Both the position numbers and the translations under genes were made by a program. DNA of 64,000 nt from assembly GCA_947175605.1 (NCBI GenBank), contig CAMWNH010000005.1, positions 1-64,000 of the forward strand, in the 5' to 3' direction. This stretch comes from an uncultured Porphyromonadaceae bacterium. Its GTDB lineage: Bacteria; Bacteroidota; Bacteroidia; Bacteroidales; Muribaculaceae. Under the pieces are notes generated by a model. The model saw only the letters and a list, made by a program, of their open reading frames with translations. It ran no database searches and was not told the origin of the DNA. This document shows positions 1 to 64,000 of this stretch, piece by piece (positions within the stretch are counted from its first letter, which is position 1; each line of letters begins with the position of its first letter).

Positions 1-238
1 GGGTTACACGGGTTTGGAGGTGTGGAGGATGCGGCGGGAGAGCCAGGTGCGCACGGGGATGTCGTAGAGTTTCATGGAGGCGTAGGCCAGGGCGATGGCT
101 ATGACGAAGTAGCAGCCGCCCATGAAGATGTGGGTGGACAAGGGGGCGTCGGCATGGGTTGCGGCCCAGGACATCTGCATGTATATGAGGGGATAGTGCG
201 TAATGTAGAGGGGATGTGATATTTGGCCCAGGAAGTTT
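1..238 (-). pseudogene. C-terminal remnant of an acyltransferase-3 (OafA/YrhL-like) membrane protein
   Basis: Reverse-strand reading NPEKANFLGQISHPLYITHYPLIYMQMSW...FVIAIALAYASMKLYDIPVRTWLSRRILHTSKPV* resembles the acyltransferase-3 C-terminus; an in-frame TAA lies directly upstream of NPEKANF, so the N-terminal part is absent. Confidence 0.6.
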
Positions 239-259
239 GCTTTTTCGGGATTTTATCGC

Positions 260-267
260 TATTTTTG
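260..267 (+). promoter_or_regulatory. Bacteroidetes -7 box TATTTTTG upstream of rseC-rnf operon
   Basis: TAtttTTG match to the TAnnTTTG consensus about 60 nt upstream of the rseC start. Confidence 0.5.
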
Positions 268-329
268 CAGTGAAAAATCAACCGATATCCTTCTTCGCTT
301 TTACACCTGTTTTTACTGTATCCAAGTTT

Positions 330-788
330 ATGAGTTCAGCCTTGCAGCATGAAGCCCTCGTCATAGAGTGTCTACCGGGGGGTGAAGTGCTTGTGCGTAT
401 GGAACCCTCGCAATCCGAGAGCTGCTCGGGCTGCGCGCTTGCGGACAGTTGCGGTCCCCGCCGCCATAAAAGCGGGGAGAGCATAGAGCTTCGCGCGACA
501 AGGGAATACTCCAGCACGGATGCGGAGCTGAAACCCGGAGAGCGCGTGCTTGTGAGCCCCTCAGCAGGGAGCACTTCGCGAGCTGCTACCTTGCTTCTCA
601 CACTGCCGCTTGGCGGTCTTGTGGGTTGTGCGGTCATAGCCTCCGCCTTGGGGGCCTCGGAGGGCTTTTCGGCCCTATGGGGTTTCGCCGGCGCGGCGGC
701 AGGTTTCGTTCCGGCACTGCTATGCCGAGGCGATAGAGGAAAGCTACGCTGGAGGATTGTCGGAAGGCTCGGACAAACAAACGATTAA
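330..788 (+). CDS. rseC: SoxR-reducing system protein RseC family
   Basis: MSSALQHEALVIECLPGGEVLVRMEPSQSESCSGCALADSCG; Cys motif, two TM segments, first gene of rnf cluster. Confidence 0.85.
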   Translation: MSSALQHEALVIECLPGGEVLVRMEPSQSESCSGCALADSCGPRRHKSGESIELRATREYSSTDAELKPGERVLVSPSAGSTSRAATLLLTLPLGGLVGCAVIASALGASEGFSALWGFAGAAAGFVPALLCRGDRGKLRWRIVGRLGQTND

Positions 789-796
789 ATTCAGAT

Positions 797-1636
797 ATGA
801 CAATATTTCTGGCAAGCATAGCAATTCTTGGCCTTACGGGACTGGCGGGAGCGTTGCTGCTCTACGCTACCTCGAAGCGATTCGCCGTGGAGACCGACCC
901 GCGCGAGGAGGCAGTGCGCGATGCGCTTCCGGGCGCCAACTGCGGCGCCTGCGGCCTGAAGGGTTGCGCGGACTTTGCGCGCGAATGCGTGGTGCGCGGC
1001 CGTCTCGACGGCCTCACATGTCCGGGCGCGGGCGCGGAGGGCATGGCGCGCATAGCGTCAATCCTTGGTGTGAAGGCCGAAAGCAGGGAGCGCCCTGTGG
1101 CTGTGCTGCGCTGCAACGGCAGCTGCGAGGCACGGCCGCGGCCTTACGCCTACGACGGCGCGCGCAGCTGCTCGATAATGAACGCCGTGGGCGTTGGCAC
1201 GTCGGGCTGCGCCTTCGGATGTCTCGGCTGCGGCGACTGCGTGGAGGTGTGCCGCTTCGATGCGCTGAAAATGAATCCGGAGACCGGACTGCCGGAAGTG
1301 GACGAGACCAAGTGCACGGCCTGCGGGATGTGCGTGGCCGAGTGTCCGCGCCGGCTCTTCGAACTGCGTCCCCGCGGGCGTCGCGACCGCCGTGTGTGGG
1401 TGGCATGCTCGAGCCGCGACAAGGGCGCCGTAGCCCGCAAAGTGTGTGCCGCGGCCTGCATAGGCTGCGGCAAGTGCTTCAAGGCCTGTCCTTTCGAGGC
1501 TATTACGATAAGCGATAATCTGGCATACATCAATCCGGACGCCTGCCGGGCGTGCGGCAAGTGTGTGGGGGTATGCCCCACGGGCGCAATACATGCCACT
1601 TTCACTCCCGTAGCTCCCAAACAAGATGAGAACTAA
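797..1636 (+). CDS. rnfB: Electron transport complex subunit RnfB (ferredoxin-type Fe-S)
   Basis: NCGACGLKGCADFA cluster plus repeated CxxCxxCxxxC motifs. Confidence 0.95.
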   Translation: MTIFLASIAILGLTGLAGALLLYATSKRFAVETDPREEAVRDALPGANCGACGLKGCADFARECVVRGRLDGLTCPGAGAEGMARIASILGVKAESRERPVAVLRCNGSCEARPRPYAYDGARSCSIMNAVGVGTSGCAFGCLGCGDCVEVCRFDALKMNPETGLPEVDETKCTACGMCVAECPRRLFELRPRGRRDRRVWVACSSRDKGAVARKVCAAACIGCGKCFKACPFEAITISDNLAYINPDACRACGKCVGVCPTGAIHATFTPVAPKQDEN

Positions 1637-2960
1637 GACATTCCGCATAGGAGGGATTCATCCTCCGGAACACAAGGACGCCTCGACGGCCATCGAATGG
1701 CTCGAGCTGCCGCGACAGGTGATCCTGCCATTGAGCCAGCACATCGGCGCGCCGGCGCGGGCCAGCGTGGAAAAGGGGCAGCACGTGGAGCGTCTGCAGC
1801 AGGTGGGCGAATGCCCGAGCTTCGTTTCCGCCGGGATACACACACCGATTTCCGGTACGGTCAAAGCTATAGAAAATCTGCCCATGGCCGGCGGAATGCC
1901 GCAGCAATGCATAGTGATCGTGGCCTCTGAGGAGGATCACGCCGCAGACACTGCCGCCTACGAGAATTATCGCCGGCAACTCGAAGAGGGCACGGGGCCT
2001 GACATCGCCACCGCCATGGCCGAGAGCGCCGAGAACATACGCGCGGCCATCCGCGATGCAGGCATCGTGGGTCTGGGAGGCGCGGCCTTCCCCTCGCATG
2101 TGAAGTACACGCTCAAGGCCGATCAACGGCCTGAAGTGCTGATTATAAATGCCTGTGAGTGCGAGCCCTATCTTCGCTGCGACGATGCGCTGATGCAGGC
2201 CTTCGCCAGCCACATCATCGGCGGCATCGAGCTGCTGATGAAGGCTATCGGCGCTCCGCGGGCCGTAATCGGTATTGAAGAAAACAAGCCGGAGTCCATT
2301 GCGGCACTCGCGGCACGGATACCCGCCGGCAGCCGCATAGAGATTCAGGTGCTGAAAACGAAATATCCCCAGGGAGGAGAGAAACAGCTCATCGAAGCGA
2401 TAACGGGACGTCGCGTGGCGTCGGGAGCGCTACCCATCAGCGTGGGAGCGGTCGTGGCCAATGTGGCCACGGCCTTTGCCGTGCGGGAGGCCTGCGTGGA
2501 CGGCACTCCGCTTACGCATAGGGTGGTGAGCGTGACGGGCGAAGGTATTCCGGCGGAGATGCGTCGCAACTACATGGTGGCCATCGGGACTCCTTTAGGC
2601 GAGCTTCCGGGCGTGCCGGCCGACGGCGCCAAGGTGATTGTGGGCGGTCCGATGATGGGTCGCACGGCCGTGGACCTTCGCGGCCCGGTGACCAAGGGCT
2701 GTTCCGGCCTCACCATACTGCCCCCGCAGACACGTCCTGCGCCGGGTCCGTGCATACGCTGCGCCGCATGCGTATCGGCCTGTCCCATGGGCCTTGAGCC
2801 TTATCTGCTAAGCCGCTACGGCATGCTGCGCATGTGGGACGAAGCCCGCGCGCTCGACGTGGCCGACTGTCTCGAATGCGGTGCATGCTCCTACTCGTGT
2901 CCTTCGGGGCGTCCCCTTCTCGATTACATCCGACTTGCAAAACAACGTTCGCGCAAATGA
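1626..2960 (+). CDS. rnfC: Electron transport complex subunit RnfC
   Basis: GLGGAAFPSHVK, CIRCAACVSACP and CLECGACSYSCPSGRPLLDYIR motifs. Confidence 0.95.
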   Translation: MRTKTFRIGGIHPPEHKDASTAIEWLELPRQVILPLSQHIGAPARASVEKGQHVERLQQVGECPSFVSAGIHTPISGTVKAIENLPMAGGMPQQCIVIVASEEDHAADTAAYENYRRQLEEGTGPDIATAMAESAENIRAAIRDAGIVGLGGAAFPSHVKYTLKADQRPEVLIINACECEPYLRCDDALMQAFASHIIGGIELLMKAIGAPRAVIGIEENKPESIAALAARIPAGSRIEIQVLKTKYPQGGEKQLIEAITGRRVASGALPISVGAVVANVATAFAVREACVDGTPLTHRVVSVTGEGIPAEMRRNYMVAIGTPLGELPGVPADGAKVIVGGPMMGRTAVDLRGPVTKGCSGLTILPPQTRPAPGPCIRCAACVSACPMGLEPYLLSRYGMLRMWDEARALDVADCLECGACSYSCPSGRPLLDYIRLAKQRSRK

Positions 2961-3886
2961 TACTATCGCCATCGCCTCATCTGCACACCTCGCGCACCGT
3001 ACGCGGCACCATGCTGCGTGTGTGCGCGGCACTGCTGCCTGCCTGGGCCACGGGCCTGTGGGTCTTCGGGCTGCCGGTGCTATGGCTCACGCTTGTGTGC
3101 ATCCTCAGCTGCATGCTCACGGAGTGGGCCATCACCCGTCTGATGCTTCGCCGCTCATGCACGCTCGGCGACTGCTCGTCGCTTCTGACGGGTCTGCTTC
3201 TTGCCATGAACCTGCCCCCCACCCTTCCGCTATGGATGGCCGTGGCCGGCTCGGTAGTGGCCGTGGGCATAGCCAAGATGTGCTTCGGCGGCCTGGGCTG
3301 CAATATCTTCAACCCCGCGCTTGCGGGGCGTGTATTCCTGCTGATATCCTTTCCGGCGGCCATGACGGAATGGCTGCTTCCGGACGGCACGACCGGCGCT
3401 ACAATCCTCGGACAGCTGAAAGCCAACATGATAGCTCCTGCGGATGCACCTCTGACGGGTCTTTTCTTCGGCGATATGGCAGGCTCGGCAGGCGAAATAG
3501 GCTCGGCCGCACTGATTTTGGGCGGCATTTACCTGTTATGCACACGCATAATCCATTGGGAGATTCCCTGTGCCATTCTTGTTGCCGTGGCGCTTATGGA
3601 CCTCTGTCTGGGCTTCCCGCCACTTGTGGATATCTTCAGCGGCGGACTGCTCTTAGGCGCAATATTCATGGCCACGGACTACACGACCTCGCCCATGACC
3701 TCGCGCGGCATGCTGCTCTACGGCGCGGCCATTGGCATCATCACGGTGTGCATCCGCCGCTGGGGCGCGTATCCCGAGGGAATGTCCTTCGCCATACTGC
3801 TGATGAACGGCTTCACGCCTCTGATAAACACCTACATGCGCCCGAAACGCTTCTCGCCCAAGCCTGCGGAGGGGGCAGCGAAATGA
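2957..3886 (+). CDS. rnfD: Electron transport complex subunit RnfD
   Basis: Polytopic NqrB/RnfD family with GGLGCNIFNPALAGRVFLL and MATDYTTSPMT; starts ATG at 2957 overlapping rnfC. Confidence 0.93.
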   Translation: MILSPSPHLHTSRTVRGTMLRVCAALLPAWATGLWVFGLPVLWLTLVCILSCMLTEWAITRLMLRRSCTLGDCSSLLTGLLLAMNLPPTLPLWMAVAGSVVAVGIAKMCFGGLGCNIFNPALAGRVFLLISFPAAMTEWLLPDGTTGATILGQLKANMIAPADAPLTGLFFGDMAGSAGEIGSAALILGGIYLLCTRIIHWEIPCAILVAVALMDLCLGFPPLVDIFSGGLLLGAIFMATDYTTSPMTSRGMLLYGAAIGIITVCIRRWGAYPEGMSFAILLMNGFTPLINTYMRPKRFSPKPAEGAAK

Positions 3887-4506
3887 AAAGTACACTACGC
3901 AACATGACGCTCTCGCTGGGCGTGCTGGTGCTTGCCTCCGGTGCTTTGCTGGCGGGAGTGAAACTGCTCACGGAAAAGCCTATCGCGGAGGCTTCGGAGC
4001 GTGCGCGCCTCGAGGCCTTCTCGGAAGTACTCGGAAGCTTCGACAACAATCCGGCAGACGGAGCTGTGAGGCTCGAGGACGGTACAATCGTGTATCCGGC
4101 CACACTGGGCGGCGAGCCGGCCGGAGGGGCCGTGGAGATTACGGCTCCGCAAGGTTTCGGGGGCCCCTTCTCTCTGATCGTGGGCTTCGACGCCAAATGT
4201 GCCGTAACGGGCTATAAGGTTCTGAGCCATGCAGAGACTCCGGGACTCGGAGCCAAGATGGATGTATGGTTCTCGGATGCCGAGCGCCCCACGCGCAGCA
4301 TCATAGGGCGTTATCCCGGCGAGGCTGACGGCCGCAGCGGCGCCTCGCAGCAGGCTTCGACTCCGAAGCACGGAGGCCTGGCCGTGAGCAAGGACGGCGG
4401 GGAGATTGATGCGATAACCGGTGCTACAATCACATCGCGTGCGTTTCTGCACGCCGTGAACGCGGCGGCTGACGCATACCGTAAAGTTCTGGAGGACAAG
4501 CAATGA
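3883..4506 (+). CDS. rnfG: Electron transport complex subunit RnfG (FMN-binding)
   Basis: FMN-binding motif DAITGATITSRAF; starts ATG at 3883 overlapping rnfD. Confidence 0.93.
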   Translation: MKSTLRNMTLSLGVLVLASGALLAGVKLLTEKPIAEASERARLEAFSEVLGSFDNNPADGAVRLEDGTIVYPATLGGEPAGGAVEITAPQGFGGPFSLIVGFDAKCAVTGYKVLSHAETPGLGAKMDVWFSDAERPTRSIIGRYPGEADGRSGASQQASTPKHGGLAVSKDGGEIDAITGATITSRAFLHAVNAAADAYRKVLEDKQ

Positions 4507-5093
4507 AAGCACTGACAGTATTTCTCGACGGCCTCGTGCGCCGCAATCCGACCTTCGTCCTGATTCTGGGCATGTGTCCCACGCTGGGCACGACATCCTC
4601 AGCCCTCACAGGCTTCTCGATGGGTGTAGCCACGCTATTCGTGCTGGCACTTTCGAACATGGCCATCTCCTCGCTGAAGAATTTCGTTCCGGAGAAGGTG
4701 CGCATCCCCGCGTTCATCGTGGTCATCGCCTCCTTCGTGACAGTGCTTCAGATGCTTATGCAGGCCTATCTTCCGGCACTTTATACCACGCTGGGCATTT
4801 TCATCCCGCTAATTGTGGTAAACTGCATCCTGCTGGGACGCGCCGAGGCCTTCGCATCAAAGAACAGCGTAGGCCTATCGCTGGCCGACGGACTGGGCGT
4901 GGGCCTGGGCTTTACGCTTGCACTCTCGCTGCTGGGCAGTGTGCGTGAGTTTTTGGGATCGGGCAGTGTTTTCGGCCTTCAGATATATCCCGAGGAGTAC
5001 GGCGCGCTTCTGTTTGTGCTCGCGCCCGGAGCCTTCATCGTCCTCGGACTGCTCATCGCCCTGTTCAACCGCCTAATTGTCAAACCTGAATAA
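4503..5093 (+). CDS. rnfE: Electron transport complex subunit RnfE/RsxE
   Basis: Polytopic RnfE/NqrD family; overlaps rnfG. Confidence 0.93.
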   Translation: MKALTVFLDGLVRRNPTFVLILGMCPTLGTTSSALTGFSMGVATLFVLALSNMAISSLKNFVPEKVRIPAFIVVIASFVTVLQMLMQAYLPALYTTLGIFIPLIVVNCILLGRAEAFASKNSVGLSLADGLGVGLGFTLALSLLGSVREFLGSGSVFGLQIYPEEYGALLFVLAPGAFIVLGLLIALFNRLIVKPE

Positions 5094-5096
5094 GCC

Positions 5097-5672
5097 ATGC
5101 TTGAGTACCTAAGTATAATCTTCACCGCCATTCTGGTAAACAACATCGTCTTCGCGCAGTTTCTGGGCATATGCCCTTTCATCGGCGTGTCGAAGAACCT
5201 CGAGAGCGCCTATGGCATGGGGGCTGCCGTGGCCTTCGTAATGGCCATAGCCACAGCCGTGACGTGGCTGCTGCAGACCTATGTGCTGGTGCCATTAGGC
5301 GTGGAATATATTCAGACGATAGCCTTCATACTTGTCATAGCCATCCTTGTGCAGATGCTCGAAATCATCATGAAGAAGAGTGCTCCCGGGCTTTATGCCT
5401 CTCTGGGCGTATATCTGCCGCTGATCACCACGAACTGCGCCGTGCTGGGCGTGGCGATAATGGTGACGCAGAAGGCCATGAGCTTCCCGCAGGCCATCGT
5501 GTATGCCGTGGCTACGGCCGGGGGCTTTGCCCTTGCGCTGACGATATTCGCGGGCATACGCACGCAACTCGAACTCACGGAAGGAATGCCGCGCTCGATG
5601 CGGGGAGTGCCCATTGCGCTGATCGTAGCGGGCTTTCTGGCCATGGCCTTCATGGGCTTCGCCGGATTTTGA
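5097..5672 (+). CDS. rnfA: Electron transport complex subunit RnfA/RsxA
   Basis: NNIVFAQFLGICPFIGVSKNLESAYGMGAAV typical RnfA. Confidence 0.95.
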   Translation: MLEYLSIIFTAILVNNIVFAQFLGICPFIGVSKNLESAYGMGAAVAFVMAIATAVTWLLQTYVLVPLGVEYIQTIAFILVIAILVQMLEIIMKKSAPGLYASLGVYLPLITTNCAVLGVAIMVTQKAMSFPQAIVYAVATAGGFALALTIFAGIRTQLELTEGMPRSMRGVPIALIVAGFLAMAFMGFAGF

Positions 5673-5796
5673 GGAAATTTCAGGGGGTGATGCAATAAAT
5701 CCGCAGGTACGGCGTTTCTTAGATGTAGCTCCCGCAGGGGCTGCAGAGATAATTCCATTCATCACACAACCATCACAAATCCCCCGTAGCTTGCCT

Positions 5797-5994
5797 ATGG
5801 AAGAATGTTTTACCCCTCAACTCAAGGTCTATCGCTCGCTTGAATGTCCGCCTGTCGCGACGGCATCGACAGAAGGAGAGTCGGCCCCGGGTCCTAAAGA
5901 AAGCACGCTTGCGGCACTCCGCAGTTTTGCCCGCGCATATTGCGCCGTGAAACTCGCTTCGATGCCGGATGCACCCGGAATGGTACTCAACTGA
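5797..5994 (+). CDS. Small conserved-looking protein (FARAYCAVKL..PGMVLN C-terminus)
   Basis: 65-aa ORF between rnfA and a hairpin terminator at 6024-6070; C-terminus resembles short Bacteroidales proteins ending ..RQFARAY...VLN (from memory). Confidence 0.45.
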   Translation: MEECFTPQLKVYRSLECPPVATASTEGESAPGPKESTLAALRSFARAYCAVKLASMPDAPGMVLN

Positions 5995-6023
5995 ATCACC
6001 GGACGATAAGACACAACAACAAG

Positions 6024-6070
6024 GACAGAGGCTGTGATCCGCAATCAGGAGCACAGCCTCTGTTATTTCT
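6024..6070. terminator. Bidirectional intrinsic terminator
   Basis: ACAGAGGCTGTG...CACAGCCTCTGTTATTTCT stem-loop between convergent genes. Confidence 0.65.
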
Positions 6071-6087
6071 ATATGTCTCGGGCAGGG

Positions 6088-6531
6088 TCAGCGATCGTAG
6101 CGCAGGAAATTGCCCTGCGCGTCGAAGCGGGCTTCGATGCCGTTGGAGAGTGTGGCTTCATATCCGCCACGCGACTTCTTCTCGAGGCCTACGATGGAGG
6201 CTCCCTTATGGTTTTTCTTCACATAATCGGCCATAGCCTTAGGGACGAAGACCGCGGGGACGCTCTTGTCGGCCGAGGTTTCTATTTCCTTCCAGTTGCC
6301 GCTGCGGTCGAATGAAATTTCCGTGCCGTCCGTGAGTACGACGTCGTATTCGCTGATACGTCCGAAATCCTTGTCGACCTTTACAACCGACACCTTGGCC
6401 TTGAAATTCTTACTGATAGTGGCCTTGGCAGCCTGAGGGAGCGGGGAATCGTCGTGATAGTACTTGTCGCCGGCCGATGCAATCGACACGGACATTATCA
6501 ATGCCACAAGGGCGAGGAGAGCTTTCTTCAT
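6088..6531 (-). CDS. Secreted PepSY-like domain protein
   Basis: Signal peptide MKKALLALVALIMSVSIASA; two PepSY-like repeats (EYDVVLTDGTEISFDRSGNWKEIE / GYEATLSNGIEARFDAQGNFLRYDR). Confidence 0.75.
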   Translation of the reverse strand: MKKALLALVALIMSVSIASAGDKYYHDDSPLPQAAKATISKNFKAKVSVVKVDKDFGRISEYDVVLTDGTEISFDRSGNWKEIETSADKSVPAVFVPKAMADYVKKNHKGASIVGLEKKSRGGYEATLSNGIEARFDAQGNFLRYDR

Positions 6532-6588
6532 AATTCGGGTTTGTATTAGATGTTTATATTTTATAAACATGCATGCGCCGAATACGGT

Positions 6589-7323
6589 TCACGACTGCGA
6601 GCCGGAATCCGGGGCTGCGGCGTTGGGGTCTGTCTGGCCGGCGTTGTGCTTGTGTGTGATGAGGCTGGTGATGTAGACAGTGAAGATAGGGAACATCATC
6701 ATGCCCAAAGCGGCAAGCACGACGGCCAGAATGCGGCCTTCCACGCTCACGGGCGAGATGTTGGAGCCAACGGTCGTGACGTCCATGGCCGCCCACCAGA
6801 GGGCATCGGAATAGGCCGTGACGCCCGGATTTACACCCTGCTCGAACATGAAGAACACGAGCGAGGCAAAGTAGACACTGGCCATGAGCGTGATCAGGTA
6901 TGTGGCGAAGAGGTCGGCGGCCCGGTTGCTGGTGATCCAGCCTACGACCATGGCGAGGGCATAGCCGCCGCGCACGAGCGGAATGTACTGCAACATGTAT
7001 GCGGCCTTAGGCGAGAAGAACTCGAAGCCCATGCGGTGTATGATCCACAAATACGGGATAGACACGAAGAAAAACAAGATGTGTGTGAGCAGGTAGCGCC
7101 ACTTGCGCTCTGACATGAAGAGCTCCACGAAAAAGTCAAGGAGGAAAACCACGCATATTATGACCTGCGTCTTAAGGAAGCGAGGCTGATCATAGTACTC
7201 GATTCCCTGACCGCGGAAGGAGTCGATGGAAATGCTTATGACAAGGAATACCGACAGCACCAGCACGCAGATGTGCAGGAAGTTGGATATCCACTTCTGT
7301 GTTTTCATCAGGGTCTTGTTCAT
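6589..7323 (-). CDS. Ion channel (Ion_trans_2-type potassium channel family) with atypical filter
   Basis: Multiple TM segments followed by pore helix ALWWAAMDVTTVGSNISPVSVEGRI. Confidence 0.75.
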   Translation of the reverse strand: MNKTLMKTQKWISNFLHICVLVLSVFLVISISIDSFRGQGIEYYDQPRFLKTQVIICVVFLLDFFVELFMSERKWRYLLTHILFFFVSIPYLWIIHRMGFEFFSPKAAYMLQYIPLVRGGYALAMVVGWITSNRAADLFATYLITLMASVYFASLVFFMFEQGVNPGVTAYSDALWWAAMDVTTVGSNISPVSVEGRILAVVLAALGMMMFPIFTVYITSLITHKHNAGQTDPNAAAPDSGSQS

Positions 7324-8453
7324 TCTTGCGACGAGTCCGTTTCGCCCTCGTCGACAGCAGGCTCACACTGCTTGCGAGGTGCGGGGTTAGAAATATATTT
7401 TTCGTAATATGCCATTATCAGGGCCGTGGCAGGCAGGGCTATGATCATGCCTATGATGCCCAGGAGCGAGCCCCAGATGCTCAGGGAGAGGAGAATCATG
7501 GCGGGATTGAGGCCCATCTCCTTGCCCATGATGTGAGGGGTGACAACATAATCACAGAGGCCCTGGGTGATGGCATATACCAGACAGCACTTGCCCATCA
7601 TGGGCCAGAACTCGGCGTAGCCGCCCAGGGAGTAGATGACGCATATGGCGGCTACGGGAATCAATGTGACATACTGGAAATAGGGAATCATATACAGTAT
7701 GCCCACAAGCAGCCCCATAGGGATTGCGAGCGGGAGCCCGACTATCGAAAATCCCGTGCAATACAACACGGCGGCAACAAGGGCCACGCATCCCTGACCG
7801 CGGAAGTAGCTGTTCATGCTCTGCTGCACATCGCGCACCACGTTCCAGCCGCGGGAACGGTACTTTTTAGGGAAGATGAGCTTGAATCCGCGCACGATCT
7901 GCTCGTAGTCGATGAGGACGAAGACGATATAGATTAGGGCCAGAAGCCATGAGAGGATGTGCAGGACAGTATCAAGCGATTCCTCGAGGATGCTCGAGCC
8001 CTGGCTTAGGAGGGCGGCGAGGTGGGTGCCGCTGACCATGTCGCGGAGGTTCTCGGCATCGAAGTAGCGCGTGACGAAATCGACCACAAACCTGTAGGCC
8101 GGAGGCAGCTCGCGTTCGCCTGACGAAAGCTGATGAATGATGCCGCCGAGCATATCTATTTCCTTGACTATTAATGGCAGAAAGAGATAGACAGCGAGGG
8201 CGATAACGGCCGTTACCTCAACGAGCGTAAGAATCACGCCGACCACGCGCTTGCCTGTGTGCACAAGATGCATGTTGCGGGACACGAGAGGCTCAAGGAT
8301 ATAGGCGATGAAGCAGGCTGCGACGAAGGGCAGGAGCACATCACTCAGATAACCGATAAGCCAGATCAGGGCCACGCCGCAGACGAGCGTTATTATAAGC
8401 TTCATGATGCGGTCGGTAGTCCAGTACTGGGAGGCAATGGCAGTTTTAGGCAT
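7320..8453 (-). CDS. AI-2E family transporter (PerM/YdiK-like)
   Basis: MKLIITLVCGVALIWLIGYLSDVLLPFVAACFIAYILEPLV...IVGLPLAIPMGLLVGILYMIPYFQ. Confidence 0.88.
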   Translation of the reverse strand: MPKTAIASQYWTTDRIMKLIITLVCGVALIWLIGYLSDVLLPFVAACFIAYILEPLVSRNMHLVHTGKRVVGVILTLVEVTAVIALAVYLFLPLIVKEIDMLGGIIHQLSSGERELPPAYRFVVDFVTRYFDAENLRDMVSGTHLAALLSQGSSILEESLDTVLHILSWLLALIYIVFVLIDYEQIVRGFKLIFPKKYRSRGWNVVRDVQQSMNSYFRGQGCVALVAAVLYCTGFSIVGLPLAIPMGLLVGILYMIPYFQYVTLIPVAAICVIYSLGGYAEFWPMMGKCCLVYAITQGLCDYVVTPHIMGKEMGLNPAMILLSLSIWGSLLGIIGMIIALPATALIMAYYEKYISNPAPRKQCEPAVDEGETDSSQE

Positions 8454-8520
8454 AGGACAAGTTGAAACGTTTAAATATAAACGGCAGGGCCGAGGTGAAG
8501 GTTCACGGTCGAGGGCTTTT

Positions 8521-9834
8521 TCATGCCAGCAGGTCGGCCACGACGAATGTGCTTCCGCCCACGAAGACAAAGGAGCCGGGGGCAGCTTGCTCCAGAGCGA
8601 TCCGGCATCCCTCTTTCACGGAGCCGGGGCCGGAGACAGCAATACCTTCCGGCAGACCGGCCTCGAGGGCGAGAGCGGCTGTGGATTCAGCGCTCCGCGC
8701 ACGCGGAATAGAGGGCTCAACGAAGATATAGCGCACGTTGGTCCGGGGCATTTGGCCCATGATGGCTGTGACATCCTTGTCATTCACGAATCCAACGACC
8801 ATGGTGAGCGGACGCGTGTATGCAATATCGCGCAAACGCGGGCCAAGCAGTCGCCAGCCGCCAATGTTGTGGCCCGTATCGCACACAAGGTCTATTCCTT
8901 CGGGAGCAGGCAGGCGCATCCAGCGGCCCATAAGCCCTGTGAGGGAGCAAACCTGCGCGAATCCCTGCCGCACGGCAGCATCATCGAGGGCGGGGAAGGA
9001 GCGCGCGAGAACTGTAAGGGAGGCGAGGATGGTTGCGGCATTCTCCGTCTGGCAATCGCCCGTGAGAGCTCCTTCCAGCGTGCCGAAGGGTGTGCCTGTA
9101 TAGACTATCCTGTCGCTTTCACGGTGCGCCTCGCGATATGGGCGCTGCTCGGAAGCGAACAGCAGGAAGGCTACATCTGCCTCCTCAGCCTTGCGCACGA
9201 ACACATCGTGCACTTCCGGAGTTCCGGGATTGCCCACGACCGCTGGGACGCCAGGTGCGAAAATGCCGGCTTTCTCTGCCGCGATTTCCGCCTCCGTATT
9301 GCCCAGTAGCACCGTATGGTCAAGGGATATATTGGTGACTATCGTCAGCAGCTTATCGGCAAGGATATTGGTGGAATCCAGACGTCCGCCAAGTCCCACC
9401 TCCACGACGGCCACGTCCACCTTCTCGCGTGCAAAATGCTCGAAAGCCATTACGGTGGTAAACTCGAAGAAACTTGGCGTAAGTTTTTCGGACAGAGGCA
9501 TCTCGCGGAAACGGCGCACAAAGTCCACCACGGCTTCCTCGGAAATGGGACGGCCATTCACGCGTATGCGTTCACGGAAGTCCACAAGATGCGGCGATGT
9601 GTAGAGTCCGACCTTATATCCTGCGCTCTGAAGCACGGCTGCGAGCGTGTGCGATACGGAGCCCTTGCCGTTGGTTCCACCCACATGAATGGCCGGGAAG
9701 GCCTTATGCGGGCTTCCGAAGGCATCGGAGAGGGCAAAGGTAGCACCGAGGCCGGGCTTGTAGGCCTCGGCCCCGGTGCGGGAAAACATCGCCAGCTGCC
9801 CGAACAGATATTCGAGTGTCTGACTATAGTTCAT
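8521..9834 (-). CDS. folC: Bifunctional folylpolyglutamate synthase/dihydrofolate synthase
   Basis: MNYSQTLEYLFGQL...HVGGTNGKGSVSHTLAAVLQSAGYKVGLYTSPHLVDFRERI. Confidence 0.95.
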   Translation of the reverse strand: MNYSQTLEYLFGQLAMFSRTGAEAYKPGLGATFALSDAFGSPHKAFPAIHVGGTNGKGSVSHTLAAVLQSAGYKVGLYTSPHLVDFRERIRVNGRPISEEAVVDFVRRFREMPLSEKLTPSFFEFTTVMAFEHFAREKVDVAVVEVGLGGRLDSTNILADKLLTIVTNISLDHTVLLGNTEAEIAAEKAGIFAPGVPAVVGNPGTPEVHDVFVRKAEEADVAFLLFASEQRPYREAHRESDRIVYTGTPFGTLEGALTGDCQTENAATILASLTVLARSFPALDDAAVRQGFAQVCSLTGLMGRWMRLPAPEGIDLVCDTGHNIGGWRLLGPRLRDIAYTRPLTMVVGFVNDKDVTAIMGQMPRTNVRYIFVEPSIPRARSAESTAALALEAGLPEGIAVSGPGSVKEGCRIALEQAAPGSFVFVGGSTFVVADLLA

Positions 9835-9841
9835 AATCGGA

Positions 9842-11434
9842 TTACTTGATGATCTTGAATGCCTTGTCGCCGTTGCGTACGATATAGACGCCACGGGGCA
9901 GATTGCCGCTCTTGTAAGCCTCTGCGCTTATGCTTCGGCCGGCAAGATCGAATACAAGCGTCTCGCCCTCCGCGGGAGCTGCTTCCACAATAGCGGGAAC
10001 TTCCACGCCGGATACGCTGAAGTCAGCAGCAACGATGTTAAGGGCGGCGTACTTCATAAAGAAGCCATAGCGGGCCTTTCCGGGCAACTGGACATTGGCA
10101 ACGCTCCACGATTTATTGTCAAGAGGGGTATCCCATTCAATGTCGAGTGCTTCGTCAGCAAAGGTGAAACGACGGTTGTCGGAATCGTAGCTTTCAACGG
10201 GATAGACTTTAATGAAGGCTCCCGTGGCGGGGAGGTCCGTAAACGCGGCACGGAGCATCATCTTGCCCTCGAGCTCGGGCGACACGATGTAGAAATACTG
10301 CCAGTAGAGGTCGGTGTTAGCTGCCGGATTCACATGATTCCAGCACATGCCCGTGCTGCCATCCACCGAGTATGTTCCGAAATGATAATACGAGGGGAAG
10401 AAGGCATAGTCGGCAGTCGTGTCGCTTATGGAGTTATCAGCGGCAAAAAGCTCCACTGCGTAGGGCGTCCATCCTGCGGGGAGAGTCTGGTCGTAGCTCG
10501 GAGCGTTGAACACCATGCGATAGTCGGAGGGAACGTCAAGGGCTGTACCTTCGAGAGCAACTTCAAAGACACCGGCCTCGCCCATATCGATTGTCATAGT
10601 GGCGGCGTCGTCGCCTGTTGCTTTCGGGGAGTACATCACGTCGAGCTCATACGATTCGCCCACAGGGATTTCGATCGTATTTACATCCGTCGAGAAATAC
10701 CCGGAACCTTCGATCTTCACGATGCCCGTGACAGGTTCGGAACCTACGTTGTAGACAATCACGGATTTCTCGGAAGAGTCATCGGTGAAGGTAAGCGGAT
10801 ATGACAGTGACTTCACGCTGACGGAAGCCAACGCTCCTACCAGATCAGCCGTATAACTTATCTCGACTTTGGGAAGGAAGGGAATGCCGCGCAGACCGTT
10901 GGCCTTGGCAATGGCTGTATTCTCGCTCTGATTTTCACCGGTCCAGTAGATTTTGGGGGCAGTGCCTTTAGCGGGATTCGTGAAGTCCACAAGAAGATTT
11001 CCACCTTCGTAGGTATAAGGCGTAGTAAATTCGATGGTCCATTCGGCGGCAGTTGTAGCAACGTTGACTTCGCCACTGAAAACGGTCTGTGCCGTAGCAT
11101 CATTGTAGGCCAGAGTGGAGTTGTCGCCACCCACGCCGAAATTGGTTTCGGATACAGTTGCCAGGGAGATGTTCATGTCTGGATTCGTCCAGTCCCTGGT
11201 GGCGGGAGTGGCGATGAAGAACTTGAATCCGGTGAGGGTCTTGCCCTTCAGATCCTCCAGCATTGAAGCGGGATATATCAGCTGCGAGCGGTTCGCACGA
11301 TCCATCCAATAGGCATATACGGGAGCTCCGTCGTTCTTGGCGGTTCCGTCACACAGGGTCAATGTCTCTGCGCTTGAAGCCGCAGGGGCCAGCGAAGCCA
11401 AAGCCAGAGCAAAAAGTGTAAAAAGTTTATTCAT
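9842..11434 (-). CDS. Secreted multi-domain protein with T9SS-like C-terminal sorting tail
   Basis: Signal peptide; Ig-like middle segments; C-terminus LVFDLAGRSISAEAYKSGNLPRGVYIVRNGDKAFKIIK. Confidence 0.7.
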   Translation of the reverse strand: MNKLFTLFALALASLAPAASSAETLTLCDGTAKNDGAPVYAYWMDRANRSQLIYPASMLEDLKGKTLTGFKFFIATPATRDWTNPDMNISLATVSETNFGVGGDNSTLAYNDATAQTVFSGEVNVATTAAEWTIEFTTPYTYEGGNLLVDFTNPAKGTAPKIYWTGENQSENTAIAKANGLRGIPFLPKVEISYTADLVGALASVSVKSLSYPLTFTDDSSEKSVIVYNVGSEPVTGIVKIEGSGYFSTDVNTIEIPVGESYELDVMYSPKATGDDAATMTIDMGEAGVFEVALEGTALDVPSDYRMVFNAPSYDQTLPAGWTPYAVELFAADNSISDTTADYAFFPSYYHFGTYSVDGSTGMCWNHVNPAANTDLYWQYFYIVSPELEGKMMLRAAFTDLPATGAFIKVYPVESYDSDNRRFTFADEALDIEWDTPLDNKSWSVANVQLPGKARYGFFMKYAALNIVAADFSVSGVEVPAIVEAAPAEGETLVFDLAGRSISAEAYKSGNLPRGVYIVRNGDKAFKIIK

Positions 11435-11495
11435 TCGGTTTAGAAAATTTGGTGTAGCAGATTACTGTGCAAAAGTAGCAAAAAAAAACGAAAAC

Positions 11496-11538
11496 CTCAA
11501 AAAAGAGCCCGTGAAGCACACAAATTACTTCACGGGCC
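11496..11538 (-). terminator. Intrinsic terminator
   Basis: Minus strand GCCCGTGAAGTaatttgtgtGCTTCACGGGCtcttttttg. Confidence 0.75.
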
Positions 11539-11562
11539 AATCTAAATCTACTATATTCTCGC

Positions 11563-12180
11563 TCAGTTCAGAATCTCGACATCATCGAAATCCACCTTAC
11601 ATTTTCCGAAGGCAAAGAAGCCGAAACCGTTGGACGTTATAGGGACATACTTACAAAGCAGCGCCTGTACGTCATTGACGCGGAACTCAAGCTCGCCACC
11701 CATATAAGTGACCTGTATATCGAGAGCGGTATTCTTCTTGCCCTTCTGCAACTTGAACTGATTCTTCTGCTGGCCTGTGATCTTGCCTTCCTTCATTTTA
11801 TAGAGCCAAGCACAATCGCCCTTGATCATAAACACGATGCAGTTCATGTCGTCGATATAATCAAGGATTATGCCGAACATCTTCTTGCCCTCGAACTTCT
11901 CAAGGATTGCCGTGCAGCTGAGATTAAACCCCTTAGCGGGATCCATCGGGAGGAAAGAATGAGTGGCCACGCTGCCAACCATATCCGCAAGTGTGATATT
12001 GCCATTGTCCGATTTACTTTCAAGGCGCATCACACCATCAATGATGTATGCCTTGCCCAGATCGGCAGAATACTCGGTCCACTGCCAGGAATTGGAATCA
12101 AATGTCTCTTTTACCTGCGAGAAGGCAGCAGAGGCAGCCAACATCACAAAAGTCATTAAACAAAAAATTCTATTTTTCAT
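11563..12180 (-). CDS. Secreted LamG/DUF1080-like protein
   Basis: Signal peptide MKNRIFCLMTFVMLAASAAFSQ, jelly-roll-like FGFFAFGKCKVDFDDVEIL ending. Confidence 0.5.
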   Translation of the reverse strand: MKNRIFCLMTFVMLAASAAFSQVKETFDSNSWQWTEYSADLGKAYIIDGVMRLESKSDNGNITLADMVGSVATHSFLPMDPAKGFNLSCTAILEKFEGKKMFGIILDYIDDMNCIVFMIKGDCAWLYKMKEGKITGQQKNQFKLQKGKKNTALDIQVTYMGGELEFRVNDVQALLCKYVPITSNGFGFFAFGKCKVDFDDVEILN

Positions 12181-12203
12181 ATCTTCAGGAGTTTTTGAAT
12201 AGT

Positions 12204-12944
12204 TCATTTGTCGCCCAGACGGGTCTGGAATTCGCTCATAAAAGTTTCAAATTCCTTAGCCACACGGGTGGTCTCGATGAAAGCATCTTCGTTGGCGCGC
12301 GACTGCATGGGTGCAATTTCAGCGGAAAGCTTCACCTGAAACGTGAGGTCTCCGCCTATATTGGACTCTTTGACAGTGACTCTGTGGCGAAGCGTTTTTC
12401 CCGCTTCAATGTAATTCTTATACAGCCATGGAGTCTGAATAAACCCGGAGGTCATATCGGACGTCATAATCTCATTGAAATACTTAAGGAGCACACTGTG
12501 AGCCATTTTCCACGCATTCTCAGTGTTGCGGGCACCGCTACGCTTATCTTCGGTGTAAAGGTTCTTGTTCACTTTCACGGTGAAAAAATTGTTGGCAACG
12601 GAAGATTCAGCGGTCTGCTGTAGAAGCATGTCTTTTTTCAGCTTGATTTCCACAGTCTTTCGTCCGTCATTCCCATAGATCCGGGTTGTGAGGGTTTCAT
12701 AGCCCGGAGCGGAGCATTCCAGAGAAATGAAGTCTTTTTTCTTTATCAATACCTTGGCTGAACCCTCACCATAATAAGAGCCGTTGACCTTAATCGTGGC
12801 ATCCGAAGGAATCACGACTATATTGATTTCCTTTTCGCGGCCAAAGAATTTATTTATCTTTCCCGTTACTTCATCCAACTGGGCATTCGAGTTGAAAACA
12901 CTCGTAATGAAAACCGCGACAAGGAGGAAAATTATTTTCTTCAT
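12204..12944 (-). CDS. Secreted PEGA-like domain protein (paralogue A)
   Basis: VVIPSDATIKVNGSYYGEGSAKVLIKKKDFISLECSAPGYETLTTRIYGNDGRKTVEIKLKKDM. Confidence 0.6.
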   Translation of the reverse strand: MKKIIFLLVAVFITSVFNSNAQLDEVTGKINKFFGREKEINIVVIPSDATIKVNGSYYGEGSAKVLIKKKDFISLECSAPGYETLTTRIYGNDGRKTVEIKLKKDMLLQQTAESSVANNFFTVKVNKNLYTEDKRSGARNTENAWKMAHSVLLKYFNEIMTSDMTSGFIQTPWLYKNYIEAGKTLRHRVTVKESNIGGDLTFQVKLSAEIAPMQSRANEDAFIETTRVAKEFETFMSEFQTRLGDK

Positions 12945-12949
12945 GGCGC

Positions 12950-13636
12950 TTATTTTTCACCAAGACGTGACTGGAATTCACTGATCAGAGTTTCAAACTC
13001 CTTCATAATTCTATTGGTCTCCAGAAAAGATTCCTCGCGGCTACGGCCCTGTATGGGAGCCATTTCAGAAGCCATCTTTATCTGGAAAGTGAGATCGCCA
13101 CCGATATTGGATTCCTTGATGGTTACGCGGGTGCGGAGCGTCTTGCCGGCTTCCACGTAATTCTTATAAAGCCAGGGGGTCTGGATGAAGCCCGAGGCGG
13201 CGTCGGAGGTCATTATTTCATCGAAGTACTTCAGGAGCACGCTGTGAGCCATTTTCCAGGCGTTCTCCGAATTGCGCTTACCGGTCTTGGGATCATCCGT
13301 ATAAAGCGATTTATTGACCTTAACAGAGAAGAAGTTATTGGCGATGGACGATTCCGTGGTCTGCTTAAGGAGCATATCTTCCTTAAGCTTGATTTCAATA
13401 GTTTTACGTTCATCGTTGCCGTAGATACGGGTATTGAGTGTTTCATACCCCGGACAGCTGCACTCAAGCGAGACAAAATCGTTCTTCTTGATTTTGAGAG
13501 TAGCGCTTCCTTCTCCGTAATAGGAACCATTCACTTTAATGGTAGCATCTGAAGGAATCACAACGACTTTAATGTCCTTTGCCCACACTCCGGCTGACAC
13601 AATCAGAGCCAAAAGGACAAACAAAATTCTTTTCAT
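12950..13636 (-). CDS. Secreted PEGA-like domain protein (paralogue B)
   Basis: VVIPSDATIKVNGSYYGEGSATLKIKKNDFVSLECSCPGYETLNTRIYGNDERKTIEIKLKEDM; close tandem paralogue of the downstream gene. Confidence 0.6.
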   Translation of the reverse strand: MKRILFVLLALIVSAGVWAKDIKVVVIPSDATIKVNGSYYGEGSATLKIKKNDFVSLECSCPGYETLNTRIYGNDERKTIEIKLKEDMLLKQTTESSIANNFFSVKVNKSLYTDDPKTGKRNSENAWKMAHSVLLKYFDEIMTSDAASGFIQTPWLYKNYVEAGKTLRTRVTIKESNIGGDLTFQIKMASEMAPIQGRSREESFLETNRIMKEFETLISEFQSRLGEK

Positions 13637-13681
13637 TTTCAGGTTTCATAGCGGTCCCCAGCTCCATGAACCATTTAAAGA

Positions 13682-13712
13682 CAAAAAGAAGCGTGGAACT
13701 GAATGCCACGTC
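13682..13712 (-). terminator. Intrinsic terminator of the small RNA
   Basis: CGTGG...CCACG stem then cTTCTTTTT on minus strand. Confidence 0.6.
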
Positions 13713-13896
13713 TTAAAGTGAAGGTGCTAGGAAAACCTGTGAGAAAAGATATGGAAAACCGCCCCACGCGTACGCGCGGAAGCTGCCAGCCGTCTCTTGT
13801 TCTCGTGATATAAGTTTCCTAGGCTTTTCACTTACAAGAAGAAGACATAACGCCTCTGTATTTCAAAATGTAGCGGAACAATCTAAGTCATTCCGC
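13682..13896 (-). ncRNA. Intergenic small RNA, 6S/Bacteroidales-1-like candidate
   Basis: Minus-strand TATCTTTG -7 box at 13900-13907, long-range complementary arms (AAGTGAAAAGCCTAGGAAAC vs GTTTTCCTAGCACCTTCACTT) and a terminal hairpin CGTGGcattcagttCCACG followed by a T tract. Confidence 0.6.
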
Positions 13897-13899
13897 CTG

Positions 13900-13907
13900 C
13901 AAAGATA
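13900..13907 (-). promoter_or_regulatory. -7 box TATCTTTG of the small RNA
   Basis: Exact TAnnTTTG match with TTG about 20 nt upstream. Confidence 0.65.
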
Positions 13908-13976
13908 TATATATTTTTTTGGAATTGCAATCCCCCTTTAAAAATAAAGCAATATATGGGCGGTAGGCAAGCCCGA

Positions 13977-14459
13977 CTACACATACTTCTTCAACTCGGC
14001 GGAAATGAACTCCGTCTCATAGCCTCGGGAGGCGGCCGCGCGGAAAAGGCGCGTGCGGCCTTCGTAGGTGCATGCGTCAGCTCCGATAGCCCGGGCCCGC
14101 GCCGCTATCAGCCCTGCGAGGATTTCGCGGTACTCTCTCTCGTCGATCTCTGCGAGCGCTTCATCTATCATGGGACGCGATATGCGCTTGAGCGCAAGAG
14201 CGTATGTAATCTTGCGCCGTCCCCAACGCTGGAAACGATATTTGTCGCGGACAAAGGCCCGCGCGAATCGTGCGTCATCTATGAATTTGCGGGCCTTCAG
14301 CGAATCCAGAATCGCGGATGCCTCCGCAGCCGGAAGGCCCCAGCGCGCCATCTTCTCCATGGCCTCGCGGGAGCACATCTCGCTGCGCGCACAGCGCGTC
14401 TCGAGACGCAGCATGGCCTTCTCGGGCGTAAGGGGTTTCTTATCGGCGGGCAATGGCAT
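13977..14459 (-). CDS. recX: Regulatory protein RecX
   Basis: MLRLETRCARSEMCSREAMEKMARWGL...FIDDARFARAFVRDKYRFQRWGRRKITYALALKRIS. Confidence 0.88.
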   Translation of the reverse strand: MPLPADKKPLTPEKAMLRLETRCARSEMCSREAMEKMARWGLPAAEASAILDSLKARKFIDDARFARAFVRDKYRFQRWGRRKITYALALKRISRPMIDEALAEIDEREYREILAGLIAARARAIGADACTYEGRTRLFRAAASRGYETEFISAELKKYV

Positions 14460-15294
14460 ATCGGTCGCGACCCGTAAAGTCTTTCAGTATTTCTATGGAA
14501 CTGCGATCGAAGCCTTTGTCGGCAAGCATCTTACGCATAGCCCCGCCTTCGGCCTGATTAATTTCGAAGAAGAGCATTCCGCCCTGCCGAAGCGCCTTGA
14601 GAGCATAGTCCGCGATCGCTTCATAGAACAGCAGAGGGCTATCTTCTGGCACGAACAGGGCCAAGGCTGGCTCGTGGTCGAGCACGCGCGCATCCATCCC
14701 TGCCTTCTCGGAAGGAAGGACATAAGGCGGATTACTGACTATAAAATCATAGCTGCCGGAAGCCTGAACCGGAAGGCGCAGAGCGTCGGCCTTGAAAAAT
14801 TCAACGCCCGGCGCAAGGCGCTTGCCATTAGCCCGCGCCAGGGCAAGCGCTTCGTCACTTATATCACAGGCTTTAATTTCGCTGAATGGCAGGGCTCGGG
14901 CAAGAGCCACGGCGATGCATCCGCTGCCGGTGCATACGTCGAGGCCCCTGAGATCGCGGCGACCGGCGAGGCGGTCCGTCACAAGATCCACCAGTCCTTC
15001 TGTCTCGGGACGCGGGATGAGCACGGCAGGAGAGACCCCGAGGTCGAGCCCGCAGAAACGTGCGCTGCCTACGGCGTACTGCACGGGCTCGCCGTCGAGG
15101 ATGCGCTTGGTCGCAGCGTCAAGCTTGTCCTCGATGAAGTCGAGGAGCGTGCGGTCGCCGTCGGCAAAGAGCTTCTTGCGGTCAAAACCGGCCAGATCCT
15201 CCATGAGGATACGCGCGGCGGCCTCGGCCTCCGACGCACCGAGCGCCGGAGTGAGCACACGCCTGAGCTCCGTAAACTTCTCGCGGGCCGTCAT
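14440..15294 (-). CDS. prmC: Peptide chain release factor N5-glutamine methyltransferase
   Basis: RPETEGLVDLV, GLDVCTGSGCIAVALA, FIVSNPPYV. Confidence 0.93.
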   Translation of the reverse strand: MTAREKFTELRRVLTPALGASEAEAAARILMEDLAGFDRKKLFADGDRTLLDFIEDKLDAATKRILDGEPVQYAVGSARFCGLDLGVSPAVLIPRPETEGLVDLVTDRLAGRRDLRGLDVCTGSGCIAVALARALPFSEIKACDISDEALALARANGKRLAPGVEFFKADALRLPVQASGSYDFIVSNPPYVLPSEKAGMDARVLDHEPALALFVPEDSPLLFYEAIADYALKALRQGGMLFFEINQAEGGAMRKMLADKGFDRSSIEILKDFTGRDRYAIARR

Positions 15295-15299
15295 GAGTA

Positions 15300-16583
15300 T
15301 TACTTATCGTCGTTGATCTGTTCGAAAATGAATGTATCGTCATCGTCTGCACCGCTGTAGCCCGGCACGTCGATATCATTGCCGTCAAAGCCCACGGAAT
15401 CATCATCTACGTCCACGTCGTCCCAGTCGATATCGTCGCCCCAGGAAGCAGCGTCAATGCGTCGCAGATCCTCGGCTTCCTCATCCGGCTCTTCGGGCGT
15501 GTGTTCGAATATGAACTCATCTTCCTCGCGCACACGATGGTGGCCGTCCAGCGGACGGTGGGTGATTTCGGAGGGCTCGATACGGTTGTTCTCATCGGTA
15601 ATGGCCTTCCACAGCATATCCTTAAGTTCAGTCAGGCCTTCACCGGTCACAGCCGAAATGAATACCGAGGGGACATCCGTGGGCACGGTCTTGGCTATCT
15701 CGTGCTTGAGTTCCTCGTCGAGGAGGTCGGTCTTTGTGATGGCCAGCACACGCTGCTTGTCCATCAGCTGCGGATTGAACTGTTCGAGTTCGCGCAACAG
15801 GATTCGGTATTGGGCGTCAATATCATCAGCATCGGCCGGAACCATGAACAGCAGCACGGCATTGCGTTCAATATGACGCAGGAAGCGCAGGCCCAGGCCC
15901 TTGCCCTCGCTGGCACCCTCGATGATACCGGGGATATCAGCCATGACGAAGGAGCGGTTGTCGCGATAGCTCACGATGCCCAGCTGCGGCTCCATAGTGG
16001 TGAAGGGATAGTCGGCAATCTTAGGCTCGGCAGCGGAGATGGCTGAAAGCAGAGTGCTCTTGCCCGCATTAGGGAAGCCCACGAGACCAACGTCGGCCAG
16101 CATTTTAAGCTCCAGTATGACAGATTTTTCAATGGCAGGCTCGCCGGGCTGAGCATAACGCGGAGTGCGATTTGTGGACGACTTGAAATGCCAGTTGCCC
16201 AGGCCGCCACGGCCGCCGCGCAGGAGCTTCACTTCCTGTCCGTCGTCCGTCACCTCGCAAAGATACTGGCCCGTCTCTGCATCGAAGACCACCGTACCGC
16301 AAGGCACCTCGATAATCTGGTCCTCGCCGTCCTTGCCGAACGAGCGACCTCCCGAGCCACTCTGGCCGTTGCCGGCAAAAATGTGTCTGCGGTAGCGCAG
16401 GGGCAGCAATGTCCACATATTGCGGTTGCCTTTGAGGATTATATGACCTCCCCGGCCGCCGTCGCCGCCGTCAGGACCGCCTTTGGGCACATATTTCGCA
16501 CGATAAAAATGACGCGAACCCGCACCGCCCTTACCCGAGCGGCAAAGTATCTTTACGTAGTCTATGAAATTGCTGTCTGCCAT
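15300..16583 (-). CDS. obgE: Obg family GTPase with long acidic C-terminal tail
   Basis: Obg fold [45 protein letters not shown]. Confidence 0.95.
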
Positions 16584-16635
16584 AGTTGAAATTAGTGTGT
16601 TTTATGTTTCGGAATTAAAACGCCTTCAGTGCCGC

Positions 16636-17721
16636 TTAGGTTCGGGAATCCATGGCCCGGTGATGCTTCATAAGCTCGGAGGCCTGACGGAAATCCGTGG
16701 GCGAACCGACGTCTATCCACGTGCCTTTGATGGTATAGTGACACACGCGTGCACCTTCGGCGATGGCCTGTTCTATCAGGTCGGTGGCATCCGTGCGGGT
16801 TGCCGGTGCGATACGCCGCAGTATCCGGTTGTTGAAAATATAAATCCCGGCATTGGCATAGTGCGAATAGGTAGGCTTCTCCTCCAAGGCCACGACCCGT
16901 TCCGAGTCCGCGGGGTCGAAGCTTAGGATGGCGAATGGCACGCTCACCTGGAAAGGCACCGTGGCAATCGTGATGTCCGCACCCGTGTCGATATGACGGA
17001 GGTAGAGGTCTTCATAGGAAATCGAGGTCAGGAGATCGGAATTCATCACCAGGGTATCGCCATCGTCGAGCGCAACCGTCGTGAGGGCTACGGCACCGAT
17101 AGTGCCCAGCGGCTCGCGCTCGCGCACACACTTCACACGCAGGGCCCGGGGGCCGAAGGGCGATGCGAAATGCGCCTCGATCTGCTCGGCCAGATAGCGC
17201 GTGCACACCGTGATGTCGCGTATGCCGGCGGCCGCGAGGGCCTCGATGTTGTAGTCGATTATAGCCTTGCCCTCGATCTGCAGCAGGGGTTTGGGCGTGT
17301 CCAGCGTGAGCGGACGCAGACGCTCGCCCTTCCCACCGGCCATGAGCACGGCGCGCAGCGGGAGGAGCGTATGCGTGGACGTAAGGTCTATGATACGCAC
17401 GAGCGCTCCGTCGGCATCAATCTCGGGCACAAGCGCTATGCCTTTCTCGCGGCACTCGCGCAGGATCTCTATGCGACGGCGCGGCGAGTCGGCCAGCGAC
17501 AGATGCCGGAACTTCCGGCAACAGGCCTCCGCGACAGACGATTCGAGCGTCAGGCCCTGCAGGAGCCCGCGACGGATATCGCCATCGGTGAGGGTGCCGG
17601 TGACATGCGTACCGTCGAGCACGAACAGAGTCATGTGTGCTCGGTCGGTGAGCAGGTTCAGTCGGCCCAGGGCATCAATCAGGGAAGCCGTTTCGGCTAT
17701 GGTGTTCGTTTCCGTAATCAT
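16636..17721 (-). CDS. CBS-domain nucleotidyltransferase (PtmE-like; glucosamine-1-P guanylyltransferase type of legionaminate pathway)
   Basis: CBS pair followed by LRAVLMAGGKGERLRPLTLDTPKPLLQIEGKAIIDYNIEAL; overlaps neuA-like gene. Confidence 0.75.
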   Translation of the reverse strand: MITETNTIAETASLIDALGRLNLLTDRAHMTLFVLDGTHVTGTLTDGDIRRGLLQGLTLESSVAEACCRKFRHLSLADSPRRRIEILRECREKGIALVPEIDADGALVRIIDLTSTHTLLPLRAVLMAGGKGERLRPLTLDTPKPLLQIEGKAIIDYNIEALAAAGIRDITVCTRYLAEQIEAHFASPFGPRALRVKCVREREPLGTIGAVALTTVALDDGDTLVMNSDLLTSISYEDLYLRHIDTGADITIATVPFQVSVPFAILSFDPADSERVVALEEKPTYSHYANAGIYIFNNRILRRIAPATRTDATDLIEQAIAEGARVCHYTIKGTWIDVGSPTDFRQASELMKHHRAMDSRT

Positions 17722-18437
17722 TTGGCTATATCGGATATTTGAGCCTCGGCGAGCATCCAGTCGGCCGGAGTGTCCAGATCGAGGCTACGGTTACGGGGCA
17801 TCACATAAGGCAGTCGCACGGGGAATTCGCCCAATGTCATGCGGCGTATGGATTCGGGGCGTATCACATATACCGCGCCATTGTATTCCCACACGGGTGG
17901 CGCATCCTGACGGCGGGTGTAGAGTCCCGACCCCTTGCATACATGCAGGATGCCGTCGGGCCCCGTCTCGAAGAGATTGTAGTAGGGATTGGCGGCGCTC
18001 TCGCATACGCTCACCACCATATCAGGATTCCCGGACGAGGAGGCGTAGAGCTCGCAGGCGCCGAGAATGTCGGCTGACGTGCGGAAGGGGCTCGTGGGCT
18101 GGAGCAGTACTACGGTATCGTAGTCTATGCCACGGGCATCGGCCCAATCCATCACATCAAGAATCACTTCTCGCGAACCGGCCGTGTCCGTAGCTAACTC
18201 GGCAGGACGCATATAGTCCACCGTAAGCCCAAGCGCACGACCTGCTTCCGCTATTTCCGAATCGTCGGTGGAGAGAATTATTCGCTCTAAATCACAGGCC
18301 GGGCCCAGGGCCTCCTTAGCCGCGTCCACAGTCCACGCCAGGAGGGGACGACCGCCCAGAGGCTTGATATTCTTGCGTGGAATTCCCTTGCTGCCTCCGC
18401 GGGCAGGAATCACGAAAAGTGGAAGGAGCTGCTTCAT
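17718..18437 (-). CDS. neuA: CMP-nonulosonate (acylneuraminate) cytidylyltransferase
   Basis: FVIPARGGSKGIPRKNIKPLGGRPLLAWTVDAA; DSEIAEAGRALG; LLQPTSPFR. Confidence 0.9.
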   Translation of the reverse strand: MKQLLPLFVIPARGGSKGIPRKNIKPLGGRPLLAWTVDAAKEALGPACDLERIILSTDDSEIAEAGRALGLTVDYMRPAELATDTAGSREVILDVMDWADARGIDYDTVVLLQPTSPFRTSADILGACELYASSSGNPDMVVSVCESAANPYYNLFETGPDGILHVCKGSGLYTRRQDAPPVWEYNGAVYVIRPESIRRMTLGEFPVRLPYVMPRNRSLDLDTPADWMLAEAQISDIAK

Positions 18438-19618
18438 ATATCGTAAAATTTTTTAGGCTCGCAGGGCAGCGATGCGGCGAAGTCGCGCACGGCCCGCACC
18501 TGAAGGTCCAGCGTATCGGCCTTGTAATATGGATTAGCTATCTCGGGCAAGCGGCGTTTCATTTCCGGCGAGAGAGCATAGCGGATAGCCCCGGCGATTT
18601 CCTTGCGCGAATCGCCGCAGTGAATCACGGATTCAGCCGCAATCCGCCCCCTTTGCCGCATGCCTATATCCACCGTGGGAATGTGGAACGAGGGCACTTC
18701 GACTATGCCGCTGGATGAGTTTCCGGCGCAGAGATCGGCGCACGCAAGCAGGGATAAATAGCGCCGCATTCCCAGCGAGCGGACGGCAAGCACACGTGGT
18801 CTGGCGGCTGCATAATTCTGTATTTCAGCGATGATTTCCTCGGAGCGGGCGTCGTTGTTGGGATATGTTATCACGGACGTGAGCTCCGGAAACTCATCGA
18901 GCGCGGCCAGCAGTTCGCGCACACGCGCGGCCGGCGATTCTCCGCTGTCGAGCGTGGCAGGATGGTAGGTCACCACGGCCACGGGGCCGGAGCTAAGCGA
19001 GAAGCCCAGATCGTGCTCAAGCTCCGAACGCGAAAGCCGAGCCACGTGCAGGGCATTCCACACGCCAATGGCTCCGGTGTTTATGACGCGCGACGGATCT
19101 TCGCCAAGCTGTATCACACGCCGGCGATAAGCCTCCGTAGCCGTAAGATGGAGGGTGGACAGTTTGGTCACGGCATGGCGGATCGAATCATCCACCGCTC
19201 CCTCGGAGATTTCGCCACCGGCGATGTGCACAATCGGAATATTCATCAGCGCGGCCGCCGAGGCCACGCCCAAAATCTCATAGCGATCGCCGAGAAGCAC
19301 CACAATATCGGGCCGGAGAGACTCGAAAGCGTCGGCCATTGCCGACGTGCAACGCGCCAGTGCGCGCACCCGCGAAGCCTCGTCGGACCCTTCCACGCGC
19401 ATGTCGGCACACAGGGGTTCGAATCCGTCGTGACGGATTTCATCCACGGTCATGCCGTATTCAGGCAAAAGGTGCATATTGGTGGCGACGACGCTCACCT
19501 CAAGTTCGGGCGCGCCGTCGCGCAATACTCTTGCCAGAGGTGAGAGCAGCCCCCAGTCGGCACGGGTGCTCGACACAAAAACCACACGATGCACCGAACA
19601 CAAACTATCGGCCATCAC
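18434..19618 (-). CDS. neuC: UDP-N-acetylglucosamine 2-epimerase, hydrolysing (NeuC/LegG)
   Basis: VVFVSSTRADWGLLSPLARVLRD; LGDRYEILGVASAAALMNIPIVHIAGGEISEGAVDDSIRHAVTKLS. Confidence 0.9.
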   Translation of the reverse strand: MMADSLCSVHRVVFVSSTRADWGLLSPLARVLRDGAPELEVSVVATNMHLLPEYGMTVDEIRHDGFEPLCADMRVEGSDEASRVRALARCTSAMADAFESLRPDIVVLLGDRYEILGVASAAALMNIPIVHIAGGEISEGAVDDSIRHAVTKLSTLHLTATEAYRRRVIQLGEDPSRVINTGAIGVWNALHVARLSRSELEHDLGFSLSSGPVAVVTYHPATLDSGESPAARVRELLAALDEFPELTSVITYPNNDARSEEIIAEIQNYAAARPRVLAVRSLGMRRYLSLLACADLCAGNSSSGIVEVPSFHIPTVDIGMRQRGRIAAESVIHCGDSRKEIAGAIRYALSPEMKRRLPEIANPYYKADTLDLQVRAVRDFAASLPCEPKKFYDI

Positions 19619-19627
19619 GTGCGGGAA

Positions 19628-20035
19628 TCAAAAAATGGGGAAGGTCGATGTGCTGTAGACGTATTTTCTTTCGAACTCCTCGTCAGTCATCATCAGCATC
19701 ATGATACCCTGAATCAGAGTGACGATGCCCCACAGTCCGCAAGTAACGATGGACAGCAGGATAGTGATAACACCTGCTACGGGCTTGTCGAGGATGAAAT
19801 ATTGGACGCCTAATGTGCCCACAATGATAGCGCAGATACCGGCAATGAGCTTCTTGTTGTCAACAGCATTGTTCGAGGCTCCGTTGATCATACCCATCAG
19901 TTCGGGATAATTGTAGAGCGGCGACCAATTGACGCCGTCGACACTCACGGGTGTATTCTCATTCACTTTGTACGCAGCCACTTGCGATGCCGTCATGGGG
20001 CCAACGCAGTTGCCGTTGAAGGTAATATAGTACAT
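19628..20035 (-). CDS. GYF_2 + TM2 domain membrane protein
   Basis: MYYITFNGNCVGPMTASQV..NTPVSVDGVNWSPLYNYPEL then KKLIAGICAIIVGTLGVQYFILDKPVAGVITILLSIVTCGLWGIVTLIQGIMML. Confidence 0.8.
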   Translation of the reverse strand: MYYITFNGNCVGPMTASQVAAYKVNENTPVSVDGVNWSPLYNYPELMGMINGASNNAVDNKKLIAGICAIIVGTLGVQYFILDKPVAGVITILLSIVTCGLWGIVTLIQGIMMLMMTDEEFERKYVYSTSTFPIF

Positions 20036-20122
20036 CATAGCTAAAAAGTATTTTTCTATCTTGCAAAGATAATACAAATTTTTTGAGTATATTTGTGCAC
20101 TGAACCAAAATTATCCGTAAAA

Positions 20123-21109
20123 ATGGAACTTACAGTGATATTGCTTGCCATAGCGGTGATCGTACTGCTGGCAGTCTTCTTCTATTATTGCCCCTTCTTC
20201 CTATGGATTTCGGCCCGCGTGAGCGGTGTGCGTATCTCGCTGATGCAGCTTGTGCTGATGCGAATCCGTCAGGTGCCGGCCACGGTGATAGTCCGCGCAC
20301 TGATCGAAGCTCACAAGGCTGGCCTGAACGATGTGACGCGCGATGATCTCGAGGCCCACTACCTTGCCGGCGGCAATGTGGAGCGCGTGGTGCATGCGCT
20401 CGTATCGGCTTCGAAAGCCAACATCGACCTTGGCTTCAAGATGGCTACGGCAATAGACCTTGCAGGCCGCGACGTATTCCAGGCCGTGCAGATGAGCGTA
20501 AATCCCAAAGTCATCGACACTCCTCCCGTGACGGCAGTGGCCAAGGACGGCATTCAGCTTATCGCAAAAGCACGCGTGACCGTGCGTGCCAATATCCGTC
20601 AGCTCGTGGGCGGCGCCGGTGAGGATACGGTTCTTGCCCGCGTGGGCGAAGGCATTGTATCGTGCATCGGTTCGTCCGAAAGCCACAAGCAGGTGCTCGA
20701 AAATCCTGACTCTATTTCCAAGCTCGTGCTGAGCAAGGGACTGGACTCGGGCACGGCCTTTGAAATCCTATCCATCGACATCGCCGACATCGACATAGGC
20801 CGCAACATCGGCGCAACCCTGCAGATCGACCAGGCCCAGGCCGACAAAAACATCGCACAGGCCAAGGCAGAAGAACGCCGAGCAATGGCTATCGCCCGCG
20901 AACAGGAGATGAAGGCTCTGGCGCAAGAGGCCCGCGCGAAAGTAATCGAAGCAGAATGCGAGCTGCCCAAGGCTATGGCACAGGCATTCCTCAGCGGAAA
21001 TCTCGGCATCATGGACTACTACCGGATGAAGAACATGGAAGCCGACACGACCATGCGCGAGAACCTCGGACGTCCTGCCGAAGGTCCCGCCACGATTAAC
21101 AAGAAGTAA
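20123..21109 (+). CDS. floA: Flotillin-like protein FloA
   Basis: [71 protein letters not shown]. Confidence 0.93.
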
Positions 21110-21113
21110 ATCA

Positions 21114-22550
21114 ATGACTGCATTTCTCATAGCCCTCGCCGTCCTGGTGGGGGGCTATTTCGTATATGGCCTTATAGCCGAGAAGATTTTCGGAGTCGAA
21201 CCGCAGCGGGAGACTCCGGCGCTGCGCCGTGCCGATGGCGTGGACTTTGTGCCCATGCCCACATGGAGGGTATTTCTGATTCAGTTCCTGAACATAGCCG
21301 GCCTCGGCCCGATTTTCGGCGCCATCATGGGCGTGATGTTCGGTCCGGCGGCATTCATCTGGATTGTGGCCGGCACTATTTTCGGGGGAGCCGTGCACGA
21401 CTTCATCTCGGCCATGATGTCGCTACGTCACGACGGCGAGAGCCTTCCGGAGATCGTAGGACGTGAACTCGGCCCTGTAATCAAACAGATTATGCGTGTT
21501 GTGTCAGTGGTGCTTCTCGTTCTCGTAGGTGCGGTATTCGTGCTCACGCCCGCCGGTCTGCTCGCGGACATGACGCCGCAGTGGGCCGGAACACTATTCT
21601 GGACCAGCGCTATTTTCCTCTATTACATGCTCGCTACCGTACTACCGGTCGATAAGCTCATCGGAAGGCTCTATCCCGTTTTCGGCTTTGCCTTGCTCTT
21701 TATGGCCGGCGGCCTCCTGGTGGTTCTACTAAGCGGCTCCGTATCCATTCCCGACGGCTTCTCCGACGGGCTTTACAGCCGGTCGGGCAGCGGACATCCG
21801 ATATTCCCTATGATGTTCGTGAGCATTGCCTGCGGCGCTATTTCGGGCTTCCACGCCACACAATCGCCCATGATGACGCGCTGTCTGAAAAACGAGAAGC
21901 TTGCTCGCCCCATCTTCTACGGAGCAATGGTGGCCGAGGGCATCGTGGCTCTTGTTTGGGCAGCTGCGGCCATCGCATTTACCGGCAGTTACGAAGGACT
22001 TCACGCATACATGGCCTCGCACTCCGGCGCCGGCGCGCTGGTGCATGAGCTGTCGGTGGATTGGCTCGGTGCTTTCGGGGGCTTCCTGGCTCTTTTGGGT
22101 GTAATAGCCGCACCCATTACCACGGGCGACACGGCGCTGCGTTCAGCGCGGCTTATCATCGCGGATGCCGCGAAGGTCGATCAAAAGCCCGTGTGGAAGC
22201 GTCTGCTCGTATGCATTCCTATCTTTGCAGCCACATTCGGCTTGATGCTTATAGACTTTAACGTGCTATGGCGCTACTTCGCGTGGACCAACCAGACTCT
22301 CGCCGCCTTCACGCTGTGGGCGTGCACTTTCTATCTCGCTCGCAAGCGTAAATTCTACTGGATCACACTTATTCCGGCGCTGTTCATGACCGTTGTGGTG
22401 ATGAGTTATATCATTTTCGCGCCTCGGCCCGAAGGGTTTGGGATGCCGCTCGCGTGGGGCATCGCAAGCGGCCTGCTGATAGACGCTGTATGTTGTGCGG
22501 CCTTTGTGCGCCATCTGCGTATGCGCGCCGCCACGGCCAAAGCTAACTGA
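21114..22550 (+). CDS. cstA: Carbon starvation protein CstA family
   Basis: Polytopic; IAGLGPIFGAIMGVMFGPAAFIWIVAGTIFGGAVHDFISAMMSLRHDGES. Confidence 0.93.
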   Translation: MTAFLIALAVLVGGYFVYGLIAEKIFGVEPQRETPALRRADGVDFVPMPTWRVFLIQFLNIAGLGPIFGAIMGVMFGPAAFIWIVAGTIFGGAVHDFISAMMSLRHDGESLPEIVGRELGPVIKQIMRVVSVVLLVLVGAVFVLTPAGLLADMTPQWAGTLFWTSAIFLYYMLATVLPVDKLIGRLYPVFGFALLFMAGGLLVVLLSGSVSIPDGFSDGLYSRSGSGHPIFPMMFVSIACGAISGFHATQSPMMTRCLKNEKLARPIFYGAMVAEGIVALVWAAAAIAFTGSYEGLHAYMASHSGAGALVHELSVDWLGAFGGFLALLGVIAAPITTGDTALRSARLIIADAAKVDQKPVWKRLLVCIPIFAATFGLMLIDFNVLWRYFAWTNQTLAAFTLWACTFYLARKRKFYWITLIPALFMTVVVMSYIIFAPRPEGFGMPLAWGIASGLLIDAVCCAAFVRHLRMRAATAKAN

Positions 22551-22559
22551 TTGCTATCT

Positions 22560-23384
22560 ATGGATATCGTCACTGAACTCAAGGATTCCAAACTATACAC
22601 CCTGCACAGCCATACGCAGTTTTGCGACGGACATGCGACAATGGAAGCCATGGCCCGCGCGGCTCTGGCCGAAGGCTTCACGCACTACGGATTCTCGCCC
22701 CACTCTCCTGTGCCGATCGATTCGCCATGCAATATGCGGGCCGAGGATGTGCCTGCATATCTTGCGGAAGTGATGCGTATCCGCGACCTGTATGGCGACC
22801 GCTGCCACTTCTATGCAGGCATGGAGATTGACTATCTCGGACCTGACTGGGGCCCTGCGAATGATTATTTCAGGGGACTACCGTTGGATTACCGCATAGG
22901 ATCCGTGCATTTCATACCTACGCAAGAAGGCGTACTGACGGATATCGACGGCAGTATCGACCGCTTCCGCGAGCGTGTGATACACGACTTCCACGGCGAC
23001 CTGCGATATGTGGTGGATACATTTTTCGCCCACACGCTCGACATGGTGTATGCCGGAGGATTCGACATCATCGGACATGTCGACAAAATCGGACTTCGCG
23101 CCTCTGTATGTCAGCCGGGCATAGAGCAGGAGCACTTCTATCAGCAGCATCTCGAGAATCTCATCGACTCCATAGTCGAGGCAGGTCTGATTGTCGAACT
23201 CAATACAAAATCGTATAAAGACCAGCTGCGGATGTTCCCGGACATCCCTCTGCTGCGAAAATTCATAGAACGGCGTGTTCCTGTAATAGTCAACAGTGAC
23301 GCACATCGCCCCGAGCGCGTGAATGCTTCCCGGCTTCAGGGCCTGGCAATGGTGGAACGTATCAAAGAAGAGCTGCATCAATGA
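22560..23384 (+). CDS. Histidinol-phosphatase, PHP domain (HisJ family)
   Basis: YTLHSHTQFCDGHATMEAMARAALAEGFTHYGFSPHSP; PVIVNSDAHRPERV. Confidence 0.9.
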   Translation: MDIVTELKDSKLYTLHSHTQFCDGHATMEAMARAALAEGFTHYGFSPHSPVPIDSPCNMRAEDVPAYLAEVMRIRDLYGDRCHFYAGMEIDYLGPDWGPANDYFRGLPLDYRIGSVHFIPTQEGVLTDIDGSIDRFRERVIHDFHGDLRYVVDTFFAHTLDMVYAGGFDIIGHVDKIGLRASVCQPGIEQEHFYQQHLENLIDSIVEAGLIVELNTKSYKDQLRMFPDIPLLRKFIERRVPVIVNSDAHRPERVNASRLQGLAMVERIKEELHQ

Positions 23385-25255
23385 GCAAGGAGCCTGTAAA
23401 ACTTGAACTTCTGGCGCCCGCAAGGACAGCAGAAGTGGCCATAGAAGCCATCCGGCATGGCGCCGATGCCGTGTATATCGGCGGTCCTGCCTTTGGCGCG
23501 CGTGCAGCGGCAGGTAATTCTATCGAGGATATACGCAAGGTCGTGGAATATGCACACAGCTACCACGCACGAGTGTACGTGACTGTGAACACGATACTGT
23601 ATCCTGATGAAATAGAGGATGCCAAAGCTCTTGTCCACAAGCTGTATGAGGCGGGCGTGGACGCTCTGATAGTTCAGGATATGGCATTTATTGAGATGCG
23701 CGATCAGCTCCCCCCCATCGCACTTCACGCGAGCACACAGTGCGATATCCGCACTCCCGAAAAAGCTGTCGCACTGGCCAATGCAGGCTTCGAGCAACTT
23801 GTGCTCCCGCGCGAATTAAGCCTTGAAGAAACTCGGATAGTACGGAGCGCCGTGCCGCCGAAGGTCGAGCTGGAGGCTTTTGTGCATGGGGCACTATGCG
23901 TGAGCTATAGCGGTGACTGTCAAGCCGGGTTCATTGCCAACGGCCGAAGCGCCAATCGAGGCGAATGTCCGCAGATGTGCCGTCTGCCCTACTCTCTTAC
24001 GGATGCCCGGGGAAATGAACTTGCGCCGGCGGCCCACTACCTCTCCCTCAAAGACTTGAAACGCATCGACAGCCTGCGCGAAATGGCTGATGCTGGTGTG
24101 ACCTCATTCAAAATCGAAGGACGCCTGAAAGATGAAAGCTATGTCAAGAATGTCGTTGCCGCATACTCTGCTGCAATGGACCGTCTGGTAGCCGAAAGCA
24201 GAGGAAAATACGTGCGCCGTTCGCACGGACACTCTTCACCGGGCTTCAAGCCGGACATAGACCGAACTTTCAATCGCGGCTACACACCATATTTTCTGAA
24301 CGGACGTCCTTCCAACGGTTTCAGAATGGCCTCCATGGCTTCTCCCAAATGGGCAGGTCGCGCCGTGGCGCGTGTGCTTTCCGCACCTGACCCCCGAAAA
24401 GGCGGGAGCGTGGAGGTGGAAGCCTTTGATACATTGAATAATGGTGATGGCCTGACATTCACGCGCAGCGATGGAAGTTTCGAAGGCTTTCGACTCAACC
24501 GTGTGGAGGGTTGCAGAATCTTCCCTGCTTCCCCCGTGGCGCTTAAGCCCGGAATGACTCTATTCCGCAACGTGGACAAGGCCTTCATGGACAGCCTCGA
24601 ACGTAACGCCACACGGCGTACGATCCCGGTGGATATAACATTGCAACGCGGTGAAAAGAAGGATGAAATCACACTCACAATTCTTGCACCGGAAGGACTG
24701 CAGGGCAAGGCAAGCATGACTTGCGAGTACCAACAGGCCCGTACGGAGCAGGAAGCAGCGCGCCGACGCGTGCTCGAAAAGCTGGGAGACAGCGAGTTCG
24801 AGCTTCACGAGCTCCACGACACCCTCGGAGACAGCTTCGTGGCGGCATCATTGCTCAGCGATCTGCGCCGACGCGCGGTGTCGGAGCTTCAGAAAGCGTA
24901 TGCCAACGCTCTTCCCGAGCCGGCGAAGCCGAGCCCCGGAGGAGATTCAAGCTTTGACGCGGAGCTTGATTATCACGCCAATGTGTCCAATCCTCTGGCT
25001 CGGAAGTTTTATGAAGACCATGGCTCAAGCGTAAATGAGGAGGCCGTGGAGCGCCATCGTCCGTCGGGACCAATGCGTGTTATGACCACGCGCTATTGTC
25101 TTCGCCGTGAGCTGGGCGAATGTCTGCGCGAAAATTGCAGGAGACGTCTTCCCGACGGCCCCCTATATCTGCGGAGCACCGAAGGCACCTCCGTCCGCTA
25201 CCGCCTGAAATTCGACTGCAACACCTGCCAAATGGAAGTCTGGACCACAGAGTGA
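23381..25255 (+). CDS. U32 family peptidase
   Basis: LELLAPARTAEVAIEAIRHGADAVYIGGPAFGARAAAGN; EAFVHGALCVSYSGDCQAGFIANGRSANRGECPQMCRLPY. Confidence 0.92.
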   Translation: MSKEPVKLELLAPARTAEVAIEAIRHGADAVYIGGPAFGARAAAGNSIEDIRKVVEYAHSYHARVYVTVNTILYPDEIEDAKALVHKLYEAGVDALIVQDMAFIEMRDQLPPIALHASTQCDIRTPEKAVALANAGFEQLVLPRELSLEETRIVRSAVPPKVELEAFVHGALCVSYSGDCQAGFIANGRSANRGECPQMCRLPYSLTDARGNELAPAAHYLSLKDLKRIDSLREMADAGVTSFKIEGRLKDESYVKNVVAAYSAAMDRLVAESRGKYVRRSHGHSSPGFKPDIDRTFNRGYTPYFLNGRPSNGFRMASMASPKWAGRAVARVLSAPDPRKGGSVEVEAFDTLNNGDGLTFTRSDGSFEGFRLNRVEGCRIFPASPVALKPGMTLFRNVDKAFMDSLERNATRRTIPVDITLQRGEKKDEITLTILAPEGLQGKASMTCEYQQARTEQEAARRRVLEKLGDSEFELHELHDTLGDSFVAASLLSDLRRRAVSELQKAYANALPEPAKPSPGGDSSFDAELDYHANVSNPLARKFYEDHGSSVNEEAVERHRPSGPMRVMTTRYCLRRELGECLRENCRRRLPDGPLYLRSTEGTSVRYRLKFDCNTCQMEVWTTE

Positions 25256-25594
25256 GAGGCTAATTGCTGATAGTAAAATCGGGCCCGGGATTATTGTATT
25301 TTATGTAAAATAAGGCATTCCGAGCCTCGATTTTTTGTAGAATAGTGCAGTCTGCTTCTCTATTATGTGTAAATTTTTCCGTACTAAAACTTACATAAGG
25401 TCTGATCGAGGAGGAATGCACATGGCATCTCGCCCTGAAACACCTGTACTATTGAATCATTCCGAATATAAAATGATGTCGGCAATTCTCTTGCTATCAT
25501 TTTATCATCAGCAGTCAACTCCACAAGCTGAAATGTAGGGTGGATGTGATAGGAATTTGGGGCGGGGGATGGTGGCTGAATGGATTTTTTGTGC

Positions 25595-25602
25595 TATTTT
25601 TG
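25595..25602 (+). promoter_or_regulatory. -7 box TATTTTTG upstream of wzi-like gene
   Basis: TAnnTTTG match 18 nt upstream of ATG 25621. Confidence 0.5.
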
Positions 25603-25620
25603 CAAAAAATACACAAGCGA

Positions 25621-27147
25621 ATGGATTTACGGCACTTACTCATCGGCGCCCTGATGACGGGAGTATGCTTTTCAGGGGCGGCCGAACGCCCCGACAGCAT
25701 AAGCTATCGTGCTTCGGCCATACTCAATGCCTCGTCAGGAGACTGGGCTCCCTACCTGATCGGAGCGGAGAATGACGGACGCGTGACCGATGCATCAGGC
25801 GGATGGCTTGACGTTGCTGCTTCGAAAAGCCTCGACATGAGCAAGCGGTTCTCGTGGAGCGCCGGAGTCGAAGCCATGTTCGGTGGCTGTCAAGGAGCCG
25901 AATACTCAAGATGGGACGAGGCCAATAAACATTTTTACTCCCATCGGCTCGGGCAAGCAAACGCGCGCCTTATTCAGCTTTGGGGTGAAGTGAAGTTCCG
26001 CGGTGTATTCGCCATGGCTGGAATGCGCGCGGAAAAATCGCTCATCACGGCCCGAGGCTTATCGTCGGGCGACATTACACGCAGCCGCAACGCAAGGCCT
26101 GTGCCGGGTATTACAATAGGTTTCGTGGACTTTCAGAATATCCCCTTCACAAATGGCTGGGTGCAGATCGAGGGGCAGATAATGTATGGCCGTATGATGG
26201 ATTCCGGATTTAAGGAGAAGGAATTCAACTACTACACGGGGATGCTTGCACGCGACCTGATGTACACTTACAAGCGCTGCTATTTCCGCACCAAACCGAC
26301 AGAACGCGTGTTTGTGACTGTGGGAATGCAGGCTGCGGGCTTGTTCGGGGGTAACTCGACCACCTACCTGCGCGGTGACGAAAGCTCGCGTGTGGACCGC
26401 GGATTCAAGTTCAAAGACCTGTGGAATGTTTTCCTCCCCAAGGGCGGCGAAGACTTCGTGATAGGCAGTTCGCTCGGCAGCTGGGATCTGCGTGTCGATC
26501 TGCGGCTGAACAACGACACTGGCCTGGCCGCATATTTTGAATGGCCATGGGAAGATGGCTCGGGCATCGGCCGACGCAACGGCTGGGACGGCCTGTGGGG
26601 CATTGAATACCGTGCGCCCCGAGCAAGCTGGATCGATGGTGCGGTGATTGAGTATCTGGATTTTACAAACATGTCCGGTCCTATACACTATGCTCCCGGC
26701 GATCATCCCGGCACTTCGCTAACGGGTTATGCCACAGGAGGTGACGACTACTACAACAACAACGCATACGGAGCCTGGACCAATTACGGGTTGTGCATGG
26801 GCACACCGTTCCTGCGGTCACCGCTCTACAATGCGGACGGCGAACTGAAATTCCAGCACAACCGTGCCCGCGGTTTTCATGCAGCCGTCGAGGGGCAAGT
26901 GGCTCCACAATGGCGCTACAAGGCCGTTGTGAGCTATCAGAAGGCATGGGGCGACGGGCGCCGACCACTTGGGACGGCTCTGCACGACACCTCGGCCATG
27001 CTCGAAGCCCGCTGGACCAAGGGCGCGGACAGCCCGTGGAGCGCACGACTGCAATTGGCGCTTGACGCCGGAACACTTCGGGGCGACAACTTCGGTGCTA
27101 TGCTGACGGTGAACTATAGCGGCGCGTTAAGCTTTAAGAAGCAATGA
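25621..27147 (+). CDS. Capsule assembly Wzi family protein
   Basis: SYRASAILNASSGDWAPYLIGAENDGRVTDASGGWLDVAASKSLDMSKRFSWSAGVEA; outer-membrane beta-barrel-like pattern. Confidence 0.8.
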   Translation: MDLRHLLIGALMTGVCFSGAAERPDSISYRASAILNASSGDWAPYLIGAENDGRVTDASGGWLDVAASKSLDMSKRFSWSAGVEAMFGGCQGAEYSRWDEANKHFYSHRLGQANARLIQLWGEVKFRGVFAMAGMRAEKSLITARGLSSGDITRSRNARPVPGITIGFVDFQNIPFTNGWVQIEGQIMYGRMMDSGFKEKEFNYYTGMLARDLMYTYKRCYFRTKPTERVFVTVGMQAAGLFGGNSTTYLRGDESSRVDRGFKFKDLWNVFLPKGGEDFVIGSSLGSWDLRVDLRLNNDTGLAAYFEWPWEDGSGIGRRNGWDGLWGIEYRAPRASWIDGAVIEYLDFTNMSGPIHYAPGDHPGTSLTGYATGGDDYYNNNAYGAWTNYGLCMGTPFLRSPLYNADGELKFQHNRARGFHAAVEGQVAPQWRYKAVVSYQKAWGDGRRPLGTALHDTSAMLEARWTKGADSPWSARLQLALDAGTLRGDNFGAMLTVNYSGALSFKKQ

Positions 27148-27605
27148 AAAAAGTATTTATATTACTCTCAATCCTAATGCTTTCGCTCTGCGCCTGCAAG
27201 AACGAAGGCAATATAGGCCCTCTCTTCGGGACGTGGGCGCTGACGGATATAACCGTCAACGGCGAGAAGCCTGCGGACTTCATCAAGGGTCAGACTACCT
27301 GGAGTTTCCAGAACAATATCGTCCGGATTGTCTTCGATCTCGGGCCATCCGAGTATGACGATCGAGTGGGCTCGTGGGAAAAGACAGCAAGCGAGGGCCA
27401 CAAATATCTTGAGTTCAACTTCACACACAGTCAGGATGGCGTGGAACCGGGCACAGGTCCTTATCTTGCGCCTGAATGGCTGGGCTGGCCCACAAACCGC
27501 ATCATCCGACTGGAATACGTCAAGGATTCGAGCCGCGAGATGGTGCTTACGTGGATGTCGGACGGGGGCGACAGCTTTACATACACACTGAAAAAGACCT
27601 GGTAA
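27144..27605 (+). CDS. Lipocalin-like lipoprotein
   Basis: Lipobox MLSLCAC; LFGTWALTDITVNGE...GSWEKT. Confidence 0.6.
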   Translation: MKKVFILLSILMLSLCACKNEGNIGPLFGTWALTDITVNGEKPADFIKGQTTWSFQNNIVRIVFDLGPSEYDDRVGSWEKTASEGHKYLEFNFTHSQDGVEPGTGPYLAPEWLGWPTNRIIRLEYVKDSSREMVLTWMSDGGDSFTYTLKKTW

Positions 27606-27615
27606 GCATACGATT

Positions 27616-28608
27616 ATGATAGATAAAAATAAGCCGGTAGTAGTGACGGGAGCTGACGGATTCATAGGTTCCCATCTCACAGAAGCCCTGCTTGAACGCG
27701 GCTATCGCGTGAGAGCTCTGGCGCAATACAACTCGTTCAATAACTGGGGATGGCTCGAGGGCATGAGCTATCCCGGGCTGGAGGTCGTGTGCGGCGACGT
27801 GCGCGATCCAAACTTCTGCCGTGAACTCTGCCGAGGAGCCGGAACAGTGTTCCATCTGGCAGCACTGATAGCGATACCATATAGCTATGTAGCGCCTGAT
27901 TCTTACGTAGATACGAATATAAAGGGAACTCTGAACATGCTACAGGCCGTGCGCGATACGGGTTGCGACCGCATCGTAGTTACCTCGACAAGCGAAGTAT
28001 ATGGCACAGCGCTCTATGTGCCTATAGATGAGAAACATCCGCGTCAGCCACAGTCGCCCTACTCCGCTACCAAAATCGGAGCTGATGCCCTTGCAGAGAG
28101 TTTCTATCGGGCGTTTGAACTGCCTGTCGTAATTGCACGTCCGTTCAACACATATGGTCCGAGACAGAGCGCTCGAGCTATTATCCCCACCATTATCAGC
28201 CAGATAGCATCCGGTGCAGAGGAAATCAAGGTTGGCGACCTATCGCCGACACGCGACTTCAATTTTGTGGCTGACACTGCCCGCGGATTCATCGCCCTTG
28301 GCGAGGCGGAAGGCATTGAAGGTCGGGACATCAATATCGCAACGGGAACGGAAGTGACCATGGCTGAAACCCTTAAGCTTATCGCAGAGCTGATGGGCAA
28401 GCCGGAAACCCGTTATGTGGTTGATCCGGCGCGTCTGCGTCCGAGCAAAAGCGAGGTGAACCGCCTGTGCGGCGACTCGACGCTGATACGCGAGCTTACG
28501 GACTGGCGCCCGGCATATGACCTGCGCGAAGGTCTCGCGAAGACTATAGAGTGGTTTGTAAATCCGGAGAATCTCGCTAAATATAAGCCTGATATCTACA
28601 ACCGATGA
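27616..28608 (+). CDS. legB: LegB-like NAD-dependent 4,6-dehydratase (legionaminate pathway)
   Basis: VTGADGFIGSHLTEALLERGYRVRALAQYNSFNNWGWLE; LIAIPYSYVAPDSYVDTNIKGTLNMLQA; STSEVYGTALYVPIDEKHPRQPQSPYSATKIGADALAESF. Confidence 0.88.
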   Translation: MIDKNKPVVVTGADGFIGSHLTEALLERGYRVRALAQYNSFNNWGWLEGMSYPGLEVVCGDVRDPNFCRELCRGAGTVFHLAALIAIPYSYVAPDSYVDTNIKGTLNMLQAVRDTGCDRIVVTSTSEVYGTALYVPIDEKHPRQPQSPYSATKIGADALAESFYRAFELPVVIARPFNTYGPRQSARAIIPTIISQIASGAEEIKVGDLSPTRDFNFVADTARGFIALGEAEGIEGRDINIATGTEVTMAETLKLIAELMGKPETRYVVDPARLRPSKSEVNRLCGDSTLIRELTDWRPAYDLREGLAKTIEWFVNPENLAKYKPDIYNR

Positions 28609-29573
28609 GCACTCCCGAACTTAAGCCATATCCTATCCTGCTGCTGGGCGGAGCAAAACGGGTGTCGATTGCCCGGCATCTCGAAGCTGCTTTCCGCGCA
28701 AGAGGGTATAAAGCCTTGTTTTTCAGCTATGAAATTGAAAAACGCGTGCCCATCGCTGTACTTGCCGAAGTAATCAGTGGCAAACGTTGGAGCGATCCGG
28801 AGTTATACACCCATCTTCGTGAAATAGTTGAGAATAAGGGCATTAGAATGATCGTCCCCTTTGTGGACGGAGCTGTGGGAGTTGCGGCACAGATGTGCGA
28901 GCGCTATCCAGAACTCGGCCTTTTCGTGCCCGGAAGTGATTCGCGTCTATCGGAAATAATGTTCGACAAAAGAGCTGCAGCCGAGCTCTTTGAGCGCTGC
29001 GGACTGCCTGTTCCGCGTACAGACCGCGGAAATGAACCGCCCCGTTTCCCTCTGATTGCCAAGCCCCGGCACGGGTCGGCCTCGAAAGGCATCGCGGTGC
29101 TTGAAAACGAGGAAGAATATCGGGCGCTCTGCCATCCGGAGGCTTATCTGATTCAGGAGTATATAGCTGACAGAGAAGAGATTTCCATTGACTGCTATGT
29201 GGGTGTCCACAGCGGCAAGATTCTCACGGTAAGTCCTCGTCGAAGGCTCGAGACTCTGGGCGGAGAAGCTGTGAGAAGCGTGACACTCGATGACACTGCA
29301 GCCGAAGACCTTGCGCGCCGAACGCTTGAGGCAACGGGGCTTAGAGGTGCCGTTACTATCCAATTAATCAGAGATTTAAGCAAGCCTGACCGCCTATTGA
29401 TTATGGAGATCAATCCCCGACTCGGCGGCGGCGTGGTGTGTTCGATAGGGGCCGGCGCCGATATAGCCGGCAATATCGCAGATGAAGCCATAGGGATGGA
29501 TGCACAGGAGTCGAGAGCAAAACCCGGGACAGAAATGTATCGTTATTTTCAAGAAGTTATATTCAAAGCATGA
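28605..29573 (+). CDS. ATP-grasp domain enzyme, unassigned role in nonulosonate cluster
   Basis: FPLIAKPRHGSASKGIAVL; YLIQEYIADREEISIDCYV; LLIMEINPRLGGGVVCSIGAGADI. Confidence 0.8.
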   Translation: MSTPELKPYPILLLGGAKRVSIARHLEAAFRARGYKALFFSYEIEKRVPIAVLAEVISGKRWSDPELYTHLREIVENKGIRMIVPFVDGAVGVAAQMCERYPELGLFVPGSDSRLSEIMFDKRAAAELFERCGLPVPRTDRGNEPPRFPLIAKPRHGSASKGIAVLENEEEYRALCHPEAYLIQEYIADREEISIDCYVGVHSGKILTVSPRRRLETLGGEAVRSVTLDDTAAEDLARRTLEATGLRGAVTIQLIRDLSKPDRLLIMEINPRLGGGVVCSIGAGADIAGNIADEAIGMDAQESRAKPGTEMYRYFQEVIFKA

Positions 29574-30577
29574 GTCATCATACGATAATCATAGCCGAAG
29601 CGGGCGTCAATCATAACGGATCGCTCGAACTGGCACGCAAAATGGTTCTGGCAGCCAAGGCGGCCGGAGCAGATTATGTGAAATTTCAGACGGCCGTTCC
29701 CGAGCTTGTCATCTCAAGCATCGCGCCAAAGGCTGAATATCAGAAAGAAACGACAGGGAAAGAGGAAAGCCAGCTGGAAATGTGCAAGGCTATCCATCTG
29801 CCACTCTCGGATTATGCAGGACTAAAAGCCCTGTGCGATGAAGCGGGCATAGGATTCATGAGTACACCTTTTGACCTTGTGAGTATCGACTGCCTTGCCG
29901 ACCTCGATATGGACTGGTGGAAAATTCCATCGGGGGAAATCACTAATCTGCCATATCTCAGGAAGATAGCCGCATTGGGGGGACGTGTAATTCTCTCCAC
30001 TGGGATGAGCACACTCGCCGAGGTGGAACAGGCCGTGGAAGTGCTGGAGAAAGGCGGGACAGCCCGCGAGAATATAATCCTGCTGCACTGCACGACGCAG
30101 TATCCCACGCCTATGGAGGCCGTCAATCTACTTGCAATGAAGGATTTGGACAAGTTGGGCTGCGGTGGCACGGGCTTCAGCGACCATACCCAAGGCATAA
30201 CGGCCGATATTGCGGCCGCAGCTCTGGGTGCACGAGTGATCGAGAAGCACTTCACGCTCGACCGCACGCTTCCGGGGCCCGACCACAAGGCATCGCTGGA
30301 GCCGGATGAGTTAGGTGAAATGGTGCGTGCGATACGCGACGTGGAAAAGGCACTGGGCAACGGCGTCAAGGAAGTTGCCGATGCTGAAAGACCGAATATC
30401 GAAATTGCACGCAAGAGTATCGTGGCTGCGCGAGATATAGCTGCAGGTGAGATATTTAGCGAAGAGAACATCACATGCAAACGTCCCGGAAACGGCATCT
30501 CACCCATGGAGTGGGACCGTGTGGTGGGTGCTCGGGCCAAGCGCAATTTTGCTGCCGACACACTTATTGAGCTATGA
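29570..30577 (+). CDS. neuB: N-acetylneuraminate/legionaminate synthase (NeuB/LegI)
   Basis: IIIAEAGVNHNGSLELARKMVLAAKAAGADYVKFQT; SPSGEITNLPYLRKIA-type motif; C-terminal SAF domain. Confidence 0.93.
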   Translation: MSHHTIIIAEAGVNHNGSLELARKMVLAAKAAGADYVKFQTAVPELVISSIAPKAEYQKETTGKEESQLEMCKAIHLPLSDYAGLKALCDEAGIGFMSTPFDLVSIDCLADLDMDWWKIPSGEITNLPYLRKIAALGGRVILSTGMSTLAEVEQAVEVLEKGGTARENIILLHCTTQYPTPMEAVNLLAMKDLDKLGCGGTGFSDHTQGITADIAAAALGARVIEKHFTLDRTLPGPDHKASLEPDELGEMVRAIRDVEKALGNGVKEVADAERPNIEIARKSIVAARDIAAGEIFSEENITCKRPGNGISPMEWDRVVGARAKRNFAADTLIEL

Positions 30578-31455
30578 TTCTGTTTCCAAACTGCAAGATA
30601 AATTTAGGGCTGCGCATAACATCCAAAAGAACAGACGGTTACCATGACATCGTAACGGTAATGGTGCCCGTGGGCTGGTGCGATGTGCTGGAACTCGTGC
30701 CCTCGGAGAGCGGCAAGACCACTCTTAGTCTTTCGGGCAATGCGCTATGTGACTGCCCTATGGAGAAAAACCTGGTTGTCAAGGCATTGAGGGCGACAGA
30801 GCGAGCCGTGGGACGCGAACTTCCGACCGACATCTATCTTCGCAAAATAGTGCCTGACGGCGCAGGACTTGGCGGTGGATCGTCGGATGCCGCCTTCACC
30901 ATACTGGGGCTGAACGAGCTGTACGGACTCGGATTGGGACGCGAGGAGATGGCCCGGATTGCGGGTGAGATTGGCAGTGACTGCCCGTTCTTCATCTACA
31001 ATCGCCCGATGCTGGCCACGGGACGCGGAACTGATTTAGAGGGCGTTGAGATTTGCACAGATGGCATCGGGGGGATCGTAGTTGCCAAGGGGCCGACCGA
31101 GGCAGTTTCGACGCGTGAGGCATATGCGGGCGTGACGCCGCGTGCGATGGCGCCCGGCGAGGATTTGCCGGGGGCTCTCCTGCAGGACTTTTCGAAATGG
31201 GAGGGAGCGGTGAGCAATGATTTCGAAGCGTCCATCTTCGCGTTACGGCCGAATGTCAAAGAGCTGAAGGACCGGATGTTATCCTTAGGCGCGAGCTATG
31301 TGGCCATGAGCGGAAGCGGAGCGGCCGTGTTCGGGCTCTTCCGTAATGCGGATGAAGCCGAACAGGCCGCCAATTCGCTTGAATCGCAAGGTTTTGCAGT
31401 ATTCTATTCTTCCTCCACGGCATCCGGGGCCTCGCCTTTCGGAAGCGTGAAGTGA
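30574..31455 (+). CDS. ispE: 4-diphosphocytidyl-2-C-methyl-D-erythritol kinase
   Basis: NCKINLGLRITSKRTDGYHDI; VPDGAGLGGGSSDAAFTI; GSGAAVFGLF. Confidence 0.93.
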   Translation: MILFPNCKINLGLRITSKRTDGYHDIVTVMVPVGWCDVLELVPSESGKTTLSLSGNALCDCPMEKNLVVKALRATERAVGRELPTDIYLRKIVPDGAGLGGGSSDAAFTILGLNELYGLGLGREEMARIAGEIGSDCPFFIYNRPMLATGRGTDLEGVEICTDGIGGIVVAKGPTEAVSTREAYAGVTPRAMAPGEDLPGALLQDFSKWEGAVSNDFEASIFALRPNVKELKDRMLSLGASYVAMSGSGAAVFGLFRNADEAEQAANSLESQGFAVFYSSSTASGASPFGSVK

Positions 31456-32819
31456 AGCCAGATGTAGGCCAGGACGCCGGAAAGAACCGAGCCGACGACG
31501 ATACCCAACTTGGCATGGTCGAGGAGTGAGGCCATGGCCGGCGAACCGAAGGAAAGTGTTGCGATAAAGAGGGATACGGTGAAGCCTATGCCTCCAAGCA
31601 TGGAGATGGAGGCCATCATCTTCCAATTGGAATGGGCGGGCATCGGAGCAAGGTGGAGTTTAACGGCGAGCCATGAGAAGGTGAAGATACCCAGGAACTT
31701 GCCAAGCACCAGACCGAGGATAATTGCCAAGGAAATGCCTTCGAAAATGCTTGCCGGATCCATGTCGAGCAGGAATATGCCTGCATTGGCAAAGGCGAAC
31801 AGGGGGATGATGAAGAAATTGACAACCGGATGGAGCGAGTCCTCGAGATCCTGAAGCGGGGAAATGACTTTATCGGAAGCTGATTCCACCTGTTTGAGCC
31901 AGTTGAGCTGATCGCGGTTGAGAATCGTTTTCTGCGAGAGGAGCTCATCGTCCTCGCCACGGAAATGGGCAATCGAATTTCGGATTATGCGGATGTACTT
32001 TTTGGGAGCAAATACGGGAGTCGCAGGCACGCAGAAGGCAACGAGCACGCCGGCGATCGTGGGGTGCACTCCGGAATTGAGGAAGAGGAACCACACAACA
32101 CCGCCCACGGCGAGATAGAAAACCTTGCTCTTGATGTGCATGGCCGAGCCGAGCAGGAGAATGCCGAGGCAGATGGCGGCATAAACGAGCAGCATGTACT
32201 CGATATGGGAGGAGTAGAAAAGGGCGATTACGATGATGCCGCCGATATCATCCACGACGGCGAGTGTGGTGAGGAAAATCTTGAGGGACAGCGGAACACG
32301 CTTGCCGAGCATGGCAAGGACGCCGAGGGAGAAGGCAATATCCGTGGCCATGGGAATGGCTGCGCCTCCTGAATAATCGGTGCCTCGGCTCATCAGGAAG
32401 AATATCAGCACGGGCACGGCCATGCCGCCGATAGCGCCGATTATCGGCAGGAGTGCCTGACGGATGGAGGAGAGCTCGCCGACGAGGACCTCGCGTTTGA
32501 TTTCCAGACCGATGGAGAAAAAGAACACGGCCATGAGGGCATCGTTGATGAACGCGAGAAGGTCCATCGGATGGCCGCTATGGCTGAAAATGTTGAAATC
32601 GCCGACCTGGAGGCGCACCTGCTGTGTCCAGAATCGGAAATATAAGTCGTTGAGTCCCGGTATGTTTGCAACGATGAGTGCTAACAGCGTGGCAGCGATA
32701 AGGATATTGCCGCCCGTTGCGTGGCGGCGCAGGGCCTGACGCGCCGAGTAGAAAACGCTGTGGTTTTCATCGAAATTGGAATTGTGGCCGCCGGCGGGGC
32801 CTTTGTGTGTGGTGGTCAT
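31404..32819 (-). CDS. nhaA: Na+/H+ antiporter NhaA
   Basis: HPMDLLAFINDALMAVFFFSIGLEIKREVLVGELSS; GAAIPMATDIAFSLGVLAMLG. Confidence 0.95.
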   Translation of the reverse strand: MTTTHKGPAGGHNSNFDENHSVFYSARQALRRHATGGNILIAATLLALIVANIPGLNDLYFRFWTQQVRLQVGDFNIFSHSGHPMDLLAFINDALMAVFFFSIGLEIKREVLVGELSSIRQALLPIIGAIGGMAVPVLIFFLMSRGTDYSGGAAIPMATDIAFSLGVLAMLGKRVPLSLKIFLTTLAVVDDIGGIIVIALFYSSHIEYMLLVYAAICLGILLLGSAMHIKSKVFYLAVGGVVWFLFLNSGVHPTIAGVLVAFCVPATPVFAPKKYIRIIRNSIAHFRGEDDELLSQKTILNRDQLNWLKQVESASDKVISPLQDLEDSLHPVVNFFIIPLFAFANAGIFLLDMDPASIFEGISLAIILGLVLGKFLGIFTFSWLAVKLHLAPMPAHSNWKMMASISMLGGIGFTVSLFIATLSFGSPAMASLLDHAKLGIVVGSVLSGVLAYIWLHFTLPKGEAPDAVEEE

Positions 32820-32962
32820 AAACAAATAGTTGATTTGACGTTGGTGGGGTGAGAAGTGAACTCACAAAATATCAACAGCCGGAGGGGCGTGTTTGTTTGT
32901 GGGGTCGAATGTTAAACGGTGAGCGGCGGATGAAATTGTGTATGATGCGACCGTCCGAGGGC

Positions 32963-32970
32963 TAACTTTG
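32963..32970 (+). promoter_or_regulatory. -7 box TAACTTTG upstream of amidase gene
   Basis: TAnnTTTG match about 24 nt upstream of ATG 32994. Confidence 0.6.
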
Positions 32971-32993
32971 CAGCACAAACAGGAAATCGCATC

Positions 32994-33398
32994 ATGAGAA
33001 AAATCACAGAAATCATCATTCACTGCACGGCGACTCCGGCCGGCAGAGACGTCACTGCAAAGGATGTGACGGCATGGCACCGCGAACGCGGATTCAGGAC
33101 AATAGGCTATCACTACCTCGTCGGGCTAAGAGGGAATGTGGAAAAGGGACGTCCGGAACACGAAACAGGAGCCCATTGCAAGGGGCATAATGCTGGCTCG
33201 ATCGGAGTTGCGTACGTCGGGGGCCTGAACGCGGCAGGGCAGCCGGCGGACACCCGCACCGAAACACAGAAGATGGCCCTGAAACGACTTGTAGCCGATC
33301 TGCGGCAACGCTATCCGGGAGCAAGCGTGCATGGACACAGGGAGTTTGCAGCGAAGGCTTGCCCTTGTTTTGATGCGGGAAAGGAGTACGGGCAATGA
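32994..33398 (+). CDS. N-acetylmuramoyl-L-alanine amidase (amidase_2, phage-endolysin-like)
   Basis: IIIHCTATPAGRDVTAKDVTAWHRERGFRTIGYHYLV; VHGHREFAAKACPCFD. Confidence 0.9.
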   Translation: MRKITEIIIHCTATPAGRDVTAKDVTAWHRERGFRTIGYHYLVGLRGNVEKGRPEHETGAHCKGHNAGSIGVAYVGGLNAAGQPADTRTETQKMALKRLVADLRQRYPGASVHGHREFAAKACPCFDAGKEYGQ

Positions 33399-33829
33399 AA
33401 CATGCAATATTTGCAGCAATCCTGATTCTGATATTGACGGGATGCCGCAGCGCGAAAGAGGCACGGACAAGCGAGGAACTCCAAGCTACCGAGGAAGTGA
33501 CTGCGGGTTGCAGGATCGAGATTGTGCGGGACGAGCTTCACAGTTCGCTCGGGCGGATGGAGATTGAGCTGGACAGTGTGATGATATGCGGAGCGGATGG
33601 CACCAAACTGGAGGCGCAGAGAGCGCGCATCGTGGCACGGAGCAAGCGGAAAAGTCTCGTAACGGAGGCGGTGGTGAGCGAGGACAGCGTGTGGAGTATA
33701 AGCACAAGCCACGAAATAAAAGAGAACATTGAAAAACGAGATCGCCGGAAGAATCCGTGGCTCAGCATAATTCTGACGGTAGCTATTGCCGCTTTAGTTG
33801 GGTGGATAATATGGAGGAATCGAACTTGA
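33395..33829 (+). CDS. Small lipoprotein with C-terminal TM helix; unimolecular-spanin-like
   Basis: Lipobox LILTGC, ~100-aa periplasmic segment, C-terminal NPWLSIILTVAIAALVGWIIWRNRT; ATGA overlap with amidase. Confidence 0.6.
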   Translation: MKHAIFAAILILILTGCRSAKEARTSEELQATEEVTAGCRIEIVRDELHSSLGRMEIELDSVMICGADGTKLEAQRARIVARSKRKSLVTEAVVSEDSVWSISTSHEIKENIEKRDRRKNPWLSIILTVAIAALVGWIIWRNRT

Positions 33830-33983
33830 GTATTATTTAGACTCGCGCAGAATACGGCAAATATCATCCGCAATAATTCAATTGGATGCAATACAGACTT
33901 GTCAGTTCCTGAAAAAGGAGGGATGTTAGGGATTATTTGCGGGGGGATCGACATTTGTTGAGATGAGTGTGGAAAGTTTTTGC

Positions 33984-33991
33984 TATCTTTG
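33984..33991 (+). promoter_or_regulatory. -7 box TATCTTTG
   Basis: TAnnTTTG match 20 nt upstream of the 34013 ORF. Confidence 0.55.
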
Positions 33992-34012
33992 TGGGAGTTT
34001 TGATGATCTAAG

Positions 34013-34753
34013 ATGAAAGCTTATATGAATAAACTGACTATACCTTTCCTTTTTCTTGCCTGTCTGTTTATGGCAGCTTGCAGCAATGATGAACCGGAGA
34101 TGCCTTCGGAGGCTATTGCCTTAAATATGATGAGCGGGGACAGCAATACGACTATCGGTGGGTCGGACGTTTACATCAATGCTTCCAACAATTTCACAAG
34201 CTCCTATTGCGGCATCGCTGATCTGGGAAAGAAGGGCGGCGCGAACAAGAGCCCCAATCTGACGCAGATAGCACAGGAGGCGGCGGTGATACCCGGAAAT
34301 TATTACCAGATAACGCTCGCGAGAGACATCCGCACCGTGGCCGGGGAGCGAGCCTACCCTATAGACGCTTCTTTCTATAATGTGTACGTTGAATCGTGGA
34401 TCTACGATAAGGACAATGCCATCGAGGGTGCGAGAATCCGTTATGCGGAGTGCTATCCCGAGCCAAAGGGCCTCCCGGAGTGGGACGCCCGTATAGACGG
34501 GAATATGAAATTTGATTTCGATAACAGTGAGGTGTATACGTATACTTACACGTTCTCCAAGGGCAGCTGCATCGAAAAGGGATATACTTACTTCACCAAC
34601 GGCTATGCCAATCTGACGGAGGCGCTGAATTTTGAAATAAACGGAAACGTTATCAAGGTTTCGTACCGCAGGGATCTGAGTAGCTCCAAGCCTGATGTAG
34701 AGCTTTTCGTGCGAAACGGCAGTACATATACACGTGTGTATTTGAATTTCTGA
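34013..34753 (+). CDS. Lipoprotein, DUF5036-like
   Basis: Lipobox LFMAAC; AIALNMMSGDSNTTIGGSDVYINASNNFTSSYCGIADLGKKGG; family recalled from memory. Confidence 0.5.
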   Translation: MKAYMNKLTIPFLFLACLFMAACSNDEPEMPSEAIALNMMSGDSNTTIGGSDVYINASNNFTSSYCGIADLGKKGGANKSPNLTQIAQEAAVIPGNYYQITLARDIRTVAGERAYPIDASFYNVYVESWIYDKDNAIEGARIRYAECYPEPKGLPEWDARIDGNMKFDFDNSEVYTYTYTFSKGSCIEKGYTYFTNGYANLTEALNFEINGNVIKVSYRRDLSSSKPDVELFVRNGSTYTRVYLNF

Positions 34754-34795
34754 TAAGAATGTTACGGGCCGGCCGAGGCGGGGAGTGTCGCTGTT

Positions 34796-34814
34796 GACGT
34801 GCCGAAGGCACGTC
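34796..34814. repeat. REP-like palindrome GACGTGCC-gaa-GGCACGTC
   Basis: Perfect 8-bp arms with 3-nt loop in an intergenic region. Confidence 0.5.
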
Positions 34815-34901
34815 CCTACAATTCGCGGGGATATTTGCTCTGTATTTTATTAGTAATTAATAGGATGCTATTCTTGATTCGCGTTTTCGGATTATTTTTG
34901 C

Positions 34902-34909
34902 TAACTTTG
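34902..34909 (+). promoter_or_regulatory. -7 box TAACTTTG immediately upstream of tetR-family start
   Basis: TAnnTTTG match ending 8 nt before ATG 34918. Confidence 0.55.
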
Positions 34910-34917
34910 TGGCGAAA

Positions 34918-35487
34918 ATGAAAACGAGAGAGAAGCTAATCGACGTGGCACGTCAGCTTTTTGCCCGCAAAGGGATGGAGCATACCACCATCTCCGATAT
35001 TGCGGAGGCAGCCGAAAAAGGACGACGGACTATCTACACTTACTTCAAGGATAAGGTGGATATCTACAACGCTGTGCTTGCGGAGGATGCGGACAAGATA
35101 GTTGAGACTCTTGAGGAAATCGTGAGCAATCCATCGCTGTCGAGCGAGGAGAAGCTCCGCCTTTTCATTATCGAACAATTCCGCATACACAAGAAGGGAA
35201 ACGGATGGGAAGGCCTGCGCAATCTGCTGAAGCTGGACATGGGCCGTCTGGAAAAGATGCGCAAGCTGGCTCTGGAGCGCGAGGAGCGCCTGCTGGAGCG
35301 TCTGCTGGACGAGGGCATCCAGCGAGGTGAATTCCGCGCGGACCGGGCCATGGACGTGCGCCGCTTTCTCGTTCAGGTTATACTGGCTATGGGCGTGAGC
35401 GTAGACTCGCACAAAGGCGATGCGCAGCTGCTGGGAGCTGTGGAAGGGCTGGCTGATTTCGTGAGCGAGCATATGGGGAGGGATTGA
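34918..35487 (+). CDS. TetR/AcrR family transcriptional regulator
   Basis: REKLIDVARQLFARKGMEHTTISDIAEAAEKGRRTIYTYFKDKVDIYNAVL. Confidence 0.92.
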   Translation: MKTREKLIDVARQLFARKGMEHTTISDIAEAAEKGRRTIYTYFKDKVDIYNAVLAEDADKIVETLEEIVSNPSLSSEEKLRLFIIEQFRIHKKGNGWEGLRNLLKLDMGRLEKMRKLALEREERLLERLLDEGIQRGEFRADRAMDVRRFLVQVILAMGVSVDSHKGDAQLLGAVEGLADFVSEHMGRD

Positions 35488-35511
35488 TTTGCTCGCTTGG
35501 AATATATTTCG

Positions 35512-35519
35512 TAACTTTG
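35512..35519 (+). promoter_or_regulatory. -7 box TAACTTTG upstream of fabG
   Basis: TAnnTTTG match about 38 nt upstream of fabG ATG. Confidence 0.5.
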
Positions 35520-35557
35520 CCTCAATAATTAACACCAACCATATAACACAGAAGACA

Positions 35558-36304
35558 ATGAAATTACTGGAAGGAAAAACGGCGCTGATCACGGGTGCAG
35601 CCCGCGGCATCGGCAAGGCCCTTGCCCTGCGCTTTGCACAGGAGGGTGCCAATATCGCATTTACCGACCTCGTGATAGACGAAAACGGCAAGGCCACGGA
35701 GGCAGAAATCGCAGCTCTGGGCGTGAAGTGCAAGGGCTATGCCTCTAACGCTGCCGACTTTGAGCAGACCAAGGCCGTGGTTGAAGAAGTGAAGAACGAC
35801 TTCGGCCGCATCGATATCCTCGTGAACAATGCGGGCATCACCAAGGATGGTCTTATGCTGCGCATGACTGAGGCTCAGTGGGATGCGGTAATCGCCGTGA
35901 ACCTCAAGAGCGCGTTCAACTTCATCAACGCCGTGCTGCCCATCATGATGCGCCAGCGCAGCGGCTCTATCATCAACATGGCCTCCGTAGTGGGTGTGCA
36001 TGGCAATGCCGGCCAGGCCAACTACGCAGCCTCGAAGGCCGGCCTTATCGCTCTGGCCAAGAGCATCGCACAGGAAGTAGGCTCGCGCGGCATCCGCGCT
36101 AACGCTATCGCTCCGGGCTTTATCGAAACAGCCATGACGGCTGCTCTGCCCGACGATGTGCGCGCTGAATGGACCAAGAAAATCCCCCTGCGTCGCGGCG
36201 GCAAGCCCGAGGATATCGCAGACGTGGCCACGTTCCTCGCATCGGATATGAGCTCCTACGTTACGGGCCAGGTTATCCAGGTGGACGGCGGTATGAACAT
36301 GTAA
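35558..36304 (+). CDS. fabG: 3-oxoacyl-[acyl-carrier-protein] reductase
   Basis: KTALITGAARGIGKALALRFAQEGA; ILVNNAGITKDGLMLRMTEAQWDAVI; NYAASKAGLIALAKS. Confidence 0.95.
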   Translation: MKLLEGKTALITGAARGIGKALALRFAQEGANIAFTDLVIDENGKATEAEIAALGVKCKGYASNAADFEQTKAVVEEVKNDFGRIDILVNNAGITKDGLMLRMTEAQWDAVIAVNLKSAFNFINAVLPIMMRQRSGSIINMASVVGVHGNAGQANYAASKAGLIALAKSIAQEVGSRGIRANAIAPGFIETAMTAALPDDVRAEWTKKIPLRRGGKPEDIADVATFLASDMSSYVTGQVIQVDGGMNM

Positions 36305-36332
36305 TCCGCAAGCGAAAAACGAATCCAATATA

Positions 36333-36384
36333 CAGCTCCCTCCCCGGCGCCACATCGACGCCAGGGAGGGAGCTGCGTTTTATA
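36333..36384 (+). terminator. Intrinsic terminator of fabG
   Basis: CAGCTCCCTCCC...GGGAGGGAGCTG followed by cgTTTTatat. Confidence 0.75.
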
Positions 36385-36419
36385 TACGTCTATTTTCCCT
36401 TTTTCGTGAAAAGGATTGA

Positions 36420-36734
36420 TTACAATAAGGCTGCTTTATTACGGATGGTGTTCAGCAATTTCATGAAAGATGCATCCGACTTCGCACGCTGCATGTTATA
36501 ATCGCTCTGCAAGTTAAGCAATAAATCAGCCGGAATATCAATAGCGGCCTCGACCAGCAGAGCTATTTCAGTATTAACCGCCCGTTTGCCCTTTATAATC
36601 TCATTTAATATAGATCGCGAGATGCCTATGCTCCGAGCAAGCCGGGACTGAGTAATACCCCTTGCCTCCAGCTCATCCTTAATCAACTCGCCTGGGTGTG
36701 TGGGCTCGAAAGGCGTAAGGTTGTTCGCTATCAT
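36420..36734 (-). CDS. higA: HigA family addiction-module antitoxin (XRE HTH)
   Basis: FEPTHPGELIKDELEARGITQSRLARSIGISRSILNEIIKGKRAVN. Confidence 0.88.
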   Translation of the reverse strand: MIANNLTPFEPTHPGELIKDELEARGITQSRLARSIGISRSILNEIIKGKRAVNTEIALLVEAAIDIPADLLLNLQSDYNMQRAKSDASFMKLLNTIRNKAALL

Positions 36735-36814
36735 ATCCTGTATATTATCACGCCACTAAGATAAGGATTATTTCTTAAGTTCGCAAATTTGTGAACCACT
36801 TCTTATATCGAAAA

Positions 36815-36858
36815 AGGCCGAGCTCCGGGAGATGGAGCACGGCCTTTGTGTGTATTGC
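36815..36858 (-). terminator. Intrinsic terminator of secA
   Basis: Minus strand AAAGGCCGTGCTCC...GGAGCTCGGCCTTTTTCG. Confidence 0.7.
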
Positions 36859-36869
36859 GCGGCAGGGGC

Positions 36870-40232
<3,363 letters not shown>

Positions 40233-40349
40233 AATATTTATATGAAGCGCCGGGCACACAGGCCGGGGCGCAGGATTTTAAAGTACAAAAATACAACTTT
40301 TTGCGCAAATATGCAAATCGGACGAATTCATCCGTGCGTCCCCTGTGCT

Positions 40350-41969
40350 TCAGGGGCGACGCAATGCCAGCGGAGGCAGTGCGGCGCCGTTGGGGCTGCG
40401 TATGCGAAGGATACGCGCCAGCGTGGGGGCTACGGCGCGGACATCGACGGGTGTGTCGATGGTGCGGGGGTCCACACCGGGAGCGAAAATATACACGGGA
40501 GCCGTCGACGATACGGCGCGATGGGCCATGGGCACACCGGCCTCGGACAGGTTCATACCGTCCAGATCATCGATAACTTCAAAGCCGGGTGCGATGCTCA
40601 GAAAAACATCGCCGCAGGTCTCCAGCGGTGTATTGCGGCGGAGCGCCTCGGAGTGATGTCCGGCGCGTCCTGCAATAATGTCCTCGACCGTATAGGCGGC
40701 CTCGACGCCGGTCATCTTCACGAGGAAATCGGCCACCTCGGCACGCACCTGATCGAGGCGCAGCTCCTTGTTCTTTAATGTTTTATGATTCAGATAGAAG
40801 CTATCGTTGTGATAGCCGCTCACGTAGTCGCCGTTGCCGTGCAGGGCGATAAGATACATGTTGAGGAGCGATGCGGCCTTGCGTGTGGAGAACTCTCCGT
40901 GGGGGATGGCCCAGCGCTCGTCGTCGCGTCGCGACAGGGGCGCGGCAGGCGTGCCGCCGAGCATTATGGCGATACGTCCGCCCGAGGGCGCGTCGGCAGC
41001 GCGGAAGAGGCGACCAAGATCGCGGTCGAGGCGCACATAGGCGTCCATGCGCTCCAGACGTGTGTCGGGGCTCTTGGTGTAAGGAAAGGGAGCGAGCGTG
41101 TAGGCCAGCGAGAGCACGTCGGTACCGTCGTGCTTGCCCAGCGAAAGGCCGCGTATGAGCTCGATGGCAAGATCGGTGATCTCGGCATTGCCCATAGGCG
41201 AGGCCGTGAGGCGCTCTACCCTCTCGGCAGTCTGCTGTCCGCGCGGAATCACGTATCGGAAAGGATACTTGCGCAGATGCTCGGGCAAGGCGGGATACTC
41301 GGCGGGCGGGAGGAGCGTGGTCCAGCTCATGGTGTCCATTCGCGTGGCGAGCGGGCGCATACGGTTGCGCGAAGCCACGGTCGCGGGCATGTCGCTGTAG
41401 AAGGTCGAGGAGGCCCAGTTGGCGCCTGCTGGATCTATCCAGAGGGCGGAGTTGGCCGTGTGTCCGCCCAGGACTATCGCCTGCGAAGCCACGGGAGCGA
41501 GAGCATAGGCCACGTTGACACCGCCCGAGGCTATCCGGGCCTCGTCCACAATAGTGCTGACGCGCAGAGCGGCGGGCGAGAAGGTGTCGGAGGTGAAGTT
41601 GCCCAACACGGCGGGATCATGGAAGAGAGGCAATGTGCGGAGCTTCTCACGGTCGAATATCTTGGCCTCGGCCACTCCGCTCACGGAGGGCGCAGCGCCG
41701 GTCATCAACATGGCCGCGGCGGCTGTGGGGTCGAGGTATGTGCCGTAGTCGGCATTGGAGAGCGTGATCGAACCATCGCGCAGCTTGCGGAAGCCGCCGT
41801 CGGGCGCGAACTTTTCGTTGAGCAGCTCGAGGGTCTCGGCGTCCAGCCCTTCGACCACGATATTGAGCAGCAGACGCGGCTCCTCGCCCGGCACGGCGGC
41901 GTGCATGCCGGCGGCCGCGGCTATTCCGGCCACGAGCGCAAGCACAAAGGGAGGAAGCGAACGTTTCAT
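40350..41969 (-). CDS. PafA-like alkaline phosphatase family protein, probably catalytically inactive
   Basis: Scaffold motifs (GGHTANSALWIDPAGANWASSTFY, DAYVRLDRDLGRLF, APTLARILRIRSPNGA) retained but metal-ligand motifs absent. Confidence 0.75.
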   Translation of the reverse strand: MKRSLPPFVLALVAGIAAAAGMHAAVPGEEPRLLLNIVVEGLDAETLELLNEKFAPDGGFRKLRDGSITLSNADYGTYLDPTAAAAMLMTGAAPSVSGVAEAKIFDREKLRTLPLFHDPAVLGNFTSDTFSPAALRVSTIVDEARIASGGVNVAYALAPVASQAIVLGGHTANSALWIDPAGANWASSTFYSDMPATVASRNRMRPLATRMDTMSWTTLLPPAEYPALPEHLRKYPFRYVIPRGQQTAERVERLTASPMGNAEITDLAIELIRGLSLGKHDGTDVLSLAYTLAPFPYTKSPDTRLERMDAYVRLDRDLGRLFRAADAPSGGRIAIMLGGTPAAPLSRRDDERWAIPHGEFSTRKAASLLNMYLIALHGNGDYVSGYHNDSFYLNHKTLKNKELRLDQVRAEVADFLVKMTGVEAAYTVEDIIAGRAGHHSEALRRNTPLETCGDVFLSIAPGFEVIDDLDGMNLSEAGVPMAHRAVSSTAPVYIFAPGVDPRTIDTPVDVRAVAPTLARILRIRSPNGAALPPLALRRP

Positions 41970-41975
41970 CTGCTG

Positions 41976-43166
41976 TTATTTCTTTAGTCTTTTATAATTC
42001 ACGACATAGCTGCCGGCCCTGACAAGATCGGCGGCGATGAGGGGCCAAAATGCGGGGTTGGCGCTTTGGACGCAGAAAGGCCATGCAATTATCAGGCCAA
42101 TCAGCACTGCAAAGTTAAGTATTTGATAGCAGAAAACTACTTTTTTTGTCCTTTTTGACCAAATAAAAATGCAGGGAATGAGACACAGGGGGTTGAGCCA
42201 CCATATCAGATAGTTCGGAGAGGTGGCATAATGCTCTGATACAAAGACCAGAAACGCAAGCAAGAGTCCGAGCAGGCCAAAGATGCCATAGAGCACGGCA
42301 TCGAAACCGCGAGAAAGGCGACGGCGACGGTAATCCCACACGCTGACGGCCACGGAGGCAATGAACACGGCAAGGGCCACAGCCATAGGGCTAAACAGCC
42401 AAGCCGTGGGGCCTGCGGCGGCGCTCCCGTCAGGATTGCCGTGCACTATCTCCTGCGCCTCACCGACATGCGGAGAGCCTTCGAGAGCCTGCATCAGTGA
42501 CACGGGCGCGAACAACTGCGCCTGTCGCGAGATGGGGAGGTCGATGAGGGGCCCGAGCGCAAGGTCGATGCCGAACTGATACCATGGATAATTCCTGTGA
42601 TACCAGGCCATTACCTTGCGGAAAGTATCGCATCCGGCGAGCTCGGGGGCAGGAGCCGCAGGCACAAGGCTGTCGGGCACGAGGGCCTTTTCTATGAAAT
42701 CAAAGGGCCGCGTGGCGCAGTTGTCGAGCACATAGTTGTAGCGATAGGTATTGGCTGGCGGAGTGAGCTGCGCAGCCAGCGCGGCGAGCAATATCCTCGT
42801 TTGTTCGCGGTCGAGCTCGATAGGCTGCTGAACAATGCGCCGACCGGAACCGGCATAGCCTGCCACGAAATATGGCCATGGGTAAGCACCGACCATATAG
42901 TCTGTCTCGCCCTTGACGAAGCGCCAGACAAAGTTGGGCGAGTTGAAGTCGAACAGACCGAAGTTGACGGCCATATCGCTGTGTCCGTCGGTGATACGCA
43001 GGGCCGTATGTCCTTCCAGCTCATATATCTCGCTGCCGGGAAAGACCGTCACGAGGCTCACGGACGGCAGGGGCGGAAGCGAGTCGTCAGCAGAGGTCTC
43101 CACTGCCCGCAGAGGCGTGAGGGAGACCAGAAGCATGGTCAGGAAAAGGACGATGCGCGAAATCAT
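41976..43166 (-). CDS. DUF4105 domain protein (Lnb-like lipoprotein N-acyltransferase candidate)
   Basis: VSLVTVFPGSEIYELEGHTALRI; NFGLFDFNSPNFVWRFVKGETDYMVG; YNYVLDNCATRPFDFIEKA; C-terminal TM segments. Confidence 0.75.
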   Translation of the reverse strand: MISRIVLFLTMLLVSLTPLRAVETSADDSLPPLPSVSLVTVFPGSEIYELEGHTALRITDGHSDMAVNFGLFDFNSPNFVWRFVKGETDYMVGAYPWPYFVAGYAGSGRRIVQQPIELDREQTRILLAALAAQLTPPANTYRYNYVLDNCATRPFDFIEKALVPDSLVPAAPAPELAGCDTFRKVMAWYHRNYPWYQFGIDLALGPLIDLPISRQAQLFAPVSLMQALEGSPHVGEAQEIVHGNPDGSAAAGPTAWLFSPMAVALAVFIASVAVSVWDYRRRRLSRGFDAVLYGIFGLLGLLLAFLVFVSEHYATSPNYLIWWLNPLCLIPCIFIWSKRTKKVVFCYQILNFAVLIGLIIAWPFCVQSANPAFWPLIAADLVRAGSYVVNYKRLKK

Positions 43167-43720
43167 TGTATATCTATAAGTTTATGCGTCTGCAGGGACA
43201 GACGCCAATGAGGATGGGCGAGGATATATGCCACGGTCTCGGCTGTATTCAGGCCCGAACAGGGCTGCAGGAACAGGCGGGGTGCCGCCAGGAGACGGGC
43301 GAGCTCCTCGACATCCTGCCCCTGATAGACGATCTTGAGCTCGTCGATGCGGTCCACGCACCAGGGGGCGTCCTTGGGCGAGCACGTCACCCAGTCCACG
43401 CCCGTAGGCACGGGGCAGCTGCCATTGGTCTCCACCTGCACATAGAAGCCCTTGAGCTTGAGCTGTCGGAGCAACTCGCAATCAAGCTGCAGGAGGGGTT
43501 CGCCTCCGGTGGCCACGAGATGGCGGGCCGGGAAAGCGGATACGGCATCGGCAATCTCCTCGGCCGTCATCTCGCGGAAGGAGTGGAAATCCGTGTCGCA
43601 GAAGCTGCATGCGCGGTTGCAGCCCGAGAAGCGCAGGAACACGGCCGGTGTGCCCGTATAGTAGCCTTCGCCCTGCAGGGAGTAGAATATTTCGTTTACG
43701 TGATATTTCTTCATAGCCAT
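43163..43720 (-). CDS. queE: 7-carboxy-7-deazaguanine synthase (radical SAM)
   Basis: VNEIFYSLQGEGYYTGTPAVFLRFSGCNRACSFCDTDFHS; LVATGGEPLLQ. Confidence 0.92.
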   Translation of the reverse strand: MAMKKYHVNEIFYSLQGEGYYTGTPAVFLRFSGCNRACSFCDTDFHSFREMTAEEIADAVSAFPARHLVATGGEPLLQLDCELLRQLKLKGFYVQVETNGSCPVPTGVDWVTCSPKDAPWCVDRIDELKIVYQGQDVEELARLLAAPRLFLQPCSGLNTAETVAYILAHPHWRLSLQTHKLIDIQ

Positions 43721-43728
43721 GCGTCGTG

Positions 43729-44061
43729 TCAATCGAGCTCGTAAGCGGCCATGTTTCCCTCGCTTTCCTGCACCTCCACGCGATAGCAGTTCTCGACGTT
43801 CTCGCATATCCAGCGCGCAATGTTTTCGGCGGTAGGATTGAAGGGGAGAGTGTCGTTGAGACAGCGGTGATCGAGGCGCTCGGTGACGATGCGCTTGATG
43901 TCGGTGAAGTCCGTGACCATGCCGTTGCGGTTCAGTTCGCGTGCGCGACAGTGAACGGTTATTATCCAGTTGTGGCCGTGGAGGGATGTGCACTTGCTCT
44001 CGTAGTCGAGCTCAAGGCAGTGCGCGGCAGATATTTCAAGACGTTTGCTGACGTAGTACAT
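43729..44061 (-). CDS. queD: 6-carboxy-5,6,7,8-tetrahydropterin synthase
   Basis: AAHCLELDYESKCTSLHGHNWIITVHC; MVTDFTDIK; LDHRCLND; PTAENIARWI. Confidence 0.92.
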   Translation of the reverse strand: MYYVSKRLEISAAHCLELDYESKCTSLHGHNWIITVHCRARELNRNGMVTDFTDIKRIVTERLDHRCLNDTLPFNPTAENIARWICENVENCYRVEVQESEGNMAAYELD

Positions 44062-44074
44062 TCGATAAGTTTCT

Positions 44075-45514
44075 TTAATTCAGGAGTTCCTTAGGATCGA
44101 TGGCGGGCTTGTCGCCGCGCTCGGCGGCAAGGCTCAGAAGGTATTCGATGGCGGCTTCGCGTGTATCCTCGATCTCGCAATCCTTCACGGCCTGCTGCAG
44201 ATGCTTGATGTAAAAACCCACCGCAGGGCCCGTTGGGAGGCCGAAAAGACGCATCACATCCTCACCGTCGAGAGGGTATTTACGGGCCCGTTCGGCATCC
44301 TTGGCGCGAATGGCCGCGATCTTCTCCTCGACGATGTCGAAATTGGCGAGGAAGCGGGCTTTCTTGGCCTCATCCTTGCTCGTGATGTCGGCGCGGGCCA
44401 GAATCATCAGGTCGGGCAGATCCTCCTCGGCGTAGTTAGCCAGACGGCGTACGGCGCTGTCGGTGACCTCCTCCTCGACCAATGCAATCGGGCGCATGTG
44501 GAGCTCGACGATCTTTTCGACGTAACGCATGAACTCGCCCTGAGGGAACTTGGAGCGCGCGAAGATTCCGGGAATCATACGGGCACCTATGTAGTTGTGA
44601 TTGTGAAAGGTCCATCCGCGACCCTCGTCCCATGCTTTGGTGACGGGCTTGCCGATGTCGTGGAAAAGCGCAGCCCAGCGCAGCTCGGGCTTCTCGCTCC
44701 GTGCAGCTACGGAATCGAGCACCATGAGCGTATGGTAGAAGTTGTCCTTATGCCCGCGGCCATGACGCACTTCCACACCACGCAGCTTCTCGAGCTCGGG
44801 GAGAACGAACTTGAGCAGTCCGGTTTCGTGCAGCAGTCGCCAGCCTATCGAGGGCTTGGGAGCGGCCATGATCTTGAAGAGCTCGTCCTTGATGCGTTCG
44901 CGGGTTATTATGCCGATGCGCGAGGCATTGCGGGTAATGGCATCTTTCGTAGGCGGATACAGCTCGAAGCCAAGCTGCGTGGCGAAACGTATGGCTCGCA
45001 TCATGCGCAGGGGGTCGTCGCTGAAGGTTATGTCCGGGTCGAGCGGCGTGCGGATGACTCCGCGCCGAATGTCGCCCAGGCCGTCGAACATGTCTATCAC
45101 CTCACCGAAACGCGCCTCGTTGACGCACATGGCCATGGCGTTGATGGTGAAGTCGCGTCGGGAAAGGTCCTCTTCCAGAGTTCCGTCTTCGACGATGGGA
45201 TTGCGGGAGTCGCGCGTGTAGGACTCGCGTCGCGCACCCACGAATTCCAGTTCGAGATCACCGCGCTTGATCTGAGCGGTGCCGTAGGTGCGGAACACGT
45301 TCACCTTCGTGCGCGGCCCCAGGTGTTTGCCCACGGTCTCGGCAAGCTCTATGCCCGAACCGACCGTGACGAAATCGATGTCCTTGGACGGACGTCCGAT
45401 GACAAGATCGCGCACGAAACCACCCACGGCATAGCACTCGCGGCCCATCTCATCGGCCGCCGCGCCCACCATGCGGAATACCTTGGGGTTGGATAATGAT
45501 TCGCTTAAATTCAT
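44075..45514 (-). CDS. cca: CCA tRNA nucleotidyltransferase / polyA polymerase family with HD domain
   Basis: CYAVGGFVRDLVIGRPSKDIDFVTVGSG; SRRDFTINAMAM; ALFHDIGKPVTK. Confidence 0.92.
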   Translation of the reverse strand: MNLSESLSNPKVFRMVGAAADEMGRECYAVGGFVRDLVIGRPSKDIDFVTVGSGIELAETVGKHLGPRTKVNVFRTYGTAQIKRGDLELEFVGARRESYTRDSRNPIVEDGTLEEDLSRRDFTINAMAMCVNEARFGEVIDMFDGLGDIRRGVIRTPLDPDITFSDDPLRMMRAIRFATQLGFELYPPTKDAITRNASRIGIITRERIKDELFKIMAAPKPSIGWRLLHETGLLKFVLPELEKLRGVEVRHGRGHKDNFYHTLMVLDSVAARSEKPELRWAALFHDIGKPVTKAWDEGRGWTFHNHNYIGARMIPGIFARSKFPQGEFMRYVEKIVELHMRPIALVEEEVTDSAVRRLANYAEEDLPDLMILARADITSKDEAKKARFLANFDIVEEKIAAIRAKDAERARKYPLDGEDVMRLFGLPTGPAVGFYIKHLQQAVKDCEIEDTREAAIEYLLSLAAERGDKPAIDPKELLN

Positions 45515-45519
45515 TGATA

Positions 45520-46740
45520 TTAAACGAGGTCTGTAATTTCTTCCCGTGCTCCGGTGATGCACTCCATAGGACCGTCCGGACGCACGACGTATGTATTCTC
45601 GATACCAACGGCACCGATACCGGGAAGAACGAATTTAGGTTCGAGGGCTATGACGTTTCCGGCCTCGAGAAGATCCCGCGAACGGGGTGCTATCACGGGC
45701 AGTTCGTTCACTTCGATGCCCACGCCGTGTCCGACGAAGCCCGCATGGCTGTGAAAGCCCATGAAGTTAGCCTCAAGGCCTTCTTCAGCCGCAATGGCCC
45801 GTGCGCGCTCGTAGAGGCTCTTGGCCTCGGCTCCGGGACGTCCCATATCAGCGAGCTCGGCGCATATGCGGCGGGAGCATTCATTGGCCCGCACGGCCTT
45901 GTCGTCCGGACGCCCGGCGCAGTAGCATCGGGTCATGTCGGTCATATAGCCCGTGAAGTTGCCGTTGACATCCACCATCACAGGCTTTCCGGGCTGAATC
46001 ATCGTGCCGTTGGCACCTACGGGAATGCTCGGGTCAAGCCCGGCACCTCCCATGGCGAAATCGTAGGGCGAGGGATTGTCGGCATTGTCGCCCGTGAGCA
46101 CGTTGCCCATGAAAAGCTCCATATCGTCGCCCGACACACGGAACTGCCCGAGGCAGCCTTCGAGACGCAAGGCGCGTTCAATTTCTATCTGGAGTTCGAC
46201 GTCCGTCATCCCCTCGCGATAAAGCTTGGGAATGCGGTTGTATATCATCGTCTGCTTGCGGCCCGAAGCCTTGAGCTTTTCAATTTCAAACTCTGTCTTT
46301 ACGGAGCGGGCGTGACGCAGCACGGGGGTCGCATCAGTGAATTGCGAACCGGTGAACACCTTCATCAGGCGCTGCGCGGCGGAGTAGCTTAACGCTCCGA
46401 GTTCGAGCGCGAGGCTCGAAGGGACGTCGAGTCCCCGCTCATGAAGCTTTGCAGGGATTTCCTCCGGCTTGCGAATCATCACCACCTGTTCACCCGCGAG
46501 ATGGTTCGGACGGCGGACAAAGTAGAGTGGTTTCAAGGCCGGGTCGGCCGGCACATAGACGTAGCCTGCGAACACGCGTCCGCAGAGATAGTATACGTTG
46601 GCATTATCGCTTACGAGCATGGCCTCAGCCTGCCGGCCGAGTGCGGCACGTATGCGCGAGAGGCGGCGCACCTGTTCGCTATCGGTCAGTAACACCATGC
46701 GAGTGTCGGAGCTGTGGTGGTCGTGAAATCCGGATTCCAT
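45520..46740 (-). CDS. M24 family metallopeptidase (Xaa-Pro aminopeptidase-like)
   Basis: PVMVDVNGNFTGYMTDMTRCY; GFVGHGVGIEVNELPVI; GNVIALEPKFVLPG. Confidence 0.9.
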   Translation of the reverse strand: MESGFHDHHSSDTRMVLLTDSEQVRRLSRIRAALGRQAEAMLVSDNANVYYLCGRVFAGYVYVPADPALKPLYFVRRPNHLAGEQVVMIRKPEEIPAKLHERGLDVPSSLALELGALSYSAAQRLMKVFTGSQFTDATPVLRHARSVKTEFEIEKLKASGRKQTMIYNRIPKLYREGMTDVELQIEIERALRLEGCLGQFRVSGDDMELFMGNVLTGDNADNPSPYDFAMGGAGLDPSIPVGANGTMIQPGKPVMVDVNGNFTGYMTDMTRCYCAGRPDDKAVRANECSRRICAELADMGRPGAEAKSLYERARAIAAEEGLEANFMGFHSHAGFVGHGVGIEVNELPVIAPRSRDLLEAGNVIALEPKFVLPGIGAVGIENTYVVRPDGPMECITGAREEITDLV

Positions 46741-46764
46741 CTGTCTGTGTTCTAAAGTATAACA

Positions 46765-47406
46765 TCAATCCCGCACTGCCGCGGGGAGATCTGTGAATGC
46801 CGCAAGCACGATATCGGCTTCGGAGGGGTTGAAGTCGAGGCCGAAACCATAGGACGCCCATGCGAAAGAGGCTCCTGCACGGCGCGTGCTGCGCAGGTCG
46901 CCCACGGTGTCGCCCACATAGAGCGGCTTCTCCAGATTATAACGTTCGACAAGCGTGCGAATGTTCACATCCTTGTCGCAGCCCGTGGAGCCATAGCTGA
47001 GCCAGTCCCGGAAATACGGACGGAGGCCGGTATAATCCATGAACATAGGCAGGCCCTCGGGCCCGCAGTTGCTTACCAAATAGAGGGGGATTCCGCTCCC
47101 GGAAAGCTCGCGCAGGGTATCCTCGACACCCGGATAGAGCCTTCCGCCCAGACGGGGCATCATCTCAAGGTCATTGGCCTCGAGCTGCGCGAAAAAAGCG
47201 TCGAGCGCCGGGCCGTCGAGCCCGGGCACAAGGATGGACGCGATAACCTTGAGCGGCTTGCCCATCAGGGCGATAAGCTCCCGGCGCGTCACAGGCTCGC
47301 GCTCCACGGCGCAGTCATGCAAGGTCTTGTTCCATATCGCGGCATAGGAGTCGACGGCGTCCCAGAGTGTGCCGTCCATGTCGAATATTATCGAATCGTA
47401 ACGCAT
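46765..47406 (-). CDS. HAD family hydrolase (phosphoglycolate phosphatase-like)
   Basis: SIIFDMDGTLWDAVDSYAAIWN; LYLVSNCGPEG; PLYVGDTVGDLRSTRRAG. Confidence 0.9.
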   Translation of the reverse strand: MRYDSIIFDMDGTLWDAVDSYAAIWNKTLHDCAVEREPVTRRELIALMGKPLKVIASILVPGLDGPALDAFFAQLEANDLEMMPRLGGRLYPGVEDTLRELSGSGIPLYLVSNCGPEGLPMFMDYTGLRPYFRDWLSYGSTGCDKDVNIRTLVERYNLEKPLYVGDTVGDLRSTRRAGASFAWASYGFGLDFNPSEADIVLAAFTDLPAAVRD

Positions 47407-47409
47407 CGC

Positions 47410-47901
47410 TCAATCGGGGATAAACACTATTCCTACCTGTTCGACATCGGGGAGCGTGTCAAGACGCATGACGTGGCGCAGGCGCACCGGAGCGCCGCGG
47501 TAAAGCCTGAACTTGCGCACGAGTGTATCCTCGCGCATATACGACGCACCGCTGCCGCGGCCGAGCCAGCGACCGTAAGGGTCGGCCAACTCGAGGCTCA
47601 TCGTGTCGCGCTCCATGACGAGGGAATCGCCGGAGGCCACGGGATAGGCCACTTCCAGCCAGAGATTCTGATAGCGATAGCCTCGGGTGTGACGAAGGGC
47701 CACGAGCAAAGTCCCGTCCACGATCGAGTCCGTCGTACCGGCGGGGGTAAAACTCAGAGAGTCGGTATAAAGCCATTCGGCCCCGGACATGGTCTCGAAC
47801 TCGCTGTAGAGATTCTCCTCGGGCGTACATGCAACGAGCATCCACAAGGCCGCGAGGGCCGTGGATGCGCGAAGAATATATTTTTTCAGTGCGTCAGGCA
47901 T
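47410..47901 (-). CDS. gldH: Gliding motility lipoprotein GldH
   Basis: Lipobox LVAC; LYSEFETMSGAEWLYTDSLSF; GIVFIPD; position next to ricT. Confidence 0.8.
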   Translation of the reverse strand: MPDALKKYILRASTALAALWMLVACTPEENLYSEFETMSGAEWLYTDSLSFTPAGTTDSIVDGTLLVALRHTRGYRYQNLWLEVAYPVASGDSLVMERDTMSLELADPYGRWLGRGSGASYMREDTLVRKFRLYRGAPVRLRHVMRLDTLPDVEQVGIVFIPD

Positions 47902-49186
47902 CGTTGGATGATTTGTCGTTCTGTTCGCCCGACTCCTTGCGTGCGGCGCGGGGTTTGCGTTGCGGGCGTTTGTCGCGTCGCTTCTCGGCCTGCTGCTTAT
48001 CGGGCTGCGGCGTCCCGGCTTGCTTTTCGGGCTTCGGTGTTTCGGGGCGCTTCTCCGCCTTGGGAGCCTCCTGCTTCTCTGCCTTCGGCTTCTCGGGCTT
48101 CCGCTTCTCGGCTTTGGGCTTCTCGGGCTTGTTCTTGCGTTTGCGCTTCTTCTTTTTGTCAAAGCGCCCCAGATCGTCCTCGCCACCGAGAATGTCTCCG
48201 AACTCCGAGCGGGGCTTTTCAGCACCGTTTTCGCTTTCAGGCGCAAGCGTCAGGGGTTTCTCTCCGGCCTTGTTGAGCTTTATCACCTCGAAGGCGCGGT
48301 CGGCCGTGATAGTGGTCAGGTTGGCCGCGAGATTCTTGTCCGTGGAGTAGGTTATGAGCCGCTTGAACAGGTCCGTCTTGAAATGGAACCACGTGGAGTC
48401 GGCCGTCTCGAGGCGCACATCCTTAGGCGGCACACGCTTCGAAGCCTCCACATAAGCATCCACCTCGAAGTTGAGACAGCACTTGAGCTTGGCACACTGT
48501 CCGGCAAGCTTCTGCGGATTCAGCGACAGGTCCTGATAGCGGGCCGCTCCCGTTGCCACGGACACGAAATTCGTCATCCATGCCGAGCAGCACAGCGGGC
48601 GTCCGCAGGGTCCGAGACCACCTATACGCCCTGCCTCCTGACGCACGCCGATCTGCTTCATTTCGATGCGCACCTTGAAGGTATCGGCCAGCACACGTAT
48701 GAGCTGACGGAAGTCCACGCGCTCGTCAGCGATGTAGTAGAAAATAGCCTTGTTGCCATCGCCCTGATACTCCACATCGCCTATCTTCATATCCAGATTG
48801 AGCGAAGCGGCGATCTTGCGCGCACGGATCATGGTGTCGTTCTCGCGAGCCTTGGCCTCCTCGAACTTCTCGATATCTGCCGGTTTGGCCTTGCGGAACA
48901 CGCGGCGTACCTCATCGCGCCGCGAGGCGGCTACTCGCATACGCTTTTCGGCCAGCAGCCCCAGCAGCGTGACACGGCCGATGTCGTGGCCGGGCTGGGC
49001 TTCGACAGCCACCAGATCGCCCACCGCCAGGTCCAGGCCCGTAGTGTTGCGGTAGTAGCCTTTGCGCGCGTTCTTGAACTGGACTTCCACCACATCCGAA
49101 GCGGCCTTCCCGCCGGGAACATCGGCCAGCCAGTCGAAACTATGGAGCTTCGAACGCGAGTCAGGCAGTTTCTTATAATCGTCCAT
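47894..49186 (-). CDS. ricT: PSP1-domain protein (RicT family) with Lys/Pro/Glu-rich tail
   Basis: VEVQFKNARKGYYRN; ADERVDFRQLIRVLADTFKVRIEMKQIGVRQEAGRIGGLGPCGRPLCCSAWM. Confidence 0.9.
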   Translation of the reverse strand: MDDYKKLPDSRSKLHSFDWLADVPGGKAASDVVEVQFKNARKGYYRNTTGLDLAVGDLVAVEAQPGHDIGRVTLLGLLAEKRMRVAASRRDEVRRVFRKAKPADIEKFEEAKARENDTMIRARKIAASLNLDMKIGDVEYQGDGNKAIFYYIADERVDFRQLIRVLADTFKVRIEMKQIGVRQEAGRIGGLGPCGRPLCCSAWMTNFVSVATGAARYQDLSLNPQKLAGQCAKLKCCLNFEVDAYVEASKRVPPKDVRLETADSTWFHFKTDLFKRLITYSTDKNLAANLTTITADRAFEVIKLNKAGEKPLTLAPESENGAEKPRSEFGDILGGEDDLGRFDKKKKRKRKNKPEKPKAEKRKPEKPKAEKQEAPKAEKRPETPKPEKQAGTPQPDKQQAEKRRDKRPQRKPRAARKESGEQNDKSSNDA

Positions 49187-49192
49187 CGCAGC

Positions 49193-50734
49193 TTATTTGG
49201 CAAAAGCCACGGAGCGGGTTTCGCGGATAACCGTTATCTTCACCTGACCGGGATAGGTCATTTCGTCCTGAATGCGGCGTGCAATCTCGGAGGAGAGACG
49301 TTCGGTCTCGGCGTCGTCGATCTTATCGGCACCGACAATCACGCGCAGCTCGCGACCGGCCTGAATAGCATAGGTCTTGAGCACGCCGGGATAGGAGAGA
49401 GCCAGCTGCTCGAGGTCGTTGAGACGCTTGATGTATGCCTCGACGATTTCGCGACGGGCGCCGGGACGGGCACCGGAAATAGCGTCGCAAACCTGCACGA
49501 TGGGCGCCAGGAGTGAGGTCTGCTCCACCTCGTCGTGGTGAGCGCCGATGGCGTTGCAGATATCGGGTTTTTCCTTGTATTTTTCGGCCAGCTTCATACC
49601 AAGAAGTGCGTGCGGCAGTTCGGGCTCCTCATCGGGCACCTTGCCGATGTCGTGCAGCAGACCTGCGCGGCGGGCCTTCTTGGGGTTCAGACCAAGCTCG
49701 GATGCCATGACGGCACAGAGGTTGGCCGTCTCGCGCGAGTGCTGCAGCAGGTTCTGGCCATAGCTCGAGCGATATTTCATCTTACCCACGAGGCGTATAA
49801 GCTCGGGATGCAGACCATGGATGCCAAGGTCGATGGCCGTACGCTGGCCAGTCTCGATGATTTCCTGCTCGACTTGCTTGCGCACCTTGGCCACGACTTC
49901 CTCAATGCGGGCCGGATGGATACGGCCGTCGGCCACGAGCTGATGAAGGGCCAGACGGGCAATCTCGCGACGCACAGGGTCGAAACCCGAGAGCACGATG
50001 GCCTCAGGGGTGTCGTCGACAATGATTTCAATGCCTGTAGCGGCTTCAAGTGCACGAATGTTACGTCCCTCACGCCCGATGATACGGCCCTTAATCTCAT
50101 CAGAGTCGATATGGAACACGGTCACGGAATTCTCGATGGCCGTTTCCGTGGCCACACGCTGGATGCTCTGCACCACAATGCGCTTGGCCTCCTTGTTCGC
50201 CGTGAGCTTGGCGTCGTCCATGATGTCGTTGATGTAGGATGCGGCGGCAGTCTTGGCCTCGTCCTTAAGGCTCTGCACGAGCTTTTCCTTGGCTTCTTCG
50301 GCAGTCAGGCCCGAAATTTTTTCGAGCTGCTGCTGGGCCTGACGCGTGAGCTCGTTGAGCTCATGGCGCTGTGCTTCGAGGGCGCGCTGCTGGCTGTCGA
50401 TGTTCTGACGGAGACCTTCGATTTCGTTGCGCGCACGCTGATTCTCGCTCTGCTGCTGATTGAGCTGTGCCTCGCGCTGTTTCTGACGAGCTTCGGCACT
50501 CTGCACCTTGGAGAGGCGCTGCGATGCCTGCTTCTCGGCCTCGGCCGTAATGCTCAGGGCCTGTTCGCGACCTTCGAGCGCCTTGGATTTCTTGATGTCC
50601 TCGGCCTCACGCTCGGCCTCGGCAATGATGAATTTTGCCCGCGTGGAAGCCGCGCGGCGCTGGAAAACGAGGGTCACCCCTACGGCTATTGCTGCGGCTA
50701 TAATCGCCGCGGCTATCACTATCGCTATTGTCAT
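49193..50734 (-). CDS. rny: Ribonuclease Y
   Basis: N-terminal TM, coiled coil, KH domain [40 protein letters not shown] domain LLHDIGKV. Confidence 0.96.
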
Positions 50735-50771
50735 TTGTATTGCTTTTGAATTAGTTCTTTATGTGAGTAAG

Positions 50772-50826
50772 CGGTTTAGTTGTCTGTTCAAAAAAAAAAA
50801 TTACCGCACACTCGCCGGCGCTTTGA
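50772..50826 (-). terminator. Strong intrinsic terminator between zapA and rny
   Basis: Minus strand CCGCACgCACattctccgtGGCGCTcaaAGCGCCggcgaGTGTGCGGtaatttttttttttt. Confidence 0.7.
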
Positions 50827-50929
50827 GCGCCACGGAGAATGTGCGTGCGGCAGCAGGGCCGTCGGATGGGCCTGCGCATTATTTGGAAAAGGATCGGACA
50901 CAGCCGACACCGCAATCAGCCGTGCGCGT

Positions 50930-51232
50930 TCACAGCGCTCCGTCGCGGAGGAGCTTGTCGAGCTGCTCCTCGAATTCGGCCATGGCCTTCGACTGCTCGG
51001 AGACCAGAGAGGCCTTGCGGTAGTACATCTCGGCAAAATACAGCGCCACCTTGGCGAGAGCCAGCTGCGAGGGCACACCCCCGGGGCCGAAATGCATCTT
51101 GTTCCACAGCTTGTTGAGCTGTTCGATTATATAACGGTAGAACGCCTCCTCGCTCTCGGGCACAAGCAGTTTGAAAGGCTCCACGTCGGCGATTCGGGCC
51201 GTTATGTTATGTCGTCTGTTCGATTCGTCCAT
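50930..51232 (-). CDS. zapA: Cell division protein ZapA
   Basis: NITARIADVEPFKLLVPESEEAFYRYIIEQLNKLWNKM; position upstream of rny. Confidence 0.8.
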   Translation of the reverse strand: MDESNRRHNITARIADVEPFKLLVPESEEAFYRYIIEQLNKLWNKMHFGPGGVPSQLALAKVALYFAEMYYRKASLVSEQSKAMAEFEEQLDKLLRDGAL

Positions 51233-51288
51233 TTTACTGCGCAGGCGGGACAATTCCGTGGCAAAGCCTGAAGGATCGGCCTGTAAAG

Positions 51289-51585
51289 TCAGCTCCTAAG
51301 GTCGGCGATGCAGCGGTCGAGCTCCCGCACGATATTCGAAATCATTTCCGCGGCGTCGCGCCGATCGCTTGCCGATGGGCTCACCACCGAGGCCACACGC
51401 AGGTATTCCAATTCAAGCCTCAGCTTTTCGAGCTCGCTGTCCCGAGCCATCAGAGCACCTTTCAGCTCATCGCGCTCCTCCTTGAGAGTCTTAATCTCCC
51501 GGGCAAGCGCATCATTGCGTAAAAGCAAGAGCCGGGTCTTGTCTATGATGCGTTGAAGCTGTTCTCGGAAATCCGTCTGCGGCAT
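51289..51585 (-). CDS. Small coiled-coil protein upstream of zapA
   Basis: QLQRIIDKTRLLLLRNDALAREIKTLKEERDELKGALMARDSELEKLRLELEYLR. Confidence 0.65.
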   Translation of the reverse strand: MPQTDFREQLQRIIDKTRLLLLRNDALAREIKTLKEERDELKGALMARDSELEKLRLELEYLRVASVVSPSASDRRDAAEMISNIVRELDRCIADLRS

Positions 51586-51659
51586 AAGATTCCAAATTTC
51601 CACAAAAGTAATAAAAATTTTCCGAATCTCACAAGCCCCGCCCGATTTTTATTCTACAT

Positions 51660-54600
51660 TTATTTTTTTTGCTCTTTATAGCCCTCGAAAGCCTGCTCAA
51701 GGAACTCGGAAATCCCATCGTAGTTTGAATCCATCAACCGTACACCAAGTGGTCCGGGAGGGAAAACTTTGTCTACAATCTCTCCCGGCGTCACACGTCC
51801 ATCCTTATTTACGAGCGGAAGGAAGATGATGCGTCGCTGCTTTGAAGATGTCGACTTCATTACCTTCTCAAACTCCTCGAGCGATTGGTAAATATCCCAG
51901 CTATCGAACTGAAGCACATAAAAGACTCCCGAAAGTCCCGAATCCTGAAACGAACCGGCAGTTTCTACTACGCCCATTACCTGCGTTGCATTGGATTTCT
52001 TACCCAGTGTATTCCCAAAGGCGCGCTCGCTTTTGGAATCCACATATTTCCCTCCATCCCATCGGAAATATTTAGTATCCGCCTTCCGGCCATAATCATC
52101 ATAGGCCATCTCAATACGGCTGACTTCACTCATAGCCATTTCCTTGTTCACAGGTTGGCCGTCGGGACCAATATAGTCAATTCGTTCAACGAGATTTCTG
52201 TCGTTATATGTTGTGTTTTCCCTATGCCATCCCAACGCACGTACAGACACGGGCTTGTCTTTCGTATCATACGTAGCCGTAGAAATCGCCCGGTTCTTGT
52301 CGTCGTACGTCTTTCGTATAAGCGCATAGCCGTTACCGGCATCCATAAGTTTTCCTTTTGCGTCGTAATATCTTGTTTCTATATTATTCCCGTGGGAGTC
52401 GTAATCCACCTCCATACGCGCGTATCGTTCCGTCATGCCAATTGTCTGTCCAATCTTGGGAACACTATCCTCGTCAAGCGATACACGTTCTACGAACTGC
52501 CCGACATTGTTGTATCTGAACGCAGCGCTGTATATGAAATCCCCGGAGGCGGAATATTCCGTAAAACGGCTCATTCGGCCCAACTTGTCGTAGGAAATTA
52601 TCGTCTTGCTCCCCGAGCCGTAGTCAACCGGTTTTCTATATTTATCCAGATACTCCAGTCGAATAAGTTTTCGTCTTTCGTCGAAGTCATGCTGTTCGTA
52701 CATATAAGGCCTCACGGTATCCGTAGCCTTATAAAACGCAGTCTCCTTCAGTAGTCCATGCTCATCGAACGTGCACCTTAGCATGCTTCCGGACACAGAA
52801 TTTATATCACGTTGATAGTCGTGTGGATACATTTTATCGTCGTAGAAACTATATTCCACGGCATTCCCCTTGCCGTCCCAGCTCCAGCGTCCTACAGCAT
52901 ATTGATAGACCGTCCTCGGGTGCATCAATTTGCCGTCGCTTGCGTAGCGACGCTCCTCAATGAGAAGTCCGCGCATATTATACTCCTTCTCATATCTATG
53001 CACATCATCACCATTCACGGCGGGACTTCCGTCGGCACTAAAGAAAGCATTCAAAATCATTTTTCCCCTTTCGTCATAGGCCACGGTGTCCCTATGGTAC
53101 AAACCCTTGAAGAGCCCCGGCTTACCATCCGCGAGAAAATACCGGTGGCTAACCGGACGTCTATATTCATCCATGCGGGGTTGCACCAAATGATACCCGC
53201 CCTTACAATTTATCGGCTCACCGGATTTTCCAAAGAAAGCGATCTCTGTAATATTTCCTCCGGAACCATAAGTATACGAAATACTTGCCGCATAGCTATC
53301 TTTATCCAACACCGGGAGAGAATCCTTGTCAAAATAAGCTTCTCTGATCATGCGTCCTTTATCATCGAATTCGCGCCGGCGAACGGCCCACCATTCCGGG
53401 CCCGTCATCAGCTTTCCTTCCTTATCCACATACCTCTTTTCCACCTGCTGTCCGCGCTCTGAGTAGCTTGCTTTTTCACCAAATCTACCCTCCACAAACA
53501 CAGGAGCGTCCTTATCGTCATAATACGATATTCCGACCACATTTCCTTTGGCATCATACGCTCGCCGGATAACCGAAAACCCGCCACTCTGCATAGTGAG
53601 ATTTCCATCCGGGTCAAAGAACCTTTTTTCTATCTCATTACCCCTACTGTCATATTTATAATTTACGCCTGCGTGCCCCCCGGCTAGTCTCACATTCTCG
53701 CCTCTTTGGTTAAGGAAATACATCGAAATACACCTGTGATACTTATCATATACATAACAGATGGTTGAATAGCTATTTTTCTGGCTGTCAGCTATCTTTC
53801 CGTCGGCGCCCAGAAAATCTATTCGAGTAACATCGCCATGGTCGTCATATTCATACCTCTCTCCAAAGTTTCCTTTTTTATGGTGATAGGCCGGCGCTCC
53901 GTCTGTTCCATAATATCTCATTTCCGTAGCCTGTCCTGCCGAGTTATAACCAAAGGTCATTACCGAATAGATTGCATCCTCCAAGGCAGGTTCTCCGGAC
54001 ACATCGAAATATGAAACACGCACAGCTTTTCCTTGATGGTTATACTCAATCTCTCTCCGATGCCATCCTGATTTCGAAACCACCGGCTCTCCGTTCAAGC
54101 CAAAACAGCTCACGCTCTTCTCCTGTCCTTCATCGGTATAATCATACGTAGCCGTATGCACATATTCTTCACTCAGCATCGGACGTCCCGAAAGGTCATA
54201 ATAGCTCTTCTTAACTCCTCTGTAATATTCATTACAATCCACCACCATTTCGGCAACTCCAAGATTGCCGTAAGTCGGGACGCCGGCTGCGTTAAAGAAA
54301 TTCACCACAATCCTCGATGGTTCTTGTTTGTATTTCACGGTAGCCACCCCACGATAGTCTTCAGTCGGACCGCCCGAAATATCGAGATAAGTGATGCCGG
54401 TCACACGTCCTACATCATTTCGGGTAAAGCTCATTCCATAGAACCCGTTGTTATCCGAAGTCAGGCTCACCGAAAGGTCGTCGTCGTTGTTTGAATGGAA
54501 GGTCATTTTTTCTACCATTCCCCTCTTGTCTCTTTCCAGATGTATGCGCTTTATTTTCGAGTGGATTTTGGTCGCATCTTTTTCCGTACTGCTTCCTACT

Positions 54601-55646
54601 GCTAAAGAAGCCGACAGATAGCCCGCGCTTTCCTCAATCTCTCCACCGGTTATATCGTATATCGCTGCCGCATTCCCTTCAATATCATCCTTCACCGTAT
54701 ACCTCAGGCGCACTCGTTCCTGATCATCCTTATTAATAATCTCAGCGAGTTTCCCATCTTGATAACGGAATTCTTGAACAGGGAAGAACATGACATATCG
54801 GTCCGGACGGTCTTTGTCTACATTACCGTTAGCCGCGACATATTCAACTTTGTCCAGCCTCCAGCGGAGCGCTCCTTCCTCGCCAAGGGGTATTCGCGAA
54901 TATGAAAAACGGAAACTCCTACCCGCATCGGCCATCTTGCTTTTATCTATCCTGTCAATACCCTCCGGAACTCCGAAAACCTCAGCATAATCCAGATAAT
55001 ATTCCGTCCGCAGTCGCTTGTATTCGTAAACACACCATATCCCCGCAAACACAAGAGCCATGAGAATAGCAGCAATGATACGCCTGCGCCTCTCACGCCT
55101 CTTATGTCTTTGCCATAGGGTATCGAATTTAACGCCCAACATAGTGGCTATTATATCTATCAGAGCACGCTTACGTCCCTGCGCAACAAGATTTATTCCA
55201 CGGAGCTCGCGATTACGACTGAGACTACGCAGAGCCGCCGGGAAACATTCTGTGTCAGCATTACCCGAATTGGGCTCCCCTGCAACAATTACCGGAATAA
55301 TCTTAGCCTCCTTACCCTGCTCTATGAAAGTTGCAACCTCGTCGTTCACCCACTTCGAGGATGCTCCGCTCGGTGAGCATATCACAATGAGGTATTGTGA
55401 ATCAGCAAGATTAGTTTTCAGCGACTCGCTCAGCACCGTACCGCTTAAGTCTTGCTTGTACCAGAAAATAGGACGAAGATACTTGCGTTTTGATCCTGCC
55501 GACGACACGCCCGAATCCGAGGCTACGGACGTCGGAATACGATAATTTTCAAGACGGGTATGAAGCCACTTTACAATCTTCTCATCTATACTCGAATAAC
55601 TTATAAAGGCGTAAAATTTCTTGTTGGTCTCAGTCGGCAATTTCAT
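51660..55646 (-). CDS. TIR-domain transmembrane protein with ~25 YD-like repeats and C-terminal PDZ-like domain
   Basis: KKFYAFISYSSIDEKIVKWLHTRLENYRIP...ASSKWVNDEVATFIEQ (TIR); RRERRRRIIAAILMALVFAGIWCVYEYKR (basic + TM); repeated YYDxxGxPv...Y.YddxG; C-terminal VMGVVETAGSFQDSGLSGVFYVLQFDSWDIYQSLEEFEKV. Confidence 0.85.
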   Translation of the reverse strand: MKLPTETNKKFYAFISYSSIDEKIVKWLHTRLENYRIPTSVASDSGVSSAGSKRKYLRPIFWYKQDLSGTVLSESLKTNLADSQYLIVICSPSGASSKWVNDEVATFIEQGKEAKIIPVIVAGEPNSGNADTECFPAALRSLSRNRELRGINLVAQGRKRALIDIIATMLGVKFDTLWQRHKRRERRRRIIAAILMALVFAGIWCVYEYKRLRTEYYLDYAEVFGVPEGIDRIDKSKMADAGRSFRFSYSRIPLGEEGALRWRLDKVEYVAANGNVDKDRPDRYVMFFPVQEFRYQDGKLAEIINKDDQERVRLRYTVKDDIEGNAAAIYDITGGEIEESAGYLSASLAVGSSTEKDATKIHSKIKRIHLERDKRGMVEKMTFHSNNDDDLSVSLTSDNNGFYGMSFTRNDVGRVTGITYLDISGGPTEDYRGVATVKYKQEPSRIVVNFFNAAGVPTYGNLGVAEMVVDCNEYYRGVKKSYYDLSGRPMLSEEYVHTATYDYTDEGQEKSVSCFGLNGEPVVSKSGWHRREIEYNHQGKAVRVSYFDVSGEPALEDAIYSVMTFGYNSAGQATEMRYYGTDGAPAYHHKKGNFGERYEYDDHGDVTRIDFLGADGKIADSQKNSYSTICYVYDKYHRCISMYFLNQRGENVRLAGGHAGVNYKYDSRGNEIEKRFFDPDGNLTMQSGGFSVIRRAYDAKGNVVGISYYDDKDAPVFVEGRFGEKASYSERGQQVEKRYVDKEGKLMTGPEWWAVRRREFDDKGRMIREAYFDKDSLPVLDKDSYAASISYTYGSGGNITEIAFFGKSGEPINCKGGYHLVQPRMDEYRRPVSHRYFLADGKPGLFKGLYHRDTVAYDERGKMILNAFFSADGSPAVNGDDVHRYEKEYNMRGLLIEERRYASDGKLMHPRTVYQYAVGRWSWDGKGNAVEYSFYDDKMYPHDYQRDINSVSGSMLRCTFDEHGLLKETAFYKATDTVRPYMYEQHDFDERRKLIRLEYLDKYRKPVDYGSGSKTIISYDKLGRMSRFTEYSASGDFIYSAAFRYNNVGQFVERVSLDEDSVPKIGQTIGMTERYARMEVDYDSHGNNIETRYYDAKGKLMDAGNGYALIRKTYDDKNRAISTATYDTKDKPVSVRALGWHRENTTYNDRNLVERIDYIGPDGQPVNKEMAMSEVSRIEMAYDDYGRKADTKYFRWDGGKYVDSKSERAFGNTLGKKSNATQVMGVVETAGSFQDSGLSGVFYVLQFDSWDIYQSLEEFEKVMKSTSSKQRRIIFLPLVNKDGRVTPGEIVDKVFPPGPLGVRLMDSNYDGISEFLEQAFEGYKEQKK

Positions 55647-55665
55647 ATGTAAGCATATCTTTCTG

Positions 55666-55673
55666 CAAAAATA
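55666..55673 (-). promoter_or_regulatory. -7 box TATTTTTG of the TIR gene
   Basis: TAnnTTTG match 19 nt upstream of ATG (55646). Confidence 0.55.
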
Positions 55674-55727
55674 GCAAAATTTTTTCACTGCCCTTTATTA
55701 GGGTGCAGGTTTTTACCGATTTTTTTG

Positions 55728-55735
55728 TACCTTTG
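55728..55735 (+). promoter_or_regulatory. -7 box TACCTTTG of ilvA
   Basis: TAnnTTTG match 38 nt upstream of ATG 55774. Confidence 0.55.
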
Positions 55736-55773
55736 CATTATTAGTATCACAATCAATTTGTCATATCACGCAC

Positions 55774-56970
55774 ATGCTTGAAATCAGCGAGATATTCAAT
55801 GCCGCGGCCGTGCTGAAAGGCGTGGCTCGACGCACCGCCATCATCCCGGCGCCGAAAGTGAACCCCGATGTCGAAACATATCTGAAGACCGAAAACCTGC
55901 AGCTTACGGGCTCCTTCAAGCTCCGTGGCGCATACTACAAGATATCCCAACTGTCGCCCGAAGAAAAATCCCGCGGCGTGATCGCGTGCTCGGCAGGCAA
56001 TCACGCACAGGGGGTTGCCCTCGGCGCCACTCACAATGGAATCAAGAGCCTCATTTGCCTCCCGGCCGCCGCTCCGATCTCGAAGGTGGAAGCCACCAAA
56101 GGCTATGGAGCTGAGGTTTGTCTCGTGCCCGGCGTATACGACGACGCTTATGCCAAGGCCTTAGAGCTCCAGAAAGAACATGGATACACCTTTGTCCATC
56201 CCTTCGACGATGAAAAAGTAATCGCCGGGCAAGGGACCATCGGCCTCGAAATTCTCGACCAGATGCCCGACGTTCAGGCCGTGGTCGTGCCCATCGGTGG
56301 CGGCGGTCTCATTTCAGGCGTGGCTTTCGCAATCAAGACCCTGCGCCCCGACGTGAAGGTCTACGGCGTGCAGGCCGGCGGCGCGCCCTCCATGGCTACA
56401 TCGCTCAAAGAAGGAAAGATTGCCCATCTCAACGACGTAAGCACCATTGCCGACGGCATTGCGGTGAAGGAGCCGGGCGTGAATACATTCGACATGTGCA
56501 ACCGCTATGTCGACGAGGTCGTAACCGTGACGGACGAAGAAATAGCCGCCGCCATATTGCTGCTTCTGGAGCAGCAGAAGCTCGTGGCCGAAGGTGCCGG
56601 AGCTGTTAGCGTGGCTGCCGTGATGTTCAATAAGCTCCCCGTGCAGGGGCTCAAGACCGTATGTCTGGTTTCCGGCGGCAACATCGACGTGACAACACTG
56701 AGCCGCGTCATCAATCGCGGCCTCTCGAAAGCCGGGCGCAACTATACGTTCGTAATCGACCTCCCCGACAAGCCCGGACAGCTCTCGGGCGTATGCGCCG
56801 TAATTGCCGAGCATGGAGGCAACGTGATTTCCGTGAACCACGAGCGCATCAACTCCAGCGCCGCCATAAGCGGCTGTACCATACGCGTGGAACTCGAGAC
56901 CCGCGATAATGCCCACATCCAGAATATTCGTGAGGCTCTGAAGTCTTCGGGCTACGATGTCCTCAACTGA
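55774..56970 (+). CDS. ilvA: Threonine ammonia-lyase with ACT-like domain
   Basis: TENLQLTGSFKLRGAYYKI; ACSAGNHAQGVALGA; VVPIGGGGLISGVA; C-terminal ACT-like VIDLPDKPGQLSGVCAVI. Confidence 0.93.
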   Translation: MLEISEIFNAAAVLKGVARRTAIIPAPKVNPDVETYLKTENLQLTGSFKLRGAYYKISQLSPEEKSRGVIACSAGNHAQGVALGATHNGIKSLICLPAAAPISKVEATKGYGAEVCLVPGVYDDAYAKALELQKEHGYTFVHPFDDEKVIAGQGTIGLEILDQMPDVQAVVVPIGGGGLISGVAFAIKTLRPDVKVYGVQAGGAPSMATSLKEGKIAHLNDVSTIADGIAVKEPGVNTFDMCNRYVDEVVTVTDEEIAAAILLLLEQQKLVAEGAGAVSVAAVMFNKLPVQGLKTVCLVSGGNIDVTTLSRVINRGLSKAGRNYTFVIDLPDKPGQLSGVCAVIAEHGGNVISVNHERINSSAAISGCTIRVELETRDNAHIQNIREALKSSGYDVLN

Positions 56971-57011
56971 AACAACCATATGTCTTACATCCGGTAATCC
57001 AATTCGACTCA

Positions 57012-58214
57012 ATGAAATACTTAGCAGCAGCACTCCTTGCAGCCCTCGCCTGCCCCGCATTCGCGCAGGCTCCCGCTGACTCGACGGCTACTCCGGCCGA
57101 CACAGCCTTCGTCTTCACGGACATAATCTCGATTCCCGTCACCTCCGTAAAGGATCAGAACAAGTCGGGCACCTGCTGGTGCTTTGCCGGCACCTCCCAC
57201 CTCGAAGATGAAATCCTGAAACAGGGCGGCGACTCTCTGGACCTGTCAGAAATGTTCACCGTGCGCCAATGCTATGCCGACAAGGCCGAGCGCTTCATCC
57301 GCCTATACGGCGAGACCAACTTCTCACCCGGCGGTTCGATATGGGATGTTCCCTACGTGTGGGCGAAATACGGCGCCGTCCCTGAAGAAGTGTATGCGGG
57401 CCTGCAGTACGGCGAGGACAAGCACGTGCACGGCGAGCTTGACGCCGCCCTCTCGGCCTACGTGAAGGCCGTGGCATCGCGCCCCAACCGCAAGCTTTCC
57501 ACCGCATGGCTCAAGGGCCTCAACGCCATCCTTGACGCATATCTCGGCGAGGTGCCGGAAACCTTCACCTACAAGGGCAAGACCTACACCCCCAAAAGCT
57601 ATGCCGAAAGCCTTGGCCTGGACATGGACAACTACGTGGCCCTGACGTCCTTCACCCATCATCCTTTCTACACCGACTTTGCAGTAGAAGTGCCCGACAA
57701 CTGGCTCTGGGCATCGTCCTTCAACGTGCCTCTCGACGAACTTGAAGCCGCCGTGGACAATGCGCTCAAGGAAGGATATACCGTAGTGTGGGCCGCCGAC
57801 GTCAGCGAAGGCGGATTCAAGTGGAACGACGGCGTGGCCCTCATGCCCAAGGGCAAGACCGAAGGCGACATGAACGGCACCGAGCTCGCACGATGGGTGA
57901 AGCTCAGCGACCGCGAGCGCCAGAACGATAAATACAACTTCAAGGCCCCCGTGGAGGAGATTGAAGTGACGCAGGAGTCGCGACAGGAGATGTTCGACCG
58001 TCAGGAAACGACCGACGACCACGGCATGGTGATCGTGGGAACGGCCACCGACCAGAAAGGCAACAAGTACTATAAGGTGAAGAACTCCTGGGACACCAAT
58101 CAGGTCTACGACGGATATTTCTACGTGTCGATGCCCTACTTCCGGGCCAAGACCATGAACGTCCTTCTCAACCGCAAGGGTCTGCCCAAGGACATTGTCA
58201 AGAAAATGAAATAA
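57012..58214 (+). CDS. Secreted C1 (bleomycin hydrolase/PepC-like) peptidase
   Basis: Signal peptide; VKDQNKSGTCWCFAGTSHLEDE; DDHGMVIVGTATDQKGNKYYKVKNSWD. Confidence 0.9.
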   Translation: MKYLAAALLAALACPAFAQAPADSTATPADTAFVFTDIISIPVTSVKDQNKSGTCWCFAGTSHLEDEILKQGGDSLDLSEMFTVRQCYADKAERFIRLYGETNFSPGGSIWDVPYVWAKYGAVPEEVYAGLQYGEDKHVHGELDAALSAYVKAVASRPNRKLSTAWLKGLNAILDAYLGEVPETFTYKGKTYTPKSYAESLGLDMDNYVALTSFTHHPFYTDFAVEVPDNWLWASSFNVPLDELEAAVDNALKEGYTVVWAADVSEGGFKWNDGVALMPKGKTEGDMNGTELARWVKLSDRERQNDKYNFKAPVEEIEVTQESRQEMFDRQETTDDHGMVIVGTATDQKGNKYYKVKNSWDTNQVYDGYFYVSMPYFRAKTMNVLLNRKGLPKDIVKKMK

Positions 58215-58232
58215 CATCATCAGGAACCGAGA

Positions 58233-58742
58233 GTGAAAAAGATAGGCATCATATCCGACACACACGGGCTGGTGGATGCACGCTATGCCCACCATTTCGC
58301 CGAATGTGATGAAGTGTGGCACGCAGGCGATGTGGGCGACTACGCCGTCATCGAAGCCCTGCGGGCCATTCGCCCGGGCATCACCGTCCGCGCCGTAGCC
58401 GGAAACATCGACGGCATGGACATACGCCGCGAATTCGGCGATATACAATGCTTCGACGTGGAAGGCGTGCACGTGTGGATGACACACATCTGCGGCTATC
58501 CCGGGAAATATGCCCCGGGCGTCCGCCCGTATCTGCGCAAGGAGCGCCCTACCCTCACTGTCGGAGGACACAGCCACATTCTGCGGGTGATGTACGACAA
58601 CGAGTTCGAGACGCTCTACGTCAATCCGGGCGCCGCCGGCTATCACGGCTGGCAGAAGGTGCGCACACTGGTGCGCCTGACCATCGATGGTTCGCAGATC
58701 AAGGACCTGGAAGTGATAGAACTAAGCCGCGACAAGGCTTGA
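58233..58742 (+). CDS. YfcE/MJ0936 family metallophosphoesterase (GTG start)
   Basis: KIGIISDTHGLVD; VWHAGDVGDY; VRAVAGNIDG; VGGHSHILRVMYDN. Confidence 0.88.
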   Translation: MKKIGIISDTHGLVDARYAHHFAECDEVWHAGDVGDYAVIEALRAIRPGITVRAVAGNIDGMDIRREFGDIQCFDVEGVHVWMTHICGYPGKYAPGVRPYLRKERPTLTVGGHSHILRVMYDNEFETLYVNPGAAGYHGWQKVRTLVRLTIDGSQIKDLEVIELSRDKA

Positions 58743-58758
58743 ACAATCTCCGAAACAC

Positions 58759-59280
58759 ATGCGAAAACTCCTCATACTTTTACTGCTGCTGGGCGCCATG
58801 TGTGCCTGCAAGACCACGGAAGCCAACTATCGCGCCGCCTACGAAAAGGCCATAGCCGGACGCGACTCCGCCGATGCCATCGAAAACACCATCTACGGCC
58901 GCGAGCGCAGGCAGGTCGGGTTCAGCTATGTGGTCGCTCCCGATGGCGATACCGTGGCCGTCAAGAAGCAACTCGTGCGCATCACCGAAGGCGGTGGAGG
59001 AATCCGCGAGAATCTCAAGCCCTATTGCGTGGTGGTCGGACAGTTCAAGCAGAAGTTCAACGCCGTGTCGATGCGCGACCGCCTCGCCATCGAGCAGGGA
59101 ATCCTGCCCGGCGCCTTCGTAGTAGAGACGGGCGAACCATACTATTATGTTGTGGGCGCCTCCTTCAGCTCCCTCGCCGAAGCAACGGCGTGTCTAAAAA
59201 AAATCACCGGAGAAAAGGCCATACCGTTCCGCAGCCCTCTGCCCTTCATCCTGCAGGCTACAGCTTCGCGGAAGCGATAG
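58759..59280 (+). CDS. SPOR-like domain lipoprotein
   Basis: Lipobox GAMCAC; YCVVVGQFKQKFNAVSMRDRLAIEQ..YYYVVGASFSSLAEATACLKKI. Confidence 0.75.
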   Translation: MRKLLILLLLLGAMCACKTTEANYRAAYEKAIAGRDSADAIENTIYGRERRQVGFSYVVAPDGDTVAVKKQLVRITEGGGGIRENLKPYCVVVGQFKQKFNAVSMRDRLAIEQGILPGAFVVETGEPYYYVVGASFSSLAEATACLKKITGEKAIPFRSPLPFILQATASRKR

Positions 59281-59298
59281 AAAAAACATTCACTTGCA

Positions 59299-60621
59299 AT
59301 GCAGAAACTCAGACACATTCTATCCGCTGCCGCGCTCGGACTGGCAATTGCCGCATCGGCCGCACCGACACATGTCGATTCACTGGTCAGTCTCAAAAGC
59401 GCTTCCACCCGCGTGGTGCATATCGACGGCCGTCCCACGGACGAAAAGGAACTCAAGGCCACACGCGACTCGATCATCCGCGTAATCAACGCTTTTTACT
59501 ACGACCAGTTCCGTCACTTCCAGGACCCCGACGCGCCCTACTTTCTCTTTATGAGCAAACAGGCCGGCCTTTCGATGGGCATAGGTGGCAGCGTGCGCAT
59601 GCGAGCCTACTACGACTGGAACGGCGCCGTGCCCACGAGTTCTTTCGCGCCATACACCATCCCCATTCCCGCCAATCCGCTGTCAATGCGCCACTTCGGC
59701 TCTACTCCGGCAGGAACGGCATTATTTTTCAGGGTAATCGGCCAGCACTCCCGCATCGGCGATTATCAGCTGTATATCGAGACGGATTTCACCGGCTATC
59801 AGAGCCGAGGCCTGAAGCTCAAGAAAGCCTACGCCATGGTGCGCGACTTCACCGTGGGCTACGCTAACTCCACCTTCTCCGACCCGGCCGCACTGCCTCC
59901 CGTGATAGACGGCGCGGGCGATAACAACAAATTCGCGCACACGGCCGTGCTGGTCCGCTACATGCCTTGCTTCAAAGGGCGTTGGAATCTTGGTGTATCC
60001 GTTGAGACACCCGAAACATCCGTCGACCAGACTTCTCTTGCAGCCAAGCCTCGCTCGGAATGGCTGCCTGATGCCGCTGCTCTGGTGCAGTATCAGTGGG
60101 CTCCGGGCCAGCACGTGCGCCTCAGCGGTATAGTCCGTTCGCTCCCCTACCGCGACATGACAGCCGGCAAGGACCACAATCCCGCCGGATGGGGCTTACA
60201 CCTTAGCTCCGTGGCCCACCCGACGCAGCAATTTACCACATATCTCAACTTCACGACAGGGCGTGGAATTGCCGGTCTCGGAAGTGATATGCAGTATGGA
60301 CATTACGACCTTATCGTCGATCCTTCGGACAAATCCGAATTATACGCTCCGCTCACGCTCGGATGGTCGCTGGGTCTGCAATACAACTTCCGCCCCGAAG
60401 TCTTTATGTCCGTCACAGCCAGCCAGACCCACCTGCGCACGCGCAAAGGCACACCGGGCGATGAATATAAGTGCGGAACCTTTGCCTGCGCCAACGTGTT
60501 CTGGTATATCGTGCCTCGTCTCAGCATTGCCGCGGAGCTCGACTTCGGCCGGCGCGCGAATGTTTCCGGCGAGGCCCGCAACGCATGGCGCGCCAACGCC
60601 ATGTGCGCCTTCACATTCTGA
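59299..60621 (+). CDS. Outer-membrane porin-like protein (DcaP-like family)
   Basis: Signal peptide; GGSVRMRAYYDWNGAVPTSSF; LKKAYAMVRDFTVGYANSTFSDPAA; beta-strand alternation with C-terminal aromatic AMCAFTF. Confidence 0.65.
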   Translation: MQKLRHILSAAALGLAIAASAAPTHVDSLVSLKSASTRVVHIDGRPTDEKELKATRDSIIRVINAFYYDQFRHFQDPDAPYFLFMSKQAGLSMGIGGSVRMRAYYDWNGAVPTSSFAPYTIPIPANPLSMRHFGSTPAGTALFFRVIGQHSRIGDYQLYIETDFTGYQSRGLKLKKAYAMVRDFTVGYANSTFSDPAALPPVIDGAGDNNKFAHTAVLVRYMPCFKGRWNLGVSVETPETSVDQTSLAAKPRSEWLPDAAALVQYQWAPGQHVRLSGIVRSLPYRDMTAGKDHNPAGWGLHLSSVAHPTQQFTTYLNFTTGRGIAGLGSDMQYGHYDLIVDPSDKSELYAPLTLGWSLGLQYNFRPEVFMSVTASQTHLRTRKGTPGDEYKCGTFACANVFWYIVPRLSIAAELDFGRRANVSGEARNAWRANAMCAFTF

Positions 60622-60642
60622 TCTTTCTCACGCATAAATATT

Positions 60643-60682
60643 ATCGCCGCCTGCGAACAATCCGCAGGCGGCGATTGTTTTA
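60643..60682 (+). terminator. Intrinsic terminator
   Basis: ATCGCCGCCTGCG-aacaat-CCGCAGGCGGCGATtgtttt. Confidence 0.8.
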
Positions 60683-60718
60683 GCTGTGTAATTCTACAAC
60701 GAAACTCTCATACTCAAT

Positions 60719-61300
60719 ATGGAACAGAAAAGCATAAAAGGTACACGCACCGAAAAGAATCTTCTCGCCGCTTTCGCAGGCGAAAGCCAGGCCCGTAGCC
60801 GCTACACCCTATTTGCACAGAAGGCACTCGAAGAAGGCTATCAGCAGATTGCCGCAATCTTCCTTGAAACAGCCGAACAGGAGCTCTCTCACGCCCGTGG
60901 CTTCTTTGCCTTCCTCGAAGGTGGCACAGTTACCATCACGGCAGGCTATCCCGCAGGCGTCGTAGGTTCCACCAAAGAAAACCTCGCAGAAGCCGCTGCC
61001 GGCGAACGCGAAGAATGGAGCGACCTTTATGACACTTTTTCCAAGACCGCACAGGAAGAAGGCTTCCCCCAGATCGCCAACCACTTCAAGCTCGTGGCTT
61101 CCGTCGAACAGATGCACGAAGCCCGTTACATGAAGCTTCTGGAGCGCATGGAGAACGAACAGGTGTTCCAGAACCCCGAAAGCGTAGAATGGATGTGCCG
61201 CAAGTGCGGTTTCACCGTCAACGCCAAGGCCGCACCCAAGCGCTGCCCCGTCTGCGGCGCCGATCAGGGCTGGTTCGAGCGCAAAGCCAACAACTATTGA
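60719..61300 (+). CDS. rbr: Rubrerythrin
   Basis: [31 protein letters not shown]-terminal rubredoxin [30 protein letters not shown]. Confidence 0.96.
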
Positions 61301-61324
61301 TCCATACCTATATCCCCCACTCAA

Positions 61325-61370
61325 CGAGAGAGAGGCTGCCTAACAACCAAAGTTAGACAGCCTCTCTTTC
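61325..61370. terminator. Intrinsic terminator downstream of rubrerythrin
   Basis: GAGAGAGGCTGcCTAAC...GTTAGaCAGCCTCTCTTTC. Confidence 0.8.
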
Positions 61371-61390
61371 ATTGTGGAATTACAAACTCT

Positions 61391-64000
61391 TTATCTTACA
61401 AACACTTTTTTACCATCGATTATATAGAAGCCGCGGCTAAGCTGCGAGCGATCAACATCGAGGCGTCGGCCTTCGATCGTGTAGATTCCGCGCAGAACCT
61501 TCGGCTCCGACTTCTCGGCATATACGGCCTCGATACCCGATGCACCCAGATTGTCGTCGCGCTTGGGGTTGGTATTGCGCCAGAAGAACACGTTGTCGAA
61601 CTGGAGCTTCGTGCCCGGACGGGCGCCGCAGTCGAAGTGGAGCAGATTCTTCGTGAACGAATTCTCCGTGGCGAACAGATCATGGCCGGCCACATCATTG
61701 AGTGCGCTCACGGGAATGTCGATATAATACCATTTACCGTCGCGGGGGAAGTCCGTCACAAGGCCGTCGCCCGAGCTTGCCGTGGTGAACCATACGGCAT
61801 CCTCGCAGAGGCCCATCTTATAAGGCGTGTGGCTAACATAGTCAGCGCTCCGCATGGCCAGATGCAGATAGTAGCCATTCTCGCTCAGCATGCTCAGGTC
61901 GCGGGCGGTTTCGAACTTGTAGGCAGCGCCCGACCAGTTCATCGAGCCGACAACGAGTGCCGGGAAGCCTTCGTCCATACCGAACGAGTTGGGACCTTCC
62001 ACATCAGTATCCTCGTCGTATGTACCCTCCCATACATAGAAGCAAACGTTGGATTCATCCACATTGTAATCAGCACGGATCTTACCGGCGAACTTCTCGC
62101 GCACACCCTCCGAGATTGCTACAGCCACGATGTCCTCAGCCGAGTCGAAATCGAATGTGGAGTTGCCCGAAGCATCGAGTGCCGCGTGTACATACGGGCC
62201 ACAGGGCGTATCATCCTTGCGATCCTCGTTGGCACGCGCATCGTTGCGGTAGAAGAAGATATTGTCGAACTGCACCTTTGCACCCGGAACACCACCCGTG
62301 GACAGAGCCACGATATTCTCGCCGAATGAAGTTGCATCGGGATAGAGCGGATTCGATATAATCAGAAGATCCTTCAGAGGAATATCGAACGAATACCACT
62401 CGCCGTCGCGGCGATAGTCGCCCAAAGCGGGTGTCACACCATCCGACGCACCGATGATGAACTGCACCTTACCCAGCGTGATTACCTGCGATGCGTGCTG
62501 GAGCACGTCATTACCCTTGAAGGCAATGTGGAACCAGAAATTCTCGTCAAGAACCGAAAGATCCTGAGGCTCAAGGAGCTTGAAACCACAGCCGCTCCAG
62601 GCCTGGTCGCCACGAACCGACATCGAGAAGTAGCTCACGTCCTCACCCATGGAGTTGCCAGGTTCGGCCTCAAGCTCGTCATATGTAGGAGTCGTCGTGT
62701 ACTCATACACCCAGTTGTAGAAGGCATTCTTGCCACCGTCCACATTCAGGTCAAGGAGCACCTTACCCTCGGCTGCGCCGCGCGTCGCATCGCTGGCCGT
62801 CACGAACACATAATCGTAGCTGTTCTCGAAGTCGAACGTGGGATTGCCCTCCGCATCAAGCGATTTCGATGCATAGCGGCCGATCTCCGTTTCCGTATCC
62901 GTTTCCGGGATATCCTTCACAGGCTCCACCGAACGGTAGAAGAACACATTGTCAAACTGAAGCTTAGCGCCACCGAAACCGCCCGAAAGGAAAGCGACGA
63001 CATTGTCGGAATACGATCGGGGATTGGTGAAGACAGGATCCTTGAGCGTGCGCAGCACTTTCAAAGGAATGTCGAATGAATACCACTTGCCGTCGCGCGG
63101 ATAGTCGCCCAGCGAGGGGTCCGTGCCGTCGGCGCGGCCGATCACGAACTGCGTGTTGCCCACCATCACGGTCTGCTTGCGGTGAGCCGCAACATCCGTA
63201 CCCTTCATGGCAAAATGGAGCACCCAGTCGTCGCCCTCGAGCATCGAAAGGTCCTTGGGCGTTCCGCCCGTAGAGGCGAAACCTGCACCCGACCATCCGA
63301 TATTGCCCACTTCCAGAGCCTGATAGTCCTCTTCAAGGCCGAATGAGTTAACGCCGCTCGGCGTCAGTGGATTGTAAGTGCCTTCCCATACATAGAAGAA
63401 ATTCTTCACGTCATCGACGTTGTAGTCGGCAGCGATATTCTTGCCCATGCCGATCATCATTTCCTGCACGCCGGCCGATGTGCCTATCAGCACGAAATCA
63501 TCGGCATTGTCCCAGTTGAAGGTCGAGTTGCCGTTGCTGTCCAGCGAGGCCGTGCCCCACAGACCGGGCTTCGTGTTCGGATCTTCCACGCCCTCTTCCT
63601 TCTCCTTATACTCCTCGCAGAAGGTGAAAGCCTCGTTGTCCGGCTGGCAGATGCGCACCCAGTCCACCTTGAGCTGTGCAGGCATCGCGGCCGTTATTCC
63701 ACCGGCGTTCATGATGCCCGGGAACATGCCGCCCACAGCCAGATTGAACAGAATGTGGAAAGGCTTGTGCATGTAAAGCCCTGCCGAGGTAGCCGACGAA
63801 ACATCCGATATGGACATTTCGTAGTAAGGAGCCGCATCGGCATTACGGTCGAGGTCGAGATACATCCGGATATAGTCCTCGTCCCATACGCAGGTGAACA
63901 GGTGATAGGCGCCATCCTGCAGACTGTAGGGAGCGTTCCCCGCCACGCCATACATGGGATAAGTATTATTCGAATTATAGAAACCCCAGTGGCATGCGCC
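61391..64000 (-). CDS. Secreted GH16-like glucanase (5' part outside window) with three repeated ExoP/CBM-like domains and T9SS-like tail
   Basis: GH16-like HLFTCVWDEDYIRMYLD...HKPFHILFNLAVGGMFPG...QLKVDWVRI; three copies of aLDxxGNsTFdfdnadD..; C-terminus LRGIYTIEGRRLDVDRSQLSRGFYIIDGKKVFVR. Confidence 0.75.
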   Translation of the reverse strand, partial: GACHWGFYNSNNTYPMYGVAGNAPYSLQDGAYHLFTCVWDEDYIRMYLDLDRNADAAPYYEMSISDVSSATSAGLYMHKPFHILFNLAVGGMFPGIMNAGGITAAMPAQLKVDWVRICQPDNEAFTFCEEYKEKEEGVEDPNTKPGLWGTASLDSNGNSTFNWDNADDFVLIGTSAGVQEMMIGMGKNIAADYNVDDVKNFFYVWEGTYNPLTPSGVNSFGLEEDYQALEVGNIGWSGAGFASTGGTPKDLSMLEGDDWVLHFAMKGTDVAAHRKQTVMVGNTQFVIGRADGTDPSLGDYPRDGKWYSFDIPLKVLRTLKDPVFTNPRSYSDNVVAFLSGGFGGAKLQFDNVFFYRSVEPVKDIPETDTETEIGRYASKSLDAEGNPTFDFENSYDYVFVTASDATRGAAEGKVLLDLNVDGGKNAFYNWVYEYTTTPTYDELEAEPGNSMGEDVSYFSMSVRGDQAWSGCGFKLLEPQDLSVLDENFWFHIAFKGNDVLQHASQVITLGKVQFIIGASDGVTPALGDYRRDGEWYSFDIPLKDLLIISNPLYPDATSFGENIVALSTGGVPGAKVQFDNIFFYRNDARANEDRKDDTPCGPYVHAALDASGNSTFDFDSAEDIVAVAISEGVREKFAGKIRADYNVDESNVCFYVWEGTYDEDTDVEGPNSFGMDEGFPALVVGSMNWSGAAYKFETARDLSMLSENGYYLHLAMRSADYVSHTPYKMGLCEDAVWFTTASSGDGLVTDFPRDGKWYYIDIPVSALNDVAGHDLFATENSFTKNLLHFDCGARPGTKLQFDNVFFWRNTNPKRDDNLGASGIEAVYAEKSEPKVLRGIYTIEGRRLDVDRSQLSRGFYIIDGKKVFVR

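Follow-up and report, generated by a model that had tools for sequence, protein, structure and literature searches.

A candidate membrane TIR receptor with a YD/Rhs-type repeat ectodomain shared with receptor kinases in a Muribaculaceae bacterium

A lone gene in the genome of an uncultured Muribaculaceae bacterium encodes a protein that is well supported as a membrane TIR receptor, with an N-terminal TIR domain, a single transmembrane (TM) helix and a large repeat array. The reading that we lean towards, with reserve, is a one-gene envelope receptor in which the YD/Rhs-type ectodomain would gate a NADase/cADPR signal of the cytosolic TIR domain. The main new points come from relatives of the gene: TIR and kinase heads alternate on one and the same ectodomain, and the TIR genes are associated with genes for RyR-domain (PF02026) proteins.

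Results

Gene and locus

The window (the whole stretch of 64,000 nucleotides that was analysed) holds the gene on its minus strand, and translation reproduced the 1328-aa open reading frame of the initial annotation. Its features, with the evidence for each, are as follows (related loci are given below by L numbers).

51660..55646, minus strand: whole gene, TIR-TM-juxtamembrane-YD/Rhs array-C-terminal module (ORF call, 1328 aa)
55122..55619, minus strand: TIR domain, about residues 10-175 (Pfam, AlphaFold model, Foldseek)
55338..55340, minus strand: codon of E103, at the position of the catalytic Glu of TIR NADases (SxWVNxE; invariant in 26 aligned TIRs)
55080..55109, minus strand: basic stretch RHKRRERRRR, residues 180-189 (sequence)
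55023..55079, minus strand: single TM helix, residues 190-208 (hydropathy; long helix 174-213 in the model)
54312..55022, minus strand: juxtamembrane domain, residues 209-445, common with kinase-headed proteins (HMM)
52047..54311, minus strand: YD/Rhs-type array, about residues 446-1200, unit of 32 aa (autocorrelation, model, PDB profile, Foldseek)
51663..51983, minus strand: C-terminal PDZ-like module, residues 1222-1328 (conserved; ends a TPR protein in L036)
55647..55773, no strand: gap to the divergent ilvA, likely with a promoter (sequence; promoter predictions at chance level)

The gene is richer in AT than its surroundings, as had been proposed, with a GC content of 47% versus 57% in the remaining window and a GC3 of 0.49, the lowest among the 41 long ORFs of the window (median 0.67). 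No other gene accompanies it between zapB-zapA-rny and ilvA. The 127-bp gap that separates it from the divergently oriented ilvA makes a promoter of its own plausible, although promoter sites are predicted there at chance level. The zapB-zapA-rny run is conserved and its junction with ilvA is specific to the lineage: all 22 genomes of the same genus in which both genes were detected have zapB and ilvA on separate contigs. The proposed insertion of the gene and a rearrangement are indistinguishable here, and no flanking repeats, RNA genes or tRNAs marking an inserted element were found at the window locus. The gene's own genome holds no second copy of the ectodomain. Another atypical patch in the window comprises three adjoining minus-strand ORFs at 11563-13636 (GC 45-46%, low GC3). 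Elsewhere in the genome, contig C1 carries a second TIR-TM gene (L057:9236-10339, 367 aa) with a short carboxypeptidase-regulatory-like C-terminus, and on contig C70 (L190) a 483-aa frame matches TIR_2; on visual inspection, the ORF beside it resembles SIR2.

TIR domain and catalytic glutamate

The assignment of a TIR domain is upheld by three lines of evidence. The protein matches TIR_2 (E=9.7e-12) and ThsB_TIR (6e-8), both above the curated Pfam cut-off; the AlphaFold2 model of residues 1-242 has a pLDDT of 85; and the top PDB matches of this model in Foldseek are TIR structures throughout (among them TIR-1, SARM1, RUN1, AbTir and SPARTA), with C. elegans TIR-1, SARM1, RUN1 and AbTir in the lead. 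Structure prediction thus recovers the TIR fold, together with a long helix at residues 174-213 that covers the TM segment. The catalytic Glu of TIR NADases, located in the alpha-C motif, is present as E103 within SxWVNxE and shows no variation across the 26 aligned TIRs; by analogy with SARM1-type TIRs, E103 would play a catalytic role. Among homologues, identity to the window protein is 33-50% in the TIR domain versus 17-29% in the ectodomain, as expected if the outer part varies faster.

Membrane helix and topology

Helix 190-208 has a mean Kyte-Doolittle hydropathy of 2.2 and is immediately preceded by RHKRRERRRR, and no second stretch above 1.6 on this scale occurs in the 1328-aa protein. 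The Arg-rich stretch and the single TM helix of the initial annotation are therefore borne out by sequence, hydropathy and the modelled helix. TIR-headed homologues show a strong excess of K/R on the N-terminal side of the helix; in kinase-headed homologues this excess is weak. The elements of the Toll-like layout suggested earlier (TIR, Arg-rich stretch, one TM helix, repeat ectodomain) are all present; their orientation is read from the positive flank, which would place the TIR domain in the cytosol and the array outside the inner membrane. The density of O-glycosylation motifs was above expectation in both halves of the protein and is thus uninformative on topology.

Repeat array and C-terminal module

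The giant repeat array is confirmed by its periodicity, its modelled structure and its relatives. The autocorrelation has its peak at a lag of 32 residues (z=4.9), its harmonics falling at 64, 96 and 128, and the array is modelled as consecutive two-stranded beta-hairpin repeats with a pLDDT of 78. A profile of 31 ectodomains matches Rhs proteins, Tse5 and a teneurin-like protein in the PDB, the best match being an Rhs protein at 4e-18, and Foldseek with the array model returns Rhs cores (at 5e-33), teneurins (at about 1e-23) and also Tc-toxin B/C shells. TM-scores are low (about 0.1-0.4), so that these matches speak for a common hairpin pattern and not for a common overall curvature. The Pfam RHS_repeat model scores below its cut-off in the window gene and above it in L041. 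At L112:465-5549, 3.4 kb away from a TIR gene, an nSTAND1 NTPase of 1694 aa has the same YD-type repeats; this protein looks cytoplasmic, so such arrays need not always be extracellular.

The last part of the protein, a module of about 105 aa that also terminates the TPR protein of L036, is conserved, but the PDZ-like fold proposed for it finds no match among Pfam, NCBIfam and PDB profiles.

One ectodomain on TIR and kinase heads

The search of 149 genomes from the window's GTDB family yielded many ORFs that match the window protein only from about residue 178 on, and their N-termini are Ser/Thr protein kinases (Pkinase at 1e-43 to 1e-55 in the three kinase-headed proteins scanned). Kinase-headed proteins are matched, at about 4e-19 to 3.5e-60, by an HMM trained on the juxtamembrane domain of TIR-headed proteins, a result that indicates homology beyond generic repeats. 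The module bears a Ser/Thr kinase head at 11 related loci and a TIR head at about 20. PP2C and FHA genes each occur at all 11 of the kinase loci, which form two clusters (6 + 5), and a second kinase is present in the listed examples. In other TIR-TM proteins the ectodomain is of the WD40 type or a short carboxypeptidase-regulatory-like one. As judged from these sequence comparisons, the TM helix, juxtamembrane domain and repeats are a swappable module that also forms the outside portion of receptor kinases. That receptor kinases share one TM + ectodomain module with the window protein makes its earlier description as a sensor much more likely.

A genome scan with the alignment gave about 19 TIR + ectodomain loci, which lie mostly in Bacteroidales, some of them in MAGs titled Clostridia, a title that may be wrong. 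The window gene has no relatives in the phages or viral contigs searched, and plasmid matches to the protein cover the TIR part only; a phage or viral origin was rejected on these grounds. A recurrent island at the TIR-YD genes of L044, L088, L090 and L097 comprises a sigma-70-like factor, a PrsW protease and an M48 peptidase, along with zinc-ribbon proteins and RyR domains. A series of TIR-like ORFs lies upstream of the TIR-YD gene in L090 (L090:1847-8004; one Pfam-confirmed, two TIR stretches), and a Prevotella MAG has four TIR genes within 12 kb, plus an RyR gene (L117:3102-15468).

The kinase-headed relatives raise the alternative, which we hold to be possible yet less probable than the NADase/cADPR reading, that the protein is a signalling receptor for the envelope or for cell contact whose output, like theirs, is regulatory and not suicidal. 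Its module is common with kinases that adjoin PP2C and FHA genes, sigma-70-like, PrsW and M48 peptidase genes accompany some of the TIR loci, and the array fold matches that of teneurins, whose shells serve cell contact in animals. However, regulators of the sigma-70-like, PrsW and M48 types are absent from the flanks of the window gene, and the known outputs of bacterial TIR domains are mostly defensive.

Association of TIR genes with RyR-domain genes

RyR-domain ORFs were found at 18/58 TIR loci (one genome counted twice) versus 0/11 kinase loci, frequently on the same strand and less than 100 bp apart. Among the TIR + YD loci, 7 of about 20 have an RyR gene (L044, L088, L090, L091, L094, L096 and L097). 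Across genomes, co-occurrence of TIR-TM and RyR genes was 16/19 vs 14/130 in the family (p=8e-11), 11/17 vs 25/376 in the order (p=7e-9) and 9/14 vs 25/365 in the order minus the gene's own family (p=2e-7), in tests that ignore phylogeny, with an order sample that covers many families. The window TIR belongs to a supported clade (100/97) with eight members, and four of these have an RyR gene within 6 kb, at distances of 13 bp (L091), 35 bp (L101), 47 bp (L044) and 3.8 kb (L102).

The RyR neighbours are proteins of about 96 aa, proteins combining C39-like and RyR domains, and membrane proteins, some with RCK/TrkA_N domains. Phage RyR-domain proteins are reported to bind or cleave 2'/3'cADPR via H75, W78, H100 and D117 (2026 preprint, PMC13232231). 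About half of the RyR neighbours conserve these four ligand residues with their exact spacing, and the H..W pair is retained in most of the rest. Gut bacterial TIRs have been found to make cADPR variants (PMC9092222). Together, the invariant catalytic-type Glu and the clade's RyR association lend indirect support to NADase activity or signalling by the window TIR, and a NADase/cADPR output is likely for the window receptor. Its own genome (98% complete) yielded no RyR domain in a search that was positive in 30 relatives, and a reader of the signal would accordingly be deduced from relatives only.

In Kineobactrum sediminis, a named, non-MAG strain, L122:7116-12249 is a three-gene run that looks like a TIR/RyR effector operon: a membrane RyR + TrkA_N gene, a TIR-TM-TPR gene (5 bp gap) and a CBASS-type phospholipase gene (10 bp gap).

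As a special case of the envelope-receptor explanation, the window protein might be an anti-phage receptor, its ectodomain detecting phage adsorption or envelope damage and its TIR domain depleting NAD+ in abortive infection, without a downstream reader. We regard this as unlikely, somewhat more so than a regulatory output. Many bacterial TIR proteins do function in defence, the gene is alone, atypical in GC3 and located in a genome without detectable RyR, and its distant TIR-TM relative in L122 sits between RyR-TrkA_N and CBASS-type phospholipase genes. The initial annotation had named the protein a candidate sensor/defence receptor, but the PADLOC match of the window gene is weak, no defence gene adjoins it, relatives in phages or viral contigs were absent, and the kinase-headed relatives resemble regulatory operons; a defence role is no more than possible.

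That the TIR domain acts as a scaffold only, without enzymatic activity, appears improbable: the TIR domains of animal TLRs are mostly adaptors, but the catalytic-type Glu is the same in all 26 aligned TIRs and the RyR association suggests a nucleotide product. Least credible is that the protein is not a receptor but an Rhs-type polymorphic toxin or an exported protein. The array is Rhs-like by sequence and fold, but the searches matched neither an Rhs core-domain model nor any toxin domain known from C-termini, the enzyme domain lies at the N-terminus ahead of the TM helix, and the same module carries kinases.

Discussion

Under the envelope-receptor reading that we lean towards, the YD/Rhs shell would lie beyond the inner membrane and sense or bind a target in the envelope or on the surface of the cell, and the signal would pass via the juxtamembrane domain and the TM helix to bring the cytosolic TIR domains together. 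The clustered TIRs would then split NAD+, and the ADP-ribose product of this cleavage would most likely be a cyclic isomer of ADPR. RyR-domain proteins are the probable partners that bind this product, respond to it or erase it in related systems; in the window genome, with no detectable RyR, there may be another reader, or NAD+ loss itself may be the output. For the window receptor we infer the membrane orientation, the NADase activity, the cyclic product, the ligand and the output.

The proposed receptor resembles several known systems in part. Like animal Toll-like receptors, it would have a TIR domain and a large repeat ectodomain on opposite sides of one TM helix, but its TIR domain is N-terminal (the reversed order), its repeats are YD/Rhs rather than LRR, and it retains the catalytic-type Glu; the likeness of the whole layout need not mean shared ancestry. 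Its relatives with a PknB-like kinase on the same module, and with PP2C/FHA genes nearby, recall the PASTA-type receptor kinases (Stk1/PknB), whereas the window protein has a TIR domain instead of a kinase and a YD/Rhs array instead of PASTA repeats. The TIR domain is akin to that of Thoeris ThsB in its ThsB_TIR match and probable NAD+ chemistry, yet it is membrane-bound with an ectodomain; no ThsA lies beside the window gene, whose neighbours are zapB, zapA, rny and ilvA, and PADLOC gave no Thoeris match. Teneurins have their N-terminus inside and their YD shell outside. With them and with Rhs cores the window protein has the YD-type hairpin array in common, but it lacks the Rhs core/toxin end, would carry a TIR domain inside and reaches low overall TM-scores. 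The chromosomal relatives of RyR-domain proteins (RyDEP family) adjoin close TIR relatives of the window gene; reported RyDEP proteins are phage counter-defence, whereas the RyR neighbours seen here are bacterial and some are membrane proteins with RCK/TrkA_N-type domains. In the open-access literature searched, we found no description of transmembrane TIR-YD receptors or of bacterial TIR-RyR gene pairs, in agreement with the earlier view of the protein as undescribed, though such agreement does not prove the absence of an earlier description.

More broadly, and tentatively, these proteins may form a receptor class in which TIR and kinase heads alternate on an Rhs/teneurin-like ectodomain and whose TIR branch would signal via cADPR isomers, with RyR-domain proteins, in part RCK-type channels, as the readers. 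If so, prokaryotes would have a layout akin to Toll/receptor-kinase immunity as well as to ryanodine-receptor signalling, and the window gene would represent a bacterial Toll-like receptor layout with NAD+ loss or cADPR as its output. One sensor module is seen on both TIR and kinase heads, an exchange comparable to that among the TLRs and receptor kinases of animals and plants. The TIR-RyR association gives the RyR domain a bacterial setting, and it suggests readers or erasers of TIR-made signals beyond Thoeris.
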